In this document: positions 1 to 64,000 of the stretch, piece by piece
Layout of the letters: the number at the start of each line of letters is the position of its first letter
How positions within the stretch are numbered: the first letter of the stretch is position 1
NCBI RefSeq assembly: GCF_010731675.1
Contig: NZ_AP022584.1
Location: 2,480,001-2,544,000 of the forward strand
DNA from: Mycobacterium marseillense
Lineage (GTDB): Bacteria > Actinomycetota > Actinomycetes > Mycobacteriales > Mycobacteriaceae
Direction: 5' to 3'
Length of the DNA: 64,000 nucleotides
Position numbers and translations under genes: made by a program
Notes under the pieces: generated by a model
What the model saw: the letters and a program-made list of their open reading frames with translations, nothing else
What the model was told of the DNA's origin: nothing
The model's database searches: none

Positions 1-1
1 C

Positions 2-1126
2 TCCGCCCGGATGTACACGGGCCCCGGAATGGGCTCGCTGTTGGCCGCGGCGGGAAGCTGGGACGCGCTGTCGGCCGAGCTGAGTTCGACCGCCGAGGGT
101 TACGAGTCGGCGCTCTCAGGCCTGGACCTGCAATGGCGCGGTCCCGCGGCGCAGGCGATGGCGCTCTCGGCGGCGCGCTACGTGGCGTGGCTGCAAGCGA
201 CCGCCGAGCAGACCGCGCAGACGGCCATGCAGGCGCGCACGGCCGCGGCCGCCTACGAGCAGGCCTACGCGATGACGGTGCCCCCACCGGTGATCACCGC
301 CAACCGCGCCCTGTTGGCGTCGCTGGTGGCGACGAACATCGTCGGCCAGAACACCGCGGCCATCGCGGACACCGAGGCGCAGTACGCCAATTATTGGGCT
401 CAGGACGCCGCCGCCATGTCCGGCTACTCCGTGTCCTCGGCGGCCGCGACCCAGTTGCCGCAGTTCGCACCCGCGAACAACTCCACCAACGAGTCCGGGG
501 TGACCGCGCAGAAGGCCGCCGTGACCGCGGCCAACACCAACGCTGCCACCAACAAGGCTGTCACGCAAACGTTTTCGGCGCTGGACGAGACACCGGGAAC
601 GACGGTGAACAACTTCTACTACCTGGACGCGTCGACCACCAGTGCGGCCAACGCCAATGCCAACGCCTTCCGGGTTTTGGACGCCATTCAGGGAACGGGC
701 CTCGGTTTCAGCGCTCCCTACAACATGGAACAGTTCGTGTCCGGCATCATCGGGGCCGAGAACAATTTGGGCGTCCTCGCCAAGCCCCTGGCCGCTGCTC
801 CCGCGCTCGCGGCACCCGCACTGAGCGGCGCCACAACCGGTGTCGGCGGGGGCCTGGGCAATGTCACCGCAACGCTCTCGCGCGCCGGCTCGATCGGGCC
901 GATGTCGGTGCCCGCGAGCTGGGCCGCACCGACGAGCACCCATATCTCGCCGTTGGAGCCGGCGGGCTTCACCACGTTGCCGGGCACCGAGGAGCCGGTA
1001 GCGTCCGGTTATCCCGGCTACCCCGGCATGCCGGGCGGCGGCGCCTCCCGCTCCGTCGGGGCGGGCGTCCCGCCCCGCTACGGCGTGCGGCTCACGGTGA
1101 TGCCACGCCCGCCGGCCGCCGGGTGA
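2..1126 (+). CDS. PPE family protein (PPE51-like, PPE-SVP subfamily), 5' end cut by window edge
   Basis: The reading frame is open from base 2, before the first ATG at 11, and the upstream codons read S-A-R-M-Y. This matches the N-S-G-R-M-Y stretch of the next gene, so the true start and the Pro-Pro-Glu motif lie left of the window. The visible part has the alpha-helical PPE domain (about residues 1-165), then an Ala/Asn-rich region and the SVPxxW motif (M-S-V-P-A-S-W) near residue 300. The C-terminus ends R-Y-G-V-R-L-T-V-M-P-R-P-P-A-A-G, nearly the same as its neighbour and typical of PPE51. PPE proteins are exported by ESX type VII systems, and PPE51 of M. tuberculosis is linked to nutrient uptake; the role here is inferred from family. 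Confidence 0.93.
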   Translation, partial: SARMYTGPGMGSLLAAAGSWDALSAELSSTAEGYESALSGLDLQWRGPAAQAMALSAARYVAWLQATAEQTAQTAMQARTAAAAYEQAYAMTVPPPVITANRALLASLVATNIVGQNTAAIADTEAQYANYWAQDAAAMSGYSVSSAAATQLPQFAPANNSTNESGVTAQKAAVTAANTNAATNKAVTQTFSALDETPGTTVNNFYYLDASTTSAANANANAFRVLDAIQGTGLGFSAPYNMEQFVSGIIGAENNLGVLAKPLAAAPALAAPALSGATTGVGGGLGNVTATLSRAGSIGPMSVPASWAAPTSTHISPLEPAGFTTLPGTEEPVASGYPGYPGMPGGGASRSVGAGVPPRYGVRLTVMPRPPAAG

Positions 1127-1185
1127 CGTGGCGCCAATTCGCCGCGAGAAGTTTTGTTACACGCAGCTGATAGCGCTGTAAGACA

Positions 1186-2280
1186 ATGGATTTCGGCTTT
1201 TTTCCGCCAGAGGTGAACTCTGGCCGGATGTACGCAGGCCCCGGGTCGGGCTCGTTGTTGGCCGCCGCAGGAATCTGGGACGCGCTGTCGGCCGAGCTGA
1301 GCATCACGGCCGCCGTTTACGAGTCGGTGCTGTCCGGCCTGACGGGCCTGTACTGGTACGGGCCGGCCTCCCAGGCGATGGCGGCCAGCGCCGGACCCTA
1401 CGTGGGATGGCTGTACGCGACGGCCGAGCGCGCACAGCACACGGCCATGCAGGCCCGGGCGGCCGCCGCGGCCTACGAGCTGGCACACGCCATGACGGTG
1501 CCCCCGCCGGCGGTCGCGGCCAACCGCACCCAATTGGCGACGCTGGTGGCAACGAACTTCTTCGGGCAGAACACCGCGGCGATCGCGGCCACCGAGGCCC
1601 AGTACGCCGACTATTGGGCCCAGGACGCCTCCGCGATGTACAGCTATTCCGCCAGTTCTGCTGCGGCGGTACAGTTTTCGCCGTTCTCCGCCCCACGCCA
1701 AGTCACCAATCCGGATGGCGTGACCGCCCAAACCGCCGCCGTCACCCAAGCCGACACCAGCGCCACCGGGTCGAACGCGGGCTCGCAGGCCGCCTCCGCC
1801 GCGCCCGGGGCGGCGGGAATGCCGCTCGACTTCCGCATCCTGGACACCATCCTGGGCACCCAGGTCGCGTTCCGTTCTCTTTTCACGGCGGAGGGGTTCA
1901 ACGCCGGAATCATCCAGGCGGACAAGAACTTGGGCATCTTGCCGAACCTCGCGGCGGTTCCGGCCGCGCTCCCGAAGGCGTCGGCGCTCAGCGGTACAGC
2001 CTCCGGCCTGGGGAACGTCAACGCGGTGCTCGCCCGCGCCGGCCGGATCGGGTCGATGTCGGTGCCCGCGGGCTGGGCCGCCGCGGCGGGCGACCCCGTC
2101 ACGGCGCCGCCCGCCGGCGGTTTGCCGGGCTTGCCGGCGGCCGAGGCGCTAGCCCGTACCGGGCCCGCCGGCGCCGGAATTCCCGGAATACCCGGCGGGA
2201 CGGTCAGGCGGGCAGCGCTCGTGGTGCCCCGCTACGGCGTTCGCATCACGGTCATGACGCGCCCGCCCGCGGCCGGCTGA
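1186..2280 (+). CDS. PPE family protein (PPE51-like, PPE-SVP subfamily)
   Basis: A complete 364-residue PPE protein starting M-D-F-G-F-F-P-P-E-V-N-S, so the diagnostic Pro-Pro-Glu is at residues 7-9. The N-terminal helical PPE domain (about 1-175) is followed by a variable region, the SVPxxW motif (M-S-V-P-A-G-W) and the conserved C-terminal R-Y-G-V-R-I-T-V-M. It lies 59 bp after a very similar PPE gene on the same strand, so the pair looks like a tandem duplication. No PE partner is visible; one may lie upstream of the window. By family it should be secreted or surface exposed through an ESX system, with substrate transport across the outer membrane as the PPE51-based guess. Confidence 0.95.
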   Translation: MDFGFFPPEVNSGRMYAGPGSGSLLAAAGIWDALSAELSITAAVYESVLSGLTGLYWYGPASQAMAASAGPYVGWLYATAERAQHTAMQARAAAAAYELAHAMTVPPPAVAANRTQLATLVATNFFGQNTAAIAATEAQYADYWAQDASAMYSYSASSAAAVQFSPFSAPRQVTNPDGVTAQTAAVTQADTSATGSNAGSQAASAAPGAAGMPLDFRILDTILGTQVAFRSLFTAEGFNAGIIQADKNLGILPNLAAVPAALPKASALSGTASGLGNVNAVLARAGRIGSMSVPAGWAAAAGDPVTAPPAGGLPGLPAAEALARTGPAGAGIPGIPGGTVRRAALVVPRYGVRITVMTRPPAAG

Positions 2281-2287
2281 CGCGGCC

Positions 2288-2635
2288 TTAGCCCGCCGGT
2301 GGCTCCTGCGGTGCGGGTGGAGCCGACGGGGCGAACGTCCAGTTGTCCGGATTCTTCGGCGAATACACCACCGGAAACAGTTGACCGATGGTCGGCCATT
2401 GATTCACGTCGACGGCCATGCGCTGATACACCGCGTGTTCGTTGACCGATGGACCGTTGATTACGCCGGCGATGGTGACGAATTGCTCGCCGGTGGCGTC
2501 GGGTCGCGGGCTGACCCCGGTCACCAGCAGCGTGCCGCTCAGTTGCTCGCCGCGGGGTCCGCGCGGGACGAACCGCTGGACCAGAAATACCGCCAGCACC
2601 GCGACCAGCAGGACCAGCAGTCCGAATTCCCACAC
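2288..2635 (-). CDS. Small membrane-anchored hypothetical protein
   Basis: A 115-residue protein read from a GTG (V-W-E-F-G-L-L). It has one hydrophobic segment at about residues 4-20, a basic stretch (R-F-V-P-R-G-P-R-G), then a soluble domain and a Pro/Ala-rich tail. One N-terminal membrane anchor with the rest outside is the simplest topology. I chose the GTG because the hydrophobic segment begins immediately after it and hisN starts divergently 33 bp away; the frame stays open upstream, antisense to hisN. It converges on the PPE gene, ending 7 bp away. I do not recognise a named domain. Confidence 0.7.
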   Translation of the reverse strand: MWEFGLLVLLVAVLAVFLVQRFVPRGPRGEQLSGTLLVTGVSPRPDATGEQFVTIAGVINGPSVNEHAVYQRMAVDVNQWPTIGQLFPVVYSPKNPDNWTFAPSAPPAPQEPPAG

Positions 2636-2668
2636 CCCGCCATCGTAGGGCCGTGATAAGACTGCGTC

Positions 2669-3454
2669 ATGAGTCGCACCGACGATCTGGCGCTGGCACT
2701 GACGCTGGCCGACCGCGCAGACTCGTTGACCTCCTCCCGATTCGGTGCGCTGGACCTGCGCATCGACACCAAACCGGACCTGACGCCGGTGACCGACGCC
2801 GACCGTGCGGTCGAAACCGAGCTGCGGTTGGCGCTCGCGCGCGAACGGCCGGTCGACAGCATCGTCGGCGAGGAATTCGGTGGCGACACCGCCTTCACCG
2901 GGCGGCAGTGGATCATCGACCCGATCGACGGCACCAAGAACTTCGTCCGCGGGGTGCCGGTCTGGGCCACCTTGATCGCGTTGCTGCACGACGGCGTTCC
3001 CGTCGTCGGCGTCGTGAGCGCCCCGGCATTGCAGCGCCGGTGGTGGGCCGCGCACGGTGAGGGCGCATTCGTCGCGGTCAACGGGGCAGCCGCGCGCTCG
3101 ATATCGGTTTCCTCGGTGGCGCAACTGAATTCGGCCAGCCTGTCGTTCTCCAGCCTGTCCGGCTGGGCGCAGCTCGGCGTGCGGGACCGCTTCATCGCGC
3201 TGACCGATGCGGTGTGGCGGGTGCGCGCATTCGGCGACTTCCTGTCCTATTGCCTGGTGGCCGAGGGGGCGGTCGACATCGCCGCCGAACCGGAAGTGTC
3301 GGTATGGGATCTCGCCGCGCTGGACATCCTCATCCGCGAAGCGGGCGGGGCGATGACCGCGCTGGACGGCACCGCGGGGCCGCACCGCGGCAGCGCTGTG
3401 GCCACCAATGGCCTGCTGCAGCGGCAGGTGCTCGACAGCCTCACTGTGAATTAG
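2669..3454 (+). CDS. hisN: Histidinol-phosphate phosphatase, inositol-monophosphatase family
   Basis: A 261-residue IMPase-fold protein, orthologous in context to Rv3137. Metal-binding motifs are intact: G-E-E-F-G at residues 67-71, D-P-I-D-G-T at 84-89, and W-D-L-A-A-L-D from residue 213 followed by E-A-G-G. In actinobacteria this family member removes phosphate from L-histidinol phosphate, the penultimate step of histidine biosynthesis, in the cytosol. It lies apart from a his operon, as usual in mycobacteria. The ATG follows a divergent 33-bp gap. Activity on inositol phosphates or other sugar phosphates cannot be excluded from sequence. Confidence 0.92.
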
Positions 3455-3468
3455 TTAACAAGTGTTCT

Positions 3469-3498
3469 CTCCGATCTTACTCCGGAGTAAGATCGGAG
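3469..3498. promoter_or_regulatory. 30-bp perfect palindrome, probable operator for fadE24-fadE23
   Basis: All 15 base pairs of this inverted repeat match, with the centre between 3483 and 3484 (core ACTCC/GGAGT). It begins 15 bp after the hisN stop and ends 36 bp before the fadE24 ATG. There is no T-tract, and the lack of a natural loop favours a dimeric repressor site over a terminator. The regulator is not identified; TetR proteins commonly control such acyl-CoA dehydrogenase operons. Confidence 0.6.
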
Positions 3499-3534
3499 CT
3501 ATCCGCTTGCCCAACAACCTGAGGCCGCTGACCC

Positions 3535-4932
3535 ATGACCGATTCCGGTTCCCCCCAAACCACCGCCCGCTCCCGCGTCAAACGGCGCGACCATAAGTCC
3601 GCGGTCGGGCTGCAACCGCACAAACGCACCGGCGTCGACATCGCCATCGCGCTCATCACCCCGCTCGTCGGCCAGGAATTCCTGGACAAGTACCGGCTGC
3701 GCGACCCGCTCAACCGGGCCCTGCGCTACGGCACGAAGACGGTCTTCTCGACGGCCGCGACGACGTCTCGTCAGTTCACGAAGGTCCAGAATCTGCGCAC
3801 CGGGCCGACCCGGCTCAAGTCCAGCGGCAAGGACTATTTCGACCTGACGCCCGACGACGAGCAGAAGATGATCGTCGAGACCCTCGATGAATTCGCCGAA
3901 GAAGTGCTGCGGCCCGCGGCGCACGATGCCGACGAGGCGGCCACCTACCCCCGCGACCTCATCGCCAAGGCCGCCGAGCTGGGCATCACCGCGATCAACA
4001 TTCCCGAGGATTTCGACGGCATCGCCGCGCACCGCTCCAGCGTGACCAACGTGCTGGTCGCCGAGGCGCTCGCCTACGGCGACATGGGTTTGGCGTTGCC
4101 GCTGCTGGCGCCCGGCGGCGTCGCCTCCGCGCTGACCCATTGGGGCAGCGCCGATCAGCAGGCCACCTACCTGCCGGAGTTCGCCGGCGAGAACGTGCCG
4201 CAGGCCTGCGTCGCCATCGCCGAACCGCAACCGCTCTTCGACCCCACCCGGCTCAAGACGACCGCGGTGCGCACCCCCAGTGGCTACCGCCTCGACGGGG
4301 TGAAGTCCTTGGTGCCGGCCGCGGCCGACGCCGAGCTTTTCATCATCGGCGCCCAGCTCGACGGCAAGCCGGCCCTGTTCATCGTCGAGTCGTCGGCGAA
4401 AGGCCTGACGGTAAAGGCCGATCCGAGCATGGGACTCCGCGCGGCGGCCCTGGGTCACGTCGAGCTCTCCGGGGTGTCGGTGCCGCTGAGCGCGCGCCTC
4501 GGTGAGGACGACGCCGCCGGTCAGGATTACTCCGAAGCGATCGCGCTGTCCCGCCTGGGCTGGGCGGCGCTGACGGTCGGCACGTCGCACGCCGTGCTCG
4601 ACTACGTCGTCCCCTACGTGAAGGAACGTGAGGCCTTCGGCGAACCGATCGCGCATCGCCAGGCGGTGGCCTTCATGTGCGCCAACATCGCCATCGAATT
4701 GGACGGGCTGCGGCTGATCACCTGGCGCGGCGCGGCGCGCGCCGAGCAGGGCCTGCCGTTCATCCGTGAAGCGGCGCTGGCCAAGCGGCTCGGCGCCGAC
4801 AAGGGCATGCAGATCGGCCTCGACGGCGTTCAGCTGCTGGGCGGCCACGGCTACACCAAAGAGCACCCGGTCGAGCGCTGGTACCGCGACCTGCGGGCCA
4901 TCGGCGTCGCCGAGGGCGTCGTCGTCATCTAG
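3535..4932 (+). CDS. fadE24: Acyl-CoA dehydrogenase FadE24
   Basis: A 465-residue acyl-CoA dehydrogenase, matching Rv3139 in size and position. An unusual basic N-terminal extension of about 100 residues precedes the ACAD helical domain; the C-terminal domain includes G-G-H-G-Y-T and V-E-R-W-Y-R-D. The protein stops five residues after the E-G-V (Glu460) that aligns with the usual catalytic E-G-T, so the final C-terminal helix seen in fadE23 is missing. FadE23/FadE24 are adjacent, unequal ACADs, the pattern of mycobacterial alpha2-beta2 heterotetramers; FadE24 is probably the non-catalytic or FAD-supporting partner. The M. tuberculosis gene is known as isoniazid-responsive. Its palindromic operator lies just upstream. 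Confidence 0.92.
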   Translation: MTDSGSPQTTARSRVKRRDHKSAVGLQPHKRTGVDIAIALITPLVGQEFLDKYRLRDPLNRALRYGTKTVFSTAATTSRQFTKVQNLRTGPTRLKSSGKDYFDLTPDDEQKMIVETLDEFAEEVLRPAAHDADEAATYPRDLIAKAAELGITAINIPEDFDGIAAHRSSVTNVLVAEALAYGDMGLALPLLAPGGVASALTHWGSADQQATYLPEFAGENVPQACVAIAEPQPLFDPTRLKTTAVRTPSGYRLDGVKSLVPAAADAELFIIGAQLDGKPALFIVESSAKGLTVKADPSMGLRAAALGHVELSGVSVPLSARLGEDDAAGQDYSEAIALSRLGWAALTVGTSHAVLDYVVPYVKEREAFGEPIAHRQAVAFMCANIAIELDGLRLITWRGAARAEQGLPFIREAALAKRLGADKGMQIGLDGVQLLGGHGYTKEHPVERWYRDLRAIGVAEGVVVI

Positions 4933-4975
4933 CAGTCATCCAAGTCGTTAACTCATTCGAGCTGAAAGTTCAATC

Positions 4976-6181
4976 ATGGCAATTAATCTGGAACTGCCCC
5001 GCAAGATGCAAGCGGTGACGACCAAGACGCACCAGGGCGCCGCCGAGTTGATGCGGCCGATCGCCCGCAAGTACGACCTCAAGGAACACGCCTACCCGGT
5101 CGAGCTCGACACACTGTTCAGCCTCTTCGAAGGGGCTTCGGAGTCAATCGAATTCGCCGGAGCGAACGCGCTGGGCGGCGAGGACGAAGAACGGGACAAG
5201 AACCACAACGGCGCCAACATGGCCGCGCTGCTCCAGACGCTGGAAGCCAGCTGGGGCGACCTCGCGATGATGCTGTCGGTCCCCTACCAGGGGCTGGGCA
5301 ACGCCGCGATCTCCGCGGTGGCGAACGAAGAGCAGCTGCAACGCCTGGGCAAGGTGTGGGCGGCAATGGCGATCACCGAACCCGGCTTCGGATCGGACTC
5401 GGCGGCGGTCGCGACGACCGCCACCCTGGACGGCGACGAGTACGTGATCAACGGCGAGAAGATCTTCGTCACCGCCGGGTCGCGCGCCACCCACATCGTG
5501 GTGTGGGCGACCCTGGACAAGTCCCAGGGTCGCGCGGCGATCAAGTCGTTCGTCGTGCCGCGCGAGCACCCGGGTGTCACCGTCGAACGGCTCGAGCACA
5601 AGCTGGGCATCAAGGGTTCCGACACCGCCGCCATCCGGTTCGACAACGCCCGCATTCCGAAGGAAAACCTGCTCGGCAACCCCGAAATCGAGGTCGGCAA
5701 GGGCTTTTCGGGCGTCATGGAGACCTTCGACAACACCCGGCCGATCGTCGCCGCCATGGCCGTGGGTGTGGGCCGCGCGGCGCTGGAGGAAATTCGCAAG
5801 ATCCTCACCGAGGCCGGCGTGGAGATCTCCTACGACCGGCCATCGCACGTTCAGAGCGCGGCGGCGGCGGAGTTCTTGCGCATGGAAGCCGACTGGGAGG
5901 CGGCCTACCTGCTGTCGCTGCGGGCGGCCTGGCAGGCCGACAACAAGATCCCCAACTCCAAAGAAGCGTCGATGAGCAAGGCCAAGGCCGGCCGGATGGT
6001 CACCGACGTCACGCTGAAGTCCGTCGAATTGGCCGGCACCGCAGGCTATTCCGAACAGACTCTGCTGGAGAAGTGGGCGCGCGACTCGAAGATCCTGGAC
6101 ATCTTCGAGGGCACCCAGCAGATCCAGCAGCTGGTGGTCGCGCGCCGACTGCTGGGCCTGTCCTCGGCCGAGCTCAGGTAG
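4976..6181 (+). CDS. fadE23: Acyl-CoA dehydrogenase FadE23
   Basis: A 401-residue ACAD, 43 bp after fadE24 and surely in the same operon. It has the FAD-binding W-A-A-M-A-I-T-E-P-G-F-G-S-D-S region near residues 128-142, the A-G-T-A-G-Y segment, and a complete C-terminus with the catalytic Glu at residue 378 (I-F-E-G-T-Q-Q-I-Q). It likely supplies the catalytic base for a FadE23-FadE24 heterotetramer that introduces the alpha-beta double bond into an unidentified acyl-CoA, passing electrons to EtfAB. The last 8 bases overlap the end of the convergent aldo-keto reductase gene. Confidence 0.92.
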   Translation: MAINLELPRKMQAVTTKTHQGAAELMRPIARKYDLKEHAYPVELDTLFSLFEGASESIEFAGANALGGEDEERDKNHNGANMAALLQTLEASWGDLAMMLSVPYQGLGNAAISAVANEEQLQRLGKVWAAMAITEPGFGSDSAAVATTATLDGDEYVINGEKIFVTAGSRATHIVVWATLDKSQGRAAIKSFVVPREHPGVTVERLEHKLGIKGSDTAAIRFDNARIPKENLLGNPEIEVGKGFSGVMETFDNTRPIVAAMAVGVGRAALEEIRKILTEAGVEISYDRPSHVQSAAAAEFLRMEADWEAAYLLSLRAAWQADNKIPNSKEASMSKAKAGRMVTDVTLKSVELAGTAGYSEQTLLEKWARDSKILDIFEGTQQIQQLVVARRLLGLSSAELR

Positions 6182-7031
6182 CGACCGCGTTCAGCCGCTC
6201 GCGGTCGTCGTCGTCCAGCTCGATCGATGCGACGTCCACGTTTTCCTCCAGGTGCCGCAGCGATGAGGTGCCGGGGATCAACAGCACGTTGGGCGCCACG
6301 CCGAGCGTCCAGGCCAGCGCGACCTGGGCCGGGGTGCGGCCGAGTCGCTGCGCAATCCCTTGGACCAGCTCATGGCCGAGCACCGGGTTGGGCCGCATGA
6401 ACGCCGCGCCCAGCGGGAAGAAGGGAACAAACGCGATCCCCCGCGACGTGCACTCTGCGAGCACCGCGGCCGAATCTCGGTGAATGAGGTTGAATGCGTT
6501 TTGCACACAGGCGATTTCGGTGCGCTCACACGCATGCGCCAGCTGCTCGCGGCTGACGTTGCTCAGTCCGATTGCGCCGATCAGCCCGGCGTCGCGGGCC
6601 TCGATCATGGCCGAGAGCTGGTCGTCGAACAGTTGATTGGGAGTCCCGCTGTCGAACACCCGCAGGTTGACCACGGCGAGCCGCTCGACGGCCAGAGTGC
6701 GCAGGTTCGTCTCGATGTCGCGGCGCAGTTCGGCGGGATCGCCGGCCGGCAGCCAGGACCCGTCGTCGTCGCGGCGCCCGCCGACCTTGCTGACCAGCGC
6801 CAGGTTGGGCGGATAGGGGTGCAGCGCCTCGCGGATCAACTCGTTGGCGACGTCGGGCCCATAGATCTGGGCGGTGTCGATGTGGTCGACGCCGAGCTCG
6901 ACCGCGCGCCGGAGCACGGCCAGCGCCTCGTGGCGGTCGCGCGGCGGGCCGAACGCGTTGGGACCGGGCAACTGCATGGCGCCGAAGCCCACACGGTTGA
7001 CCGAGAACCCACCGAGTGGAAAGGGATCCAT
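6174..7031 (-). CDS. Aldo-keto reductase, PdxI/YdbC pyridoxal-reductase-like
   Basis: A 285-residue TIM-barrel NADPH-dependent reductase. It shares, from memory, long runs with E. coli PdxI (YdbC): G-A-M-Q-L, F-G-P-P-R-D-R-H, I-R-E-A-L, S-W-L-P-A, I-G-L-S-N-V and V-P-F-F-P-L-G. The AKR Asp, Tyr and Lys are seen in H-I-D-T-A-Q-I-Y-G and V-S-K-V-G-G. The usual catalytic His is replaced in V-V-N-L-R-V, which is the same in the PdxI type, so the gene is not defective. Reduction of pyridoxal to pyridoxine is the best specific guess. It is convergent with fadE23 (8-bp overlap) and divergent from the next gene across only 22 bp. Confidence 0.85.
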   Translation of the reverse strand: MDPFPLGGFSVNRVGFGAMQLPGPNAFGPPRDRHEALAVLRRAVELGVDHIDTAQIYGPDVANELIREALHPYPPNLALVSKVGGRRDDDGSWLPAGDPAELRRDIETNLRTLAVERLAVVNLRVFDSGTPNQLFDDQLSAMIEARDAGLIGAIGLSNVSREQLAHACERTEIACVQNAFNLIHRDSAAVLAECTSRGIAFVPFFPLGAAFMRPNPVLGHELVQGIAQRLGRTPAQVALAWTLGVAPNVLLIPGTSSLRHLEENVDVASIELDDDDRERLNAVAT

Positions 7032-7053
7032 ACGGTGAGGTTAGCGTCGGAGC
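7032..7053. promoter_or_regulatory. Two divergent, overlapping -10 hexamers with near-leaderless starts
   Basis: Only 22 bp separate the two start codons. On the plus strand TAGCGT (7042-7047) lies 6 bp before the ATG at 7054. On the minus strand TAACCT (7043 down to 7038) lies 6 bp before the ATG at 7031. Both fit the mycobacterial -10 consensus TANNNT, and the spacing predicts transcripts starting at or next to each ATG. The hexamers share two base pairs, so the two polymerases should exclude each other. A GGAG before the plus-strand ATG is the alternative, leadered reading. Confidence 0.4.
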
Positions 7054-8052
7054 ATGGACACGTTTCACGCGCTCGTCGCGCGCCACGATGGTGACCGGAT
7101 AACCGCATCGGTCGAGACACTTTGTCCCGATGACCTGCCACCCGGGGACGTGACGATCCGGGTCCTGTATTCGAGCGTCAACTACAAAGACGCCCTGGCA
7201 CTGACTCCGGGCGGCGGCGTGGTGCGCGACTATCCGGTGGTGCCGGGCATCGATTTGACCGGCGAGGTCGTGGAGTCCACCGCACCCGAGTTCGCCGTCG
7301 GCGACGCGGTGCTGGCCCACGGCTATGCGATCGGCACGGGCCACCACGGCGGCTACGCCGAATACGCACGGTTGCCGGCCGACCAGGTGGTGGCGCTCGG
7401 CGCGTTGAGCCCGCACGAGGGCGCAGCGATCGGAACCGCGGGCTTCACCGCGGCGATGAGCGTGCAGGCGCTGATCGACTGGGGCATTGCGCCCGATGCG
7501 GGTGCCATCGTGGTCACCGGGGCCACCGGCGGTGTCGGCTCGGTCAGCGTCGACCTGCTGGCGGCCGCCGGGTACCGGGTGGTGGCCTCGACCGGCAAAG
7601 CCGACGCCGCCGACCGCCTGAAAGCCCTTGGTGCCGCGGAGGTTATCGGCCGCCTGCCCGCCGATCCCGACGCCAAGCCTCGACCGCTCGGCAAGGCACG
7701 CTGGGCGGGCGCGGTGGACTGCGTGGGCGGGGCGACGCTCGCCGACGTGCTCAGCACCATCGACTACGGCGGCGCGGTGGCGGCCAGCGGCCTCACCGGC
7801 GGTCCCGCCCTGCACACCACGGTGATGCCGTTCATCCTGCGCGGTGTGGCGCTGCTGGGAATGGACTCGGTGCTGATGCCGATCGGGCCGCGCCGCGAAT
7901 TGTGGGCCCGGCTGGGTGATTCGTTGCGGCCGCGTCATCTGGCCGCGTTGGTCAGCGACGTCGACGTGAAGGACGTCGTCGGAGTGATCGATCAGGTCCG
8001 CGCCGGCAAGTTCTCCGGCCGCGCGGTGGTGCGGGTCGCGGGCGGTTTTTGA
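7054..8052 (+). CDS. YhdH/YhfP (AcuI)-type zinc-free medium-chain quinone/acrylyl-CoA reductase
   Basis: A 332-residue medium-chain dehydrogenase/reductase. The GroES-like N-terminal domain carries S-S-V-N-Y-K-D-A-L-A and P-G-I-D-L-T-G-E-V-V, both typical of YhdH/AcuI. A Rossmann domain follows (V-T-G-A-T-G-G-V-G-S-V near residues 153-163). E. coli AcuI reduces acrylyl-CoA to propionyl-CoA with NADPH, so detoxification of reactive enoyl-CoAs is a fair inference beside the fadE genes, but the substrate is unproven. It precedes fadB4 by 55 bp on the same strand. It probably has its own promoter, shared divergently with the aldo-keto reductase. Confidence 0.85.
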   Translation: MDTFHALVARHDGDRITASVETLCPDDLPPGDVTIRVLYSSVNYKDALALTPGGGVVRDYPVVPGIDLTGEVVESTAPEFAVGDAVLAHGYAIGTGHHGGYAEYARLPADQVVALGALSPHEGAAIGTAGFTAAMSVQALIDWGIAPDAGAIVVTGATGGVGSVSVDLLAAAGYRVVASTGKADAADRLKALGAAEVIGRLPADPDAKPRPLGKARWAGAVDCVGGATLADVLSTIDYGGAVAASGLTGGPALHTTVMPFILRGVALLGMDSVLMPIGPRRELWARLGDSLRPRHLAALVSDVDVKDVVGVIDQVRAGKFSGRAVVRVAGGF

Positions 8053-8107
8053 GGCGGCAGTAGGCTGGTCGAGCGCTTTATCCGAGGGCGATGACGACGG
8101 AGGTGGC

Positions 8108-9079
8108 ATGCGCGCGGTACGGGTGACTCGACTCGATGGTCCGGACGCGGTCGAGTTGGCCGACATCGACGAACCGACGGGCGACGGGGTCGTCGTCGAC
8201 GTGCACGCCGCCGGGGTGGCGTTCCCGGATGCCCTGCTCACGCGCGGCCTGTACCAATACCGCCCGGAGTTGCCGTTCGTCCTCGGCGCCGAGATCGCCG
8301 GCGTGGTCCGGTCGGCACCCGAGGGGGCGCACGTGCGTGCCGGTGACCGGGTCGTCGGCCTCACGATGCTCTCCGGCGCCATGGCCGAGGTCGCGATCTT
8401 GGCCCCCGACCGGGTGTTCAAGCTGCCCGACAACGTGAGCTTCGAGGCCGGCGCGGGCCTGCTCTTCAATGACCTGACGGTGTACTTCTCGCTCACCGTG
8501 CGGGGCCGGCTGCAGCGCGGCGAGACGGTGCTGGTCCACGGCGCGGCCGGCGGCATCGGCACCTCGGCGCTCCGGCTGGCGCCGGCGCTGGGGGCCTCGC
8601 GCACCATCGCCGTCGTCAGCACGCAGGACAAGGCCGACATCGCCACGGCCGCCGGCGCGACGGACGTGGTGCTGGCCGACGGGTTCAAGGACGCGGTCAA
8701 GGAGTTGACCCACGGCCGCGGCGTCGACATCGTCGTTGACCCGGTCGGCGGTGACCGGTTCACCGACTCCCTGCGCTCGCTCGCCCCCGGCGGACGACTG
8801 CTGGTCGTCGGATTCACTGGCGGCGAGATCCCGACTGTCAAGGTGAACCGATTGCTGCTCAACAACATTGACGTCGTCGGCGTGGGCTGGGGCGCGTGGG
8901 CGGGCACGCACCCGGGTGCGCTGGCCGAGCAGTGGGCCGGACTCGAGCGTCTGCTCACCTCCGGGGAACTGGCCCCGCCGGAGCCGGCGACCTACCCCCT
9001 GAAAGAAGCGGCCGCGGCGGTCGCCTCGCTGGAGAACCGCACCGCCAAGGGCAAGGTCGTGCTGCGCGTGCGCGATTGA
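8108..9079 (+). CDS. fadB4: NADPH:quinone oxidoreductase FadB4
   Basis: A 323-residue zeta-crystallin-like medium-chain reductase corresponding to Rv3141. The N-terminal GroES-like domain (L-P-F-V-L-G-A-E-I-A-G-V-V) is followed by an NADPH-binding Rossmann motif V-H-G-A-A-G-G-I-G-T-S near residues 143-153 and a G-R-L-L-V-V-G-F-T-G-G loop. It lacks the zinc-binding Cys set of alcohol dehydrogenases. The name fadB4 reflects old annotation; the fold says quinone or enoyl reductase rather than hydroxyacyl-CoA dehydrogenase. The start ATG has a GGAGG six bases upstream. A hairpin about 50 bp downstream may end the transcript. Confidence 0.9.
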   Translation: MRAVRVTRLDGPDAVELADIDEPTGDGVVVDVHAAGVAFPDALLTRGLYQYRPELPFVLGAEIAGVVRSAPEGAHVRAGDRVVGLTMLSGAMAEVAILAPDRVFKLPDNVSFEAGAGLLFNDLTVYFSLTVRGRLQRGETVLVHGAAGGIGTSALRLAPALGASRTIAVVSTQDKADIATAAGATDVVLADGFKDAVKELTHGRGVDIVVDPVGGDRFTDSLRSLAPGGRLLVVGFTGGEIPTVKVNRLLLNNIDVVGVGWGAWAGTHPGALAEQWAGLERLLTSGELAPPEPATYPLKEAAAAVASLENRTAKGKVVLRVRD

Positions 9080-9128
9080 CGCCCGGAGCGGCTCTGTCCC
9101 GCCGCAGGCGCCTGTGGCGTTTGTGACT

Positions 9129-9156
9129 GAGACCGGGCCGCGGCGACGACGGTCTC
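9129..9156 (+). terminator. Hairpin downstream of fadB4, possible terminator
   Basis: The arms GAGACCG (9129-9135) and CGGTCTC (9150-9156) pair perfectly over 7 bp around a 14-nt GC-rich loop, about 50 bp past the fadB4 stop. There is no U-tract, as is common for mycobacterial hairpins, so this is only suggestive. Confidence 0.4.
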
Positions 9157-9188
9157 GCGCCGACGCTCGTGCCGGTCTTGTGCCTGAC

Positions 9189-9220
9189 CAAAACAAAAAG
9201 TAATGTCACTTTCAGTTTTG
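9189..9220. promoter_or_regulatory. 32-bp imperfect palindrome, candidate TetR operator of the catabolic operon
   Basis: This AT-rich island has two nested inverted repeats with one common centre (9204/9205): CAAAAC (9189-9194) with GTTTTG (9215-9220), and AAAGT (9197-9201) with ACTTT (9208-9212). Twelve of 16 positions pair. It ends 34 bp before the chosen start of the dioxygenase-like gene that opens the operon. The TetR protein encoded at 13752 within the same operon is the natural candidate ligand (inference). Confidence 0.5.
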
Positions 9221-9254
9221 TGACCGCCGAGCTTGTCTCATGGAGGAGCCGTCC

Positions 9255-10349
9255 ATGGAATCCTTTGTGCACCTGCGGAAAGGCCGAACGCCGCGCCGCC
9301 TGCATGCCGACCTCGACGGCCTCAAGGACGACGAGCTGGGCCGCGGCGGGTTCACCGGCCGCACCGCCAACCTCTACCGGCGCCACGACCCCACCGCGTA
9401 CCGGTCGGTCGGCCCGCTGCGCCCCCTCGACGTGCTGTCCAGCGAGCTCAAGCCCAGCGATGCCACGGACGCCGGCGGCGGGCCGCTGCTGATGTTCAGC
9501 AACGACGACTGCCGAATTCTGTTGAGCCGTCGCGCCGAACCGATGCCGTTCTATGCCCGTCACGTCGACGGCGACCTGCTGTGCTTCGTCCATGAGGGCA
9601 GCGGCCTGGCCGAGACCGAGTTCGGGCCGCTGCGCTATCGGGAGGGCGACTGGCTGTACATCCCGAAGGCGTGCACCTGGCGCCAGCTGCCCGATGCCGC
9701 GACGACGATGCTGATGATCGAGGCCGGCGACGAGTTTCGGATACCGCCGCCCGGCGCGCTGGGCCGCCACTTCCCCTTCGACCCGTCACAGGTCGTCATC
9801 CCCGAGCCGGCACCCGCCGCCGACGACGACTCCGGCGGCGAGTACGAGGTCCGACTGATCCACGAGGGCGGCCCGACAACGCTGTTCTACCAACACAATC
9901 CGCTCGACGTCGAGGGCTGGCGCGGTGACAACTTCGCGTTCACATTCAACATCGCCGACTACAACGTCGTCACCTCCGACAGCGTCCACCTGCCGCCGAC
10001 GGTGCACTTGTTCATGCAGGCCACCGGCGTCTACGTGATGAACTTCCTGCCCAAGCCCGCCGAGGGCGTCCCGGGCACCGAGCGCACCCCGTGGTATCAC
10101 CGCAACGTCGACTACGACGAGATCGCCTTCTTCCACGGCGGCTCGCTCTACGGCATCCCGATGCCACCCGGCTTGATTTCGCATGCGCCGCAAGGGGTTC
10201 ACCACGGCGCACCGGAGAAGGCACGCGAGCGGGCGCGCCGCAAGTTCGACGAATACTCCCGCGTCGACTGGCAGGTAATCGCCATCGACACCCGCCGGCG
10301 GTTGACCCCGTCGGCCGAAGTACTGGCCCACGACCTAGGACAACACTGA
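9255..10349 (+). CDS. Homogentisate 1,2-dioxygenase-like cupin enzyme
   Basis: A 364-residue bicupin of the homogentisate dioxygenase superfamily. The C-terminal W-Y-H-R-N-V-D-Y-D-E (His about 282, Glu about 289) and Q-G-V-H-H-G (about 316) match the His/Glu/His iron site of HmgA. The N-terminal cupin has the F-V-H-E-G-S-G and Y-R-E-G-D-W-L-Y-I-P-K pattern. It is shorter than canonical HmgA (about 430 residues), and no maleylacetoacetate isomerase is nearby, so the substrate is probably another hydroxy-aromatic or related compound. I chose the second ATG: GGAGGA at 9242-9247 sits 7 bp before it but inside the frame of the first ATG (9240). It opens the operon, with the next ATG directly after its stop. 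Confidence 0.8.
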   Translation: MESFVHLRKGRTPRRLHADLDGLKDDELGRGGFTGRTANLYRRHDPTAYRSVGPLRPLDVLSSELKPSDATDAGGGPLLMFSNDDCRILLSRRAEPMPFYARHVDGDLLCFVHEGSGLAETEFGPLRYREGDWLYIPKACTWRQLPDAATTMLMIEAGDEFRIPPPGALGRHFPFDPSQVVIPEPAPAADDDSGGEYEVRLIHEGGPTTLFYQHNPLDVEGWRGDNFAFTFNIADYNVVTSDSVHLPPTVHLFMQATGVYVMNFLPKPAEGVPGTERTPWYHRNVDYDEIAFFHGGSLYGIPMPPGLISHAPQGVHHGAPEKARERARRKFDEYSRVDWQVIAIDTRRRLTPSAEVLAHDLGQH

Positions 10350-11546
10350 ATGACCACCCCGGTGCAGCCCAAAAAGCACGAGTACGACCGCATCCCCTAT
10401 CTCGTTGCCTTTCAGAACAATTCCGGTGTCCGGGACGTCTACGGCGGTTTGGCCGAGATCACGGTGCTGGAAAGCTACCTGCTCAAGCCCAAGGACAACC
10501 CGTCGGAGACCGTGCTGGTGTTCATGCACCCGATCGGCGGTGGCGCCTACCTGCCGATGATCAACGCGCTGGCCCGCGCCGGTCATCACGTCATCTACTG
10601 CAACAGCCGCTTCCGCGGCACCGACTCGGCGCTGCTGATGGAGAAGGTGGTCGAGGACCTCGGCGAGTGCATCAAGGACGCCAAGAAGCGGCTGGGCTAT
10701 TCCAAGGTGGTGCTGGCCGGATGGAGTGGCGGCGGTTCGCTGTCGGTGTTCTACCAGCAGCAGGCCCAGAATCCGACGATCACGTCCAGCCCGACCGGCG
10801 ACGGCCCAGACCTGACCAAACTCGACCTGCCCGCGGCCGACGGCATCATGCTGCTGGCCGCGCACATCAGCCGGCACGGCACGCTGACCGAATGGCTGGA
10901 CGCGTCGATCCTCGACGAATCCGATCCCACCAAGCGCGATCCCGAGCTTGACCTGTACAACGCCGACAACCCGAACCAGCCGCCCTACAGCCAAGAATTC
11001 CTGGATCGGTACCGGCGGGCGCAGATCGACCGCAACCGCCGCATCACCGCGTGGGTCAAGGACAAGTTGGCCGAGCTGAAAGCCGCCGGCCGGCCGGACG
11101 ACGAGTTCGGGTTCGTCGTGCACGGCACCATGGCCGACCCGCGGTGGCTGGACCCAACCGTCGATCCCAACGAACGCGCCCCGGGGACGTGCTACCTGGG
11201 GGATCCTCAAGTGGTGAACATGAGTCCCGTCGGGCTGGCCCGGTTCTCCACGTTGCGCGGCTGGCTGTCGCAGTGGAGCTACGACGACGCCCGCGGCGAC
11301 GCCGTGTCCTGCGGCCCGGACATCGCGATCCCGGCGCTGGTGATCGGTAACCTGGCCGATGACGCGTGCACACCCAGCCACACCCGGCGGCTTTTTCAAG
11401 CGATCGGCCACCCCGACAAGGAGATACACGAAATTCCCGGCGCCACACATTATTACGCGGGACCCGACCAGCGCGACGCGCTGCGCGCGGCGGTCACCAT
11501 CGTCACCGACTGGCTGGTGCGCCACGACTTCGCGGGCGAAGGGTGA
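10350..11546 (+). CDS. Alpha/beta hydrolase
   Basis: A 398-residue alpha/beta-hydrolase. The nucleophile elbow is G-W-S-G-G-G-S with Ser at residue 126, and G-A-T-H-Y-Y near the C-terminus offers the catalytic His. A long insertion (about 150-290) forms a cap domain. Coupling is immediate, since its ATG follows the previous TGA without a gap. In this context it could hydrolyse a ring-cleavage product (C-C hydrolase type) or an ester/CoA intermediate; the sequence does not choose between these. The size and cap are larger than classical meta-cleavage hydrolases such as HsaD. Confidence 0.8.
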   Translation: MTTPVQPKKHEYDRIPYLVAFQNNSGVRDVYGGLAEITVLESYLLKPKDNPSETVLVFMHPIGGGAYLPMINALARAGHHVIYCNSRFRGTDSALLMEKVVEDLGECIKDAKKRLGYSKVVLAGWSGGGSLSVFYQQQAQNPTITSSPTGDGPDLTKLDLPAADGIMLLAAHISRHGTLTEWLDASILDESDPTKRDPELDLYNADNPNQPPYSQEFLDRYRRAQIDRNRRITAWVKDKLAELKAAGRPDDEFGFVVHGTMADPRWLDPTVDPNERAPGTCYLGDPQVVNMSPVGLARFSTLRGWLSQWSYDDARGDAVSCGPDIAIPALVIGNLADDACTPSHTRRLFQAIGHPDKEIHEIPGATHYYAGPDQRDALRAAVTIVTDWLVRHDFAGEG

Positions 11547-11550
11547 GCGC

Positions 11551-12756
11551 GTGAGACCATCGGGTCCGCTGGACGGCATCCGGGTGCTCGAACTGGGCAC
11601 CCTGATCGCCGGGCCCTTCGCCGGGCGGCTGCTGGGCGACATGGGCGCCGACGTCATCAAGGTGGAACTGCCCAAGGCCCCGGACCCGTTGCGCACCTGG
11701 GGTCAGGCCGAAGTCGACGGGCAGCACGTCTTCTGGACGGTGCACGCGCGCAACAAGCGAGCCATCACGCTCGACCTGCGTCACCCACGGGGCCGCGAGT
11801 TGTTCTGCGACCTCGTCGAAAAATCCGACATCGTGGTGGAGAACTTCCGCCCGGGCACCCTGGAGAAGTGGAACCTGGGCTACGACGTGCTGTCCGAGCG
11901 CAACCCCGGCATCATCCTGGTGCGCGTGTCCGGTTACGGGCAGACCGGACCCGACGCGTCCAAGGCCGGTTACGCGTCGGTCGCCGAGGCGGCCAGCGGA
12001 CTGCGGCACCTCAACGGTTTTCCGGGCGGCCCGCCGCCCCGGCTGGCGCTCTCGCTCGGTGACAGCCTGGCCGGCATGTTCGGCGCCCAGGGCGCGCTGG
12101 CCGCCCTGTACCGCCGCAGCGTCACCGGGCGCGGCCAGGTGGTCGACGTCGCGCTCACCGAATCCTGTTTGGCCGTCCAGGAATCCACGATTCCCGACTA
12201 CGACGTCGGCGGTGTGGTGCGCGGGCCGTCGGGCACCCGGCTCGAGGGCATTGCCCCGTCCAACATCTACCGCAGCGCCGACGGCTCGTGGGTGGTGATC
12301 GCCGCCAACCAGGACACCGTCTTCGCCCGGCTGTGCAAGGCCATGGGACGCCCGGAACTGGCCACCGACGACCGGTTCGCCACGCACGTCGCGCGTGGCC
12401 GCAACCAGGACGAGCTCGACAACATCATCGGCTGCTGGGCCGCTGAGCGCCAGCCGGGCGAGATCATCGAAACCCTTTCCGCCGCAGGCGTGATCGCGGG
12501 CCCGATCAACACGGTCGCCGAGGTCGTCGACGACCCGCAGCTGCGGGCCCGCGACATGCTGGTCGAGCACTACGACGAGCGGCTAGGGCGCAACGTCCTG
12601 GGGCCCGGCATCGTTCCGGTGCTCTCGGAATCTCCGGGCCGGCTGCGCAACGCCGGTCCCGCGCGACCGGGCGAGCACAACGACGACGTCTACGTCGGGT
12701 TGCTGGGCAAGACCGCCGAGGAACTCGAGGAGCTGCGGGCCCAGGAGGTGCTATGA
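11551..12756 (+). CDS. CaiB/BaiF (class III) CoA-transferase family protein
   Basis: A 401-residue family III acyl-CoA transferase. The N-terminus has G-I-R-V-L-E-L-G-T-L-I-A-G-P and A-D-V-I-K-V-E, followed by N-K-R-A-I-T-L-D-L and V-E-N-F-R-P-G-T-L-E-K, hallmark motifs of the fold. The catalytic Asp should lie in the S-L-G-D-S-L-A-G segment near residue 170. The GTG at 11551 is four bases after the previous stop. It probably converts the operon's carboxylic-acid intermediate to a CoA thioester using another acyl-CoA as donor. Its TGA stop is part of an ATGA that begins a MIRU-type repeat. Confidence 0.9.
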   Translation: MRPSGPLDGIRVLELGTLIAGPFAGRLLGDMGADVIKVELPKAPDPLRTWGQAEVDGQHVFWTVHARNKRAITLDLRHPRGRELFCDLVEKSDIVVENFRPGTLEKWNLGYDVLSERNPGIILVRVSGYGQTGPDASKAGYASVAEAASGLRHLNGFPGGPPPRLALSLGDSLAGMFGAQGALAALYRRSVTGRGQVVDVALTESCLAVQESTIPDYDVGGVVRGPSGTRLEGIAPSNIYRSADGSWVVIAANQDTVFARLCKAMGRPELATDDRFATHVARGRNQDELDNIIGCWAAERQPGEIIETLSAAGVIAGPINTVAEVVDDPQLRARDMLVEHYDERLGRNVLGPGIVPVLSESPGRLRNAGPARPGEHNDDVYVGLLGKTAEELEELRAQEVL

Positions 12757-12858
12757 CATGCACCGGCGACGATGCAGAGCGGCAGCGATGAGGAGGAGCG
12801 GTGCCATGACACGCACCGGCGACGATGCAGAGCGGCGGCGATGAGGAGGAGCGGTGCC
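12753..12858 (+). repeat. MIRU-type 53-bp tandem repeat, two copies
   Basis: Copy 1 (12753-12805) and copy 2 (12806-12858) are 53 bp each and differ at only two positions (12759/12812 and 12784/12837). Each begins ATGAC and contains ACCGGCGACGATGCAGAGC and GATGAGGAGGAGCGG, the known MIRU core. The array splits an original ATGA overlap: the left ATGA holds the CoA-transferase stop, and the right edge abuts the ATG of the next gene. This is the classical MIRU insertion site. The GGAGGAGCGG end of copy 2 supplies the ribosome-binding site for the downstream gene. Confidence 0.9.
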
Positions 12859-13752
12859 ATGACGCACGTGGAGATTCGAGAAGTGGCCCTGCGCGACGGC
12901 CTGCAGATCGAGGCGCCAATCCCGTTGTCGGCCAAGCTCGAACTGCTGGCCGCGGTGGCGGCCACCGGGGTCCGCGAGGTGGAGGCCACCGCATTCGTCT
13001 CGCCCTCGAAGGTGCCGTCGATGGCCGACGCGGCCGAGCTCGCCGCCCACCTGCACGACTATCCCGACATCGAATTCTCCGCGCTGGTCGCCAGCCCCAA
13101 CGGGGCCAGGCGGGCCATCGCCGCGGGCCTGCGCTCCATCGAGTACGTGGTGGCCGCCGACGACACGTTCAGCGAGGCCAACGTCGGGCGCACCAGCGCC
13201 GAGGCCACCGAGGCGATCGACGAGATCGTCGCCATTGCGCACGACGGCCCTGTCACCGTCGAGGTCGTCATCGCCACCGCCTGGGACTCCCCGTTCGAAG
13301 GCCCCACCCCGCCCGAGCGGGTGCTCGAGATCGCCGCGGCCGCGCGTGAGCGCGGCGCCGACCGCCTGTCGATCGCCGACACGATCGGCACCACCACCCC
13401 GGGCCGCGTGAGTTCGCTGATCGCGCAACTGCGTCCGGTGATCGGCGACATGCCGCTGGGCGGCCACTTCCACAACACCCGCGGGTCCGGCCTGGCCAGC
13501 GCGTACGCCGCGGTCACCGCCGGGGTGACCCGGCTGGACGCCTCGGTCGGCGGGCTGGGCGGCTGCCCCTTCGCCCCGGGCGCCACCGGCAACATCGCCA
13601 CCGAGGACCTGGTGTATCTGCTGCGCGACAGCGGCATCGACGTCGACGTCGACCTGCAGGCCGCCATCGCCGCGGCCGCGGTGGCGAAGTCGTTGGTGGG
13701 CCACGATCTGCCGAGCTCCCTGCTGCGCGCCGGCGACCGGATACAGAACTGA
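12859..13752 (+). CDS. Hydroxymethylglutaryl-CoA lyase-like protein
   Basis: A 297-residue HMGL/DRE-TIM metallolyase. It starts M-T-H-V-E-I-R-E-V-A-L-R-D-G-L-Q, where R-D-G-L-Q binds the metal and substrate. The C-terminal half has the G-G-H-F-H-N-T metal ligands and the catalytic Cys in G-L-G-G-C-P-F-A-P-G-A-T-G-N. HMG-CoA lyase cleaves 3-hydroxy-3-methylglutaryl-CoA to acetyl-CoA and acetoacetate; homologues split other 3-hydroxy-acyl-CoAs. The frame is open back through the repeat to 12772, but homology begins at the ATG at 12859. It probably carries out a late carbon-carbon cleavage in this operon. Confidence 0.88.
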   Translation: MTHVEIREVALRDGLQIEAPIPLSAKLELLAAVAATGVREVEATAFVSPSKVPSMADAAELAAHLHDYPDIEFSALVASPNGARRAIAAGLRSIEYVVAADDTFSEANVGRTSAEATEAIDEIVAIAHDGPVTVEVVIATAWDSPFEGPTPPERVLEIAAAARERGADRLSIADTIGTTTPGRVSSLIAQLRPVIGDMPLGGHFHNTRGSGLASAYAAVTAGVTRLDASVGGLGGCPFAPGATGNIATEDLVYLLRDSGIDVDVDLQAAIAAAAVAKSLVGHDLPSSLLRAGDRIQN

Positions 13753-14396
13753 TGTCCGCTTCGGAGGCGAGCCGCGAGCTGACCGCCAAAGGCCGCCAAA
13801 CCCGGCAGGCCATCGAGCAGGCCGCCCGCAAACTGTTCGCCGAGCGGGGCTTTCACGGCACCACGTTGGCCGACATCACGTCGGCCGCGGGGAAATCGCC
13901 GGCGGTGTTCTACCGCTACTTCGCCGACAAGGAAGACCTGCTGGCGGCGCTGGCGGAATCGTTTCTGCACGAGGTGGTCACGCCGTCGGGGCTGAGCGTC
14001 CACCTGCCGGACTCCCCCGACGACGACGCCTTCTTCACCTCGGTGGTCACCGGCTACTGGAACATGTTCAAGCAGAACATCGGCATCATGATCGCGGTGG
14101 CCCAGCTGGCCGCCACCCAGCAGCGCTTCGCCGCCGTGCAGAACGAATTCCGGCGCTTCGGCATGGATCTCGTCGCAGCCTCGGTGCGCCGCGCCCAGGA
14201 GCAGGGCCACGGCGCCGAGCTGCACCCCCAGCACACCGCGGCGGCCATCGCGTTGCTCTTCGAGAACTTCACCACCGTGGTTGTCGGGCCATCCGGCCCG
14301 GCGGGGCTGGGGGTGGACATCAGCGACGAGGACGCCATCGCGACCTTGTCGACGATCTGGAAGAAAACCTTGTACGGCGGCCTCACGAGGCCTTAG
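13752..14396 (+). CDS. TetR family transcriptional regulator
   Basis: A 214-residue TetR regulator. The N-terminal helix-turn-helix region spans about residues 15-62 (A-A-R-K-L-F-A-E-R-G-F-H-G-T-T then A-V-F-Y-R-Y-F-A-D-K-E-D-L). The C-terminal ligand domain is variable, with a W-N-M-F-K segment. The ATG overlaps the preceding TGA by one base (TGATG), so it is made with the catabolic enzymes. It is the likely repressor of its own operon, acting at the palindrome at 9189-9220 and released by a pathway CoA ester; this is inferred from position only. Confidence 0.88.
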   Translation: MSASEASRELTAKGRQTRQAIEQAARKLFAERGFHGTTLADITSAAGKSPAVFYRYFADKEDLLAALAESFLHEVVTPSGLSVHLPDSPDDDAFFTSVVTGYWNMFKQNIGIMIAVAQLAATQQRFAAVQNEFRRFGMDLVAASVRRAQEQGHGAELHPQHTAAAIALLFENFTTVVVGPSGPAGLGVDISDEDAIATLSTIWKKTLYGGLTRP

Positions 14397-14405
14397 GAGG
14401 AAAGC

Positions 14406-15644
14406 GTGGATTTCACTCTGCCCGAGCACCTTCCGGGCGTGCTCGCCGAGATGGACGAGTTCATCGAGGCCGAGATCAAACCGCTGGAACGCGAGAACAT
14501 CCAGTATTTCGACCAGCGTCGCGAGCACGCGCGCACCGACTGGGACAACGACGGCATTCCCACCCGCGAGTGGGAGGACCTGCTCGCCGAGATGCGCAGG
14601 CGCGCCGACAAGGCGGGCTGGCTGCGCTACGGCCTGCCGGCCTCGCTGGGCGGCCGCGACGGCAGCAACGTCGACATGGCCGTCATCCGGGAACGCCTGG
14701 CGCACAAGGGCCTTGGCCTGCACAACGACCTGCAGAACGAGTCGTCGATCGTCGGGAACTTCCCGCAGGTGATCATGATGGAGCGCTTCGGGACCGACGA
14801 GCAGCGCCGGGTGTGGTCGGAGGCGCTGATCACCGGGGAGCGTTCGATGGCCTTCGGGCTGACCGAGCCCAGGCACGGCTCGGATGCCACCTGGCTGGAA
14901 ACCCATGCCGAACGGGACGGCGATGCCTGGGTGATCAACGGCTCCAAGCGGTTCAACACCGGCGTGCACCGCGCCACCCACGATCTGGTCTTCGCGCGCA
15001 CCTCCGGTGAGCCGGGGGGTGCGCGCGGCATCACCGCGTTTCTGGTGCCCACCGATACGCCCGGATTCAACGTTCCCTACTACTGGTGGACGTTCAACAT
15101 GCCCACCGACCACGGCGAGGTCGAGCTGACCGATGTTCGGGTGCCCGCGGACGCGGTGCTCGGCGAGGTGGATCGCGGCCTGGAGGTGGCGCAAACCTTC
15201 CTGCACGAGAACAGGATTCGGCAAGCCGCCAGCAGCCTGGGCGCCGCGCAGTACTGCATCGACCGCGCTGCCGAATATGCCGGTGGCCGAACGGTGTTCG
15301 GCAAGCCGCTGTCGGTCAACCAGGCCGTGCAGTGGCCGCTGGCCGAGTTGCAGACCGAAGCGCAGATGGTGCGACTGCTGGTCGCCTACGCCGCCTGGCA
15401 CTTGGACCGCGACCACCACATGGAGGTCTCCGACAAGGTGTCGATGGCCAATTACCGCGCCAACCGGCTGGTCTGCGACGCCGCCGATCGCGCCATGCAG
15501 ATCTTCGGCGGCCTCGGCTACAGCCGGCACGAACCGTTCGAACACATCTACCGGCATCACCGCCGGTACCGGATCACCGAGGGTGCCGAGGAGATCCAGA
15601 TCCGCCGAGTGGCGCAGCGGCTCTTCAAATTCGGCCGCAAATGA
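14406..15644 (+). CDS. Acyl-CoA dehydrogenase, ACAD10/11- or LvaC-like by context
   Basis: A 412-residue ACAD with a strong AGGAGG site before its ATG. It has the FAD-contact stretch F-G-L-T-E-P-R-H-G-S-D, the R-T-V-F-G-K-P-L-S-V-N-Q region, F-G-G-L-G-Y-S, and the catalytic Glu at residue 392 in I-T-E-G-A-E-E-I-Q. Its stop overlaps the start of a phosphotransferase-like kinase (ATGA), itself overlapping a DUF6285-like gene. This gene trio parallels Pseudomonas LvaC-LvaA-LvaB and mammalian ACAD10/11, where the dehydrogenase-fold partner acts on a 4-phosphoacyl-CoA with loss of phosphate. A standard beta-oxidation ACAD is the alternative. Confidence 0.9.
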   Translation: MDFTLPEHLPGVLAEMDEFIEAEIKPLERENIQYFDQRREHARTDWDNDGIPTREWEDLLAEMRRRADKAGWLRYGLPASLGGRDGSNVDMAVIRERLAHKGLGLHNDLQNESSIVGNFPQVIMMERFGTDEQRRVWSEALITGERSMAFGLTEPRHGSDATWLETHAERDGDAWVINGSKRFNTGVHRATHDLVFARTSGEPGGARGITAFLVPTDTPGFNVPYYWWTFNMPTDHGEVELTDVRVPADAVLGEVDRGLEVAQTFLHENRIRQAASSLGAAQYCIDRAAEYAGGRTVFGKPLSVNQAVQWPLAELQTEAQMVRLLVAYAAWHLDRDHHMEVSDKVSMANYRANRLVCDAADRAMQIFGGLGYSRHEPFEHIYRHHRRYRITEGAEEIQIRRVAQRLFKFGRK

Positions 15645-16639
15645 TGCACGACGACGAGTCGGCCGAGCTGACGGCCAAACTCGCCGGCCTCCTCACGTCG
15701 GCCGTCGGCGCCGAGACGGCGGTCGAGAACCTGCGCGCGCTGACCGGCGGCGCCAGCAGAACCACGTGGGCGTTCGAGTCCGTCATCGGTGGCCAACGCC
15801 GCTCGCTGATCCTGCGCACCGGCCCGCCCGACGACGTGCATGCCGGCATGGAACTCGAGGCCCGGTCGCAGGCCGCCGCCGCGGCCGCCGGCGCCCCGGT
15901 CCCCCACATCCTGATCGCCGACGATTCGCCTGCCGCACTGGGCAATCCGTTTCTGATCTGCGATGAGATCAAGGGCGAGACCATCGTGCGGCGCATCCAA
16001 CGCCAGCTCGACGCCGCCGACGGGCACGGCGGCCGCACCCGATTGCTGCAGCAGTGCGCGCAGGCGGCGGCCGCCATTCACCGCGCCGACCCGCACGGCC
16101 CGGGCCTGACCCACGAGGACCAACTCGACGAATGGCGCCGGCGCCTCGACGACATGGGCGACACCACCGCCACCTTCGAATGGGGGTTTCGCTGGCTGGC
16201 CGCCCATCGGCCCGAACCGACACCGGCGGTGCTGGTGCACGGCGACTTCCGGATGGGCAACCTCATCGTCGACGGCTCCAACCTTGCCGCCGTGCTGGAT
16301 TGGGAACTCGTGCACGTCGGCCAGGCATACGAAGACCTGGCGTGGTTCTGCATCCGCGCCTGGCGCTTCGGCGCGCCCGCCAGCATGGGCGCCGGCGGCC
16401 TCGGCAGCATCGAGAGCTTTCTGCAGGCCTACGAGCAGGCCAGCGCGACTACCGTCGACCGCGTGGCGTTTCACTGGTGGCTAATGCTGGCCACGCTGCG
16501 CTGGGGTGTCATCTGCCGATTCCAGGCGGAACGGCATCTGAGTGGTCAGCACCGTTCAGTCGAGTTGGCCACCATCGGACGCCGCGTCTGCGAGACCGAG
16601 TGGGACCTGCTCAACCTGCTCGAGGAGGCGGCCAAATGA
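15641..16639 (+). CDS. Aminoglycoside phosphotransferase-fold kinase, LvaA/ACAD-kinase-like
   Basis: A 332-residue APH-fold kinase. The catalytic loop V-H-G-D-F-R-M-G-N has its Asp at residue 202, and the metal-binding Asp is at 220 in V-L-D-W-E. The nucleotide-binding lobe has L-T-G-G-A-S-R-T-T-W. An antibiotic-resistance role is unlikely: it is coupled by ATGA overlaps to an acyl-CoA dehydrogenase upstream and a DUF6285-like gene downstream. LvaA of P. putida phosphorylates 4-hydroxyacyl-CoA, and the kinase domain of ACAD11 does the same. I infer that reaction here. Two ATGs are adjacent (15641, 15644); I use the overlapping first one. Confidence 0.87.
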   Translation: MMHDDESAELTAKLAGLLTSAVGAETAVENLRALTGGASRTTWAFESVIGGQRRSLILRTGPPDDVHAGMELEARSQAAAAAAGAPVPHILIADDSPAALGNPFLICDEIKGETIVRRIQRQLDAADGHGGRTRLLQQCAQAAAAIHRADPHGPGLTHEDQLDEWRRRLDDMGDTTATFEWGFRWLAAHRPEPTPAVLVHGDFRMGNLIVDGSNLAAVLDWELVHVGQAYEDLAWFCIRAWRFGAPASMGAGGLGSIESFLQAYEQASATTVDRVAFHWWLMLATLRWGVICRFQAERHLSGQHRSVELATIGRRVCETEWDLLNLLEEAAK

Positions 16640-16974
16640 TCGGCGCCTACGGCCGCCCGCTGGCGGCAGAACTCGTGGCCGCCGTCGCCGAATTCCTGGA
16701 GACCGACGTGCGGGCGGCGACCGACGGACAGGTCAACTTCCACGCCAGGGTGGCGGCCAACGCGCTGCGCATCGTCGAGCGCGAACTGCTCGACGAAAGC
16801 GAGGCCGAATCCCGCGCGGCGCTGGCCGGCTTGGGTGTCGCCGACGAGGAACAGCTGGCCACCGCCATCCGGTCCGGCGAAATGGACGACCGGGCGGCCG
16901 ACGTCACGACGTGCCTACGCACCCTGGTACGACGCCGCCTTGCCGTCGCCCACCCCGGATACGACAGCGAATAG
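16636..16974 (+). CDS. DUF6285-like small protein, LvaB-like kinase partner
   Basis: A 112-residue, helix-rich acidic protein starting M-I-G-A-Y-G-R-P in an ATGA overlap with the kinase gene. It contains F-H-A-R-V-A-A-N-A-L-R-I-V-E-R-E, an amphipathic helix typical of the family I recall as DUF6285. In the levulinate pathway, the small protein LvaB is required for the LvaA kinase to work; equal size, order and coupling suggest the same partnership. No catalytic motif is evident. Family naming is from memory and should be checked by profile search. Confidence 0.78.
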   Translation: MIGAYGRPLAAELVAAVAEFLETDVRAATDGQVNFHARVAANALRIVERELLDESEAESRAALAGLGVADEEQLATAIRSGEMDDRAADVTTCLRTLVRRRLAVAHPGYDSE

Positions 16975-16985
16975 GAGCCCGTGTC

Positions 16986-17399
16986 ATGCCCGCTTCCCGC
17001 GCAGAGACGGTCGTCCAGGCGGCCAACCGCCTGTTCACGGCGATCGAACACGGCGATGTCGCGGCGGTCGGCGCGATGTGGAGCGACGACATCGCGGTAT
17101 GGCGCGTCGGCTCGCGTCGCGACCCGCTCAAAACAGACGACAAGCCCCGCGCGATGCGGGTCATCGAGTGGTTCATCGGTGCGACCACGCAGCGACGCTA
17201 CGAAATTCTCGACCGGCAGCTCTTCGACGACGGGTCGGCGCAGGGCTTCGTCCAGCAACACGTCCTGCACGCCACCGGGCATGCGGGACAATCGATCTCA
17301 CTGCGCGTGTGCATCGTGATCAGGGTGGGCACCGACGGCCGGATCGAGCGCATCGACGAATACTTCGACCCCGCCGGGATCGCGCCGCTGATGGATTGA
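16986..17399 (+). CDS. SnoaL-like (NTF2-fold) protein
   Basis: A 137-residue NTF2-like protein. It has A-A-N-R-L-F-T-A-I-E-H-G-D-V-A-A-V near the start, W-S-D-D-I-A-V-W, and the terminal I-E-R-I-D-E-Y-F-D-P, the usual SnoaL/ketosteroid-isomerase-like pattern. It begins 11 bp after the DUF6285-like gene and looks like the last gene of the catabolic operon. It may be an isomerase, hydratase or small-molecule binder for a pathway intermediate; the fold alone does not assign a reaction. The next gene appears to have its own promoter. Confidence 0.8.
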   Translation: MPASRAETVVQAANRLFTAIEHGDVAAVGAMWSDDIAVWRVGSRRDPLKTDDKPRAMRVIEWFIGATTQRRYEILDRQLFDDGSAQGFVQQHVLHATGHAGQSISLRVCIVIRVGTDGRIERIDEYFDPAGIAPLMD

Positions 17400-17402
17400 G
17401 GT

Positions 17403-17408
17403 TAGATT
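17403..17408 (+). promoter_or_regulatory. Possible -10 element of the YceI-like gene
   Basis: TAGATT fits TANNNT and ends 11 bp before the ATG at 17420. This predicts a transcript start a few bases before that codon and a very short leader. No clear -35 is visible, which is common in mycobacteria. Confidence 0.35.
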
Positions 17409-17431
17409 CACCACGACACATGGGGGTGACG

Positions 17432-17968
17432 ATGACGACTTTGGAGACACTGCTTCACGATCCCGACATGGCCGGCGTGTGGAACCTGGTTCCGGACCGC
17501 TCGGCCATCACCTTCAAGGTCCGCAACATGTGGGGGCTGGTGAACGTCAACGGCCGCTTCACCGACTTCACCGGCGAGGGCCAACTGACCGGCAAGGGAG
17601 CGGTTTTCGGGCGCGTCGACATCCGGGCCGCCTCGCTGGACACCGGGATCGGCCGTCGCGACAAGCACCTGCGCTCGGCCGACTTCTTCGACGTGGACCG
17701 CTGTCCGGAAATCAGCGTCGTCGTCACCGCGGTGCGTCCCGCCACGGGCAAGGCCGCCGACGTCCGGGCCGACTTCACCGTCAAGGGCATCACCGCGGAG
17801 CTGCCGCTGCCCGTCACGATCTCCGAACTCGACGACGGCTCGATCCGCATCGCCGGCGAGACCACGCTCGATCGAGCCCGTTTCGACCTGGATTGGAATC
17901 GCCTCGGCATGATCGGCTCGACGGTGACCGCGGCGGCGGAAGCCATCTTCGTGCGCGACTCGCGATGA
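17432..17968 (+). CDS. YceI-like family protein
   Basis: A 178-residue YceI-fold protein. It has W-N-L-V-P-D-R-S-A-I-T-F-K-V near the start, G-R-V-D-I-R-A-A-S-L-D-T-G, R-D-K-H-L-R-S-A-D-F-F-D, and the terminal D-R-A-R-F-D-L-D-W-N. YceI proteins are lipocalin-like barrels that bind isoprenoid chains; some are periplasmic, but this one has no signal peptide and so is probably cytosolic. Two in-frame ATGs compete (17420 and 17432); the second has a G-rich Shine-Dalgarno site just before it. It is the only gene between the catabolic operon and the receiver protein. Confidence 0.85.
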   Translation: MTTLETLLHDPDMAGVWNLVPDRSAITFKVRNMWGLVNVNGRFTDFTGEGQLTGKGAVFGRVDIRAASLDTGIGRRDKHLRSADFFDVDRCPEISVVVTAVRPATGKAADVRADFTVKGITAELPLPVTISELDDGSIRIAGETTLDRARFDLDWNRLGMIGSTVTAAAEAIFVRDSR

Positions 17969-18006
17969 GATTCTGCGGTCGCCCGATAGCGCCGTAGCGA
18001 CCCCAG

Positions 18007-18012
18007 TAGCAT
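18007..18012 (+). promoter_or_regulatory. Possible -10 element for leaderless response-regulator transcript
   Basis: TAGCAT matches TANNNT and lies 7 bp before the GTG at 18020, the spacing expected for a leaderless mRNA. No Shine-Dalgarno sequence precedes the GTG, which supports this reading. Confidence 0.38.
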
Positions 18013-18019
18013 CTGCACC

Positions 18020-18433
18020 GTGTCCGACACCATCCCCCAGTCCAGCGTCGCCCTGCGGATCCTCGTCTACAGCAGCAACGCCCAAACCCGCGAACGGGTG
18101 ATGCGCGCGCTGGGCAAGCAGCTGCACCCGGATTTGCCCGAGCTGAGCTACGTCGAGGTGGCGACCGGCCCGATGGTGGTGCGGACCATGGACGAGGGCG
18201 GCATCGACTTGGCCATCCTGGACGGCGAGGCCACCCCAACGGGCGGCATGGGAATCGCGAAACAGCTCAAAGACGAGCTCGAGACCTGCCCGCCGCTGGT
18301 GGTGCTCACCGGTCGTCGCGACGACGCGTGGTTGGCGTCGTGGTCGCGCGCCGAGGGCGCGGTGCCGCATCCCATCGACCCCATCCTGCTGGGCCGCACG
18401 GTCCTCAATTTGCTGCGAACCCCGGTTCGCTGA
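18020..18433 (+). CDS. Atypical response-regulator receiver protein (Rv3143-like)
   Basis: A 137-residue stand-alone receiver-like domain, matching Rv3143 in size and position before nuo. It keeps an Asp in L-A-I-L-D-G-E (residue 68), the expected phosphorylation site. It lacks the N-terminal acidic pair (R-I-L-V-Y-S-S-N instead of a V-D-D pattern) and the conserved C-terminal Lys, so conventional phosphotransfer is doubtful. It has no DNA-binding output domain and no kinase neighbour, which suggests a protein-interaction role. The GTG start seems leaderless. Whether it affects complex I expression is unknown. Confidence 0.88.
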   Translation: MSDTIPQSSVALRILVYSSNAQTRERVMRALGKQLHPDLPELSYVEVATGPMVVRTMDEGGIDLAILDGEATPTGGMGIAKQLKDELETCPPLVVLTGRRDDAWLASWSRAEGAVPHPIDPILLGRTVLNLLRTPVR

Positions 18434-18739
18434 CCCACTCCTAGCCGCGCCCCTGCCGCGGCGTTTGCCTTCCGGAGACCGCTTGCGGCGGCTCTGAGCG
18501 CTTCGGCGCCGCCCGCGCCGCCGATCCCCGCGCACGTCCCGAACGCGTCACCTCCCGAGTTCGCGCTGCACAGCACGCGCGCGACGCCCCAATACTGCAA
18601 AACGCCCACCCCGGGCAAGCGCACCGCACACCGCGACGCTATGTTGAAGATCACTGTGACGGGCTTCAGACCCAGTTCGTCACAGCAGCCCGGTTACCGC
18701 CTGGCCGCTGCAGGCGGCTCGAACGGATCATGGAGCGAA
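18434..18739 (+). promoter_or_regulatory. 306-bp leader region of the nuo operon
   Basis: No convincing gene is visible. The contents are: a hairpin GCCGCG/CGCGGC (18444-18449 with 18457-18462), perhaps ending the previous transcript; a possible -10, TATGTT, at 18640-18645; an inverted repeat CTGTGAC/GTCACAG (18654-18660 with 18679-18685); and a 7-bp hairpin CCGCCTG/CAGGCGG (18697-18717) ending 22 bp before the nuoA start. The last two would lie in the 5' leader. The frame of nuoA is open from 18641, but homology starts at 18740. Confidence 0.45.
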
Positions 18740-19117
18740 TTGAACGTCTACATACCCATCCTGGTGCTCGGTGCGATTGCCGCGGCCTTTGCCGTGGGCT
18801 CGGTGGTGATCGCGAGCCTGGCCGGCCCGTCACGGTTCAACAAGTCGAAGATGGCCGCCTACGAGTGTGGAATCGAACCCACCGAGACCTCGGTGAGCGG
18901 ACCACATGCGACGGCGGGACAGCGGTTTCCGGTGAAGTACTACCTGACCGCGATGCTTTTCATCGTCTTCGACATCGAAATCGTGTTCCTGTACCCGTGG
19001 GCGGTCAGCTATGACGCGCTGGGCACGTTTGCTCTGGTCGAAATGGTGGTGTTCATGCTCACGGTCTTCGTGGCGTACGCCTATGTGTGGCGCCGCGGCG
19101 GCCTGACGTGGGATTGA
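18740..19117 (+). CDS. nuoA: NADH-quinone oxidoreductase subunit A
   Basis: A 125-residue membrane subunit with three predicted helices, at about residues 5-28, 66-90 and 95-115. Conserved family stretches are A-A-Y-E-C-G-I-E-P, Y-Y-L-T-A-M-L-F-I-V-F-D-I-E and Y-P-W-A. I place the start at the TTG at 18740, preceded by GGAG, because the known mycobacterial NuoA begins N-V-Y-I-P-I-L-V-L; a longer frame to 18641 would add 33 non-conserved residues. NuoA helps form the quinone-site region of complex I with NuoH, NuoJ and NuoK. It is first of the 14-gene operon. Confidence 0.93.
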   Translation: MNVYIPILVLGAIAAAFAVGSVVIASLAGPSRFNKSKMAAYECGIEPTETSVSGPHATAGQRFPVKYYLTAMLFIVFDIEIVFLYPWAVSYDALGTFALVEMVVFMLTVFVAYAYVWRRGGLTWD

Positions 19118-19125
19118 GGTAAGAC

Positions 19126-19676
<551 letters not shown>

Positions 19677-19680
<4 letters not shown>

Positions 19681-20384
19681 GTTCGCCGAACCAGGACCCG
19701 AAAGAGGCGATCAGTCGCGCCGACGAAGAAGTCATCGACGTGCGCCGCGGCATGTTCGGCGTCAAGGGCTCGGGTGACACGTCCGGTTACGGGCGGCTGG
19801 TGCGCGAAGTCCTGCTCCCGGGCAGCAGCCCGCGGCCCTACGGCGGCTATTTCGACGAGCTCGTCGACGGTTTGGCCGCGGCCCTGAAAAACGGCGGCGT
19901 CGAATTCAGCGACGCGATCGAAAAAGTGGTGGTCTACCGCGACGAGCTCACCCTGCACGTGCGCCGCGAGGCGCTGCCGCAGGTCGCCCAGCGCCTTCGC
20001 GACGAGCCGCCACTGCGCTTCGAAATGTGCCTGGGCGTCAGCGGGGTGCACTACCCGCACGAGACGGGCCGCGAACTGCACGCGGTTTATCCGCTGCAGT
20101 CGATCACGCACAACCGCCGCGTCCGCCTGGAAGTGTCTGCGCCCGACGGTGATCCGCACATCCCGTCGCTGTTCGGCATCTATCCAACCACCGACTGGCA
20201 CGAGCGGGAGACCTACGACTTCTTCGGCATCATCTTCGACGGTCACCCGTCGCTGACCCGCATCGAAATGCCCGACGACTGGCACGGGCATCCGCAGCGC
20301 AAGGACTACCCCCTCGGCGGGATTCCCGTCGAATACAAAGGCGCACAGATACCCCCGCCCGACGAGCGGAGAGCGTACAACTGA
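19677..20384 (+). CDS. nuoC: NADH-quinone oxidoreductase subunit C
   Basis: A 235-residue 30-kDa-type subunit of the peripheral arm. The signature [19 protein letters not shown] and R-K-D-Y-P-L-G-G are present near the C-terminus. An N-terminal extension of about 40 residues ([10 protein letters not shown] region) precedes the conserved domain, as in other actinobacteria. It is a separate protein, unlike the fused NuoCD of E. coli. The ATG overlaps the nuoB stop (ATGA), and its stop overlaps the nuoD start (TGATG). Confidence 0.95.
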
Positions 20385-21709
20385 TGAGCACCACCACTGA
20401 ATCGACGCACGACGGCGCCGGCGAGACACTCGTGGTCGCCGGCGGCCAGGACTGGGACAAGGTCGTCGAGGCCGCCCGCAATGCCGATCCCGGCGAACGC
20501 ATCGTCGTCAACATGGGTCCCCAGCACCCGTCCACGCACGGGGTGCTGCGGCTGATCCTGGAAATCGAAGGCGAGACGGTCACAGACGCCCGCTGCGGGA
20601 TCGGGTACCTGCACACCGGCATCGAAAAGAACCTCGAATACCGCTACTGGACCCAGGGCGTCACGTTCGTGACCCGGATGGATTACCTCGCACCGTTTTT
20701 CAACGAGACCGCCTACTGCCTGGGTGTGGAGAAGCTGCTCGGCATCACCGACGAGATACCGGAGCGCGTCGACGTCATCCGGGTGTTGATGATGGAGCTC
20801 AACCGGATTTCGTCGCACCTGGTGGCCTTGGCCACCGGCGGCATGGAACTGGGCGCCATGACCCCGATGTTCGTCGGTTTCCGGGGCCGCGAGATCGTGC
20901 TGACCCTGTTCGAATCGATCACCGGTTTGCGGATGAACAGCAACTACATCCGGCCCGGCGGCGTGGCCCAGGACCTGCCGCCCAACGCGCAGACCGAGAT
21001 CGCCGAGGCCCTCGAGCCGCTGCGCGAAGTGCTGCGCGAGATGAGCGGTCTGCTCAACGAGAACGCCATCTGGAAGGCCCGCACCCAGGACGTCGGTTAC
21101 CTGGACCTGACCGGGTGCATGGCGCTGGGCATCACCGGACCGATCCTGCGTGCCACCGGGCTGCCGCACGATCTGCGCAAGAGCGAACCGTACTGCGGAT
21201 ATGAAAACTACGAATTCGACGTAATCACCGAAGACACGTGTGATGCTTACGGGCGCTACATGATTCGTGTCAACGAGATGTGGGAGTCGATCAAAATCGT
21301 CGAGCAGTGTCTGGACAAGTTGAAGCCCGGCCCGACCATGGTCGAGGACCGCAAGATCGCCTGGCCGGCCGACCTGAAGGTGGGGCCCGACGGCATGGGC
21401 AACTCGCCGGAGCACATCGCCAAGATCATGGGCGGCTCGATGGAGGCCCTGATCCACCACTTCAAACTCGTCACCGAGGGCATCAGGGTTCCGCCTGGCC
21501 AGGTGTACACGGCGGTCGAGTCGCCGCGCGGGGAACTCGGCGTGCACATGGTCAGCGACGGCGGCACCCGGCCCTACCGGGTGCACTACCGAGACCCCTC
21601 GTTCACCAACCTGCAGTCGGTCGCCGCGATGTGCGAGGGCGGGATGGTCGCCGACCTGATCACCTCGGTCGCCAGCATCGACCCGGTCATGGGCGGGGTG
21701 GACCGGTGA
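20384..21709 (+). CDS. nuoD: NADH-quinone oxidoreductase subunit D
   Basis: A 441-residue 49-kDa-type subunit, related to the large subunit of NiFe hydrogenases. It shows [14 protein letters not shown] near residue 46, with the His residues that line the quinone pocket, followed by H-T-G-I-E-K and the C-terminal family end D-P-V-M-G-G-V-D-R. NuoD and NuoB form the quinone-reduction site. The start overlaps the nuoC stop by one base, and the stop overlaps the nuoE GTG. Confidence 0.96.
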
Positions 21710-22464
21710 CCGGCCCGCAGGGACAGCCGGTCTTCCTGCGGCTCGGCCCGCCGCCGGACGAGCCCAACGCGTTCGTCGTCGAGGGCGCGCCCACGTCGTA
21801 TCCGCCGGAGGTGCGCGCCCGGCTGGAGGTCGACGCCAAGGAGATCATGGGCCGCTACCCCGAGAAGCGCTCGGCGCTGTTGCCGCTGCTGCATTTGGTG
21901 CAGGCGCAGGATTCCTACCTGACACCGGCGGGCTTGGAGTTCTGCGGTGAGCAGCTGGGACTCAGCGGGGCCGAGGTGTCGGCGGTGGCGAGCTTCTACA
22001 CCATGTATCGCCGCGGACCCACCGGCGATTACCTGGTGGGCGTCTGCACGAACACGTTGTGCGCCGTCATGGGCGGCGACGCCATTTTCGATGCCCTGAA
22101 AGAACATTTGGACATCGGCAACGACGAGACGACCGCCGACGGATCGGTCACCCTGCAGCACATCGAATGCAACGCCGCCTGCGACTACGCGCCCGTGGTG
22201 ATGGTGAACTGGGAGTTCTACGACAACCAGACGTGCGCATCGGCGCGCGAACTCGTCGACTCGCTGCGCTCCGGTCAGCCCAAGCCCCCCACCCGGGGCG
22301 CGCCGCTGTGCGCCTTCCGGGAGACGTCACGCATCCTGGCCGGCCTGCCCGACGAGCGGCCCGACCAGGGGCAGGGTGGCGCCGGCGCCGCGACCCTGGC
22401 CGGCCTGAAAGTAGCCAAGGAACACGGCATGGCTGCGCCCAGCGCGCCGGAAGGTCAGCAATGA
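21706..22464 (+). CDS. nuoE: NADH-quinone oxidoreductase subunit E
   Basis: A 252-residue thioredoxin-like [2Fe-2S] (N1a) subunit. The four Cys ligands are visible in V-C-T-N-T-L-C and [12 protein letters not shown]. With NuoF it forms the NADH dehydrogenase module. A C-terminal tail of about 60 residues rich in Gly, Ala, Pro and Gln extends beyond the conserved fold, longer than in E. coli (166 residues) but usual for mycobacteria. The GTG at 21706 overlaps the nuoD stop; the end overlaps the nuoF ATG. Confidence 0.95.
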
Positions 22465-23801
22465 CAACGACTTCCGAGACGTCGGGCGCCACGCCGCTCA
22501 CCCCGGTCCTCAGCCGTTTCTGGGACGACCCCGAGTCCTGGACCCTTCAGACTTACCGCCGGCACGGCGGATACGAGGGGATGAAGAAGGCGCTGGGGAT
22601 GGAGCCCGACGCGGTGATCGGGGCGGTGAAGGATTCCGGGCTGCGCGGGCGCGGCGGTGCGGGCTTCTCGACCGGCACCAAATGGTCGTTCATCCCGCAG
22701 GGCGACACCGGCGCGGCCGCCAAACCGCACTACCTCGTGGTCAACGCCGACGAGTCGGAACCCGGTACCTGCAAAGACATTCCGCTGATGCTGGCGACGC
22801 CGCACGTCCTCGTCGAGGGCGTCATCATCGCCGCCTACGCAATCCGGGCCAACCACGCGTTCATCTACGTGCGCGGCGAGGTGCTGCCGGTGCTGCGCCG
22901 CCTGCAGAACGCGGTGGCCGAGGCCTACGCCGCGGGCTACCTGGGCCGCGACATCAACGGCTCGGGATTCGATCTGGAGCTGGTGGTGCACGCCGGTGCG
23001 GGCGCGTACATCTGTGGCGAGGAGACCGCGCTGCTGGATTCGCTGGAGGGCCGGCGCGGCCAGCCGCGGCTGCGCCCGCCGTTCCCCGCGGTGGCCGGGC
23101 TGTACGGCTGCCCCACGGTGATCAACAACGTCGAGACCATCGCCAGTGTGCCGTCAATCATCCGCAACGGCGTGGACTGGTTCCGCTCGATGGGAAGCGA
23201 GAAATCCCCGGGCTTCACGCTGTATTCGCTGTCCGGGCACGTCACCCACCCCGGGCAGTACGAGGCCCCGCTGGGAATCACGCTGCGGGAATTGCTCGCC
23301 TACGCCGGCGGGGTGCGGGCCGGCCATCGGCTGAAGTTCTGGACGCCTGGCGGCTCGTCGACGCCGCTGCTGACCGACGAGCATCTCGACGTCCCGCTCG
23401 ACTACGAGGGCGTGGGCGGCGCGGGCTCGATGCTGGGCACCAAGGCGCTGGAGATCTTCGACGAAACCACCTGCGTGGTGCGTGCGGTGCAACGCTGGAC
23501 GTATTTCTACAAGCACGAATCGTGCGGCAAATGCACGCCGTGCCGCGAGGGCACCTTCTGGCTGGACAAGATCTACGAGCGGCTCGAGGCCGGCACGGGC
23601 ACACCCGAGGACCTCGACAAGCTACTCGACATCTCCGACTCCATCTTGGGTAAAGCGTTCTGCGCCTTGGGCGATGGCGCCGCCAGCCCCGTCATGTCGT
23701 CGATCCAGTACTTCCGCGACGAGTACGTCGCGCACGTCGAGGGTGGTGGATGCCCCTTCGATCCGCGAGACTCCATGCTGATGCCGAACGGAAAGGCATG
23801 A
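22461..23801 (+). CDS. nuoF: NADH-quinone oxidoreductase subunit F
   Basis: A 446-residue flavoprotein subunit. The FMN/NADH-binding motif is [11 protein letters not shown] near residues 57-67, a second Gly-rich region is [13 protein letters not shown], and the N3 [4Fe-4S] cluster is in [12 protein letters not shown] plus a later Cys. It oxidises NADH and feeds electrons to the Fe-S chain. The ATG overlaps the nuoE stop (ATGA). It ends 7 bp before nuoG. Confidence 0.96.
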
Positions 23802-23808
23802 CGCGCTG

Positions 23809-26223
23809 ATGACGAGCCTGGCCAAAACCGAGACCGGCGACGAGGTGCGCCCGCCGGAGATGGTGACACTGACCATCGACGACATCGAAATCAGCGTTCC
23901 CAAGGGAACTCTGGTGATCCGGGCCGCCGAATTGATGGGTATCCAGATCCCGCGGTTCTGCGACCACCCGCTGCTGGAGCCCGTCGGCGCCTGCCGGCAA
24001 TGCCTGGTCGAGGTCGAGGGCCAGCGCAAGCCGATGGCCTCGTGCACCACCGTGGCCACCGACGACATGGTGGTGCGCACCCAGCTGACCTCCGAGGCCG
24101 CCGACAAGGCGCAGCACGGCGTGATGGAACTGCTGCTGATCAACCATCCGCTCGACTGCCCCATGTGCGACAAGGGCGGCGAATGCCCGCTGCAGAACCA
24201 GGCAATGTCCAACGGGCGGGCCGATTCCCGCTTCACCGACGACAAACGCACCTTTGCCAAGCCGATCAACATCTCCTCGCAGGTGCTGCTCGACCGCGAG
24301 CGCTGCATCCTGTGCGCGCGCTGCACGCGATTCTCCGAACAGATCGCCGGCGACCCGTTCATCGACATGCAGGAGCGCGGCGCCCTGCAGCAGGTCGGCA
24401 TCTACGCCAATGAGCCGTTCGACTCCTACTTCTCGGGCAACACGGTGCAGATCTGCCCGGTGGGCGCGCTGACCGGAACCGCCTACCGCTTCCGCGCCCG
24501 TCCCTTCGATCTGGTCTCCAGCCCGAGCGTCTGCGAACACTGCGCCTCCGGGTGCGCACAGCGCACCGACCACCGCCGCGGCAAGGTGCTGCGCCGCCTG
24601 GCCGGCGACGACCCGGAAGTCAACGAGGAGTGGAACTGCGACAAGGGCCGGTGGGCGTTCAATTACGCAACCCAGCCCGACGTGATCGCCACTCCCCTGG
24701 TTCGCGACACCGACGGCTCGCTGCAGCCGGCCTCGTGGTCCCACGCGATCGCCGTCGCGACGCGGGGCCTCGAAGCCGCACGCGGGCGCACCGGGGTGCT
24801 CGTCGGCGGCCGGGCCACCTTGGAGGACGCCTACGCCTACTCCAAGTTCGCACGAATCGTCTTGGACGGCAACGACATCGACTTCCGCGCCCGCCCGAGC
24901 TCGGCCGAGGAGGCTGACTTCCTGGCGGCCCGCATCGCCGGCCGGCCGATGTCGGTCAGCTACGCCGACCTGGAATCGGCTCCGGTGGTCGTGCTGGTCG
25001 GGTTCGAGCCCGAGGACGAATCGCCCATCGTGTTTCTGCGGTTGCGCAAGGCGGCCCGCAAACGCGGGTTGCCCGTCTACGCGGTGGCGCCGTTCGCCAC
25101 CCGGGCGCTGGACAAGATGTCCGGGCGGCTCATCAAGACCGCGCCGGGCGCCGAAGCCTCCGCGCTGGACGGGTTGGCCACCGGCGCCCTGGGTGACCTG
25201 CTGTCCACCCAGGGCGCGGTCATCATGGTCGGCGAACGCCTGGCCACCGTGCCCGGTGGATTGTCGGCCGCCGCCCGGCTTGCCGATACCACCGGCGCCC
25301 GGCTGGCCTGGGTGCCGCGGCGGGCCGGCGAGCGGGGCGCGCTGGAGGCCGGCGCGCTGCCCGGGTTGCTGCCCGGTGGGCGCCCCGTCGACGACGAGGA
25401 CGCCCGGGCGCAGGTGGCGCAGGCCTGGAACGTGTCCCAATTGCCTTCCGGCCGTGGGCGTGACGCCGACGGCATCCTGGCCGCCGCCACCGACGGGACA
25501 CTGGGGGCGCTGCTGGTGGGCGGCGTCGAACCCGACGACTTCGCCGACCCCGAAGCGGTGCTGGCGGCGCTGGACGGCGCCGGCTTCGTGGTCAGCCTGG
25601 AGATGCGGCACAGCGCCGTCACGCAGCGCGCCGACGTGGTGTTCCCGGTCGCGTCCACGACGCAGAAGGCCGGCGCGTTCGTCAACTGGGAGGGCCGCTT
25701 CCGGCCGTTCGACGCGGCGCTGCGCAACACCCAGGACGCCACCCAATCCGACCACCAGGTGCTCGACGCGCTGGCCGACGAGATGGGCGTCTACCTGGGC
25801 ATGGCCACCGTTGACGCGGCCCGCGAGGAACTGGCCGCGCTGCGGGGATGGGACGGCAAGCGCGCCGCGGGCCCGGACATCGCGGCGCCGGAGGTTGTCC
25901 AGCCCGATGCCGGGCAAGCGGTGCTGGCCGGCTGGCGGATGCTGCTGGACAACGCCCGGATGCAAGACGGTGAGCCACATCTGGCGGGGACGGCGCGCAA
26001 ATCCGTGGCGCGGCTGTCCGCCGACACGGCCGCAGAGATCGGCGCCGGCGACGGCGACACGGTGACCGTCTCCACGCCACGCGGGTCCGTCAACCTGCCG
26101 CTGGTCGTCACCGACATGCCCGACCGGGTGGTGTGGCTTCCGCTGAACTCGTCGGCCTCGGCGGTGCACCGCCAGCTCGGCGTAACCCTCGGCAGCACAG
26201 TGACAATCGGAGTGGGCAAATGA
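23809..26223 (+). CDS. nuoG: NADH-quinone oxidoreductase subunit G
   Basis: An 804-residue Fe-S subunit with an N-terminal ferredoxin-like domain ([17 protein letters not shown]), the [11 protein letters not shown] region, and a cluster set in [11 protein letters not shown] molybdopterin-oxidoreductase-like domain follows (E-H-C-A-S-G-C-A at about 243-250, then a long C-terminal part with no Mo-cofactor role). It is the largest soluble subunit and bridges NuoEF to NuoI. In M. tuberculosis NuoG also blocks host macrophage apoptosis; whether this homologue does so is not readable from sequence. Confidence 0.96.
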
Positions 26224-27503
26224 CTACCGGCTTGACGGTCTTCGGGCACGACACCTGGTGGCTGGTGCTCGGCAAGGCGCTGGCCATCTTCGTGTTCCTC
26301 ATGCTCAACGTGCTCGTCGCGATCCTGCTCGAACGCAAGATCCTCGGCTGGATGCAGCGGCGGCCCGGCCCCAACCGGGCGGGCCCGTGGGGCGTCCTGC
26401 AGAGCCTGGCCGACGGAATCAAGTTGGCGCTCAAGGAAACCATCACCCCCGGCGGTGTCGACAAGTTCGTCTACTTCGCGGCGCCCGTCATCTCCACGAT
26501 CCCGGCGTTCACCGCCTTCGCGTTCATCCCGTTCGGGCCCGTGGTGTCGGTGTTCGGCCACCGCACGCCGCTGCAGCTGACCGACCTTCCCGTCGCGGTG
26601 CTGTTCATCCTGGGGCTCTCGGCCATCGGGGTGTACGGAATCGTGCTGGGCGGCTGGGCATCCGGGTCCACCTACCCGTTGCTGGGCGGGGTGCGCTCCA
26701 CCGCCCAGGTCATCTCCTACGAGGTGGCGATGGGGCTGTCGTTCGCGGCGGTGTTCCTCTACGCGGGCTCCATGTCGACGTCGCAGATCGTCGCCGCGCA
26801 GGACCGGGTCTGGTACGCGTTCCTGCTGCTGCCGTCGTTCGTGATCTACCTGATCTCGATGGTCGGCGAAACCAACCGGGCGCCATTCGATCTGCCCGAG
26901 GCCGAGGGCGAACTGGTCGCGGGATTCCACACCGAGTACTCGTCGCTGAAGTTCGCGATGTTCATGCTCGCCGAGTACGTCAACATGATGACGGTCTCCT
27001 CGCTGGCCACCGTCTTGTTCTTCGGTGGCTGGCACGCGCCGTGGCCGCTGAACATGTGGGCGGGCGCCAACACCGGCTGGTGGCCGGTGCTGTGGTTCAC
27101 CGCCAAGATGTGGACGTTCTTGTTCATCTACTTCTGGCTGCGGGCCTCGCTGCCCCGGCTGCGCTACGACCAGTTCATGGGGCTGGGCTGGAAGCTGCTG
27201 ATCCCGGCCTCGCTGGTCTGGGTGCTGATCGCCGCGGTGGTCCGCACGCTGCGCAACCAGGGGTATCAGCACTGGACCCCGGTGCTGGTGGTGAGCAGCA
27301 TCGTGTTCGCCACGGCCCTGGTGCTGTTGCTGCGAAAACCGTTCAGCGCGCCGGGTGTTCGCGCGCTGGAGCGCCAGCTGCGGCGTGACGCGAAAAAGTT
27401 GCCGGCCGTCGCGAGCTCCACACCGGTATTCCCGACACCGCCGCTGCCCGGGAAAGAGATGAAGTCCCTGGCGGCTGCGAGCAAGGAGAAAGCACGTGGC
27501 TAA
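26220..27503 (+). CDS. nuoH: NADH-quinone oxidoreductase subunit H
   Basis: A 427-residue membrane subunit with about eight helices. Signature loops are [16 protein letters not shown] and [16 protein letters not shown], which line the quinone channel. It connects the peripheral arm to the proton-pumping arm. The hydrophilic tail of about 60 residues after the last helix is typical of mycobacterial NuoH and absent in E. coli. The ATG overlaps the nuoG stop, and its last 8 bases overlap the nuoI GTG. Confidence 0.96.
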
Positions 27504-28041
27504 ATTCTTGGACGCCATAGCCGGATTCGGCGTGACGTTCGGATCGATGTTCAAACGCAACGTCACCGAGGAGTATCCGGAGAAGCCGGGCCCGGTCATG
27601 CCCCGCTATCACGGGCGTCACCAGCTCAACCGCTACCCGGACGGCCTGGAGAAGTGCATCGGGTGCGAACTGTGCGCGTGGGCGTGCCCGGCCGACGCGA
27701 TCTACGTCGAGGGCGCCGACAACACCGAGGAACTCAGGTATTCGCCCGGGGAACGCTACGGCCGGGTGTATCAGATCAACTATCTGCGCTGCATCGGCTG
27801 CGGCCTGTGCATCGAGGCCTGCCCGACCCGGGCGCTGACGATGACCAACGACTACGAGATGGCCGACGACAATCGCGCCGACCTGATCTACGAGAAGGAC
27901 CGGCTGCTGGCCCCGCTCCTGCAGGACATGCTCGCGCCGCCGCACCCCAGGACCGAGGGCGCCACCGACAAGGACTACTACCTGGGCAACGTGACCGCAC
28001 AGGGGCTGCGGGACACCCAGCACGCCGGAGAGTCCCGGTGA
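27496..28041 (+). CDS. nuoI: NADH-quinone oxidoreductase subunit I
   Basis: A 181-residue ferredoxin-type subunit binding two [4Fe-4S] clusters (N6a, N6b). The ligands are in [12 protein letters not shown] and [12 protein letters not shown]. It transfers electrons from NuoG to NuoB at the membrane surface. The start is a GTG preceded by AAGGAGAA within the end of nuoH. The stop overlaps the nuoJ GTG (GTGA). Confidence 0.96.
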
Positions 28042-28865
28042 CCGGTTTCGCGGGCCACGCCGTCACGTCGATCCTGGCCTCCAGTTTCGCCCACGACACC
28101 ATCTCCCGAACCTCCACCGGCGAAGCGGTGACGTTCTGGGTGCTGGGTGCGCTGGCCGTGATCGGTGCGCTGGGGGTGGTATTGGCGGTCAACGCCGTCT
28201 ACTCGGCGATGTTCCTGGCGATGACGATGATCATCCTGGCGGTGTTCTACATGATCCAGGACGCGTTGTTCCTGGGCGTCGTTCAGGTCGTCGTCTACAC
28301 CGGCGCGGTGATGATGCTGTTCCTGTTCGTCCTGATGCTCATCGGTGTGGACTCCGCCGAATCGCTGCGGGAGACGCTGCGGGGTCAGCGGGTCGCCGCG
28401 GTGGCCGCCGGTGTCGGGTTCGGCATCCTGCTCATCGCCTCCATCGGCAACGTGGCCACGGGCGGATTCGCCGGCCTGACCACCGCGAACGCCGCCGGCA
28501 ACGTGGAAGGCCTGGCGGCGCTGATCTTTTCGCGCTACCTCTGGGCGTTCGAGCTCACCAGCGCGCTGCTGATCACCGCCGCCGTCGGGGCCATGGTGCT
28601 CGCGCACCGCGAGCGTTTCGAACGGCGCAAGACCCAACGCGAGCTCTCCCAGGAACGATTCCAGCCCGGCGGGTACCCCACCCCGCTGCCGAGCCCCGGT
28701 GTCTATGCCCGCCACAACGCCGTCGACGTGGCCGCGCTGCTTCCCGACGGCTCGTACTCGAAGCTGTCGGTGTCACCGATGCTGCAAAGCCGCGGCGCCG
28801 ACGGCAAGAAGACTCCGTCCCCCGAAGCAAGCCCGAGCCTGTCGTCACAAGGGGGTGCGTCGTGA
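28038..28865 (+). CDS. nuoJ: NADH-quinone oxidoreductase subunit J
   Basis: A 275-residue membrane subunit with five helices in the first 190 residues, including the conserved [15 protein letters not shown] of the third, involved in the conformational pi-bulge transition. A hydrophilic tail of about 80 residues rich in Ser, Pro and Arg follows, much longer than in E. coli (184 residues in total) but normal for mycobacteria. GTG start overlaps the nuoI stop; its end overlaps the nuoK GTG. Confidence 0.95.
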
Positions 28866-29161
28866 ATCCGGCTAATTACCTGTACCTCTCGGCGCTGCTG
28901 TTCACTATCGGCGCCGCCGGCGTGCTGTTGCGCCGCAACGCCATCGTCATGTTCATGTGCGTCGAGCTGATGCTCAACGCGGTCAACCTCGCCTTCGTCA
29001 CGTTCGCGCGGATGCACGGCCACCTGGACGGGCAGATGATCGCGTTCTTCACGATGGTGGTGGCGGCCTGCGAAGTGGTCATCGGCCTGGCCATCATCAT
29101 GACGATTTTCCGTGCCCGCAAATCGGCGTCCGTCGACGACGCGAACCTACTCAAAGGCTGA
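28862..29161 (+). CDS. nuoK: NADH-quinone oxidoreductase subunit K
   Basis: A 99-residue MrpC-like membrane subunit with three helices. Conserved acidic residues for proton transfer are in the membrane segments [12 protein letters not shown] and [12 protein letters not shown]. It lies between NuoJ and the antiporter-like NuoN in the complex. The GTG start overlaps the nuoJ stop in a GTGA. Confidence 0.96.
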
Positions 29162-29171
29162 AGAGCGCCAC

Positions 29172-31073
29172 GTGACGAATCTTCTTGGGACTCAATACAG
29201 CTGGTTGCTGGTCGCGCTGCCCTTGGCGGGCGCCACCATCCTGCTGTTCGGCGGGCGGCGCACCGACCGCTGGGGGCATTGGCTGGGTTGCGCCACCGCC
29301 CTCGCGGCGTTCGCCCTGGGCCTGAGCCTGCTGGGCGAGCTGCTCGGCCGCCCCGCCGACGACCGCGTCATCCACCAGAAGGTGTTCAGCTGGATCCCGG
29401 TCAGCCAGCTCCAGGTCGACCTGGGGATCCAGATCGACCAGCTGTCGGTGTGTTTCGTGTTGCTGATCTCCGGGGTCGGCTCGCTGATCCACATCTATTC
29501 GGTCGCCTACATGGCCGAGGACCCCGACCGCCGGCGGTTTTTCGGCTATCTCAACCTGTTCCTCGCCTCGATGCTGCTGCTCGTGGTCGCCGACAACTAC
29601 GTGGTGCTCTACGTCGGCTGGGAAGGGGTGGGTCTGGCGTCCTACCTGCTGATCGGGTTCTGGTATCACAAGCCGACGGCGGCCACGGCGGCCAAGAAGG
29701 CGTTCGTGATGAACCGGGTCGGCGACGCCGGGCTGGCGCTGGGAATGTTCTTGATGTTCAGCACTTTTGGCACCCTGTCGTATGCCGGGGTGTTCGCCGG
29801 GGCGCCGGCCGCCGGGCGGGGCGCCCTGACCGCGATGGGACTGCTGCTACTGCTGGGCGCCTGCGCCAAGTCCGCACAGGTGCCGCTGCAGGCCTGGCTC
29901 GGTGACGCCATGGAGGGCCCCACCCCGGTGTCGGCGTTGATCCACGCCGCCACCATGGTGACCGCCGGGGTGTATCTGATCGTGCGGTCCAACCCGCTGT
30001 ACAACCTGTCGCCCGACGCGCAGCTGGCGGTGGTCATCGTGGGCGCGGTCACGTTGCTGCTCGGGGCCTTCATCGGCTGCGCCAAGGACGACATCAAGCG
30101 GGCGCTGGCGGCATCGACGATGAGCCAGATCGGGTACATGGTGCTGGCCGCCGGACTGGGGCCGGCCGGCTACGCGTTCGCGATCATGCATCTGCTCACC
30201 CACGGCTTCTTCAAGGCCGGGCTGTTTTTGGGCTCCGGCGCGGTGATCCACGCGATGGACGAAGAGCAGGACATGCGCCGCTACGGCGGCCTGCGCGCGG
30301 CGCTGCCCATCACCTTCGCCACGTTCGGCCTGGGCTACCTGGCGATCATCGGCGTGCCGCCCTTCGCCGGTTACTTCTCCAAGGACGCCATCATCGAGGC
30401 GGCGCTGGCCGCCGGGGGTGTCCGGGGCTACGTGCTGGGCGGGGCGGCGCTGCTGGGCGCGGGCGTCACCGCGTTCTACATGACCCGCGTGATGCTGATG
30501 ACCTTCTTCGGCAAGAAGCGCTGGGCACCGGGAGCCCACCCGCACGAGGCGCCCGCCCTGATGACGTGGCCCATGATCCTGCTGGCGGTCGGCTCGGTGT
30601 TCTCCGGCGGCCTGCTGGCGGTCGGCGGCACCCTGGCGCGCTGGCTCGAACCGGTCGTCGGGAAACACGAAGAGGTGACCCACGCCTTCCCGGTCTGGGT
30701 CAGCAGCGCCCTGGCGCTGGGCGTCGTCGCCGTCGGGATCGCGGTGGCCTACCGGCTTTACGCCACCGCGCCCATCCCGCGGGTGGCCCCGCTGTCGGTC
30801 TCCGCCCTGACGACGGCCGTCCGCAACGACTTCTACGGCGATGCCTTCAACGAGGAGGTGTTCATGCGCCCCGGTGCGCAACTGACCCACGCGCTTGTCG
30901 ACGTCGACAACGCGGGCGTCGACGGCTCGGTCAACGCCCTGGCGGCGCTGGTGAGCCGGACGTCGAATCGCTTGCGGGGGCTGCAAACCGGCTTCGCCCG
31001 CAACTACGCATTGTCGATGCTGACGGGCGCGGTGCTGGTCGTCGCGATGATCCTGGCGGTGAAACTGTGGTGA
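29172..31073 (+). CDS. nuoL: NADH-quinone oxidoreductase subunit L
   Basis: A 633-residue antiporter-like proton-pumping subunit, the distal one with the long lateral helix. Conserved motifs include [19 protein letters not shown] (essential Glu), [21 protein letters not shown] and a Lys in [10 protein letters not shown] start at the GTG at 29172, 10 bp after the nuoK stop; the frame continues into nuoK but homology begins here. The stop lies just before the nuoM start. Confidence 0.95.
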
Positions 31074-31078
31074 CCTCG

Positions 31079-32662
31079 ATGACCTCGGTTCCGTGGCTCA
31101 GCGTGCTATGGCTGGTCCCGCTGGCCGGCGCGGTGCTGATCATCCTGCTGCCGCCCGGGCTGCGGCAGCTCGCCAAGTGGACGGGTTTGGTGTTCGGCGT
31201 CCTGACCCTGGCGGTCGCGATCGTCGTCACCCTCGGGTTCAAGACCGGCGGCGCCCCCTACCAGTTCGTCGAAAAGCACCAGTGGATCCCGGCTTTCGGC
31301 GCCGGCTACACCCTGGGCGTGGACGGCATAGCGGTGGTGCTGGTGTTGCTGACCGCGGTGCTGATCCCGGTGCTGCAGATCGCCGGCTGGAACGATGGCG
31401 GCGAGCGCACGCGCGGTGTCCACGCCTACATCGCCCTGACCCTGGCCATCGAATCCATGGTGCTGATCTCGGTGATCGCGCTGGACGTGCTGCTGTTCTA
31501 CGTGTTCTTCGAAGCCATGCTCATCCCGATGTACTTCCTGATCGGCGGCTTCGGCGGGGGCCCGGGCCGCTCACGCGCGGCCGTGAAGTTCTTGCTGTAC
31601 AACCTGTTCGGCGGGCTGATCATGCTGGCCGCGGTGATCGGGCTGTACGTGGTGACCTCGCAGCACGGGTCGGGCACGTTCGACTTCCGCGAAATCGTCG
31701 CCGGTGTCGCCTCCGGGCGCTACGGCGCGGACTCCGCGGTGTTCAAGGCGCTGTTCCTGGGTTTCATGTTCGCGTTCGCGATCAAGGCCCCCCTGTGGCC
31801 GTTCCACCGCTGGCTGCCCGACGCCGCGGTGGAGTCCACACCTGCGACCGCGGTGCTGATGATGGCCGTGATGGACAAGGTCGGCACTTTCGGCATGTTG
31901 CGCTACTGCCTGCAGCTGTTCCCCGACGCCTCAACGTATTTCCGTCCGTTGATCATCGTGCTGGCGGTCATCGGGGTGGTCTACGGGGCGATCGTCGCCA
32001 TCGGCCAGACGGACATCATGCGGCTGATCGCCTACACCTCGATCTCGCACTTCGGGTTCATCATCCTGGGCATCTTCGTGATGACCAGCCAGGGCCAGAG
32101 CGGCTCCACGCTGTACATGCTCAACCACGGGCTGTCCACGGCGGCGGTGTTCCTGATTGCCGGGTTCCTGATCTCGCGGCACGGCAGCCGGGCGATCGCC
32201 GACTACGGCGGCGTGCAGAAGGTGGCGCCCGTCTTGGCGGGCACCTTCCTGGTCTCGGCCATGGCCACCCTGTCGCTGCCCGGCCTGGCCCCGTTCATCA
32301 GCGAATTCCTGGTCTTGCTGGGGACTTTCAACCGGTACTGGCTGGCCGCCGGATTCGGCGTCACCGCGCTGGTGCTGTCGGCGGTGTACATGTTGTGGCT
32401 CTACCAGCGCGTGATGACCGGCCCGGTGGCCACCGGCAACGAGAAGATCGGCGACCTGCGGGCGCGCGAGTTGATCGTCGTCGCCCCGTTGATCGCGCTG
32501 CTGCTCGTGCTCGGCATCTACCCCAAGCCCGTCCTCGACATCATCAATCCGGCCGTCGAGAACACCATGACCACCATCGGCCAGCAGGACCCCAAACCGA
32601 CTGTGCCGGTAGGCAATCCCAGGCCAGCCGAAGCAGCCCGGACCGCTGAAGGACCGCGATGA
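31079..32662 (+). CDS. nuoM: NADH-quinone oxidoreductase subunit M
   Basis: A 527-residue antiporter-like proton-pumping subunit with 14 expected helices. It shows Y-V-F-F-E-A-M-L-I-P-M-Y (essential Glu), P-L-W-P-F-H-R-W-L-P-D-A and L-I-A-Y-T-S-I-S-H-F-G-F. I chose the ATG at 31079 because M. tuberculosis NuoM begins at the same V-P-W-L-S-V-L-W; a GTG at 31070 that overlaps the nuoL stop would add three residues and fits the coupling pattern of the operon. The M. tuberculosis protein has an extra hydrophilic loop after the third helix that is shorter here. Confidence 0.94.
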   Translation: MTSVPWLSVLWLVPLAGAVLIILLPPGLRQLAKWTGLVFGVLTLAVAIVVTLGFKTGGAPYQFVEKHQWIPAFGAGYTLGVDGIAVVLVLLTAVLIPVLQIAGWNDGGERTRGVHAYIALTLAIESMVLISVIALDVLLFYVFFEAMLIPMYFLIGGFGGGPGRSRAAVKFLLYNLFGGLIMLAAVIGLYVVTSQHGSGTFDFREIVAGVASGRYGADSAVFKALFLGFMFAFAIKAPLWPFHRWLPDAAVESTPATAVLMMAVMDKVGTFGMLRYCLQLFPDASTYFRPLIIVLAVIGVVYGAIVAIGQTDIMRLIAYTSISHFGFIILGIFVMTSQGQSGSTLYMLNHGLSTAAVFLIAGFLISRHGSRAIADYGGVQKVAPVLAGTFLVSAMATLSLPGLAPFISEFLVLLGTFNRYWLAAGFGVTALVLSAVYMLWLYQRVMTGPVATGNEKIGDLRARELIVVAPLIALLLVLGIYPKPVLDIINPAVENTMTTIGQQDPKPTVPVGNPRPAEAARTAEGPR

Positions 32663-34248
32663 CCCTCCCCACCCCCAGCATCCAGTACTTCCTGCTGTCC
32701 CCGACGCTCATCGTGTTCGGGATCGCCGTGGTGGGTGTCCTCGCCGAGGCGTTCCTGCCCCGGCGCATCCGCTACAGCGGCCAGGTGACACTTGCCCTCG
32801 GCGGGCTCATCGCGGCGTTCGTCGCCGTCATCGCCGTGAGCCGCTCGCTCAAGAGCTCCGGGCGCGCCGCCGTCCTGGGCGCCATGGCCATCGACCGGCC
32901 GACGCTGTACCTGCAGGGCACCGTGCTACTGGTCGCGGTGATGGCGGTCATCTTCATCGCCGAACGCACCCAAACCAAAACCGAGAACAAGGTTTCCGTC
33001 GCAACGGGATCCGGCGCCACGGGGGGCCTGGACTCGTTCACCCCGCAGGCATCGGCCGTGCCCGACAGCGACGCCGAGCGTGAGGCCGAGCGGGCGGGGG
33101 CCGCCCAGACGGAGCTCTTCCCGCTGGCGATGCTGTCGGTCGGCGGCATGATGGTCTTTCCCGCGTCCAACGACCTGCTGACCATGTTCGTCGCGCTGGA
33201 AGTGCTGTCCCTGCCGCTGTACCTGATGTGCGGCCTGGCCCGGCATCGCCGCCTGCTGTCACAGGAAGCGGCCATGAAGTACTTTCTGCTGGGCGCGTTT
33301 TCGTCGGCGTTCTTCCTCTACGGTGTGGCGCTGCTGTACGGCGCGACCGGCACGCTGCTGCTGACCGGCATCCGCGACGCGCTGACCGCGCGCGGCGACA
33401 GCTCGCTGGCGCTCGTCGGTGTCGCGCTGCTGTCGGTCGGCCTGCTGTTCAAGGTCGGCGCCGTCCCGTTCCACTCGTGGATCCCCGACGTGTACCAGGG
33501 CGCCCCCACCCCCATCACCGGGTTCATGGCGGCGGCCACCAAGGTCGCGGCGTTCGGCGCGCTGCTGCGGGTGATCTACGTGGCGCTGCCGCCGCTGCAC
33601 GACCAGTGGCGGCCGGTGCTGTGGACGATCTCCATCCTGACCATGGTGGTGGGAACCATCACCGCGGTGAACCAGACCGACGTCAAGCGGATGCTGGCCT
33701 ACTCCTCGGTCGCCCATGTCGGATTCATCCTCACCGGCGTCATCGCCGACAACCACACCGGGCTGTCCTCCACGCTGTTCTATCTGCTCGCCTACAGCTT
33801 CAGCACCGTGGGCGCGTTCGCCATCGTGGGCCTGATCCGCGACGGCGACGGCGTTGAGGACGCCGCGCTGTCGCACTGGGCGGGGCTGGGACAGCGTTCA
33901 CCCATTGTGGGCGTGATGTTTTCGATGTTCTTGCTGGCTTTCGCCGGTATCCCGCTGACCAGTGGATTCGTCAGTAAGCTCGCCGTGTTCAAGGCCGCCG
34001 CCCAGGGGGGCGCCGCGCCGCTGGTGATCGTCGGTGTGGTCGCCAGTGGTGTCGCCGCCTACTTCTACGTGCGGGTGATCGTGTCGATGTTCTTCACCGA
34101 GGCGACCGAGGACACCCCGCATGTGGTGGCGCCGGGAATCCTGAGCAAGGCCGCGATCGCGGTGTGCGCCGCGGTCACCGTGGCGTTGGGCATCTTCCCG
34201 CAGCCGCTGCTCGACCTGGCCGACCAGGCCGCGCACCTGCTGCACTGA
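32659..34248 (+). CDS. nuoN: NADH-quinone oxidoreductase subunit N
   Basis: A 529-residue antiporter-like proton-pumping subunit, last of the operon. The core motifs are M-F-V-A-L-E-V-L-S-L-P-L-Y, P-F-H-S-W-I-P-D-V-Y-Q-G-A-P-T-P and M-L-A-Y-S-S-V-A-H-V-G-F. A hydrophilic insertion of about 50 residues (roughly 100-150, rich in Thr, Gly, Ser, Ala and Glu) separates the third and fourth helices; E. coli NuoN lacks it. The ATG overlaps the nuoM stop. A small hairpin follows about 80 bp downstream. Confidence 0.95.
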   Translation: MTLPTPSIQYFLLSPTLIVFGIAVVGVLAEAFLPRRIRYSGQVTLALGGLIAAFVAVIAVSRSLKSSGRAAVLGAMAIDRPTLYLQGTVLLVAVMAVIFIAERTQTKTENKVSVATGSGATGGLDSFTPQASAVPDSDAEREAERAGAAQTELFPLAMLSVGGMMVFPASNDLLTMFVALEVLSLPLYLMCGLARHRRLLSQEAAMKYFLLGAFSSAFFLYGVALLYGATGTLLLTGIRDALTARGDSSLALVGVALLSVGLLFKVGAVPFHSWIPDVYQGAPTPITGFMAAATKVAAFGALLRVIYVALPPLHDQWRPVLWTISILTMVVGTITAVNQTDVKRMLAYSSVAHVGFILTGVIADNHTGLSSTLFYLLAYSFSTVGAFAIVGLIRDGDGVEDAALSHWAGLGQRSPIVGVMFSMFLLAFAGIPLTSGFVSKLAVFKAAAQGGAAPLVIVGVVASGVAAYFYVRVIVSMFFTEATEDTPHVVAPGILSKAAIAVCAAVTVALGIFPQPLLDLADQAAHLLH

Positions 34249-34326
34249 TTCAGCTGGCCGAACACCTAGCACTGCGGGTTTCTCACTGACGGCTACATGT
34301 GCCGATCCTCGACCAGTTGGACTCGA

Positions 34327-34351
34327 ACACTGTGGGGATCGTTGGCAGTGT
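34327..34351. terminator. Hairpin between convergent nuoN and TetR gene
   Basis: ACACTG (34327-34332) pairs with CAGTGT (34346-34351) over 6 bp with a 13-nt loop, in the 110-bp gap between two converging genes. No U-tract is seen. It could serve either strand but is weak. Confidence 0.25.
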
Positions 34352-34358
34352 CCGCGTG

Positions 34359-34991
34359 CTACTCAGTTCTGCGCGAGAGGTCGTCGCGCGCAGACTGAGC
34401 CTGCTCGGGCGTCAACAGCGGATTGGAATAGATGTCGACCAAGCTGGCCGCGACCCGCAGATCGCCCTCCGCGGTGTTGATGTCCACGCCTAAACCGCGC
34501 GATATGTGATCGTGGAGCAACGGCACCGCGAGCGCCATTGCCGTGATGAGTGTGGCACGCGACTTGGCGTCGATATCGGCGGGCTCCACACGATGTTCAT
34601 CGGCCGAGGCAAGCCATCCCTCGGTCATCGACACCAGTGCGTCGAATAGCTCACCGGCGCCGCCCTCGACCAGGGCGCGGGTGATGTAGTCTTGGTATTG
34701 CCCCAGCGGAATACGGGCCGAAACGTACTGCACGTCACCACGTTTGACGTTTTCTTGTACCTGGGCGTTCAGGTCGCGCATGGTTTTGACGAGGTAACTG
34801 TCGCATGCTTGACGAAGCTCCTGCTTAGAGCCGAAGTGGTGGCGCAGCAGCCCCGACGACACGCCTGCCGCCGCGGCGATGCTGCGGATAGTCGCCCTTT
34901 CGTATCCCTTTTCGCCGAATTCGCGCAGCGCTGAATCCCTGATACGGGCACGGGCAGTGAGATCGTCGGGGTCCACTGTCGCCATCGCCAC
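34359..34991 (-). CDS. TetR family transcriptional regulator (Rv3160c-like)
   Basis: A 210-residue TetR regulator corresponding to Rv3160c. The DNA-binding domain is at about residues 12-58 (A-L-R-E-F-G-E-K-G-Y-E-R-A-T-I-R-S-I-A, then S-S-G-L-L-R-H-H-F-G-S-K). It is divergent from a methyltransferase gene, with an inverted-repeat operator covering both promoters, so it likely represses both. In M. tuberculosis the neighbour is the dioxygenase gene Rv3161c, induced by chlorinated aromatics; here that gene is absent from the interval. The first Met could also be at 34985. Confidence 0.9.
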   Translation of the reverse strand: MAMATVDPDDLTARARIRDSALREFGEKGYERATIRSIAAAAGVSSGLLRHHFGSKQELRQACDSYLVKTMRDLNAQVQENVKRGDVQYVSARIPLGQYQDYITRALVEGGAGELFDALVSMTEGWLASADEHRVEPADIDAKSRATLITAMALAVPLLHDHISRGLGVDINTAEGDLRVAASLVDIYSNPLLTPEQAQSARDDLSRRTE

Positions 34992-34992
34992 A

Positions 34993-35032
34993 GACTACAC
35001 GACTGGACAATAAACTACACAGTCGTATAGTC
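34993..35032. promoter_or_regulatory. TetR operator and divergent promoter
   Basis: GACTACACGACTG (34993-35005) and CAGTCGTATAGTC (35020-35032) are inverted repeats with 12 of 13 positions paired. The right half also holds a compact site, ACTACAC...GTATAGT (35014-35031). A good plus-strand promoter overlaps: TGGACA (35004-35009), 16-bp spacer, TATAGT (35026-35031). On the minus strand TATTGT can serve as -10 for the regulator. Binding would block both promoters. Confidence 0.65.
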
Positions 35033-35063
35033 GAGAACAAGCGAAGTTCAGGGAGGCAGGGAT

Positions 35064-35894
35064 ATGGGCATCGACACCAGCGCCATCACCGCGGAGGAAG
35101 AGACCGCATTTTTGACTCTGAAGGCCCGTGCGATCAACAACGGCTGGGCCCGCCCCATCCTTCCCGACCCAGGCGCCGTCGATGCGCTGACAAAGATCGA
35201 CTACGACTTCGACAGCCTGGGGATCGTCACGCCCGTGGTTTGTCAAACATCCCTGCGCGCAAAACTTCTCGACGACCGGGTGCGTGCGTTCATTGCCCAA
35301 TACGCCGATGCCGTAGTGGTCGATCTGGGCGCGGGGCTAGACGACGGGTATGCCCGGGTCGATCCGCCGGAGACCGTCGACTGGTACAGCGTCGAGCTGC
35401 CGGGGCTGGCGGCCCTGCGCGGCAAAGTGATGCCACCGGGACCTCACGAACACATCATCGGAATCTCCGTGACGGACCCTGAGTGGATATCGGCGATTCC
35501 GGCGAACCGCCCCGCCATCGTCGTCGCCGACGGATTGTTCCCCTTCCTCAGCGAGGAGCAGATCATCGCGGTGATGCGCGCGATCACCGACCACTTCCGC
35601 ACCGGACAGCTGGCGTTCAATGACTACGGACGGATGGTCATTGGTGTGTGGATTTCAAAGCTGTTCCCGCAGCGGATGTTCAAGAAGGTAAACCAGCTCC
35701 GTGCTTTCGAGGGTTACAACGACGCCCACACGCCGGAACGTTGGAACCCGAAACTCAAGCTCGTTGAGGAGACCAGCCTGACGAGTGTGCCAGAGGTGGA
35801 ACTATTTCCGACGTGGTTGCGAATCGCGACACGGATGGCGGGCTGGAGCAAGTCGACCGCACGGTCTGCGCGCATCCTGAGGTTCAGCTTTTAG
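35064..35894 (+). CDS. Class I SAM-dependent methyltransferase, LCM (leucine carboxyl methyltransferase-like) family
   Basis: A 276-residue methyltransferase of the LCM/COG3315 type. Motif I is V-V-V-D-L-G-A-G-L-D (near residue 92), with V-D-W-Y-S-V-E-L-P as the acidic loop binding the ribose and I-V-V-A-D-G-L-F-P-F-L after it. Relatives O-methylate polyketides, phenols or carboxylates; the substrate is unknown. The ATG has AGGGAGGCAGGG upstream. It is divergently paired with a TetR gene whose operator covers its promoter, so it should be induced by a small molecule. The gene is less GC-rich than its neighbours and stands where M. tuberculosis carries other genes, which suggests local gene exchange. 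Confidence 0.85.
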   Translation: MGIDTSAITAEEETAFLTLKARAINNGWARPILPDPGAVDALTKIDYDFDSLGIVTPVVCQTSLRAKLLDDRVRAFIAQYADAVVVDLGAGLDDGYARVDPPETVDWYSVELPGLAALRGKVMPPGPHEHIIGISVTDPEWISAIPANRPAIVVADGLFPFLSEEQIIAVMRAITDHFRTGQLAFNDYGRMVIGVWISKLFPQRMFKKVNQLRAFEGYNDAHTPERWNPKLKLVEETSLTSVPEVELFPTWLRIATRMAGWSKSTARSARILRFSF

Positions 35895-35942
35895 CACCCT
35901 CGGAGTGCTCCAGTGCCCCTGCGTTGTGACCGACGTCGGCGG

Positions 35943-36407
35943 TCAGGCCAGGAACGGCCGGATCGCCAACAGATAGATCACCAGCGCGCCCAGCGGTGCG
36001 GCCAACGGCAACCACGGCAACTGCAACGGAAACGACGTTGCGACCAGTCCGGCGAACGCAAAGCCCACGGCGGCAACGGCCGTCGGCCAGCTGCTCAGCA
36101 CCACCGGGGCGGCCACGCCGGCCGCATGGCGGCACACCAGGTATGCGGCCCCGCACAATCCGGACAGCGCGACGAACACGAGCGGCGGATCCGACAGCAT
36201 CACCGTCACGACCGCCAACAGCACGGCAACCGTTGCGGCGGGACGCAATACCGTCCCCACCGCCACCGCAACGAGCGCCGCCACCCACGCGGCCACGGCG
36301 AACCCGTGCGAGCCGCCGGCCGCCAACCCCACCATCAGCAGACCGAACCCGGTCGCGAACGCGGGCGCCCCGAGCCGCCCCAGCGCCCCCGTGTTGCCGC
36401 TATCCAC
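35943..36407 (-). CDS. Integral membrane protein (Rv3162c-like)
   Basis: A 154-residue protein, almost wholly hydrophobic, with four to five Ala/Val/Leu-rich helices and a C-terminal I-Y-L-L-A-I-R-P-F-L-A. The start is a GTG that lies 8 bp inside the end of the DUF58 gene, so the two are coupled. It is the last gene of the leftward MoxR-DUF58 operon. No enzymatic motif is evident; a structural or accessory role for the MoxR/DUF58 system is the contextual guess. Confidence 0.8.
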   Translation of the reverse strand: MDSGNTGALGRLGAPAFATGFGLLMVGLAAGGSHGFAVAAWVAALVAVAVGTVLRPAATVAVLLAVVTVMLSDPPLVFVALSGLCGAAYLVCRHAAGVAAPVVLSSWPTAVAAVGFAFAGLVATSFPLQLPWLPLAAPLGALVIYLLAIRPFLA

Positions 36408-37662
36408 GAAGCCTCCCGCGCACCCGGCGGCGGCGATCGGGCAGCACACCCATCGACTGTTCGAGACCGCTGTCGCCTCGCCACGACACGATGTCCACCC
36501 CGATCGTGGCCATGTCGCGGTACATCGCAGAGCGCTGCAGCGCCCACATCCGGTCGACCAACGGATCCTGCTCGTCTTCGAAGGGCGAACTGTCGAGGAT
36601 GTCGACGGCCAACACGACATGGCCCCGCTTGCGGAGATCGATGAGGGCGAGCGCGAATTCGGTGTCGAGCAATGTGGAGAACGCGATGACGATGGCCCCG
36701 GCGGGGACCGCCGCGCGCGGCGCCAGCGTGCCGGTGGTGCGCTCGAATCGCTCGCCGGCTCCGAGCACGGTGTCGAGCACCCGATAGAACTGCCGCTGCC
36801 CGATGTCGGCGCCGAGCCAGCGCGGACGGTTACCCCCGAGCGCGACGATCCCGGCCCGGTCACCGTGCCGCAAGGCGGTTTGCACCACTTGCGCCGCGCC
36901 CCGGACGACCCGTTCGGTGGCCTCGGTCGCCGGGCCGGCCGGCTGCCGGTACCCGTCGATCAGCACGACCACATCCGCCGCGCGGTCGGTCAACCGCTCC
37001 GTGACGTGCAGTTGGCCGCGGCGCGCGCTCACCGGCCAATTCACCGCGCGCAGTTGGTCACCGGGCACGTAGGGGCGAATGTCGGCGTATTCCACGCCGG
37101 GACCGACGTGCCGGGTCAGATGGGCGCCCAGCCGGTCGAGCAACTCAGTCTGTGGGATGGGCGTCGACTGCGGTGGCGTCAGTGGGAACACGATCACCTC
37201 GGCGGCGTCGACGACGGCGGTGCCGGTCAGCAGCCCACCGCGCGCGACGACGTCGACGCGGGCCGCGATCGGGTACCGTCCCCAGCGCTGCGCCGTCGCC
37301 GTGACCGTCTTCTCCTGTCCCGCATCAGCATCGAGGATCTCGAGATCCATCCCCTCGACGTCGGGGACCGTGAGCCGGGCGGCCGACAATCCCTGTTCTT
37401 CCCCGGTGATCCACACCCGCAGGTGCGCCTGCTCGGTTTCGAAGCATCGCTGCGCGTCGGGCGCGCCGTGCACGCGAATCGCCGGCACCGGCCGCTGCCA
37501 GCTGATCGAACACAGCACGCCGAGCAGCGGCGCCGCGAACGCGATCAGCTGCCACCGCGCGCCGATGACGGCAGCGGCCATCGCAAAGCCCGCGCAGGTC
37601 GCGATCGCACGAGTCAATGACGATGCGCGCCAGCGGAACTCGACCCCGTGGCTCTGCGTCAC
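36400..37662 (-). CDS. DUF58 domain protein (Rv3163c-like)
   Basis: A 420-residue protein with two N-terminal helices (about 15-50), then a beta-rich region, the DUF58 signature Y-V-P-G-D-Q-L-R-A-V-N-W near residues 200-211, and a von Willebrand A-like domain (V-V-L-I-D-G-Y near 238). The MIDAS-like Asp is kept but the Ser motif is altered. DUF58 proteins partner with MoxR AAA+ ATPases as chaperone-like systems at the membrane. The GTG overlaps the moxR stop (GTGA). Confidence 0.87.
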   Translation of the reverse strand: MTQSHGVEFRWRASSLTRAIATCAGFAMAAAVIGARWQLIAFAAPLLGVLCSISWQRPVPAIRVHGAPDAQRCFETEQAHLRVWITGEEQGLSAARLTVPDVEGMDLEILDADAGQEKTVTATAQRWGRYPIAARVDVVARGGLLTGTAVVDAAEVIVFPLTPPQSTPIPQTELLDRLGAHLTRHVGPGVEYADIRPYVPGDQLRAVNWPVSARRGQLHVTERLTDRAADVVVLIDGYRQPAGPATEATERVVRGAAQVVQTALRHGDRAGIVALGGNRPRWLGADIGQRQFYRVLDTVLGAGERFERTTGTLAPRAAVPAGAIVIAFSTLLDTEFALALIDLRKRGHVVLAVDILDSSPFEDEQDPLVDRMWALQRSAMYRDMATIGVDIVSWRGDSGLEQSMGVLPDRRRRVRGRLRG

Positions 37663-38627
37663 GCCGGGCTCGCACCGGTTCGCGGCACCGGCAACCGGTG
37701 CAACAGCTCCCCGATGACGTCGGCGCCCTGGATCTTTCGTACCCACATTTCCGGGCGCAGGGTGATGCGGTGCGCGACCGCCGCGGTGGCGAGCGCCTTG
37801 ACGTCCTCGGGGATTACGTAGTCGCGGCCGAGCAGCAGCGCGCGGGCGCGGGCGAGCTGGACCAGATCGAGTTCGGCGCGCGGGCTGGCGCCCACCGCGA
37901 CCTGCGGATGGTGCCGCGTCGCGTTTGCCAGTGAGACCACGTAGTGCAGGACGTCTTCGTGCACGGTCACCTGCTCGACCGATTCCCGCATCGCCAGCAG
38001 GTCGTGGGCGTCGACGACCTGGTTGACCGTCGGCTCGGCCGAACCGCGTTCGAGGCGGCGGCGCAACATCGAGGTCTCGTCGTGTTCGGAGAGATAGCGC
38101 AGTTCCAGCCGGATCGCGAACCGATCGAGCTGCGCCTCGGGCAGCGGATAGGTGCCCTCGTACTCGATCGGGTTGTCGGTGGCCAACACGATGAAAGGCC
38201 TTGACAGTTGGTGTGTTTCGCCGTCGATGCTGACCTGTCGTTCGGCCATCGCCTCCAGCAGCGCCGCCTGGGTTTTCGGCGGCGTGCGATTGATCTCGTC
38301 GGCGAGCAACAGGTTGGTGAAGATGGGTCCGGGCCGGAACGCGAACCGGCCCGATTGCATGTCGTAGATCGTCGACCCGAGCAGGTCCGCGGGCAGCAGA
38401 TCGGGGGTGAACTGCACGCGGGTGAATTGCAGGCCCAGCGCGGCCGCAAAGGATCTGGCGATCAGCGTCTTGCCGAGGCCGGGAAGATCCTCGATGAGGA
38501 TGTGGCCGCGCGCGAGAACCGCGGTGAGGATGAGCTTGAGCGCCGAGCGCTTCCCCACCACCACGCGTTCGATCTCGTCGAGAATCGCCTCGCAGTGTGC
38601 GGTCGTGGTTGCCGCCGGCAGCGTCAT
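37659..38627 (-). CDS. moxR3: MoxR family AAA+ ATPase
   Basis: A 322-residue MoxR ATPase. Walker A is D-L-P-G-L-G-K-T at residues 47-54, and Walker B is L-L-L-A-D-E-I-N-R at 105-113. The lid domain ends with D-Y-V-I-P-E-D-V-K-A-L. It matches Rv3164c. MoxR proteins act as ATP-driven chaperones that activate or insert cofactors into partner complexes, often next to DUF58/VWA proteins as here. Its position near nuo is intriguing but no partner is proven. The ATG at 38627 begins the conserved N-terminus. Confidence 0.92.
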   Translation of the reverse strand: MTLPAATTTAHCEAILDEIERVVVGKRSALKLILTAVLARGHILIEDLPGLGKTLIARSFAAALGLQFTRVQFTPDLLPADLLGSTIYDMQSGRFAFRPGPIFTNLLLADEINRTPPKTQAALLEAMAERQVSIDGETHQLSRPFIVLATDNPIEYEGTYPLPEAQLDRFAIRLELRYLSEHDETSMLRRRLERGSAEPTVNQVVDAHDLLAMRESVEQVTVHEDVLHYVVSLANATRHHPQVAVGASPRAELDLVQLARARALLLGRDYVIPEDVKALATAAVAHRITLRPEMWVRKIQGADVIGELLHRLPVPRTGASPA

Positions 38628-38646
38628 GTCTGGATCGCGCCCCCTG

Positions 38647-39129
38647 TCATACCTGCTCCAACTTTCGCAGAATCTCTTCCAGCGCCGCCCGGCCCGGACC
38701 CGGATGGCGGTCACCGTTGCGCATGACATTGTTGGGGTTCACCCAGTCCCACAGTTCGACACCGAAGAGCATTCGGCCGGTCGCGTGGAACGCCGCGCGG
38801 TCTTTGGCTTGCCTTTGGCCCGTGGCGATTTCGTACCGACGGGCCAGCATCGGCCGCAGATGCCGGTCCCAGTCAGCCCGGGTGGCCTCCGACCACCGGA
38901 TCGTCGTCTCGGTGGTGGAAAGCCAGCGGCGCAACGAATCCCCGAGGTCGTCGCCCTCCGGCTCGGTGTCGGGCTCGAGTCCGCGCCCCAGGGTGCGCCG
39001 CAGGCTGAGCAGCACCAGGGCCAGGCCGATGCCGGCGGCCGACAGCACGAGTCGGCGGTCCTGCTGCGTCAGCGCCAGCAGCTCGATGCCGATGATGAGG
39101 AAAATCCCCAGGGCCGTGGTCTTTTTCAT
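38647..39129 (-). CDS. Membrane protein of the MoxR operon (Rv3165c-like)
   Basis: A 160-residue protein with two N-terminal hydrophobic segments (about 5-22 and 28-43) and a soluble C-terminal domain of about 110 residues rich in Arg and Trp (L-R-R-W-L-S, W-D-R-H-L-R-P-M-L-A-R-R-Y). The ATG overlaps the stop of the gene upstream (ATGA), and moxR follows 19 bp later. No catalytic motif is visible; it is probably a membrane component that interacts with the MoxR ATPase. Confidence 0.82.
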   Translation of the reverse strand: MKKTTALGIFLIIGIELLALTQQDRRLVLSAAGIGLALVLLSLRRTLGRGLEPDTEPEGDDLGDSLRRWLSTTETTIRWSEATRADWDRHLRPMLARRYEIATGQRQAKDRAAFHATGRMLFGVELWDWVNPNNVMRNGDRHPGPGRAALEEILRKLEQV

Positions 39130-40085
39130 GCGGGGCTCCGCGATCGGAGTTCGTCGAGGACCAATCGAAGCACGCGCACCGCCTCGTCGCGGTGGCCCTC
39201 GTTCATCACGTGCGGGCTGAACCGCGCCTCGGTGAACAGGTTCACCAGTTCGACGGCGTTATCGGCATGCAGGACATGGTGTTCGACCGCGCGGGCCAAC
39301 ACCTCCGACGGGGTGTCGAAGTCCTGGGGGGCGGCGCCGGGAACATGCGCGAGTTCGCGTTCCATCGCGGCGTAGCAGGCGATGATCGCCTCGCGCGGTT
39401 CGCGGCTGAGGTCCGTCATCTCGGCCAGTCCACGTTCGGCCGCCCGGGCCAGTGACCGCGAAGGCGGGGCGGTTGCCGGGGATTCGCCCGGCTCGTCGGC
39501 CCTGCGGGGTGCCATCGGGCGCCACCGTCGCCTCGCCGTGGCGACCGTTCCCGCGACGACCATCAACAACATCGCGGCCGTGCTGGCGAGCAGCACGCCG
39601 AGCATGTTCTGCGAGCCGTCGCGCGCGCGGTGCTGATGCGGCTGCTGCGGTGGCCTCGAGCCCCCGTGCGGCGACGGCGGCGGGCCCCCGGTCTCCGACG
39701 GTGAAGGAGCCGGTCCGATGCCGTGGGGCACCAGGAGCCGGGCCAGCAACATCACGACCAGCAGCCAGGCCACGATCACCGCGAGGGCGATCAGCAACAC
39801 GCGCCAACTCGGCCGACCCCTTCCGGTGCCGAGCATGTCGGACAGTGCGCCGGCGGATGGCGCGGCCGCCCGTGGATCTCGCAGCCGCGCGACGACCGCG
39901 ATGGCGACCAATGTGAGCGTCGCCGCCAGCATCGCGACCACGAACACCATCGCCGCCCGGCCCCCCGACTCGCTCCGGGCCGTGTTGTGTTGGGCCGGGA
40001 GATACCCGCGCAGGGCGGCCGCGACCACGAGCAGGAGAACGATCAGGGCCACGACCCGCCCTGTCGGCTTGTCCATACCAGGCAT
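39126..40085 (-). CDS. DUF4129-type membrane protein (Rv3166c-like)
   Basis: A 319-residue protein with four hydrophobic helices (about 10-25, 45-65, 95-120 and 165-185), a Pro/His-rich periplasmic stretch after the third (P-P-S-P-H-G-G-S-R-P-P-Q-Q-P-H-Q), and a cytosolic C-terminal domain ending in V-L-A-R-A-V-E-H-H-type helices as in DUF4129. DUF4129 proteins recur in MoxR-DUF58 operons and sometimes with transglutaminase domains. It is the first gene of this operon. The ATG choice (40085 or 40076) is uncertain. Confidence 0.82.
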   Translation of the reverse strand: MPGMDKPTGRVVALIVLLLVVAAALRGYLPAQHNTARSESGGRAAMVFVVAMLAATLTLVAIAVVARLRDPRAAAPSAGALSDMLGTGRGRPSWRVLLIALAVIVAWLLVVMLLARLLVPHGIGPAPSPSETGGPPPSPHGGSRPPQQPHQHRARDGSQNMLGVLLASTAAMLLMVVAGTVATARRRWRPMAPRRADEPGESPATAPPSRSLARAAERGLAEMTDLSREPREAIIACYAAMERELAHVPGAAPQDFDTPSEVLARAVEHHVLHADNAVELVNLFTEARFSPHVMNEGHRDEAVRVLRLVLDELRSRSPA

Positions 40086-40183
40086 GGGCACACCACTCAA
40101 CCGGTTGCCTGCCGCCGTTGCGGCACTGGCTTTGCTCATACTTGCACGTCAGCCGGCCCTAGGGCCAGGACCGGCGCCGTCGC

Positions 40184-40210
40184 TTATCCACAGCCGGCGG
40201 TTCATCCACA
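40184..40210 (+). repeat. Two DnaA-box-like repeats upstream of the 13E12 gene
   Basis: TTATCCACA (40184-40192) is an exact match to the DnaA box consensus, and TCATCCACA (40202-40210) is one base off. They are in the same orientation, 18 bp apart, 17 bp before the start of the 13E12-family gene. Origin function is not implied; the motif may belong to the repeated element. Confidence 0.45.
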
Positions 40211-40226
40211 GATTGCCCTCGCCGTC

Positions 40227-41660
40227 ATGTCCATCGAACATATATTCGATACCGTCGCCTGCATGGGCACCTTCTGGAACTCGGCGCAGGCGCAGGAGCG
40301 GATCGGCGCCGCGCTTGACGCGATCGACGCGGCCCACGACGTGCTGCGCCGGACCCCGTCGGATGTGGTCGGTAACGCCTTTCGGGTCGAGGTCGCCGAA
40401 CGCCTGGAGATCCAGCACCGCACTAACCGGGGTCTGATGTATCGGGTCTTCGGTGAGATCGCCGACCGGCCGGACGGCCCCGGGTCGGTGCCGTCGGTGC
40501 GCACCACGCTGTGGGCGCGACTTCGTATCACGCCCAAGGAGATCACCCGCCGCTTCAAACTCGCCGCCCGTATTCAGCCGCGGCGTTCCCTGACCGGTTT
40601 ACCGCTGGAACCCGAGTTCCCGGCCTTGTCGGCGGCGGTGTCAGCCGGCACGGTCGGCGAGGACCACATCCGCGCCGTGTGCGCCGCTGTCGACACGTTG
40701 CCCTCCCGCGTCTCCCCCGCCGACGCGGCAGACGCCGAGCGCAGGCTGGTGCAACACGCGGCCACAGTGGACGCAGCCGTGGTCACCAAACTGGGCCGGC
40801 GCATTGCCGACTACCTAAATCCGGACGGTCTTTTCAACGACGTCGACCGGGCCCGCCGCCGTGGGCTGCACCTCGGCCCTCAGGGCCCAGACGGAATGTC
40901 ACGACTGTCCGGTCTGCTGGATCCCGAGACCCGTGCCTACTTTGAAGCCGTCGAGGCCGCCGTGCGGCCCGGCCGCCATCAGCCCGATAGTGCGGATGGC
41001 GATACCGAGGCGCGCGATGAGCGCACACCGGCCCAGCGCTGCCACGACGCCCTCAAGATCGGCCTGGAATCGGCCATCGGCTCCGGTCAACTCGGCGTGC
41101 ACCGCGGTCATCCCGTCACGGTGATCGCCACCACCACGCTCGCCGAACTCGACCAGGCCGCGCACGCCGCCGTCGACTCGTCGGTCCCGATGCCTACACC
41201 CGCGCACACCGGCGGTGGCTCGCGCCTGCCCATGCCGGATCTGCTTCGCATGGCGTCCAAGGCAATTCACTATCTGGCCGTGTTCGACGAGCACACCGGG
41301 CGTCCGTTGTATTTGGGCCGCCAAAAACGGATCGCGACCGCAGATCAACGGATCATCTGCTATGCGCGCGACCGCGGATGCACCCGGCCCAATTGCCTCG
41401 AACCCGGTTATCACTGCGAGGTCCATCATGCGCCCGAGTGGGCGAACGGCGGCCGGACCGACGCGGACAAGCTGTTTTTCGCCTGCGGCTCCGACCACCG
41501 CGCGGCGAGCCGGGGCGAATGGCGAACCGCGGTCGCCGGCAATGGGCGACTCCGCTGGAGCGACGGGGCCGGACCGCCGGGCATCAATCACGCGCACCAT
41601 CCCGACGAGCTGCTCCGCGGCGATCCTGACCCGCCCGAGGGCGATTCCGCACCCGCCTAG
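40227..41660 (+). CDS. 13E12 repeat family protein (DUF222 and HNH endonuclease)
   Basis: A 477-residue protein with an N-terminal DUF222 domain (about 30-320) and a C-terminal HNH-type domain (C-T-R-P-N-C-L-E-P-G-Y-H-C-E-V-H-H-A-P-E-W) in which the metal-binding Cys/His residues are intact. This multicopy family is typical of mycobacteria and is thought to be mobile-element related. The start overlaps an SOS box: most relatives begin at the Met in the box, here changed to Ile (I-E-H-I-F), so the ATG at 40227 or 40263 must be used. It lies between the MoxR operon and the SDR gene, an insertion relative to M. tuberculosis. Confidence 0.88.
   Translation: MSIEHIFDTVACMGTFWNSAQAQERIGAALDAIDAAHDVLRRTPSDVVGNAFRVEVAERLEIQHRTNRGLMYRVFGEIADRPDGPGSVPSVRTTLWARLRITPKEITRRFKLAARIQPRRSLTGLPLEPEFPALSAAVSAGTVGEDHIRAVCAAVDTLPSRVSPADAADAERRLVQHAATVDAAVVTKLGRRIADYLNPDGLFNDVDRARRRGLHLGPQGPDGMSRLSGLLDPETRAYFEAVEAAVRPGRHQPDSADGDTEARDERTPAQRCHDALKIGLESAIGSGQLGVHRGHPVTVIATTTLAELDQAAHAAVDSSVPMPTPAHTGGGSRLPMPDLLRMASKAIHYLAVFDEHTGRPLYLGRQKRIATADQRIICYARDRGCTRPNCLEPGYHCEVHHAPEWANGGRTDADKLFFACGSDHRAASRGEWRTAVAGNGRLRWSDGAGPPGINHAHHPDELLRGDPDPPEGDSAPA
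40234..40249. promoter_or_regulatory. SOS box (LexA site) at the start of the 13E12 gene
   Basis: TCGAACATATATTCGA matches the mycobacterial LexA consensus TCGAAC-N4-GTTCGA at 11 of 12 positions; the palindrome extends one more base on each side. LexA sites in 13E12-family genes are known in M. tuberculosis. It overlaps codons 3-8 of the gene, so damage-inducible expression is expected. Confidence 0.7.
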
Positions 41661-42529
41661 TCGAGCGCGAAAGGCCGGAAGCTGCCGTCGAGTACCTGCA
41701 GGTGCCCGATGCTGCGTCCGGTGACCTTGCCGGGGTCGACAAGCGCCAATTCCACTGCCGCGCGGGCGAATTCATCCGCCGAGGCGGTGTCGTCGAAGTT
41801 GCGGGCATAGTAGGAAAGCCCCGGCGTGAGGATCGGCTTGGACGGCGACAGCGCGTTGACCGCGATGTTGTGGTCGGTGAGATCGAACGCCGCGCATTGG
41901 GTGAGATGCTCGAGCGCGGCTTTGGATCCGCCGTAACCAGGCAGCACACCGCCGCTGCGGTCGGCGTACGGACCATCACCGGGCAGTCGCGACGCGACCG
42001 AGGTGATGTTGATGATCGAGCCGCCGCCCGCCTCGATCATGTCGGGGCACACCAGCTGCATCAGCTCGTAAGCCGCGAACACCGCGATATCGAAATGCCG
42101 GCGATACGCGTGCAACGGCGTGCTGACGAATCCCGGCCAGCCCGGCTTGGCGCCGCCGCTCGGCGGCTTGGCGGGCTTGGTGCGCGGTTCGGCGCCGGGC
42201 ACCGGCGGGCGGCCGGGCGCGGTGAAGGCCGCGTTGTTCACCAGAATGGCGATGGGGCCCAACGCCTCTCGCGCCGAGTCCACCAGCCCGGCGATCTCCT
42301 CGCGGTCGGTCAGATCGGCCCGCACCGCGACGGCGCGTCCGCCCGCGGCCTCCACGTCGGCGACCGTCTCACCGATCGTTCCCGGCAGCCGGTCGTCCCA
42401 GACCTCTTCGGTGCGCCCGCCGACCGCCACCGCGGCGCCCTCGGCCGCCAGCGCCAACGCGATCGCGCGGCCGAGGCCGCGGCTGGCGCCGGTGACGATC
42501 GCGGCGCGCCCGGCGAGCCGGCCCGTCAT
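41657..42529 (-). CDS. Short-chain dehydrogenase/reductase
   Basis: A 290-residue classical SDR. The NAD(P)-binding T-G-A-S-R-G-L-G is at residues 12-19, N-N-A-A follows, and the catalytic Tyr-Lys pair is in G-Y-G-G-S-K-A-A-L. An unusual Pro/Lys/Gly-rich insertion (P-R-T-K-P-A-K-P-P-S-G-G) lies after the N-N-A-A motif. Its ATG overlaps the TetR stop (ATGA), so the two are one operon. It converges on the 13E12 gene with a 3-bp overlap. The substrate is unknown; it may work with the divergent Rv3168/Rv3169-like genes. Confidence 0.87.
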   Translation of the reverse strand: MTGRLAGRAAIVTGASRGLGRAIALALAAEGAAVAVGGRTEEVWDDRLPGTIGETVADVEAAGGRAVAVRADLTDREEIAGLVDSAREALGPIAILVNNAAFTAPGRPPVPGAEPRTKPAKPPSGGAKPGWPGFVSTPLHAYRRHFDIAVFAAYELMQLVCPDMIEAGGGSIINITSVASRLPGDGPYADRSGGVLPGYGGSKAALEHLTQCAAFDLTDHNIAVNALSPSKPILTPGLSYYARNFDDTASADEFARAAVELALVDPGKVTGRSIGHLQVLDGSFRPFALD

Positions 42530-43128
42530 CGCCGCACTCCGTGCACGACGATGGCCGTGGTCTGTTCCACCCACGCGTCGTCGAGCTCTTCCTCCGGGCG
42601 CAGCAGCATCCGCAACATCGTCGCTCCCCCGATCAACTCGATCAAGCGGTCCGGATCCACGTCGGGATGGGCTTCGCCGCGGTCAACCGCCTCGCGCAGC
42701 CGCAGCCGCACCGCGGTGAACAAGTCCGCGAACCGCGACATCACGCGCGCGTTGAGCGCGGGATCGGCCGTCATGTCGGCGACCAGGCCGGGCAGCGCGG
42801 CGCGCACCACCGGGGTGGTGAACACGTCGCGGGTGGCCTCGATCATCATCCGCATGTCGGCGGCGATGTCCCCGGCCGGCGCCTCCAGCGCGGTGGGGGC
42901 GACCGGGAAGGCGGCCTCGTGCACCAGCTCGGCCTTGCTCGACCATCGCCGGTACAGCGCCGACTTGGTGGTGCCGGCGCGCTCGGCCACCGCGGCCAGA
43001 CTGATATTTGAATAGCCCGTTTGGACAAGCAGTTCCGCGGTCGCCGATAGAATGGCCGAGTCGATACGCGGATCGCGCGGGCGTCCGGCGCCGGGGGCCT
43101 TGTCAAGGCCGGACGGGTCTGCTTTCAT
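42526..43128 (-). CDS. TetR family transcriptional regulator (Rv3167c-like)
   Basis: A 200-residue TetR regulator corresponding to Rv3167c. The HTH region (about 22-66) shows S-A-T-A-E-L-L-V-Q-T-G-Y-S-N-I-S and T-K-S-A-L-Y-R-R-W-S-S-K. It is divergent from the Rv3168-like kinase across 59 bp, and its stop overlaps the SDR start. It likely represses both directions. In M. tuberculosis, loss of Rv3167c alters PDIM lipids and phagosome escape, from published work as I recall it. I use the ATG at 43128, where the conserved sequence begins. Confidence 0.88.
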   Translation of the reverse strand: MKADPSGLDKAPGAGRPRDPRIDSAILSATAELLVQTGYSNISLAAVAERAGTTKSALYRRWSSKAELVHEAAFPVAPTALEAPAGDIAADMRMMIEATRDVFTTPVVRAALPGLVADMTADPALNARVMSRFADLFTAVRLRLREAVDRGEAHPDVDPDRLIELIGGATMLRMLLRPEEELDDAWVEQTTAIVVHGVRR

Positions 43129-43130
43129 AA

Positions 43131-44323
<1,193 letters not shown>

Positions 44324-44324
<1 letters not shown>

Positions 44325-45439
44325 TGCTCGGACCGCTCGACGAATACCCGGTACATCAGATCCCCCAGCCGATCGCGTGGCCGGGCTCCTCGGACCGCAA
44401 CTTCTACGACCGCTCCTACTTCAACGCCCACGACCGCACCGGGAACATCTTTGTGATCAGCGGCATCGGCTACTACCCCAACCTCGGGGTCAAGGACGCG
44501 TTCCTGCTCGTGCGGCGCGGGGACACCCAGACCGCCGTCCACGTCTCGGACGCCATCGACCAGGATCGGCTCAACCAGCACGTCAACGGCTACCGCGTCG
44601 AAGTCGTCGAGCCGCTGCACAAGCTGCGCATCGTGCTCGACGAAACCGAAGGCATCGCAGCCGATCTCACCTGGAAAGGGCTGTTCGACGTCGTCCAGGA
44701 GCAGCCGCACATTCTGCGTTCGGGCAACCGGGTCACGCTGGACGCCCAGCGTTTTGCCCAGCTCGGCAGCTGGAGCGGGCACATCGTCATCGACGGCGAG
44801 GAAATCACCGTCGACCCCAACACCTGGCTGGGCAGCCGCGACCGGTCCTGGGGTATCCGCCCGATCGGCGAGGCCGAGCCGGCCGGCCGGCCGGCCGACC
44901 CGCCCTTCGAGGGCATGTGGTGGCTGTACGTGCCGATGGCGTTCGACGACTTCGCGATCGTGCTGATCATCCAGGAGGAGCCCAACGGGTTCCGCTCGCT
45001 CAACGACTGCACCCGGATCTGGCGCAACGGCCGCGTCGAGCAGCTGGGCTGGCCGCGGGTCAAGATCCACTACCGCTCCGGCACCCGCATCCCGACCGCC
45101 GCGACCATCGAGGCCACCGCCCCCGACGGCACCGACGTGCACTTCGACGTGGAGTCCAAGCTGCCGGTCCCCATCCACGTCGGCGGCGGCTACGGTGGCG
45201 ACTCCGACTGGATCCACGGCATGTGGAAGGGCGAGAAGTTCGCCGAGCGGCTGACCTACGACATGACCGATCCGGCGATCGTCGCGCGCGCGGGGTTCGG
45301 CGTGATCGACCACGTCGGCCGGGCGGTGTGCCGCGACGGCGACAAGCCACCGGTCGAGGGCTGGGGCCTCTACGAGCACGGCGCGCTGGGCCGGCACGAC
45401 CCGTCGGGATTCAAAGACTGGTTGACCGTCGCGCCGTAA
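44324..45439 (+). CDS. Conserved protein of unknown function (Rv3169-like)
   Basis: A 371-residue soluble protein corresponding to Rv3169, coupled to the kinase before it. It is rich in beta structure and Trp, with [10 protein letters not shown] near residue 178 and [12 protein letters not shown]. These segments resemble a lipocalin/AttH-type double barrel, which could bind a hydrophobic ligand; this is my inference. No signal peptide is seen. The constant pairing with Rv3168 suggests a shared pathway. Confidence 0.82.
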
Positions 45440-45498
45440 CCGGTGCGCGCTTCACAATTTCGCCCTGCGAATCGCAGAAATGCGGTTCACTAGACCGC

Positions 45499-46845
45499 GT
45501 GTCAAAGCCGCCCCGGATCGTCGACGTCGTCGTGGTCGGAGCGGGCTTTGCCGGGCTCGCCGCCGCGCGTGAGCTGAACCGGCAGGGCCATGACGTGGTC
45601 GTCTTCGAGGGCCGCGACCGGGTTGGCGGGCGGTCGCTGACCGGCAGCGTCGCCGGATTGCCGGCCGATCTGGGCGGCACGTTCGTCGGGCCGACCCAAG
45701 ACGCCGTGCTGGCGATGGCGGCCGAACTCGACGTCCCGACCACGCCCACGCATCACGACGGCAAGAACCTGATCCACTGGCGCGGCTGGACGCACGCCTA
45801 TCGCGGCACCATTCCCAAGCTGTCGCTGACCGGCCTGTTGGACATCGGGCGGCTGCGCTGGCAGTTCGACCGGATCGCCCGCGCCGTCCCGCTCGCAGCG
45901 CCGTGGGACGCCCGCCGGGCGCGCGAACTCGACGGCCTGTCGCTCGGCGGTTGGCTGCGCTCGGTGCGGGCGACCGCCTCGTCGCACGACCTGCTGGCGA
46001 TCGTGGCGCGGGTGACCTGGGGGTGCGAACCCGACGACGTGTCGATGCTGCACGCCGCCCGCTACGCGCACGCGGCCGGCGGCCTGGACCGGCTGCTCGA
46101 CGTCGAGGACGGCGCCCAACAGGACCGCTTTCCCGGGGGCACGCAACAGATCGCCGAGGCCGCCGCCGCCGAATTGGACACGCGGGTGGTGCTGGGCGCA
46201 CCGGTGCGGCGCATCGAACGCCACGGTGCGGGCGTGACCGTCACGACCGACGTCGGCGAGACCGAGGCCGGCTTCGTCATCGTCGCGATCCCGCCGGCCC
46301 ATCGCGCCGCGATCGAGTTCACTCCCCCGCTGCCCGCCGAGTACGAGCAACTCGCCCGGCACTGGCCGCAGGGCCGGCTCAGCAAGGCGTATGCCGCCTA
46401 TTCCACACCGTTTTGGCGGACCGACGGCTTCTCCGGGCAGGCGCTGTCCGATCAGGGCCCCGTTTTCATCACGTTCGACGTCAGCCCGCACCCCGACGGT
46501 CCGGGCATCCTGATGGGTTTCGTCGACGCCCGGGCGTTCGACTCGCTGCCGGGCGATCAGCGCCGACGCGACGTGTTACGTTGCTTTGCAACGCTTTTCG
46601 GTGACGATGCGCTCAAACCGCTCGACTACGTCGATCATCGTTGGGGCGCCGAGGAATTCGCGCCTGGCGGTCCGACGGCGGCGGTGCCGCCGGGGTCGTG
46701 GACCCGGTTCGGACGTTGGTTGCGCGAACCCGTCGGCCCGATTCACTGGGCCGGCACCGAAACCGCCGACGAATGGACCGGGTTCCTCGATGGGGCGATC
46801 AGGTCCGGCCAGCGTGCGGCGGCCGAGATCACCGCGCTGTTATGA
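45499..46845 (+). CDS. aofH: Flavin-containing monoamine oxidase AofH
   Basis: A 448-residue amine oxidase, equal in length to Rv3170. The FAD dinucleotide motif is [15 protein letters not shown] near residues 11-25 with the [13 protein letters not shown]-ribose loop, and the C-terminal flavin-contact segment is [13 protein letters not shown]. It oxidatively deaminates amines to aldehydes with release of hydrogen peroxide and ammonia. The start is a GTG (V-S-K-P-P-R). Its last six bases overlap the end of the convergent hydrolase gene. It probably lies in the same transcript as the Rv3168/Rv3169 pair. Confidence 0.93.
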
Positions 46846-47805
46846 GCTGATCCGACTGGTCGCGGCGTGGTGGATCGCCGCGTCGGCCAACGCGCGCAGC
46901 TGGCCGCTCACCTCGCGGGGGTGCTCCAGCATCGAGCAGTGCCCGCCGGGCAACTCCACCAGCCCGACCAGATTGGGCACGTCGCGGGCGATCCTGCGGG
47001 ACTGGCCGATGGGTGTCAGCCGGTCGCGTTCGCTGCCAATGACCAGCGTCGGCACCGTCAGCCCGCTCAGGTCGAGATAGCGCGACCCCATCGACGTGAC
47101 CAGCGCCCGCGCGCAGCCGGCCCGCCCCAGCGGCGACGTCTTCTCGAAGAGCTCATAGATCAAGCGGGCGATGCTCGGGTCGGCGTCGCGCCCGGTCGCC
47201 AGCATCGCGACCACGTAACGGCTCGGGATGCGCGCCGCACCCGGGACGGGAAACCCACCGAACGCGCTGATCAGTGCCCGCCCCGCGAGCACCCGCGCCG
47301 GCGCCAACCCGTGCGGCACCGCGAGCAGTTGCACGTTGCGGACCAGGTCGCCGCTCGTGGTGTTGATCAGCGCGACGGCGTCGGCGCGCCGGGGCACCTT
47401 GTGCCGGTAGCGCTCCGACCACGCCGCGATCGTGATCCCGCCCATCGAGTGGCCGGCCACCACGGCCCGCTCATGCGGTGCCAGCGTCGCGTCCAGCACC
47501 GAATCCAGGTCGGACGCAAGGTGTTTGAGGCTGTACCCCTTGGCCCGCGGCACCCCGCTGCGGCCGTGCCCGCGATGATCGAACGCGATCACCCGGTAGT
47601 CACCGGCCAGATCCGCGATCTGGTAGGCCCACGCGCGGATCGCGCAGGTGATGCCGTGCGTCAGGACGATCGGATACCCGTCGGGGGGCCCGAACACCTC
47701 CGCGTGCAGCCGGGTGCCGTCGACCGCTCGGACCGGCACGGTGCGACTCGGCGGGAGCCGTTCGGGGAACGGGTCAACTGCGCGTACCGCCCGCCGAGCA
47801 CTCAT
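46840..47805 (-). CDS. hpx: Alpha/beta hydrolase, non-haem haloperoxidase-like (Rv3171c/Hpx-like)
   Basis: A 321-residue alpha/beta hydrolase. The nucleophile motif is G-H-S-M-G-G, the oxyanion loop is T-H-G-I-T-C, H-R-G-H-G-R-S follows, and the catalytic His is in [10 protein letters not shown]. The non-haem haloperoxidase name is historic; most such proteins are esterases or epoxide/lactone hydrolases. It is convergent with aofH (6-bp overlap) and divergent from a second amine oxidase. The protein is about 20 residues longer than Rv3171c at the N-terminus by this start. Confidence 0.85.
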
Positions 47806-47925
47806 GTCCCGCTCCCCCCTCGAACACGGCCCCGTCGCCGCAGCTAAGGATGAGACGATTTTATCCCGATATCCGTTAGGGATTTGGGAAATCCGGCAAA
47901 CGATTCTTATGAGACGCTTAGACCC
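47806..47925. promoter_or_regulatory. Divergent promoter region with a 15-bp inverted repeat
   Basis: This 120-bp AT-richer gap separates the hydrolase and the exported amine oxidase, so it should hold both promoters. GGATTT/AAATCC (47880-47894) forms a perfect 6-bp inverted repeat around GGG and may be an operator. Short AT-rich hexamers such as TTTTAT and TTATGA are possible -10 sites, but none is convincing. Confidence 0.35.
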
Positions 47926-49299
47926 GTGTCTCGGTTGTCGCGGCGGGCGTTCCTCGCGGCCACCACGGGCGTCGTCGCCGCTCAGATGGCGGCCGCGTGC
48001 GCGCCCCGACACCCGCCGCCGGCCACCGGCCGCGCGCCGGAGGACACCGACGCGGTCCTCGTCGTCGGCGCCGGGCTGGCGGGACTGTCCGCCGCGCGCA
48101 CCCTCGCCGACGCCGGACGCGCGGTGCGGGTCCTCGAAGCCCGCGACCGCATCGGGGGCCGGGTGTGCACTGACCGCGGCTGGGGGGTCCCGCTGGAGCT
48201 GGGCGCGTCGTGGATCCACGGCGCGAGGGACAACCCGCTGACCGAACTGGCGCGACGGGCGGGGGCCCGGCTGGTCGCCACCGACTACTACGGTTGGGCT
48301 GAACTCGTGGCCGATCCCGCTCTGCGGCCGGCGGATTACCGCACCGCCACCTGGCGCGCGTTCGTGGAACGGGCCCGCAACCGACGAAGCGCCGGCAGCT
48401 TGGGCGACGCCGTCAAGGCCGCCGCCACCGCCGCGAACCTCTCCCCGTCGGACCGCGCCCAACTGGCCTTCTATCTCACCACCGAAGTCGAGGACGAATA
48501 CGCCGCAGACGCGGATCAGCTGTCGGCGAGCACGTTTGACAAGGGTGACGATGCCGGCGGCGACCAGGACGTGATCACCAACGGCTATGACGCGCTGCCC
48601 AAGTCGCTGGCCGACGGACTGACGATCGAGCTCGAGACACCGGTCACCGCGATCGCGCACCGTGACGACGCCGTCGTCGTGCGGACCGAGCACCGGGCGC
48701 TGCGGGGACCGGCCGCGATCGTTACGGTCCCCCTCGGCCTGCTGAAAGCCGGTGCGCTCGCGTTTGATCCACCCCTGCCCGACGGGCACGCCCGGGCGAT
48801 CGACGCGCTGGGCTTCGGCGTCCTGTCCAAGAGCTTCTTCCGCTTCGACGCACGAACCTGGAAGGTGGACAACGCCTTCTACCAATACCTCGGCCCCGAA
48901 GACGGGCTGTGGTCGCAATGGTTCACCGCGGGAAGCGACGCGGGCCCGATCGCCGTCGCGCTCAACGGCGGCACCCGCGGCCGATTCGTGGAGGCGCGCT
49001 CGCCCAGCGATCTGTTGGCCAGCGCGCTGCCGATCGCGCGCCGACTCTTCGGTGACCGTATCGCGTTGACGGACGTCCGGACGTCGAACTGGAGCGTCGA
49101 TCCCTATGCGCTCGGCGCCTATTCGTTTCATGCGCCCGGCTCGGGTCCCGACGACCGGCGCCGACTACAGGAGCCGATCGGCGACCGGCTCTACCTGGCG
49201 GGCGAGGCGGTCGGCGTGGACAATCCGGCCACGGCGGCCGGCGCGGTGTTCAGTGGCCGCTACGCCGCGAACCAGCTGCTGCACCGGTTGAGCGGTTGA
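47926..49299 (+). CDS. Tat-exported FAD-dependent amine oxidase (polyamine-oxidase-like)
   Basis: A 457-residue flavin amine oxidase with a twin-arginine signal: S-R-R-A-F-L-A-A-T-T-G at the start and M-A-A-A-C near residue 24, which may be a lipobox. The GTG at 47926 puts the RR at residues 5-6. The FAD motif V-V-G-A-G-L-A-G-L-S-A-A-R near 46-58 follows, with E-A-R-D-R-I-G-G-R-V, and the C-terminus has Y-L-A-G-E-A-V-G-V-D-N-P-A-T. Exported, cofactor-loaded amine oxidases may use external polyamines or aromatic amines and release peroxide at the cell surface. It lies near aofH but is only distantly similar. Confidence 0.88.
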   Translation: MSRLSRRAFLAATTGVVAAQMAAACAPRHPPPATGRAPEDTDAVLVVGAGLAGLSAARTLADAGRAVRVLEARDRIGGRVCTDRGWGVPLELGASWIHGARDNPLTELARRAGARLVATDYYGWAELVADPALRPADYRTATWRAFVERARNRRSAGSLGDAVKAAATAANLSPSDRAQLAFYLTTEVEDEYAADADQLSASTFDKGDDAGGDQDVITNGYDALPKSLADGLTIELETPVTAIAHRDDAVVVRTEHRALRGPAAIVTVPLGLLKAGALAFDPPLPDGHARAIDALGFGVLSKSFFRFDARTWKVDNAFYQYLGPEDGLWSQWFTAGSDAGPIAVALNGGTRGRFVEARSPSDLLASALPIARRLFGDRIALTDVRTSNWSVDPYALGAYSFHAPGSGPDDRRRLQEPIGDRLYLAGEAVGVDNPATAAGAVFSGRYAANQLLHRLSG

Positions 49300-49308
49300 C
49301 CGCGGCCC

Positions 49309-50376
49309 TCACCCCGGGGTCTGTTGGCGCAGCGTGGTGTGGGGGCTTTGCCCGTAGGTGTGGCGGTAGAGCACCGCGAACCGTCCGGTGTGCGCGAACC
49401 CCCACCGTTGCGCGATTTCGGTCACGGTCGAGGTGCCTGCCGTCGCCGCGATCAGCTCTAGATGAGCGCGGCGCAACCGGATACGACGCATGTACTCGGT
49501 GGGTGTGGTGTCGAGCTGGCGGCGAAACAGGTACTGGACCGCCCTGGGTGTCAGATGCACCGCCGCCGCGACGTCGTTGATGCCGATGTCCTCGGTGGTG
49601 TGGCGGTGGATGAACGACACTGCCTCCTTGAGCGTTTCGGGCAGTGCGGCATCACCGGCCGGATCTTGCTCGGTCAGGTTGGACGGGTAGCACTCGAGCA
49701 ACGCGCCGGCCAGCAGGTTGGCCATGGCCGCGGCGATCATCGGCTGCTGGGCGGTGTCGGTGGAGGCCAGCGTGGTCAACGCGTAGTCGAGCGCCCGACG
49801 CCAGGCCCGCACCGCGGCGCGCGAACGTGGGCGCCACTTCAGGAACTGGGTTTGTTGCGACAGCGCCGTGTGCCATTCGGCGGCGACCGCGTGCAGCACC
49901 TCCGGCGCAAGGACGACGACATCGAAACGGGCACCGTTGCAGCGCAATACACAGGACATGCCGTGGGCGATGAGTATCGGGAAGTCCGGCGTCGCCGGGG
50001 GCCCGGCCGCAACGCTCAACGATCCCGTGCGTGGCTGAATCACGACGATGGTGTCGCTCGCCGGGATTTCGAGTGTCAGTCGGCCCTGGATCGCCACCTC
50101 GTCCACCGTCATTGTCCCGGTGTCCCTACGCCGATGCGACACCGCGCAGTGGCCGGTGAATTCGGAGAGCCGCCAGCCCGGCCGATAGGCGCCGGCGAAC
50201 AACCGCCGCGCCGCTTGCGCATCGGCACTGCGAAATTGCCTGCATTCCACCGCGACCGGATGGAGCCGGCGCTCCGCGTCGGGGCAGCATTCGGCCCCGG
50301 TCGCCTCGGCCGGCGCGACGGCGGAACTGACCACCCCGGAGGGCTTGGAGTCGGTCCCACGCGTCGCGGTGGTCAT
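49309..50376 (-). CDS. AraC family transcriptional regulator
   Basis: A 355-residue regulator with an N-terminal ligand-sensing domain (about 50-210, AraC-binding-like) and a C-terminal double HTH domain (about 255-350) including I-N-D-V-A-A-A-V-H-L-T-P-R-A-V-Q-Y-L-F-R and V-T-E-I-A-Q-R-W-G-F-A-H-T-G-R-F. It ends 9 bp from the end of the convergent amine oxidase gene, which is the nearest plausible target. The 42-bp gap to the glycosyltransferase on the same strand allows cotranscription. The inducer is unknown. Confidence 0.88.
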   Translation of the reverse strand: MTTATRGTDSKPSGVVSSAVAPAEATGAECCPDAERRLHPVAVECRQFRSADAQAARRLFAGAYRPGWRLSEFTGHCAVSHRRRDTGTMTVDEVAIQGRLTLEIPASDTIVVIQPRTGSLSVAAGPPATPDFPILIAHGMSCVLRCNGARFDVVVLAPEVLHAVAAEWHTALSQQTQFLKWRPRSRAAVRAWRRALDYALTTLASTDTAQQPMIAAAMANLLAGALLECYPSNLTEQDPAGDAALPETLKEAVSFIHRHTTEDIGINDVAAAVHLTPRAVQYLFRRQLDTTPTEYMRRIRLRRAHLELIAATAGTSTVTEIAQRWGFAHTGRFAVLYRHTYGQSPHTTLRQQTPG

Positions 50377-50418
50377 GGCCGGCCCAGATGGCGGGCCGCG
50401 TGTACCCCCGTCATTGCA

Positions 50419-51594
50419 TCACCGCGCCGCCGTCGATGACAGACCCGCCGGTGCCTTCTCGTGCGCCCCGAGCCTTTGGTAGATATTCAGCGCGTCGAGC
50501 GCAATGCGCTGCCACGCGAAGCGTGACTGCGCGCGGCTGCGACCGGCCGCCCCCATGCTCTCGCATTGAAAGCTTTGGGCGAGAAGCCTTCTCAATGCGG
50601 CAGCCAGGCCGGCGGGATCTTCGGGCGGCAACACGACGCCGGTGATGTCGTCGAGGACGACGTCGGCCAGGGCGCCCATGGTCGCGGCGACCACCGCCAC
50701 GCCGCTGGCCATGGCCTGCAGCGCGGAGGTGGGACGTGGCGGCTGGCGGGGCGTGCACACCATGACGTCGGCGGACCGGATCCACATCGGCAGGTCGTTG
50801 CCGGGGATCGTGCCCGCGAAGCGGACGCGGTCGGCAACACCGAATTCTTTGGCCAGGTACTGCAACTGGGCGCGCGCGTCGTCGTGCACGGCGTTGGTCG
50901 CGTCGGTTTCCGCGATCACCAACTCCGCACCGGGAACCCGGTACAGCGCGCTGATCGCGATATCAAAGCCGTTATCCTGCAACGGGTTCGGCGCCACGCA
51001 CAGAACTCGCTGCAGCGCGCCACGAGCTATTTCCGGACCGGCCGGGCTGTAGAGTTCGGAGTCCACGCCGCAGGTGAGGGTGGACACCCGCGCCCGGCTG
51101 TGACGCAGGTGGGCCAGCATGTCGAGCTCGGCGCTGCTCTCGCCGGTCGCCCACGTCGCACTACGCGCCAGCAGCGGCTCGACGCGCCCGCGCTCGCTGT
51201 TTTGCGCCTGGAACAGGGCGGGGGGGTGCGTGGCGCCGGCCAGGCCAAGAAAGCTCTGCACGACTGGGACGCGCCGGCGCCGTGCGGCCAGTTGGGCGGC
51301 CAATCCGCCCAGCCACCCGTAGGCGTGCACGACGTCGGGGGGTTCCTTCGTCCAGACGCGCTCGAGTTTGGCCGCCCAGTCCCCGACGTAGGGCAACACC
51401 TCGTTGGCGGAGCCCACCGCGCGCGGGCCGACGGGGACCGTCACACAGCGGTAGCCGCCGGGGGCCTTGGCTCGCCGTCGACCGCTGTGCCGTCGGCAGA
51501 CCGTCGCGTCGTGCCCCTCGGTGGTCAGCGCGGTGCCCAGCTGCTCGGGGTCCTCCCCGACCACGTCATCACCGCTGACGATTGCGATCTTCAA
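50419..51594 (-). CDS. Glycosyltransferase, GT4/GT-B type
   Basis: A 391-residue GT-B-fold glycosyltransferase. It begins L-K-I-A-I-V-S-G-D-D-V, the usual N-terminus of mycobacterial relatives, from a TTG with GGAGGG 9 bp upstream. The frame extends to ATGs at 51642 and 51657, but those residues are not typical. H-A-Y-G-W-L-G-G and the donor-binding A-L-Q-A-M-A-S-G-V-A-V-V-A are visible; the second usual Glu of the E-x7-E motif is Gln here. It may build a cell-wall glycan or glycolipid or a small thiol; no partner locus is adjacent. Confidence 0.83.
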   Translation of the reverse strand: MKIAIVSGDDVVGEDPEQLGTALTTEGHDATVCRRHSGRRRAKAPGGYRCVTVPVGPRAVGSANEVLPYVGDWAAKLERVWTKEPPDVVHAYGWLGGLAAQLAARRRRVPVVQSFLGLAGATHPPALFQAQNSERGRVEPLLARSATWATGESSAELDMLAHLRHSRARVSTLTCGVDSELYSPAGPEIARGALQRVLCVAPNPLQDNGFDIAISALYRVPGAELVIAETDATNAVHDDARAQLQYLAKEFGVADRVRFAGTIPGNDLPMWIRSADVMVCTPRQPPRPTSALQAMASGVAVVAATMGALADVVLDDITGVVLPPEDPAGLAAALRRLLAQSFQCESMGAAGRSRAQSRFAWQRIALDALNIYQRLGAHEKAPAGLSSTAAR

Positions 51595-51769
51595 ACCGCG
51601 ATTCCCTCCGCCCAGGCGCCGCGCGCCGACATCACGTGGCATACCACCGGCGGGCATCCGCGAAACGAACGAGATCCCCGCTTCGCCTCCGGGGCTGGCG
51701 ATTCTTCCGCAGCGCCCGGTTGAACTGGTTAGACGCCCGCTCGGCGCGCGCCGGCGCCCAGGCGAGGGA

Positions 51770-52528
51770 TCAGAGCTGGTTCTCCCGACCGACCACTGCC
51801 CATACAGTCTTGCCCGACCGCGTCGGCGCAGTCCCCCACGCCCGGGTCACCGCGGAGACGATGGCCAGTCCGGAGACGATGTCGGCGCCGCGGTCGGCAT
51901 CTTCGCGCCGTCCGGGCAGATGAGGACTGTCGTCCTCGACCGCGACGGTGACGGCGTCTCGATAGCTCTCGACGATCAACACCGGCGCGCTCTCGGTGTG
52001 GTCAAGAGCGTTCTCGACGAAAACGGTCGCCACTGTTGCCGCGGCCGCGACGACCTCGCGGATATCCCATTGCTTGAGCCGATCCGTGACCACGCCACGT
52101 GCAAGGCCGATGCTGCCACTGGATCGCGGAAGCTCGGTGCGCGCCCGTCGCCGGACCTCGAACGATCGATCGCGCGCAGCGTCCAGCGCGAGCGTCCGGG
52201 TGGAATGTATCGGCACATATCGGGTGACGCCGGCCGCCGCGATCGCCCGGCGTACCGCTGCGCGTCCGCATACCAGCAGTATCGGTACGTCCGGCCACAC
52301 ACTGACATGCCAACGAGCACTTTTGAACACTGACCAGGCGGAAACGGATGTAGCGCGCAGACGGTCGACATCAACTATCACCGCAGGAGGCCCGTCGATC
52401 GCGGCCTTGATCACCGCGTCGCGGACCGCGAGATAGGTCTCACTATCGAGCCCGCCCTCCATCGTCAGGACGGGTATGTCCCTGCGAATGTCCGTCTCGA
52501 TCCGGATTTCCGGGGGAGGAACGTTCAT
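51770..52528 (-). CDS. STAS domain fused to HATPase (anti-sigma regulator-like protein)
   Basis: A 252-residue protein with an N-terminal STAS domain (about 15-110; the conserved Ser sits in R-A-T-S-V-S-A-W) and a C-terminal GHKL/RsbW-like ATPase domain (about 140-250; N box V-F-V-E-N-A-L-D-H, then V-E-D-D-S-P and G-L-A-I-V-S-A-V). STAS is an anti-sigma antagonist, HATPase an anti-sigma kinase; fusion of both in one chain suggests internal switching of a SigF/SigB-type stress response. A SigF-like promoter lies upstream, which would make a feedback loop. Divergent from catalase. Confidence 0.84.
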   Translation of the reverse strand: MNVPPPEIRIETDIRRDIPVLTMEGGLDSETYLAVRDAVIKAAIDGPPAVIVDVDRLRATSVSAWSVFKSARWHVSVWPDVPILLVCGRAAVRRAIAAAGVTRYVPIHSTRTLALDAARDRSFEVRRRARTELPRSSGSIGLARGVVTDRLKQWDIREVVAAAATVATVFVENALDHTESAPVLIVESYRDAVTVAVEDDSPHLPGRREDADRGADIVSGLAIVSAVTRAWGTAPTRSGKTVWAVVGRENQL

Positions 52529-52605
52529 CCGACGTCGCTCCCATGCGGGTCGCGGACCGCCCGATTTCTGCCGCCACCATCAGCCGCCGCAATCACCACT
52601 TTCGT

Positions 52606-52630
52606 CTACCCCTATCGATGCCAGGCAACC
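52606..52630 (-). promoter_or_regulatory. SigF-type promoter of the STAS-HATPase gene
   Basis: Read leftward, GGTTG (52630-52626) is followed by a 14-bp spacer and GGGTAG (52611-52606), close to the mycobacterial SigF pattern GGTTT-N14-16-GGGTA. The predicted start is about 70 bp before the gene. Confidence 0.5.
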
Positions 52631-52662
52631 CTCGAAGTGAGGGACAGGGGCGCGTTCGGGCT

Positions 52663-52688
52663 GTTTTACACGGGTTTGACGGTGGTAC
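52663..52688 (+). promoter_or_regulatory. Weak SigF-like promoter of the catalase gene
   Basis: GTTT (52663-52666), a 16-bp spacer and TGGTAC (52683-52688) give a partial match to GTTT-N15-GGGTAT. An inverted repeat ACGGTG/CACCGT (52679-52684 and 52694-52699) overlaps it. The 249-bp gap upstream of the gene has nothing better. Confidence 0.28.
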
Positions 52689-52777
52689 CCCCACACCGTT
52701 GAGCGGCCCAGCACAGCAAAGCAGTCCCCATCACAGCAAAACCGGGCCCCATTCCAAATCAGGCAGAGAGGCAGGCC

Positions 52778-54880
52778 ATGGCCACCGACCAGAATCCCAA
52801 GCAGCGAGACCTGGAGTCCGCACGGTTCCGTCGGGACACCGGATACCTGACGACCCAGCAGGGCGTGCGCGTCGACCACACCGACGATTCGTTGACCGTC
52901 GGTGAGCGGGGACCGACCCTGCTGGAGGACTTCCACGCCCGCGAGAAGATCACCCACTTCGACCACGAGCGCATCCCGGAGCGCGTGGTGCACGCGCGGG
53001 GCGCCGGCGCCTACGGTTACTTCGAGCCGTACGACGACTCGTTGGCGCAGTACACCGCGGCGAAATTCTTGACGACGCCCGGCCTGCAAACCCCGGTGTT
53101 CGTGCGGTTCTCCACGGTGGCCGGGTCACGCGGCTCGGCCGACACCGTGCGCGACGTGCGCGGCTTCGCCACCAAGTTCTACACCGAACAAGGCAACTAC
53201 GACCTGGTGGGCAACAACTTCCCGGTGTTCTTCATCCAGGACGGCATCAAGTTCCCCGACTTCGTGCACGCGGTGAAACCCGAGCCGCACAACGAGATTC
53301 CGCAGGCGCAGTCGGCGCACGACACCCTCTGGGACTTCGTGTCGCTGCAGCCCGAGACCCTGCACACCATCATGTGGCTGATGTCGGACCGGGCGTTGCC
53401 GCGCAGCTACCGCATGATGCAGGGCTTCGGCGTGCACACCTTCCGGCTGGTAAACGACCGCGGCGAGGGAACTTTCGTGAAGTTCCACTGGAAGCCGCGG
53501 CTGGGCGTGCACTCACTGATCTGGGACGAATGCCAAAAGATCGCCGGCAAAGACCCCGACTACAACCGCCGCGACCTGTGGGAGGCCATCGAGTCGGGCC
53601 AGTACCCGGAATGGGAACTCGGGGTTCAGCTCGTGCCCGAGGAGGACGAGTTCAACTTCGATTTCGATCTGCTCGACGCGACGAAAATCATTCCCGAAGA
53701 ACAGGTTCCGGTTCGACCCGTGGGCAAGATGGTGCTGAACCGCAACCCGGACAACTTCTTCGCCGAGACCGAGCAGGTCGCGTTTCACACGGCGAACGTG
53801 GTGCCCGGCATCGACTTCACCAACGATCCGCTGCTGCAGTTCCGCAACTTCTCCTACCTGGACACCCAGCTGATCCGGTTGGGCGGCCCCAACTTCGCCC
53901 AGCTGCCGATCAACCGTCCGGTGGCCGAGGTCCGGACCAACCAGCACGATGGTTACGGGCAGCACGCGATCCCGCAGGGCAGGTCCAGCTACTACAAGAA
54001 CAGCATCGGCGGCGGCTGCCCAGCCCTGGCCGACGAGAACGTGTTCCGGCACTACACCCAGCGCGTCGACGGGCAGACCATGCGCAAGCGCGCCGAGGCC
54101 TTTGAGAATCACTACAGCCAGGCGCGGATGTTCTGGAAGAGCATGACGGCTGTGGAAGCCGAACACATTGTCGCGGCGTTCGCCTTCGAACTCGGCAAGG
54201 TGGAAATGCCCGAGATCCGTTCGGCGGTGGTGGCGCAGCTCGCGCGGGTCGACGGTGAGCTGGCCGCCCAGGTCGCCGCGAAACTGGGGCTGCCCGCGCC
54301 CCCCGAGGAACAGGTCGACACGGTGACCGCCTCGCCGGCGCTGTCACAGGTCATCGACGCGGGCGACACCATCGAATCGCGCAAGGTCGCGGTGCTGGCC
54401 GCCGACGGCGTCGACGTGGTGGGGACACAGCGCTTCATCGAGCTGATGGGACAGCGCGGCGCCATGGTCGAGGTGCTGGCGCCGGTGGCCGGCGGCACGC
54501 TGGAAGGCGGTTCCGGCGGCGAGCTTCCCGTCGACCGCTCCTTCACCACGATGGCGTCAGTGCTCTACGACGCGGTTGTCGTGGCGTGCGGACCGCGCTC
54601 GATCGCGACGCTGTCCAACGACGGCTACGCGGTGCATTTCGTGACCGAGGCCTACAAGCACCTCAAGCCCATCGGCGCTTACGGCGCCGGCGTCGATCTG
54701 CTGCGCACCGCCGGTATCACCAACCGCCTCGCCGAGGACACCGACGTGCTCAACGACCAGTCGGTCATCACCACTAAAGCCGCCGCCGACGAGTTGCCCG
54801 ACCGCTTCGTCGAGGAATTCGCCGACGCGCTCGCGCGGCACCGGTGCTGGCAGCGGCGCACCGACCCGGTTCCGGCCTAG
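52778..54880 (+). CDS. katE: Large-subunit monofunctional haem catalase (HPII/KatE type)
   Basis: A 700-residue clade 2 catalase. The catalytic His is in [11 protein letters not shown] (about residue 72), Asn in [14 protein letters not shown], and the haem-ligand Tyr in R-N-F-S-Y-L-D-T-Q (about 352). The C-terminal DJ-1/PfpI-like domain (about 535-690; [10 protein letters not shown] and Y-D-A-V-V-V-A-C-G) is typical of the large catalases. It removes hydrogen peroxide in the cytosol. It has no N-terminal signal. M. tuberculosis has only KatG, so this gene marks the non-tuberculous species. GGCAGG precedes the ATG. Confidence 0.93.
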
Positions 54881-54887
54881 CGCCGGT

Positions 54888-54913
54888 GTTTTCCCCGCAG
54901 CCACCGCGGGCAT
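54888..54913 (+). promoter_or_regulatory. SigF-like promoter upstream of the Rho-N-like small gene
   Basis: GTTT (54888-54891), a 16-bp spacer and GGGCAT (54908-54913) match GTTT-N15-GGGTAT with one mismatch in the -10. It is 39 bp before the ATG. This suggests separate stress induction from the catalase gene upstream. Confidence 0.45.
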
Positions 54914-54952
54914 AACTGAAAAGGCGTCTCATCGTGGACAGGAGGATGGATC

Positions 54953-55210
54953 ATGCCGCGTTCGTCGATCAAGAACGAAAAGATGTACCAGGATCTGCGC
55001 AAGAAGGGTGACTCCAAGGAGAAGGCCGCGCGGATTTCGAATGCGGCCGCCGGCCGGGGCAAATCCTCGGTGGGCCGCAAGGGCGGCAAGTCCGGGTCCT
55101 ACCAGGACTGGACCGTGACCGAACTGAAGAAGCGGGCTAAAGAGCTTGGTATGTCAGGCTACTCGAGCCTGACGAAGGACAAGCTGGTAGCCAAGCTGCG
55201 TAATCACTGA
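54953..55210 (+). CDS. Small basic protein with Rho-N-like domain (DUF7218-like)
   Basis: An 85-residue, Lys/Arg/Ser-rich protein. The N-terminal half (M-Y-Q-D-L-R-K-K-G-D-S-K-E-K-A-A-R-I-S-N) matches what I recall of DUF7218, and the C-terminal half (W-T-V-T-E-L-K-K-R-A-K-E-L-G-M-S-G-Y-S) looks like a SAP/Rho N-terminal helix-extended-loop-helix nucleic-acid-binding motif. GGAGG precedes the ATG. It likely binds DNA or RNA during stress, based on charge and promoter type. The last 7 bases overlap the end of the convergent nucleotidyltransferase gene. Confidence 0.8.
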   Translation: MPRSSIKNEKMYQDLRKKGDSKEKAARISNAAAGRGKSSVGRKGGKSGSYQDWTVTELKKRAKELGMSGYSSLTKDKLVAKLRNH

Positions 55211-55782
55211 CGCGTCAGGCCGAGCCGTTCGGCCAGCACCAAGAAGGCGGCCGCGTAATCGTTGTCGGCGGTCTGCGCCGCGATGCGCTGCCAGTCGAGG
55301 CGTTCGCGCACCGCGCGCACGGCCGGCAACAACCTGGCGAAGTCGCAGTGGTGTTCCCCCAGGGAGCGCAACTGCTGCACGAGCACCATGGTGGGCGGCA
55401 GCACCGGCATGCTGATCGCCAGGACTTCCTGCACTTCGGCCTGTTCCAGCGCGTCGGCAGCGACGGGCACGCCGTTGATGCGATGCAGCACGTCGACGAG
55501 CGTGTCGCCGGTGCGCGCCTTGAACAACCAATCCTCCGGGGGACGTTCGATAGCGAAGCCGGCGTTGGTGAGCGTGGCCACCGCGGTCTCCACGTCGGCC
55601 TCGGCCACCACGAGGTCCACGTCGTGGCTGGGTTCCGGTGCGCCGTAAGCCCATAACGCGTAGCTGCCCGCCAGCGCGAAGCGCGGCCCATGTTCCTTGA
55701 GCGCCGAGGCAGCGCACTTCAACGCCTCCCGCAACCGCGAGGCGCAGCTGGTCGCGTCGGCATGTGCGTCGAGGGGTGACAT
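55204..55782 (-). CDS. Nucleotidyltransferase-fold protein
   Basis: A 192-residue protein. F-A-L-A-G-S-Y-A-L-W-A-Y-G followed by H-D-V-D-L-V-V near residues 35-60 is the GS...DxD nucleotidyltransferase motif, with a third acidic residue likely in D-V-L-H. This small type includes AbiEii-like and aminoglycoside-nucleotidyl-transferase-like proteins. No antitoxin partner or resistance context is evident. It converges on the Rho-N-like gene (7-bp overlap). Confidence 0.78.
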   Translation of the reverse strand: MSPLDAHADATSCASRLREALKCAASALKEHGPRFALAGSYALWAYGAPEPSHDVDLVVAEADVETAVATLTNAGFAIERPPEDWLFKARTGDTLVDVLHRINGVPVAADALEQAEVQEVLAISMPVLPPTMVLVQQLRSLGEHHCDFARLLPAVRAVRERLDWQRIAAQTADNDYAAAFLVLAERLGLTRQ

Positions 55783-55878
55783 GGTGCCTTAGGTGATACC
55801 CCGCCGACGGCGCGGGCAACCTGACGACGGGCGGTCGTAAGGCCGTTTAACTTGCCCGCAACGGGGAAATCGTCCGTT

Positions 55879-55989
55879 ATGTCAACCGCGGTGCCACGCC
55901 CATATGATGCTGCGGCCGTCGTGATTTCGGCCTGCGCCCCCGACACCCTCATGCGATCGAGGGCGCTCGCTGCGGGTGGTCCGGCGTGA
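55879..55989 (+). CDS. Possible 36-residue leader or remnant peptide, overlapping the next gene
   Basis: A small open frame, starting M-S-T-A-V-P-R-P-Y-D-A-A, runs from the ATG at 55879 to a TGA that overlaps the GTG of the next gene (GTGA). A G-rich stretch at 55862-55868 is a distant ribosome site. Stop-start coupling of this type is the rule in this genome. It could be a translated coupling peptide, a remnant of a lost gene, or chance; there is no recognisable domain. Confidence 0.3.
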   Translation: MSTAVPRPYDAAAVVISACAPDTLMRSRALAAGGPA

Positions 55990-56939
55990 CGGCGGGCCTG
56001 GTCGAGCACTGGCTCGAGTCCGGACGGCTCGAGTTGCCCCTTCCCGCGTCGGGACGCACGGCCGAACGCTGGCAGCGGCTGGCGCGGCTCGCCGAGGACA
56101 ACATCGTCGCGGCCAGGATCGCCGAGTCCCACGTCGACGCGGTCGCGATACTGCATGAGTTGGGCGGCAAGCCGCCCGACCCGGGCCAGCTGTGGGGTGT
56201 GTGGACCGCGGAGGCCCCGGACACGGCGCTGACGGCCACCGACACCGACGGCGTGTACACCTTGCACGGCACCAAGGTGTGGTGTGCGGGTGCCGGGTTC
56301 TGCACGCACGCGCTGGTGACCGCGCGGCTCGAGGACGGGTCCCAGGGACTGTTCGCGGTGACGGTGACCGATCCCGCCGTCAAGGCGTTGCCCAGCACCT
56401 GGTGGAACGCGGGGATGGCGGGCAGCGACACCAGGCCGGTCCAGTTCACCAACGCCCAGGCCGTCGCCGTGGGCGATCCCGGAGCCTACCCGAATCGGCC
56501 GGGGTTCTGGCACGGCGCAATCGGTGTCGCCGCCTGTTGGCTCGGCGGGGCGCGCCGAGTCGCGGACCCGCTATATCGCTGCGCCGCAAGCCAATCCGCC
56601 GACGCGTACTCGCTGGCACACCTGGGGGCGGTCGATGCGGCGCTGGCCGCCAGCGACGCGATCCTGGCCGAGGCCGCGATCCAGGTCGACGCCGATCCGT
56701 TCGACCGATCCGGGACCGCGCAGCTGCTGGCCCGTCGCGTCCGCACGGTCGTGGAACACGCTGTCGACGAAGCGATTACACGCACCGGACGCGCCCTGGG
56801 CCCGGGCCCGCTGTGCCAGGACGGGCGGCACGCTCAACGGGTCGCCGATCTGAGCATCTACATCCGGCAGAGCCATGCGGAGCGAGACCTGGCCGAACTC
56901 GGGCGGTTGGCGGGCAAGCAGGCGGTAAGGGCGCCGTGA
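55986..56939 (+). CDS. Acyl-CoA dehydrogenase-like protein, short
   Basis: A 317-residue ACAD-like protein, about 70-80 residues shorter than usual. The middle domain is recognisable (W-T-A-E-A-P-D-T-A, L-H-G-T-K-V-W-C-A-G-A-G-F), as is the C-terminal helical domain (H-L-G-A-V-D-A-A-L-A-A-S-D). The expected catalytic E-G-T near the end is absent, and the terminus is R-Q-S-H-A-E-R-D-L. It likely acts as a diverged dehydrogenase or dehydratase. GTG start overlaps the previous small frame; its stop overlaps the PIG-L GTG. Such ACAD-PIG-L pairs occur in actinobacteria with unknown product. Confidence 0.8.
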   Translation: MTAGLVEHWLESGRLELPLPASGRTAERWQRLARLAEDNIVAARIAESHVDAVAILHELGGKPPDPGQLWGVWTAEAPDTALTATDTDGVYTLHGTKVWCAGAGFCTHALVTARLEDGSQGLFAVTVTDPAVKALPSTWWNAGMAGSDTRPVQFTNAQAVAVGDPGAYPNRPGFWHGAIGVAACWLGGARRVADPLYRCAASQSADAYSLAHLGAVDAALAASDAILAEAAIQVDADPFDRSGTAQLLARRVRTVVEHAVDEAITRTGRALGPGPLCQDGRHAQRVADLSIYIRQSHAERDLAELGRLAGKQAVRAP

Positions 56940-57718
56940 AAACCGCGCCGGCGGGCAACTGCGCGTTTGCGGCCGATCCGCTGACCCACGGCGGCACCCC
57001 GGTGCCGTTGTGGCTGGCCGCTTTCGAGGAGAGACCGCTGCCGGCATTGGATCTGGCGGAGTGCCGACGGCTGGTCGTCGTCGCCCCCCATCCCGACGAC
57101 GAAACCCTCGGCCTCGGCGCGATGACCACCCAACTGACCGCGATGGGGGTGGACGTCCAGGTGGTCTCGGTCAGCGACGGTGGGGCCGCCCAGCCCGCAG
57201 TGTCGGCCTCGGATCGGCTCAGGATGGAAACCATCCGCCGATACGAATTGGGCCGGGCGGCAAGTCTTTTGAACGCCCCCAGCCCGATCTCGTTGGGCTT
57301 TCCCGACGGTGAGCTCGCGGATCACGAGGACCCGCTGGCCGACACCCTGGCGGAGATCCTCGAGGGCGACGGGCCGACGACCTGGTGTGCGGCGACGTGG
57401 CGGGGCGACGGACATCCCGATCACGAGGCCGTGGGACGCGCGGCCTCGGCCGCGTGCGCCCGCGCCGACGCGACGCTGCTGGAATATCCGGTGCTGATGT
57501 GGCATTGGGCGCATCTCGCCGATCCCGCGGTGCCGTGGAGCCGGGCCTATTCGGTGCCCTCACCCAGTTGGGCGATGGATCGCAAACGCCGCGCGGCGCA
57601 ATGCTACCGAAGCCAACTCGAGCCCATCGACGCGGAATCCTCGCCCATCTTGCCGAGATTCGTGCTTCAGCGGTTGCTCGCGGTGGGCTCCGCGATCGGA
57701 GAAGTCGTATTTCGGTGA
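56936..57718 (+). CDS. PIG-L family deacetylase
   Basis: A 260-residue zinc-dependent GlcNAc-deacetylase family protein. The zinc/catalytic motif is V-V-A-P-H-P-D-D-E-T-L (near residue 50), and the third ligand is in G-D-G-H-P-D-H-E-A-V. Family members such as MshB and Mca act on N-acetyl amino sugars in mycothiol metabolism; this gene is neither by context. It is coupled by GTGA to an ACAD-like gene and followed by an EEP-family gene. It probably removes an acetyl group from a glycan or sugar conjugate made by genes not in this window. Confidence 0.88.
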   Translation: MKTAPAGNCAFAADPLTHGGTPVPLWLAAFEERPLPALDLAECRRLVVVAPHPDDETLGLGAMTTQLTAMGVDVQVVSVSDGGAAQPAVSASDRLRMETIRRYELGRAASLLNAPSPISLGFPDGELADHEDPLADTLAEILEGDGPTTWCAATWRGDGHPDHEAVGRAASAACARADATLLEYPVLMWHWAHLADPAVPWSRAYSVPSPSWAMDRKRRAAQCYRSQLEPIDAESSPILPRFVLQRLLAVGSAIGEVVFR

Positions 57719-57788
57719 CCCGCACGCCCAACCGTTGCGGGACTGCCGCGGTGAGTGCCCGAGCGGCAAAGTGGGTAGGTGAAAGCCT

Positions 57789-58553
57789 ATGCGCGTGGCG
57801 ACCTTCAACATCTTGCACGGCCGCACGGTCGGGGATGGTGTCGACGTCTCTCGCCTGCGCGATTGTGTGCGCCGCCTCGATCCGGACGTGCTCAGCCTGC
57901 AGGAGGTCGACTGCGATCAGCCACGCTCGGAGCGGGCCGACCTGACCGCGGCGGCGGCCGAGGCCATGGGCGCGGTGGAGCACCGCTTCGTGGCGGCGAT
58001 TTCCGGCACCCCGGGGGCGACCTGGATGGCCGCCACCGGCCGCGAACAGCCGGGGACCGCCGCGTACGGAATTGCCCTGCTGTCCCGCTACCCGGTGGCC
58101 AGTTGGCAGGTGTTGCGGCTCCCCCGGATTCCGATGCGGTTTCCGATGTACTTGCCCGGCCCCAACCGGGTGATGATCGTCGACGAGGAGCCGCGTGCGG
58201 CGGTGATCGCGCAGCTGCGCACCCCGATGGGCGGGCTGACGGTGGCCAACACGCATCTGTCGTTCGTTCCGGGCTGGAACCGGCGCCAGCTGCTGCGCGT
58301 GATTCATGACCTGCGTGGTTTCCCGGGGCCTCGGCTGCTGACCGGCGACTTGAACATGACGCCGAAAACCGTTGGCCGCTGGTCGGGTATGCGGGCGTTG
58401 GCCACCGCCGAAACGTTTCCCGCCGATCACCCCAACCGCCAGCTCGACCACATCCTGACCGACGATCCCGCGCTGCGCGGCGGCGCGGTCGACGCCAGTC
58501 CCATGCCGATTTCGGATCACCGCCCGCTGGTGGTCGACCTGCAGCGGGTGTGA
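57789..58553 (+). CDS. Endonuclease/exonuclease/phosphatase (EEP) family protein
   Basis: A 254-residue EEP-fold hydrolase. Key motifs are F-N-I-L-H-G near the start, L-Q-E-V-D (metal-binding Glu), N-T-H-L-S, L-L-T-G-D-L-N-M (Asp/Asn), and the terminal S-D-H-R-P-L-V-V (catalytic His). Family members hydrolyse phosphodiesters in nucleic acids, inositol lipids or sphingomyelin. The sequence does not specify which, but the small size and the lack of a signal peptide favour a cytosolic phosphodiesterase. It starts 70 bp after the PIG-L gene, within the same transcription direction. Confidence 0.87.
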   Translation: MRVATFNILHGRTVGDGVDVSRLRDCVRRLDPDVLSLQEVDCDQPRSERADLTAAAAEAMGAVEHRFVAAISGTPGATWMAATGREQPGTAAYGIALLSRYPVASWQVLRLPRIPMRFPMYLPGPNRVMIVDEEPRAAVIAQLRTPMGGLTVANTHLSFVPGWNRRQLLRVIHDLRGFPGPRLLTGDLNMTPKTVGRWSGMRALATAETFPADHPNRQLDHILTDDPALRGGAVDASPMPISDHRPLVVDLQRV

Positions 58554-58562
58554 ACCACGGGT

Positions 58563-58850
58563 TCAGGACGCGCGATGGCCGGCCGATTCCATGGCCACCA
58601 GGACACGGTCGATGTCGTACGTCGACGGCACCTCGCCGGTCACCCTGATGATCTCCACCCCGACGTCGGCGCTGTCGACCGGGTGACACTGGGGCGCAAC
58701 AAGTTTGCGAACGATGGCCATCACCTCGTCGTCAGCAACCCGTCGCGGCAACAACGCCAGCAGCGGCGCGTACCCCGTCGCGGGGGCGAGCGGCGGGCAG
58801 CCCGTGCGCAGAAACGCGACAACCCTGGACACCTGAGCGCCAACGCCCAT
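58563..58850 (-). CDS. DUF3349 family protein
   Basis: A 95-residue protein of the DUF3349 family (Rv0543c type), with the pattern M-G-V-G-A-Q-V-S-R-V-V-A-F-L-R, G-Y-A-P-L-L-A-L-L-P-R-R and D-D-E-V at about residues 1-45, and a C-terminal I-R-V-T-G-E-V-P. Structures of relatives are small helical bundles; function is unknown. It is convergent with the EEP gene (9-bp gap). Confidence 0.85.
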   Translation of the reverse strand: MGVGAQVSRVVAFLRTGCPPLAPATGYAPLLALLPRRVADDEVMAIVRKLVAPQCHPVDSADVGVEIIRVTGEVPSTYDIDRVLVAMESAGHRAS

Positions 58851-58939
58851 GTTCCACCTCGCTCATCCGACCGCGCGCCCGTACCAGCGGGCCATGCCAG
58901 GGATAGCCAGGCGCGGCGGTTTGAAACCCCACGCGCGAA

Positions 58940-58972
58940 AGGGGTCCGGCCCGACGATCGGACCGGACCCCT
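58940..58972 (-). terminator. Strong hairpin terminator of the CsbD-like gene
   Basis: AGGGGTCCGG (58940-58949) and CCGGACCCCT (58963-58972) form a perfect 10-bp GC-rich stem with a 13-nt loop. It begins 12 bp after the stop of the leftward CsbD-like gene and is followed on that strand by TTTCGCG. This fits an intrinsic terminator of the short-U type. Confidence 0.65.
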
Positions 58973-58984
58973 CGGGCAAGCGGC

Positions 58985-59221
58985 TTACTGGTTCTTCTTC
59001 TGGCGCTCTTCGGCCGCGTCCGCGCCGGCCCGCGCCGACTCGGCTTCGGCTTCCTTCTTGCCCGCGTCGCGTTGGGCGTCGGCCTTGTCTTGCTGAGCCC
59101 GGCCCTCGTCGGCGAGGTCGTCGCGGCCGAGCACAGCCCCGCCGACCTCCTTGGCCTTACCCTTCACGCCCTCGACGGCGCCCTGCACCGCTTCCTGCGG
59201 CCCGCTCTTCTGGTCCCCCAT
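58985..59221 (-). CDS. CsbD-like small stress protein
   Basis: A 78-residue, highly charged, Ala/Lys/Glu-rich protein (V-E-G-V-K-G-K-A-K-E-V-G-G-A-V-L-G). The first half matches CsbD-type general stress proteins; the mycobacterial version is also annotated, as I recall, as microaggregate-binding protein 1. It is predicted to be helical and largely disordered. The ATG is preceded by GGGAGG. CsbD genes are SigB/SigF targets elsewhere. A strong terminator follows. Confidence 0.82.
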   Translation of the reverse strand: MGDQKSGPQEAVQGAVEGVKGKAKEVGGAVLGRDDLADEGRAQQDKADAQRDAGKKEAEAESARAGADAAEERQKKNQ

Positions 59222-59401
59222 GGGTCGACCTCCCTCTCGGTGGTGAGTGAGCTTGCGCTCGATGGCACCTACGGCGTTCCCGCCGCGAGCCGCGCCAAAC
59301 GGCCCGTCTGGCGTCGCGCCTGGACGGCACCGAAAGTGTGCGGGTGATCACGTGGCCGAACCCGGCTGGCGCGCTCAGGTATCGGGGCGGCCGAGCGCTC
59401 G

Positions 59402-59426
59402 GTTTGAACGAGGCTTTACCGGGTAG
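59402..59426 (+). promoter_or_regulatory. SigF-type promoter of the NAD(P)-binding protein gene
   Basis: GTTT (59402-59405, preceded by G), a 15-bp spacer and GGGTAG (59421-59426) match the mycobacterial SigF consensus GGTTT-N15-GGGTA almost exactly. The -10 ends 33 bp before the chosen GTG at 59460. It is the best SigF match in the window. Confidence 0.65.
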
Positions 59427-59459
59427 TACTAGCCGGCGGCTCGAAGGGGGGTGAGGGCG

Positions 59460-60257
59460 GTGACCACCATCGCCGTGATAGGGGCGACCGGCACGGCCGG
59501 GTCCCGGGTCGTCGCCCGGCTGAGGTCGCGCGACGTCGCGGTGGTCGAGATCTCCCGCGAGCAGGGCATCGATCTGTTCAACGGGGCGGACCTGTGCGAG
59601 GCGCTCGAGGGCGTCGACGTGGCGATCGACGTCTCCGACCCGGTGCCGCCCGAGCCGTCCGACATCGGCCAATCTCTGGCCACCGCCTCCCACAACATCG
59701 TGGGCGCGTGTGCCACCCAGGAGGTGCACCGCCTGGTGGTGCCGACGATCGCCGGCATCGAAGACCCGGAACTCGACGGCATCCCCTACTACGAGGCCAA
59801 ACGGGCGGCGAAGAACATCCTGCTCGACGGCCCGGTACCGACCACGATCGTGAAGTCCACGCAGTGGTATGAATGCGCCACCCACTGCGATGCGGTGAGC
59901 TGCGACGGTGACGAGGTGATCGTCGAGGACTGGTTGATTCAGCCGATCGCCGCCGACACCGTCGCCGACGTTCTCGTCGAGGCGGCGCTGGGACAGTCGC
60001 ACACCCCGCGCACCATCACCGGTCCAAACCACATCCGGCTACCTGAGCTGACGTCGAAACTGCTTGCCCAACAAGGTGATAGCCGGCCGGTGCGGACCGT
60101 GCGGCCCGCGGTGGCCGCGCTCGCCAACGGGGCGCTGCTGGCGTCCGGTCACGCGGTGGTCGTCGGTCCCGACGTCGACACGTGGCTGCAGACCTTGGCG
60201 CCGCCCAGCACCGACGGGCACCACGCCGCCGAGGGCGAAGAACCCGCCGGGAGTTGA
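59460..60257 (+). CDS. NAD(P)-binding atypical SDR (NmrA-like)
   Basis: A 265-residue Rossmann protein with V-I-G-A-T-G-T-A-G near the start, an N(P)-binding domain, and Y-Y-E-A-K-R-A-A-K in place of the classical YxxxK. Atypical SDRs of this type sense redox or act on quinones and flavonoids. I prefer the GTG at 59460, which has AAGGGGGG 8 bp before it, over the GTG at 59451, which would have no spacer. A SigF-type promoter lies immediately upstream. It converges on mnhD with a 2-bp gap. Confidence 0.84.
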   Translation: MTTIAVIGATGTAGSRVVARLRSRDVAVVEISREQGIDLFNGADLCEALEGVDVAIDVSDPVPPEPSDIGQSLATASHNIVGACATQEVHRLVVPTIAGIEDPELDGIPYYEAKRAAKNILLDGPVPTTIVKSTQWYECATHCDAVSCDGDEVIVEDWLIQPIAADTVADVLVEAALGQSHTPRTITGPNHIRLPELTSKLLAQQGDSRPVRTVRPAVAALANGALLASGHAVVVGPDVDTWLQTLAPPSTDGHHAAEGEEPAGS

Positions 60258-60259
60258 GA

Positions 60260-62002
60260 TCACAGCAGCAGCGCGCCACTGACCACGATCATCCCGACGG
60301 TGAGGTACGCGGCGTAATCGTTGATGCTCCCGGTGTGGATGCGCCGCAGCCATCCCAGCGAGCGCGCGACGCCGTTGCCCCGCAGCACCAGCACCAGCAG
60401 CGACACACCAAGGGCCAGTTCAATCGCGATGATTCCCAACGTCTTCGGCTCGAAATAGGCGAACTTCACGCCGGCGTCGGGCAATGTGACGCCGGCCCCC
60501 ATCGCGCCCGCCGCGTAGTCGGCCGGGTCGAGCAGCCCGGCGGTGGCGGGGCCGGCGACGTGCGCGACGAACAGGCCGGCCAGCGCGCCGAAGGCCAAAC
60601 AGCCCGCACTCAACATGATCAGGCTGGCCTTCATGCCCGACCGGATCGGCTCGAAATGGGTGTACGCCTGACTTCGGCGGCGGTAGAAGCCCAGGTACGC
60701 GGCGCGGCCCAGGGCGGCGACGGTCAGGACCTGCGCCAGCAGCGCACAGCCCAGCACGACCGGCCGGTCCGACAACCCCTTGTGGATCAAGCCAAGTGAG
60801 GCATAGCCGTTCAGCGGCGGCACGCCGGCGATCGACAACACCCCGACCGTGAACGCCGCGGTCAGCAGCGGGCGCCGGCGCGCCAGCCCGCCCATCTCGG
60901 AAAGTTTGGTCAGCCCGGTGGCGTGCACGACGGCGCCGGCGCACAGGAAGAGCAACGCCTTGAACAGGCCGTGATTGACCAGGTGATACAGCGCACCCGC
61001 GACGCCGTCCGCGGTGTTGCTCGCGAATCCCGTTGTCAGGACTCCGGTTTGGGCGACGGTGTCCCAGGCCAGCAACCGCTTGAGGTCGTCCTGCAGCAGC
61101 GCCATCGCCGCGCCGACCAACGCCGAGGCCACTCCGAGCCCGGTCAGCAGCGTCGGCAGCGACGGCAGGTTGACAAAGACCTGCAGCCTGATCCGCGCCA
61201 GCGCCACCACCCCAAGGTCGACCATCAGCGCCGAGAACAACGCGGACACCGCACCCGGAACGGGGGTGTGCGTGTCGGGCAGCCAGGCGTGGAAAGGCAC
61301 CAGTCCGGCCTTGGTGGCGAAGCCGGCCACCAGGAAGGCCACCGCGAGCAGCATCGCCCTGGTGACACCGGCGGCGACGGCCCCGTGGAGCTGCCCGAAG
61401 TTCAGCGCCCCGGTTGCGGAATAGAGCATCGCACTGCCGATGAAAACCGAGAATCCGGCGATGCTGGTGAGGACGAGGTTTTTGAAGGCCGCCTCCACCG
61501 CGATCGGGCGTTCCAGAAAAAAACCGGTCAAGCCGTAGCTGGCCAGCGCGGCCACCTCGAACCAGACGAACAGGTTGACCGTGTCCGCCGTCAGCGCGGC
61601 CCCGATCAGCGCGGCCAGCAGCAGCTGCACCAGGCAGGCCAGACCACCCAACTCTCGCGGGCCGAGGTCGCCGAGTTCGGACAGCGCGCTGACCACCAAC
61701 ACGACGCCCACCCCGGCGGCCAGCGTGGCGAAGGTGAGCCCGAAAGGGTCGGCCACCAAGGCGATCCCCAGCGACGCCCCGCGCACCGGGTGTTCGTTGG
61801 ACAGAAAGTGTGTCAACAGATGACCGGTACCGGCGAACACCCGCACGCCGACGTCCAGCAGCACCGCCAGCGCTGCGCTCACCGCGGTCACCGCCACCCA
61901 CAGCGGCGCCCGCCGCGCCCGCCGGGCGGCCAGCGGGGCCAGCACCGCACCGATCAGGGGGAGCACCACTGGCAGCGGGAGCAGCTGCGCGGGCGTGGGC
62001 AC
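60260..62002 (-). CDS. mnhD: Monovalent cation/proton antiporter subunit D (MnhD/MrpD)
   Basis: A 580-residue NuoN/NuoM-like subunit with about 14 helices. Characteristic segments are W-F-E-V-A-A-L-A-S-Y-G-L-T (essential Glu), V-P-F-H-A-W-L-P-D-T-H and L-L-A-W-D-T-V-A-Q. It pumps protons or exchanges them with sodium as part of the Mrp complex. It starts at a GTG close after the mnhC stop and is the last gene of the leftward cluster. In length it is nearer to stand-alone antiporter-like subunits than to the very long MrpA. Confidence 0.92.
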   Translation of the reverse strand: MPTPAQLLPLPVVLPLIGAVLAPLAARRARRAPLWVAVTAVSAALAVLLDVGVRVFAGTGHLLTHFLSNEHPVRGASLGIALVADPFGLTFATLAAGVGVVLVVSALSELGDLGPRELGGLACLVQLLLAALIGAALTADTVNLFVWFEVAALASYGLTGFFLERPIAVEAAFKNLVLTSIAGFSVFIGSAMLYSATGALNFGQLHGAVAAGVTRAMLLAVAFLVAGFATKAGLVPFHAWLPDTHTPVPGAVSALFSALMVDLGVVALARIRLQVFVNLPSLPTLLTGLGVASALVGAAMALLQDDLKRLLAWDTVAQTGVLTTGFASNTADGVAGALYHLVNHGLFKALLFLCAGAVVHATGLTKLSEMGGLARRRPLLTAAFTVGVLSIAGVPPLNGYASLGLIHKGLSDRPVVLGCALLAQVLTVAALGRAAYLGFYRRRSQAYTHFEPIRSGMKASLIMLSAGCLAFGALAGLFVAHVAGPATAGLLDPADYAAGAMGAGVTLPDAGVKFAYFEPKTLGIIAIELALGVSLLVLVLRGNGVARSLGWLRRIHTGSINDYAAYLTVGMIVVSGALLL

Positions 62003-62006
62003 CGGC

Positions 62007-62375
62007 TCAGCCCCGCAGCTCGGTCAGGTCCGCCGCGTCGACGCTGCGGTAGTGCTGGGCCACCCGGACCACCACCGTCAAGAACACCGCGGTGATCGCC
62101 ACCCCGATGACCACCGCGGTGATGCAGAAGTTCTGCAGCACCGGATCGGCCACATTCCCGGCCACGAGGTCTTTTTGCGTACGCCCGGCCGGCAGGCCGG
62201 CCAGCACCGGCGCGGTCGAATCGTTGCGGTAGGCCATCGACACCAGCAGCAGATACGTCGAGGACTCCATCAGTGACAGGCCCAGGACGATTTTGATCAG
62301 GTTGCGCCGCGCCATCACCGCGAACAATCCGAGGCAGAACAACACCCCGGCGGCGACGTAGTTGGCGACGATCAT
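62007..62375 (-). CDS. mnhC: Cation/proton antiporter subunit C (MnhC, NuoK-like)
   Basis: A 122-residue MrpC/NuoK-type subunit with three helices, conserved G-L-S-L-M-E-S-S-T-Y-L-L-L (Glu for proton transfer), and D-P-V-L-Q-N-F-C-I-T-A-V-V-I-G. The ATG overlaps the stop of the gene before it (ATGA). It is followed directly by mnhD. Confidence 0.92.
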   Translation of the reverse strand: MIVANYVAAGVLFCLGLFAVMARRNLIKIVLGLSLMESSTYLLLVSMAYRNDSTAPVLAGLPAGRTQKDLVAGNVADPVLQNFCITAVVIGVAITAVFLTVVVRVAQHYRSVDAADLTELRG

Positions 62376-63301
62376 GACTCGTCCTCGTCGGGCGTCCAAT
62401 CGTGTCCCATGCCGAGCAACGCGAACACCGCGATGGTGATGCCGGTGGCCACCTCCACCAACTCGGCCGCCGAGATCAACTGCAGGGTGCCACCGGCGCG
62501 GATCGTTTGTTGCTGCGCCAGCGGGAGCCAGTTGTCCAGGAATGAGCCGGTCAGCCACATGCCGGCCAGGCCGACGGCGACAATGGCTGCGGCACCGGCC
62601 ATTTCGGCGACCTCCAGTGTCGCCGGGCGTACCGCGGCGCGCACCGCGCGGTGCCCGAGCGCGGTGTAGAGCAAGATGACGCAGCCCGCCAGCACGACGC
62701 CGGCGGGGAAACCGCCGCCGGGCGTGTAGCCCCACGCCGCCAGGTAGACCCCGGCGACCGCCAGGATGACGGCGGCGACGCGCGCGCCCACCCGCACCGC
62801 CACCGTCATCGCGACCGCCCGCTCCGGCGCGGGCGCGCCCAGCGCGTCGTCGTCGGCGTGCTCGGGCGCGGGCTCCGGCTCGTCTTGGCGCTCTTGGTCT
62901 TCCGCCGAGCGCGCCTGCGACTCCTGCTCGTCGGGTCCCTCGTCGGGGTCGGCGTGCTCCTGCTCGACGCGTCCAGCGCTGGCTTCGCCGACGAACTCCG
63001 ATCGCGGCTCGCGGCCCCGGGAGAGCAGCAGCACCGCGACGACGGCGGCGAGCAACAAAAACGTCTCGCCGAACGTGTCGAAGGCCCTGCTGCCGTAGAC
63101 GACTTCGCTGACCACCTCGGTGGTCCCCCACCGCGGCAACGCGATCGCCATCGCGTGTCTTGCAATGTCCGGCAACGGGTTCGAACCGTCGGGCAGGGCC
63201 GTGAGGCCGACCGCGACGACGGCGCCCAAACCGCCGATCAGCAGCCCGCCCAGCCAGGGGCGATGCCAGCGGGCCTCGGGCGGCAATCGTCGATCAGTCA
63301 C
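62372..63301 (-). CDS. mnhB: Fused MbhE-like and MnhB-like antiporter subunit with acidic linker
   Basis: A 309-residue protein. Residues 1-96 resemble MbhE (W-L-G-G-L-L-I-G-G-L, D-T-F-G-E-T-F-L-L-L), normally the C-terminal end of MrpA. Residues 97-164 are a charged Asp/Glu/Gln/Ala-rich linker with no predicted fold. Residues 165-300 are an MnhB domain with four helices (G-Y-T-P-G-G-G-F-P-A-G-V-V and E-V-A-T-G-I-T-I-A-V-F). The GTG is inside the end of the MbhD gene (8-bp overlap). Confidence 0.86.
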   Translation of the reverse strand: MTDRRLPPEARWHRPWLGGLLIGGLGAVVAVGLTALPDGSNPLPDIARHAMAIALPRWGTTEVVSEVVYGSRAFDTFGETFLLLAAVVAVLLLSRGREPRSEFVGEASAGRVEQEHADPDEGPDEQESQARSAEDQERQDEPEPAPEHADDDALGAPAPERAVAMTVAVRVGARVAAVILAVAGVYLAAWGYTPGGGFPAGVVLAGCVILLYTALGHRAVRAAVRPATLEVAEMAGAAAIVAVGLAGMWLTGSFLDNWLPLAQQQTIRAGGTLQLISAAELVEVATGITIAVFALLGMGHDWTPDEDES

Positions 63302-63593
63302 CGCGACCGCCGCCGTCGTCGAGGGCCTCGCCCAAGTCACCGCGGTCGAAGACGTCGGTGCGAATTTTGCCGATGGCGATCAGATACAGGACCGGCTGGG
63401 CGATCGCGCCGACCGCAACCGTGGCCAGGGCGACGTCGGGTGCGGCCAGCACCACGAACAGCGCGCCCAGCACGGTGCCCATCGCCGACAGGGCCATCAC
63501 CGAGCCGGTGATGCTGCGCAGGAACACCACCAGCAGCGCACAGGCAACGATCAGCCCCAGGCACAGATAGTCAACCGCCCACAGCGAGGTCAC
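63294..63593 (-). CDS. MbhD/DUF4040-type antiporter subunit
   Basis: A 99-residue three-helix protein matching MbhD (DUF4040): L-S-A-M-G-T-V-L-G-A-L-F-V-V-L-A-A-P-D-V-A-L-A and V-G-A-I-A-Q-P-V-L-Y. In most Mrp systems this domain is the distal part of MrpA; here, as in other actinobacteria and hydrogenase-type Mbh, it is a separate gene. The GTG overlaps the mnhG stop (GTGA). Confidence 0.88.
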   Translation of the reverse strand: MTSLWAVDYLCLGLIVACALLVVFLRSITGSVMALSAMGTVLGALFVVLAAPDVALATVAVGAIAQPVLYLIAIGKIRTDVFDRGDLGEALDDGGGRGD

Positions 63594-63958
63594 CGGCCGG
63601 CCCCGGGCCCGTCGGACGACCGTCCGAGCCGGTTCGGTTCATCGGTCACCGCGCCGCGCCACATCGGCACCCCGGTCTTGTACGCCGCGCGCGCCAATGC
63701 GTGCGCGGCAATGGGGTTGACCAGCAGGAGCAACACGGCGACCAGCAGTGCCCTCGAGCCGTACTCAGTGAGGGGGCCTTTGGCCACCGCCAGCCCGGCC
63801 AACAGCGGTACCGCGCCGGCGGTGATCGTCTTGGACGAGCACTGGATTCGCGTGTAGACATCGGGCATGCGCAGGATGCCGATCGCCCCGCTCAGCGAAA
63901 AGAACACTCCCACAACGCATAAGACGATCACCAGCGTATCGGTAGCGGTGGAGTTCAC
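63590..63958 (-). CDS. mnhG: Cation/proton antiporter subunit G (MnhG)
   Basis: A 122-residue MnhG protein with three helices. G-I-L-R-M-P-D-V-Y-T-R-I-Q-C-S-S-K is the conserved family motif after the first helix. The GTG at 63958 overlaps the stop of mnhF (GTGA). It ends in a hydrophilic Arg/Gly tail of about 20 residues. Confidence 0.9.
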   Translation of the reverse strand: MNSTATDTLVIVLCVVGVFFSLSGAIGILRMPDVYTRIQCSSKTITAGAVPLLAGLAVAKGPLTEYGSRALLVAVLLLLVNPIAAHALARAAYKTGVPMWRGAVTDEPNRLGRSSDGPGAGR

Positions 63959-64000
63959 AGTAGGCCCCGCTCCAGGAACCGCGCCCACACCAGCGCACCG
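63955..64000 (-). CDS. mnhF: Cation/proton antiporter subunit F (MnhF), C-terminal end only
   Basis: Reading leftward from the window edge, the last 14 codons before a TGA spell G-A-L-V-W-A-R-F-L-E-R-G-L-L, the usual end of MnhF (F-L-E-R-G). The TGA overlaps the mnhG GTG. The rest of the gene lies outside the window, so the assignment rests on this short tail and gene order. Confidence 0.65.
   Translation of the reverse strand, partial: GALVWARFLERGLL

Follow-up and report, generated by a model that had tools for sequence, protein, structure and literature searches.

A Glu-type acyl-CoA dehydrogenase clade without the known 4-phosphate residues goes with an LvaA-like kinase and a DUF6285 protein in mycobacteria and other bacteria

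Kinase-coupled acyl-CoA dehydrogenases (ACADs) have been explained only recently, in papers of 2024 and 2025 on ACAD10 and ACAD11. In the LvaC type, the substrate is phosphorylated at C4 and then undergoes FAD-dependent loss of the phosphate to give 2-enoyl-CoA, with no added electron acceptor (PMC12440821, PMC11342911). One of these papers assigns LvaC, ACAD10 and ACAD11 a catalytic Asp and an Arg/His/Arg set that holds the 4-phosphate; in ACAD11 the Asp is D753, and R626, H634 and R637 bind the phosphate from one helix (PMC12440821). For the lva operon, the comparisons below draw on these papers and on locus L142 (plasmid record NZ_MF344569), an lva-type operon in which the small gene bears the annotation lvaB, 4-hydroxypentanoyl-CoA kinase subunit, and whose LvaC carries the Asp together with Arg, Arg, His and Arg, spaced as in ACAD11. 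Below, ACADs with the LvaC-type residues are called D-type, and those of the clade described here, with a catalytic Glu, E-type.

Operon layout and the kinase pair

A sequence-only reading of a 64,000-nucleotide stretch of the Mycobacterium marseillense genome (the window) had proposed an LvaC-LvaA-LvaB-like trio of genes joined by ATGA overlaps. These overlaps can be read directly at 15641-15644 (ACAD/kinase) and 16636-16639 (kinase/DUF6285), and AGGAGG precedes the ACAD start at 14406. All three run in tandem on the + strand, and their conservation across the genus shows that the arrangement is not due to chance. The dioxygenase-like, CoA-transferase and HMG-CoA lyase-like neighbours that had also been pointed out are present, and with the trio they form a single tight gene run (9240-16974) behind one conserved candidate operator:

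9197..9218, + strand: quasi-palindrome AAAGTAATGTCACTTTCAGTTT, candidate TetR operator, conserved in mycobacterial upstream regions
9240..10349, + strand: homogentisate-dioxygenase-like cupin (PF20510, 24.2 bits, cut-off 20.2; PDB 3zds, 44.9 bits)
10350..11546, + strand: alpha/beta hydrolase with a GWSGG motif (Pfam Hydrolase_4/Abhydrolase_1)
11359..12756, + strand: family III CoA-transferase (PF02515, 412.7 bits, match beginning at residue 71); 11359 is the longest-ORF start, and the real start probably lies after the hydrolase end at 11546
12772..13752, + strand: HMG-CoA lyase (HMGL)-like enzyme (PF00682, 139.5 bits; NF004283, 266.3, cut-off 246); longest ORF, whose real start may be more internal
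13752..14396, + strand: TetR-family regulator within the operon (PF00440, 60.9 bits)
14406..15644, + strand: E-type ACAD, 412 aa, GTG start, catalytic Glu392 (Pfam Acyl-CoA_dh_1 156.9, _M 72.9 and _N 36.6 bits; clade; residues)
15641..16639, + strand: LvaA-like APH-fold kinase, 332 aa, ATG start (PF01636, 110 bits; tree; catalytic Asp pair)
16636..16974, + strand: DUF6285/LvaB-type protein, 112 aa (PF19802, 88.2 bits, curated cut-off 28.1; same family as annotated LvaB)

The order cupin, hydrolase, CoA-transferase, HMGL-like, TetR, ACAD, kinase, DUF6285 is kept in 11 of 15 mycobacterial loci retrieved for comparison (L121-L125 and L127-L136). L130 and L134 have no cupin, hydrolase or TetR gene, L121 is decayed, and L127 is an additional kinase-DUF6285 copy, the main copy of that genome being L128. 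The quasi-palindrome can be recognised, in varying form, in all 12 mycobacterial upstream regions that were aligned, the window included, and no second match was found in the organism's own genome when up to 3 mismatches were allowed; its conservation and uniqueness suggest that the TetR protein is likely a local regulator dedicated to this one operon. The hydrolase does not qualify as a core member: orthologues above 360 bits occur in 5 of the 13 E-type genomes of a phylum sample and in 6 of 30 proteobacterial E-type genomes, which makes it accessory rather than universal with E-type ACADs. Elsewhere in the window, nuo genes begin downstream at 18641 and a PPE/PPE-SVP protein is encoded at 1186-2280, in keeping with Mycobacterium, as PPE proteins are a hallmark of mycobacteria.

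The kinase had been described as an APH-fold enzyme with intact catalytic residues, and this holds: the motifs HGDFRMGN and LDWE are present, and both catalytic Asp are kept in 80 of 80 kinases adjoining E-type ACADs (window included), as in 13 of 13 adjoining D-type ACADs. The assignment of the small protein to the LvaB/DUF6285 family is borne out as well, as the annotated LvaB of L142 matches the same Pfam family at 85.3 bits. This match, together with kinase-DUF6285 fusions in related loci, indicates that the window kinase and small protein are, judging by sequence, of the LvaA/LvaB type. By Pfam, APH and DUF6285 occur in one protein in sphingomonads, with DUF6285 scores of 49.4 (L182), 45.5 (L193), 42.2 (L194) and 29.1 bits (L228). 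The AF2 model of the window DUF6285 protein has five helices at a mean pLDDT of 92.2; a fold search gave 6 matches, all at E values of at least 0.001, and no PDB sequence match was found up to E 1. As a possible marker of acyl-CoA kinases, the stretches at R86 and R176, proposed CoA contacts of ACAD11, were compared, with a numbering that placed the catalytic Asp at 219 rather than 220; they are dissimilar even in the LvaA of L142 and carry no weight either way.

In a quick tree of 61 deduplicated kinase rows plus the window, five proteobacterial LvaA-type kinases adjoining D-type ACADs form one clade (99). Bacterial E-linked kinases fall inside a 49-row group (90; support 81-91) that also contains 21 unlinked kinases and two actinobacterial ones that are D-linked (L106, L139), and haloarchaeal kinases fall outside it. 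Thus, kinase type follows ACAD type in most cases but not in all. Could the kinase instead be a regulator or resistance-type enzyme, merely co-transcribed and unrelated to acyl-CoA? It has an APH fold, and NCBIfam models of APH(3') enzymes and of thiamine kinase match it weakly, all far under their cut-offs. However, its DUF6285 partner belongs to the family of an annotated acyl-CoA kinase subunit and it co-occurs tightly with the ACAD, and we regard this explanation as highly improbable.

Active-site residues and clade of the dehydrogenase

The ACAD has the catalytic Glu that had been read from its sequence, E392 in RITEGAEE, at the position that we take to be Glu376 of MCAD. The Glu had been counted as a likeness to LvaC; as LvaC, ACAD10 and ACAD11 use Asp, it is instead the main difference. 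Where these enzymes have Arg/His/Arg, the window ACAD has F265, Q273 and S276. Across 113 E-type rows, picked by score alone and including the window, the Glu, Phe and Gln are each found in 113, and the R637 site is Ser in 106, Gly in 5 and Ala in 2. An Arg shared with ACAD11 (R631; window R270) is retained in 113 of 113. For the D-type, rows were chosen with a pattern containing Arg/His/Arg and Asp (own-genome ones by eye), so that their score of 23 of 23 for these residues is by construction; three genes are present twice, leaving 20 distinct.

A tree was built from 49 of 70 ACAD rows, after the removal of 21 that were long, distant or nearly identical to others. In it, the E-type ACADs make up a single clade (100/100), sister to the D-type clade, which holds the LvaC of L142 (joint node 100/98); ACAD10 and ACAD11 themselves are absent from the tree rows. 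The joint clade excludes 17 other ACAD rows, most from the organism's own genome. The window ACAD is thus sister to the LvaC type and does not group with ordinary beta-oxidation enzymes, a grouping that the sequence-only reading had named as evidence against itself. Going by Glu392, Phe265, Gln273, Ser276 and the separate clade, the window ACAD is not an LvaC. Arg272, His157, His384, His385 and Arg387 are invariant and specific to the E-type clade, Asn349 is invariant in E-type ACADs and Lys in all D-type and other rows, and E-type ACADs share an extra invariant insert at about residues 35-45. The closest predicted-fold match is ACAD11, by a small margin, and the best PDB sequence matches are ACADs other than ACAD11 (165 bits for the top one, against 129 bits for ACAD11). 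The catalytic loop of the model, residues 390-396, is below pLDDT 50.

Compared with the lva operon, the window operon shares an LvaA-type APH kinase, a DUF6285 (LvaB) partner and an ACAD from a related clade, but it includes a TetR gene, and a CoA-transferase takes the place of the CoA synthetase of lva. By Pfam, no lva-type SDR, acyl-CoA synthetase or transporter, as judged against the L142 operon, was found among the operon and neighbouring genes. As in ACAD10 and ACAD11, a kinase and an ACAD would act together; in those proteins the two are fused, whereas in the window they are separate polypeptides and in sphingomonads the kinase is fused to DUF6285 instead. The ACAD also differs from ACAD10 and ACAD11 in its active site and insert. 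It shares its catalytic Glu with ordinary beta-oxidation ACADs but, unlike them, groups with the D-type.

The organism's own genome (5.5 Mb) encodes at least five D-type ACADs, and an APH kinase gene lies within about 1.1 kb of three of these (L117-L119). These three pairs resemble the window pair in layout and differ in their D-type residues, in kinases whose match to the window kinase is 45-69 bits and in having no DUF6285, since the genome has a single DUF6285 gene. Given these D-type ACADs, 4-hydroxy substrates are probably already served, and it is unlikely that the E-type enzyme is a mere duplicate of the D-type route. They also weigh against the possibility that the trio itself runs the LvaABC-type route, from 4-hydroxyacyl-CoA and ATP to 2-enoyl-CoA. 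Its kinase and LvaB-type partners are the same, its ACAD falls in a joint clade with the LvaC type and its top structural match is ACAD11. However, the Asp and the three phosphate residues are replaced in all 113 rows, and we consider this route unlikely.

Co-occurrence of the dehydrogenase with kinase and DUF6285

A scan of named genomes yielded at least 466 confirmed E-type loci, and linkage was tallied in the best 80; as these were ranked against a Sulfitobacter protein, the set is biased to proteobacteria. The hosts include sphingomonads, Caulobacterales, Burkholderiales and Marinobacter, among others. A kinase (60 bits or more, within 1.5 kb) and/or DUF6285 (own profile, within 2.5 kb) lies near the ACAD in 53 of these best 80 of at least 466 loci, which supersedes an earlier tally of 50 of the 80 at a kinase threshold of 150 bits. 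Among the same 80, 25 have a fused kinase-DUF6285 by our profile and 25 a kinase with a separate DUF6285; L164 has a kinase only, and L159 (a cut contig) and L220 (with a fused kinase about 2 kb off) have DUF6285 only. The next commonest neighbour family occurs in 15 of the 80.

Neither partner lies within these limits in 27 of the best 80. DUF6285 is nevertheless encoded elsewhere in 26 of the 26 genomes searched for these unlinked loci (L203 was left out). Of all 28 genomes searched, 27 were positive, and the one negative was the L164 genome. In 11 stretches read around a remote DUF6285 gene (L252-L262), a kinase adjoins it in 11 of 11, and none of the 11 contains a listed ACAD. Gene order varies, being KIN-DUF6285-ACAD on a Sulfitobacter plasmid and DUF6285-KIN-ACAD on a Nocardia farcinica plasmid. 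No kinase was found in 19 kb of the L151 plasmid locus, and in L153 the kinase is closer to a different ACAD than to the E-type one. In haloarchaeal loci L147-L150, the ACAD and the kinase are accompanied by a protein of 157-159 aa that belongs to no known family. Haloarchaeal frames that stand where DUF6285 would be (157-190 aa) gave no PF19802 match in the 4 scanned, and no match to our own profile either.

The same association is seen in two genome samples. In a phylum sample of 296 genomes, DUF6285 occurs in 26 (25 above cut-off) and the E-type ACAD in 13, and all 13 are among the 26; the hypergeometric chance of this overlap is 6e-16, or 2e-10 without five same-genus genomes, shared ancestry being ignored. 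The other 13 DUF6285 genomes have no E-type ACAD. Among the 8 E-type genomes outside the genus, a kinase and DUF6285 lie beside the ACAD in 2 (L110, L115), and no kinase was found in the stretch read around the ACAD in the other 6 (L246-L251). In the genus sample of 148 genomes, both genes occur in 135, DUF6285 only in 2, the E-type ACAD only in 4 and neither in 7. The locus was inspected in three of the four ACAD-only genomes, and in every one a kinase adjoins the ACAD and a small gene reaches 23-25 bits for DUF6285, under the cut-off. Kinase coupling of the E-type ACAD is strongly supported by this co-occurrence.

These linkage data also bear on whether the enzyme is an ordinary oxidising ACAD that introduces a double bond into a plain acyl-CoA, using an electron acceptor, before or after the kinase acts on another intermediate of the same pathway. 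Like ordinary ACADs, it carries a catalytic Glu and lacks a known phosphate site, and its best PDB sequence matches are not ACAD11. Beta-oxidation genes are close by in several loci, and in L160, L168 and L170 the kinase-DUF6285 pair lies 5-7 kb from the E-type ACAD, beside an ACAD of neither type. Against this, the window ACAD does not cluster with the 17 other ACADs in the tree, its tie to the kinase far exceeds that to the next neighbour family in the best 80 of at least 466 loci, and it has unusual invariant residues such as Asn349. On balance, this explanation seems doubtful.

A possible second type of kinase-coupled dehydrogenase

Taken together, a distinct ACAD clade, with Glu and without the known 4-phosphate residues, goes with an LvaA-like kinase and DUF6285. 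It is a true variant of the kinase-coupled ACAD system and has a wide distribution, and filing it as LvaABC-like fits two of its three proteins, the kinase and the small protein. Of the suggestion that an undescribed pathway might use the same chemistry, kinase coupling is backed by co-occurrence, while identical chemistry is unsupported. We lean towards the view that the trio is a kinase-coupled ACAD module of a second, undescribed type, in which a hydroxyacyl-CoA is likely phosphorylated and the phosphate then lost, the pocket, position or redox outcome differing from the LvaC type. Weighing against this view are the loci in which linkage fails (L246-L251, L151, L153, and L160, L168 and L170), the two D-linked kinases inside the group of E-linked ones and the low pLDDT of the modelled catalytic loop.

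In such a module, the kinase and DUF6285 would use ATP to phosphorylate the hydroxyl of an acyl-CoA, a shared first step suggested by the identity of the kinase and its subunit. In the FAD-bound ACAD, Glu392 would remove the alpha proton and promote loss of the phosphate, as sister-clade kinship and kinase coupling suggest. The product would be an enoyl- or dienoyl-CoA that feeds beta-oxidation. As Phe265, Gln273 and Ser276 replace Arg/His/Arg, the phosphate would be held elsewhere or on another carbon, perhaps by the candidate residues Arg272, His157, His384, His385 and Arg387, and the reaction probably departs from that of 4-hydroxyacyl-CoA in hydroxyl position, in chain type or in redox outcome. 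In Mycobacterium, the upstream cupin, hydrolase, CoA-transferase and HMGL-like lyase might conceivably provide a hydroxy-acid CoA ester from a cyclic or lactone-type precursor.

Literature searches on DUF6285 and on the operon found no paper. The E-type ACAD was not found in the titles and abstract beginnings of the literature matches, and may still be in print.

Our findings point to a sister enzyme class that has the LvaB-type kinase but not the known phosphate site. We give about even weight to the broader proposal of a second, undescribed class of kinase-coupled ACADs in mycobacteria, other actinobacteria, proteobacteria and haloarchaea. In this class, a hydroxyl would be phosphorylated and then removed by Glu-based chemistry with a different phosphate site, admitting hydroxy acids (of other position, tertiary or cyclic) closed to the LvaC/ACAD10/11 type, possibly with net oxidation as against the redox-neutral LvaC. 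If true, phosphorylation followed by elimination would be a broader entry of hydroxy acids into beta-oxidation, DUF6285 would acquire a role as a kinase subunit or domain, and a gene that resembles just another ACAD, present in 139 of the 148 sampled genomes of the genus, would gain a sharp, testable prediction.

Genes upstream of and at the start of the operon

Upstream of the operon that carries the trio of acyl-CoA dehydrogenase (ACAD), APH kinase and DUF6285 protein, the window holds further genes:

3535-6181 and 7054-9079: two more ACAD genes, an AcuI-like reductase gene and a quinone-oxidoreductase-like gene

The AcuI-like reductase scores 413.4 bits against TIGR02823 (cut-off 297.25), and relatives of both this gene and the quinone-oxidoreductase-like gene are also found close to the trio in three other mycobacterial loci (L130, L133 and L134). 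The operon itself opens with an HGD-like cupin (9240-10349). When aligned to homogentisate dioxygenase (3zds), the cupin keeps the two His and has Asp in place of Glu; the aligned His/His/Glu of 3zds are metal ligands.

ACADs and operon copies within the genus

Residue 349 of the window ACAD is Asn, at a site where Lys is invariant across all other aligned ACAD rows, both D-type (LvaC-like, with catalytic Asp) and other. The same genome encodes at least five D-type ACADs (L070, L074, L077, L079 and L081), three of which (L077, L079 and L081) have an APH kinase nearby, and it has a single DUF6285 gene. Elsewhere in the genus, a 3.2 Mb genome (G088) carries a decayed copy of the operon with mostly broken frames (L121, about 5014-9452). 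Another genome (G121) has a second copy of the kinase-DUF6285 pair (L127, 7907-9531), and reading of that locus found no adjoining ACAD.

Neighbouring genes in bacterial and haloarchaeal loci

Three loci (L160, L168 and L170) encode an ACAD of the window's own clade (E-type, with catalytic Glu) adjoined by relatives of the window alpha/beta hydrolase (512-515 bits), with the kinase-DUF6285 pair and an HMG-CoA lyase-like gene 5-8 kb away. Three D-type operons share a gene directly after DUF6285:

L138 10267-10920: histidine phosphatase gene
L145 10397-11074: histidine phosphatase gene
L146 10430-11143: histidine phosphatase gene

On haloarchaeal plasmids (L148-L150), an E-type ACAD, a kinase and a 157-159 aa protein of no known family adjoin hydantoinase/acetone-carboxylase-type genes; this protein may be the archaeal counterpart of DUF6285. 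At a further haloarchaeal locus (L153, 4116-6197), the tree places an ACAD, encoded close to a kinase, as sister to the E-type clade (support 99/99). It has the Glu within LTEGTDE and the motif TEPxHGSDA but lacks the E-type Phe/Gln, and is possibly a third type of ACAD.
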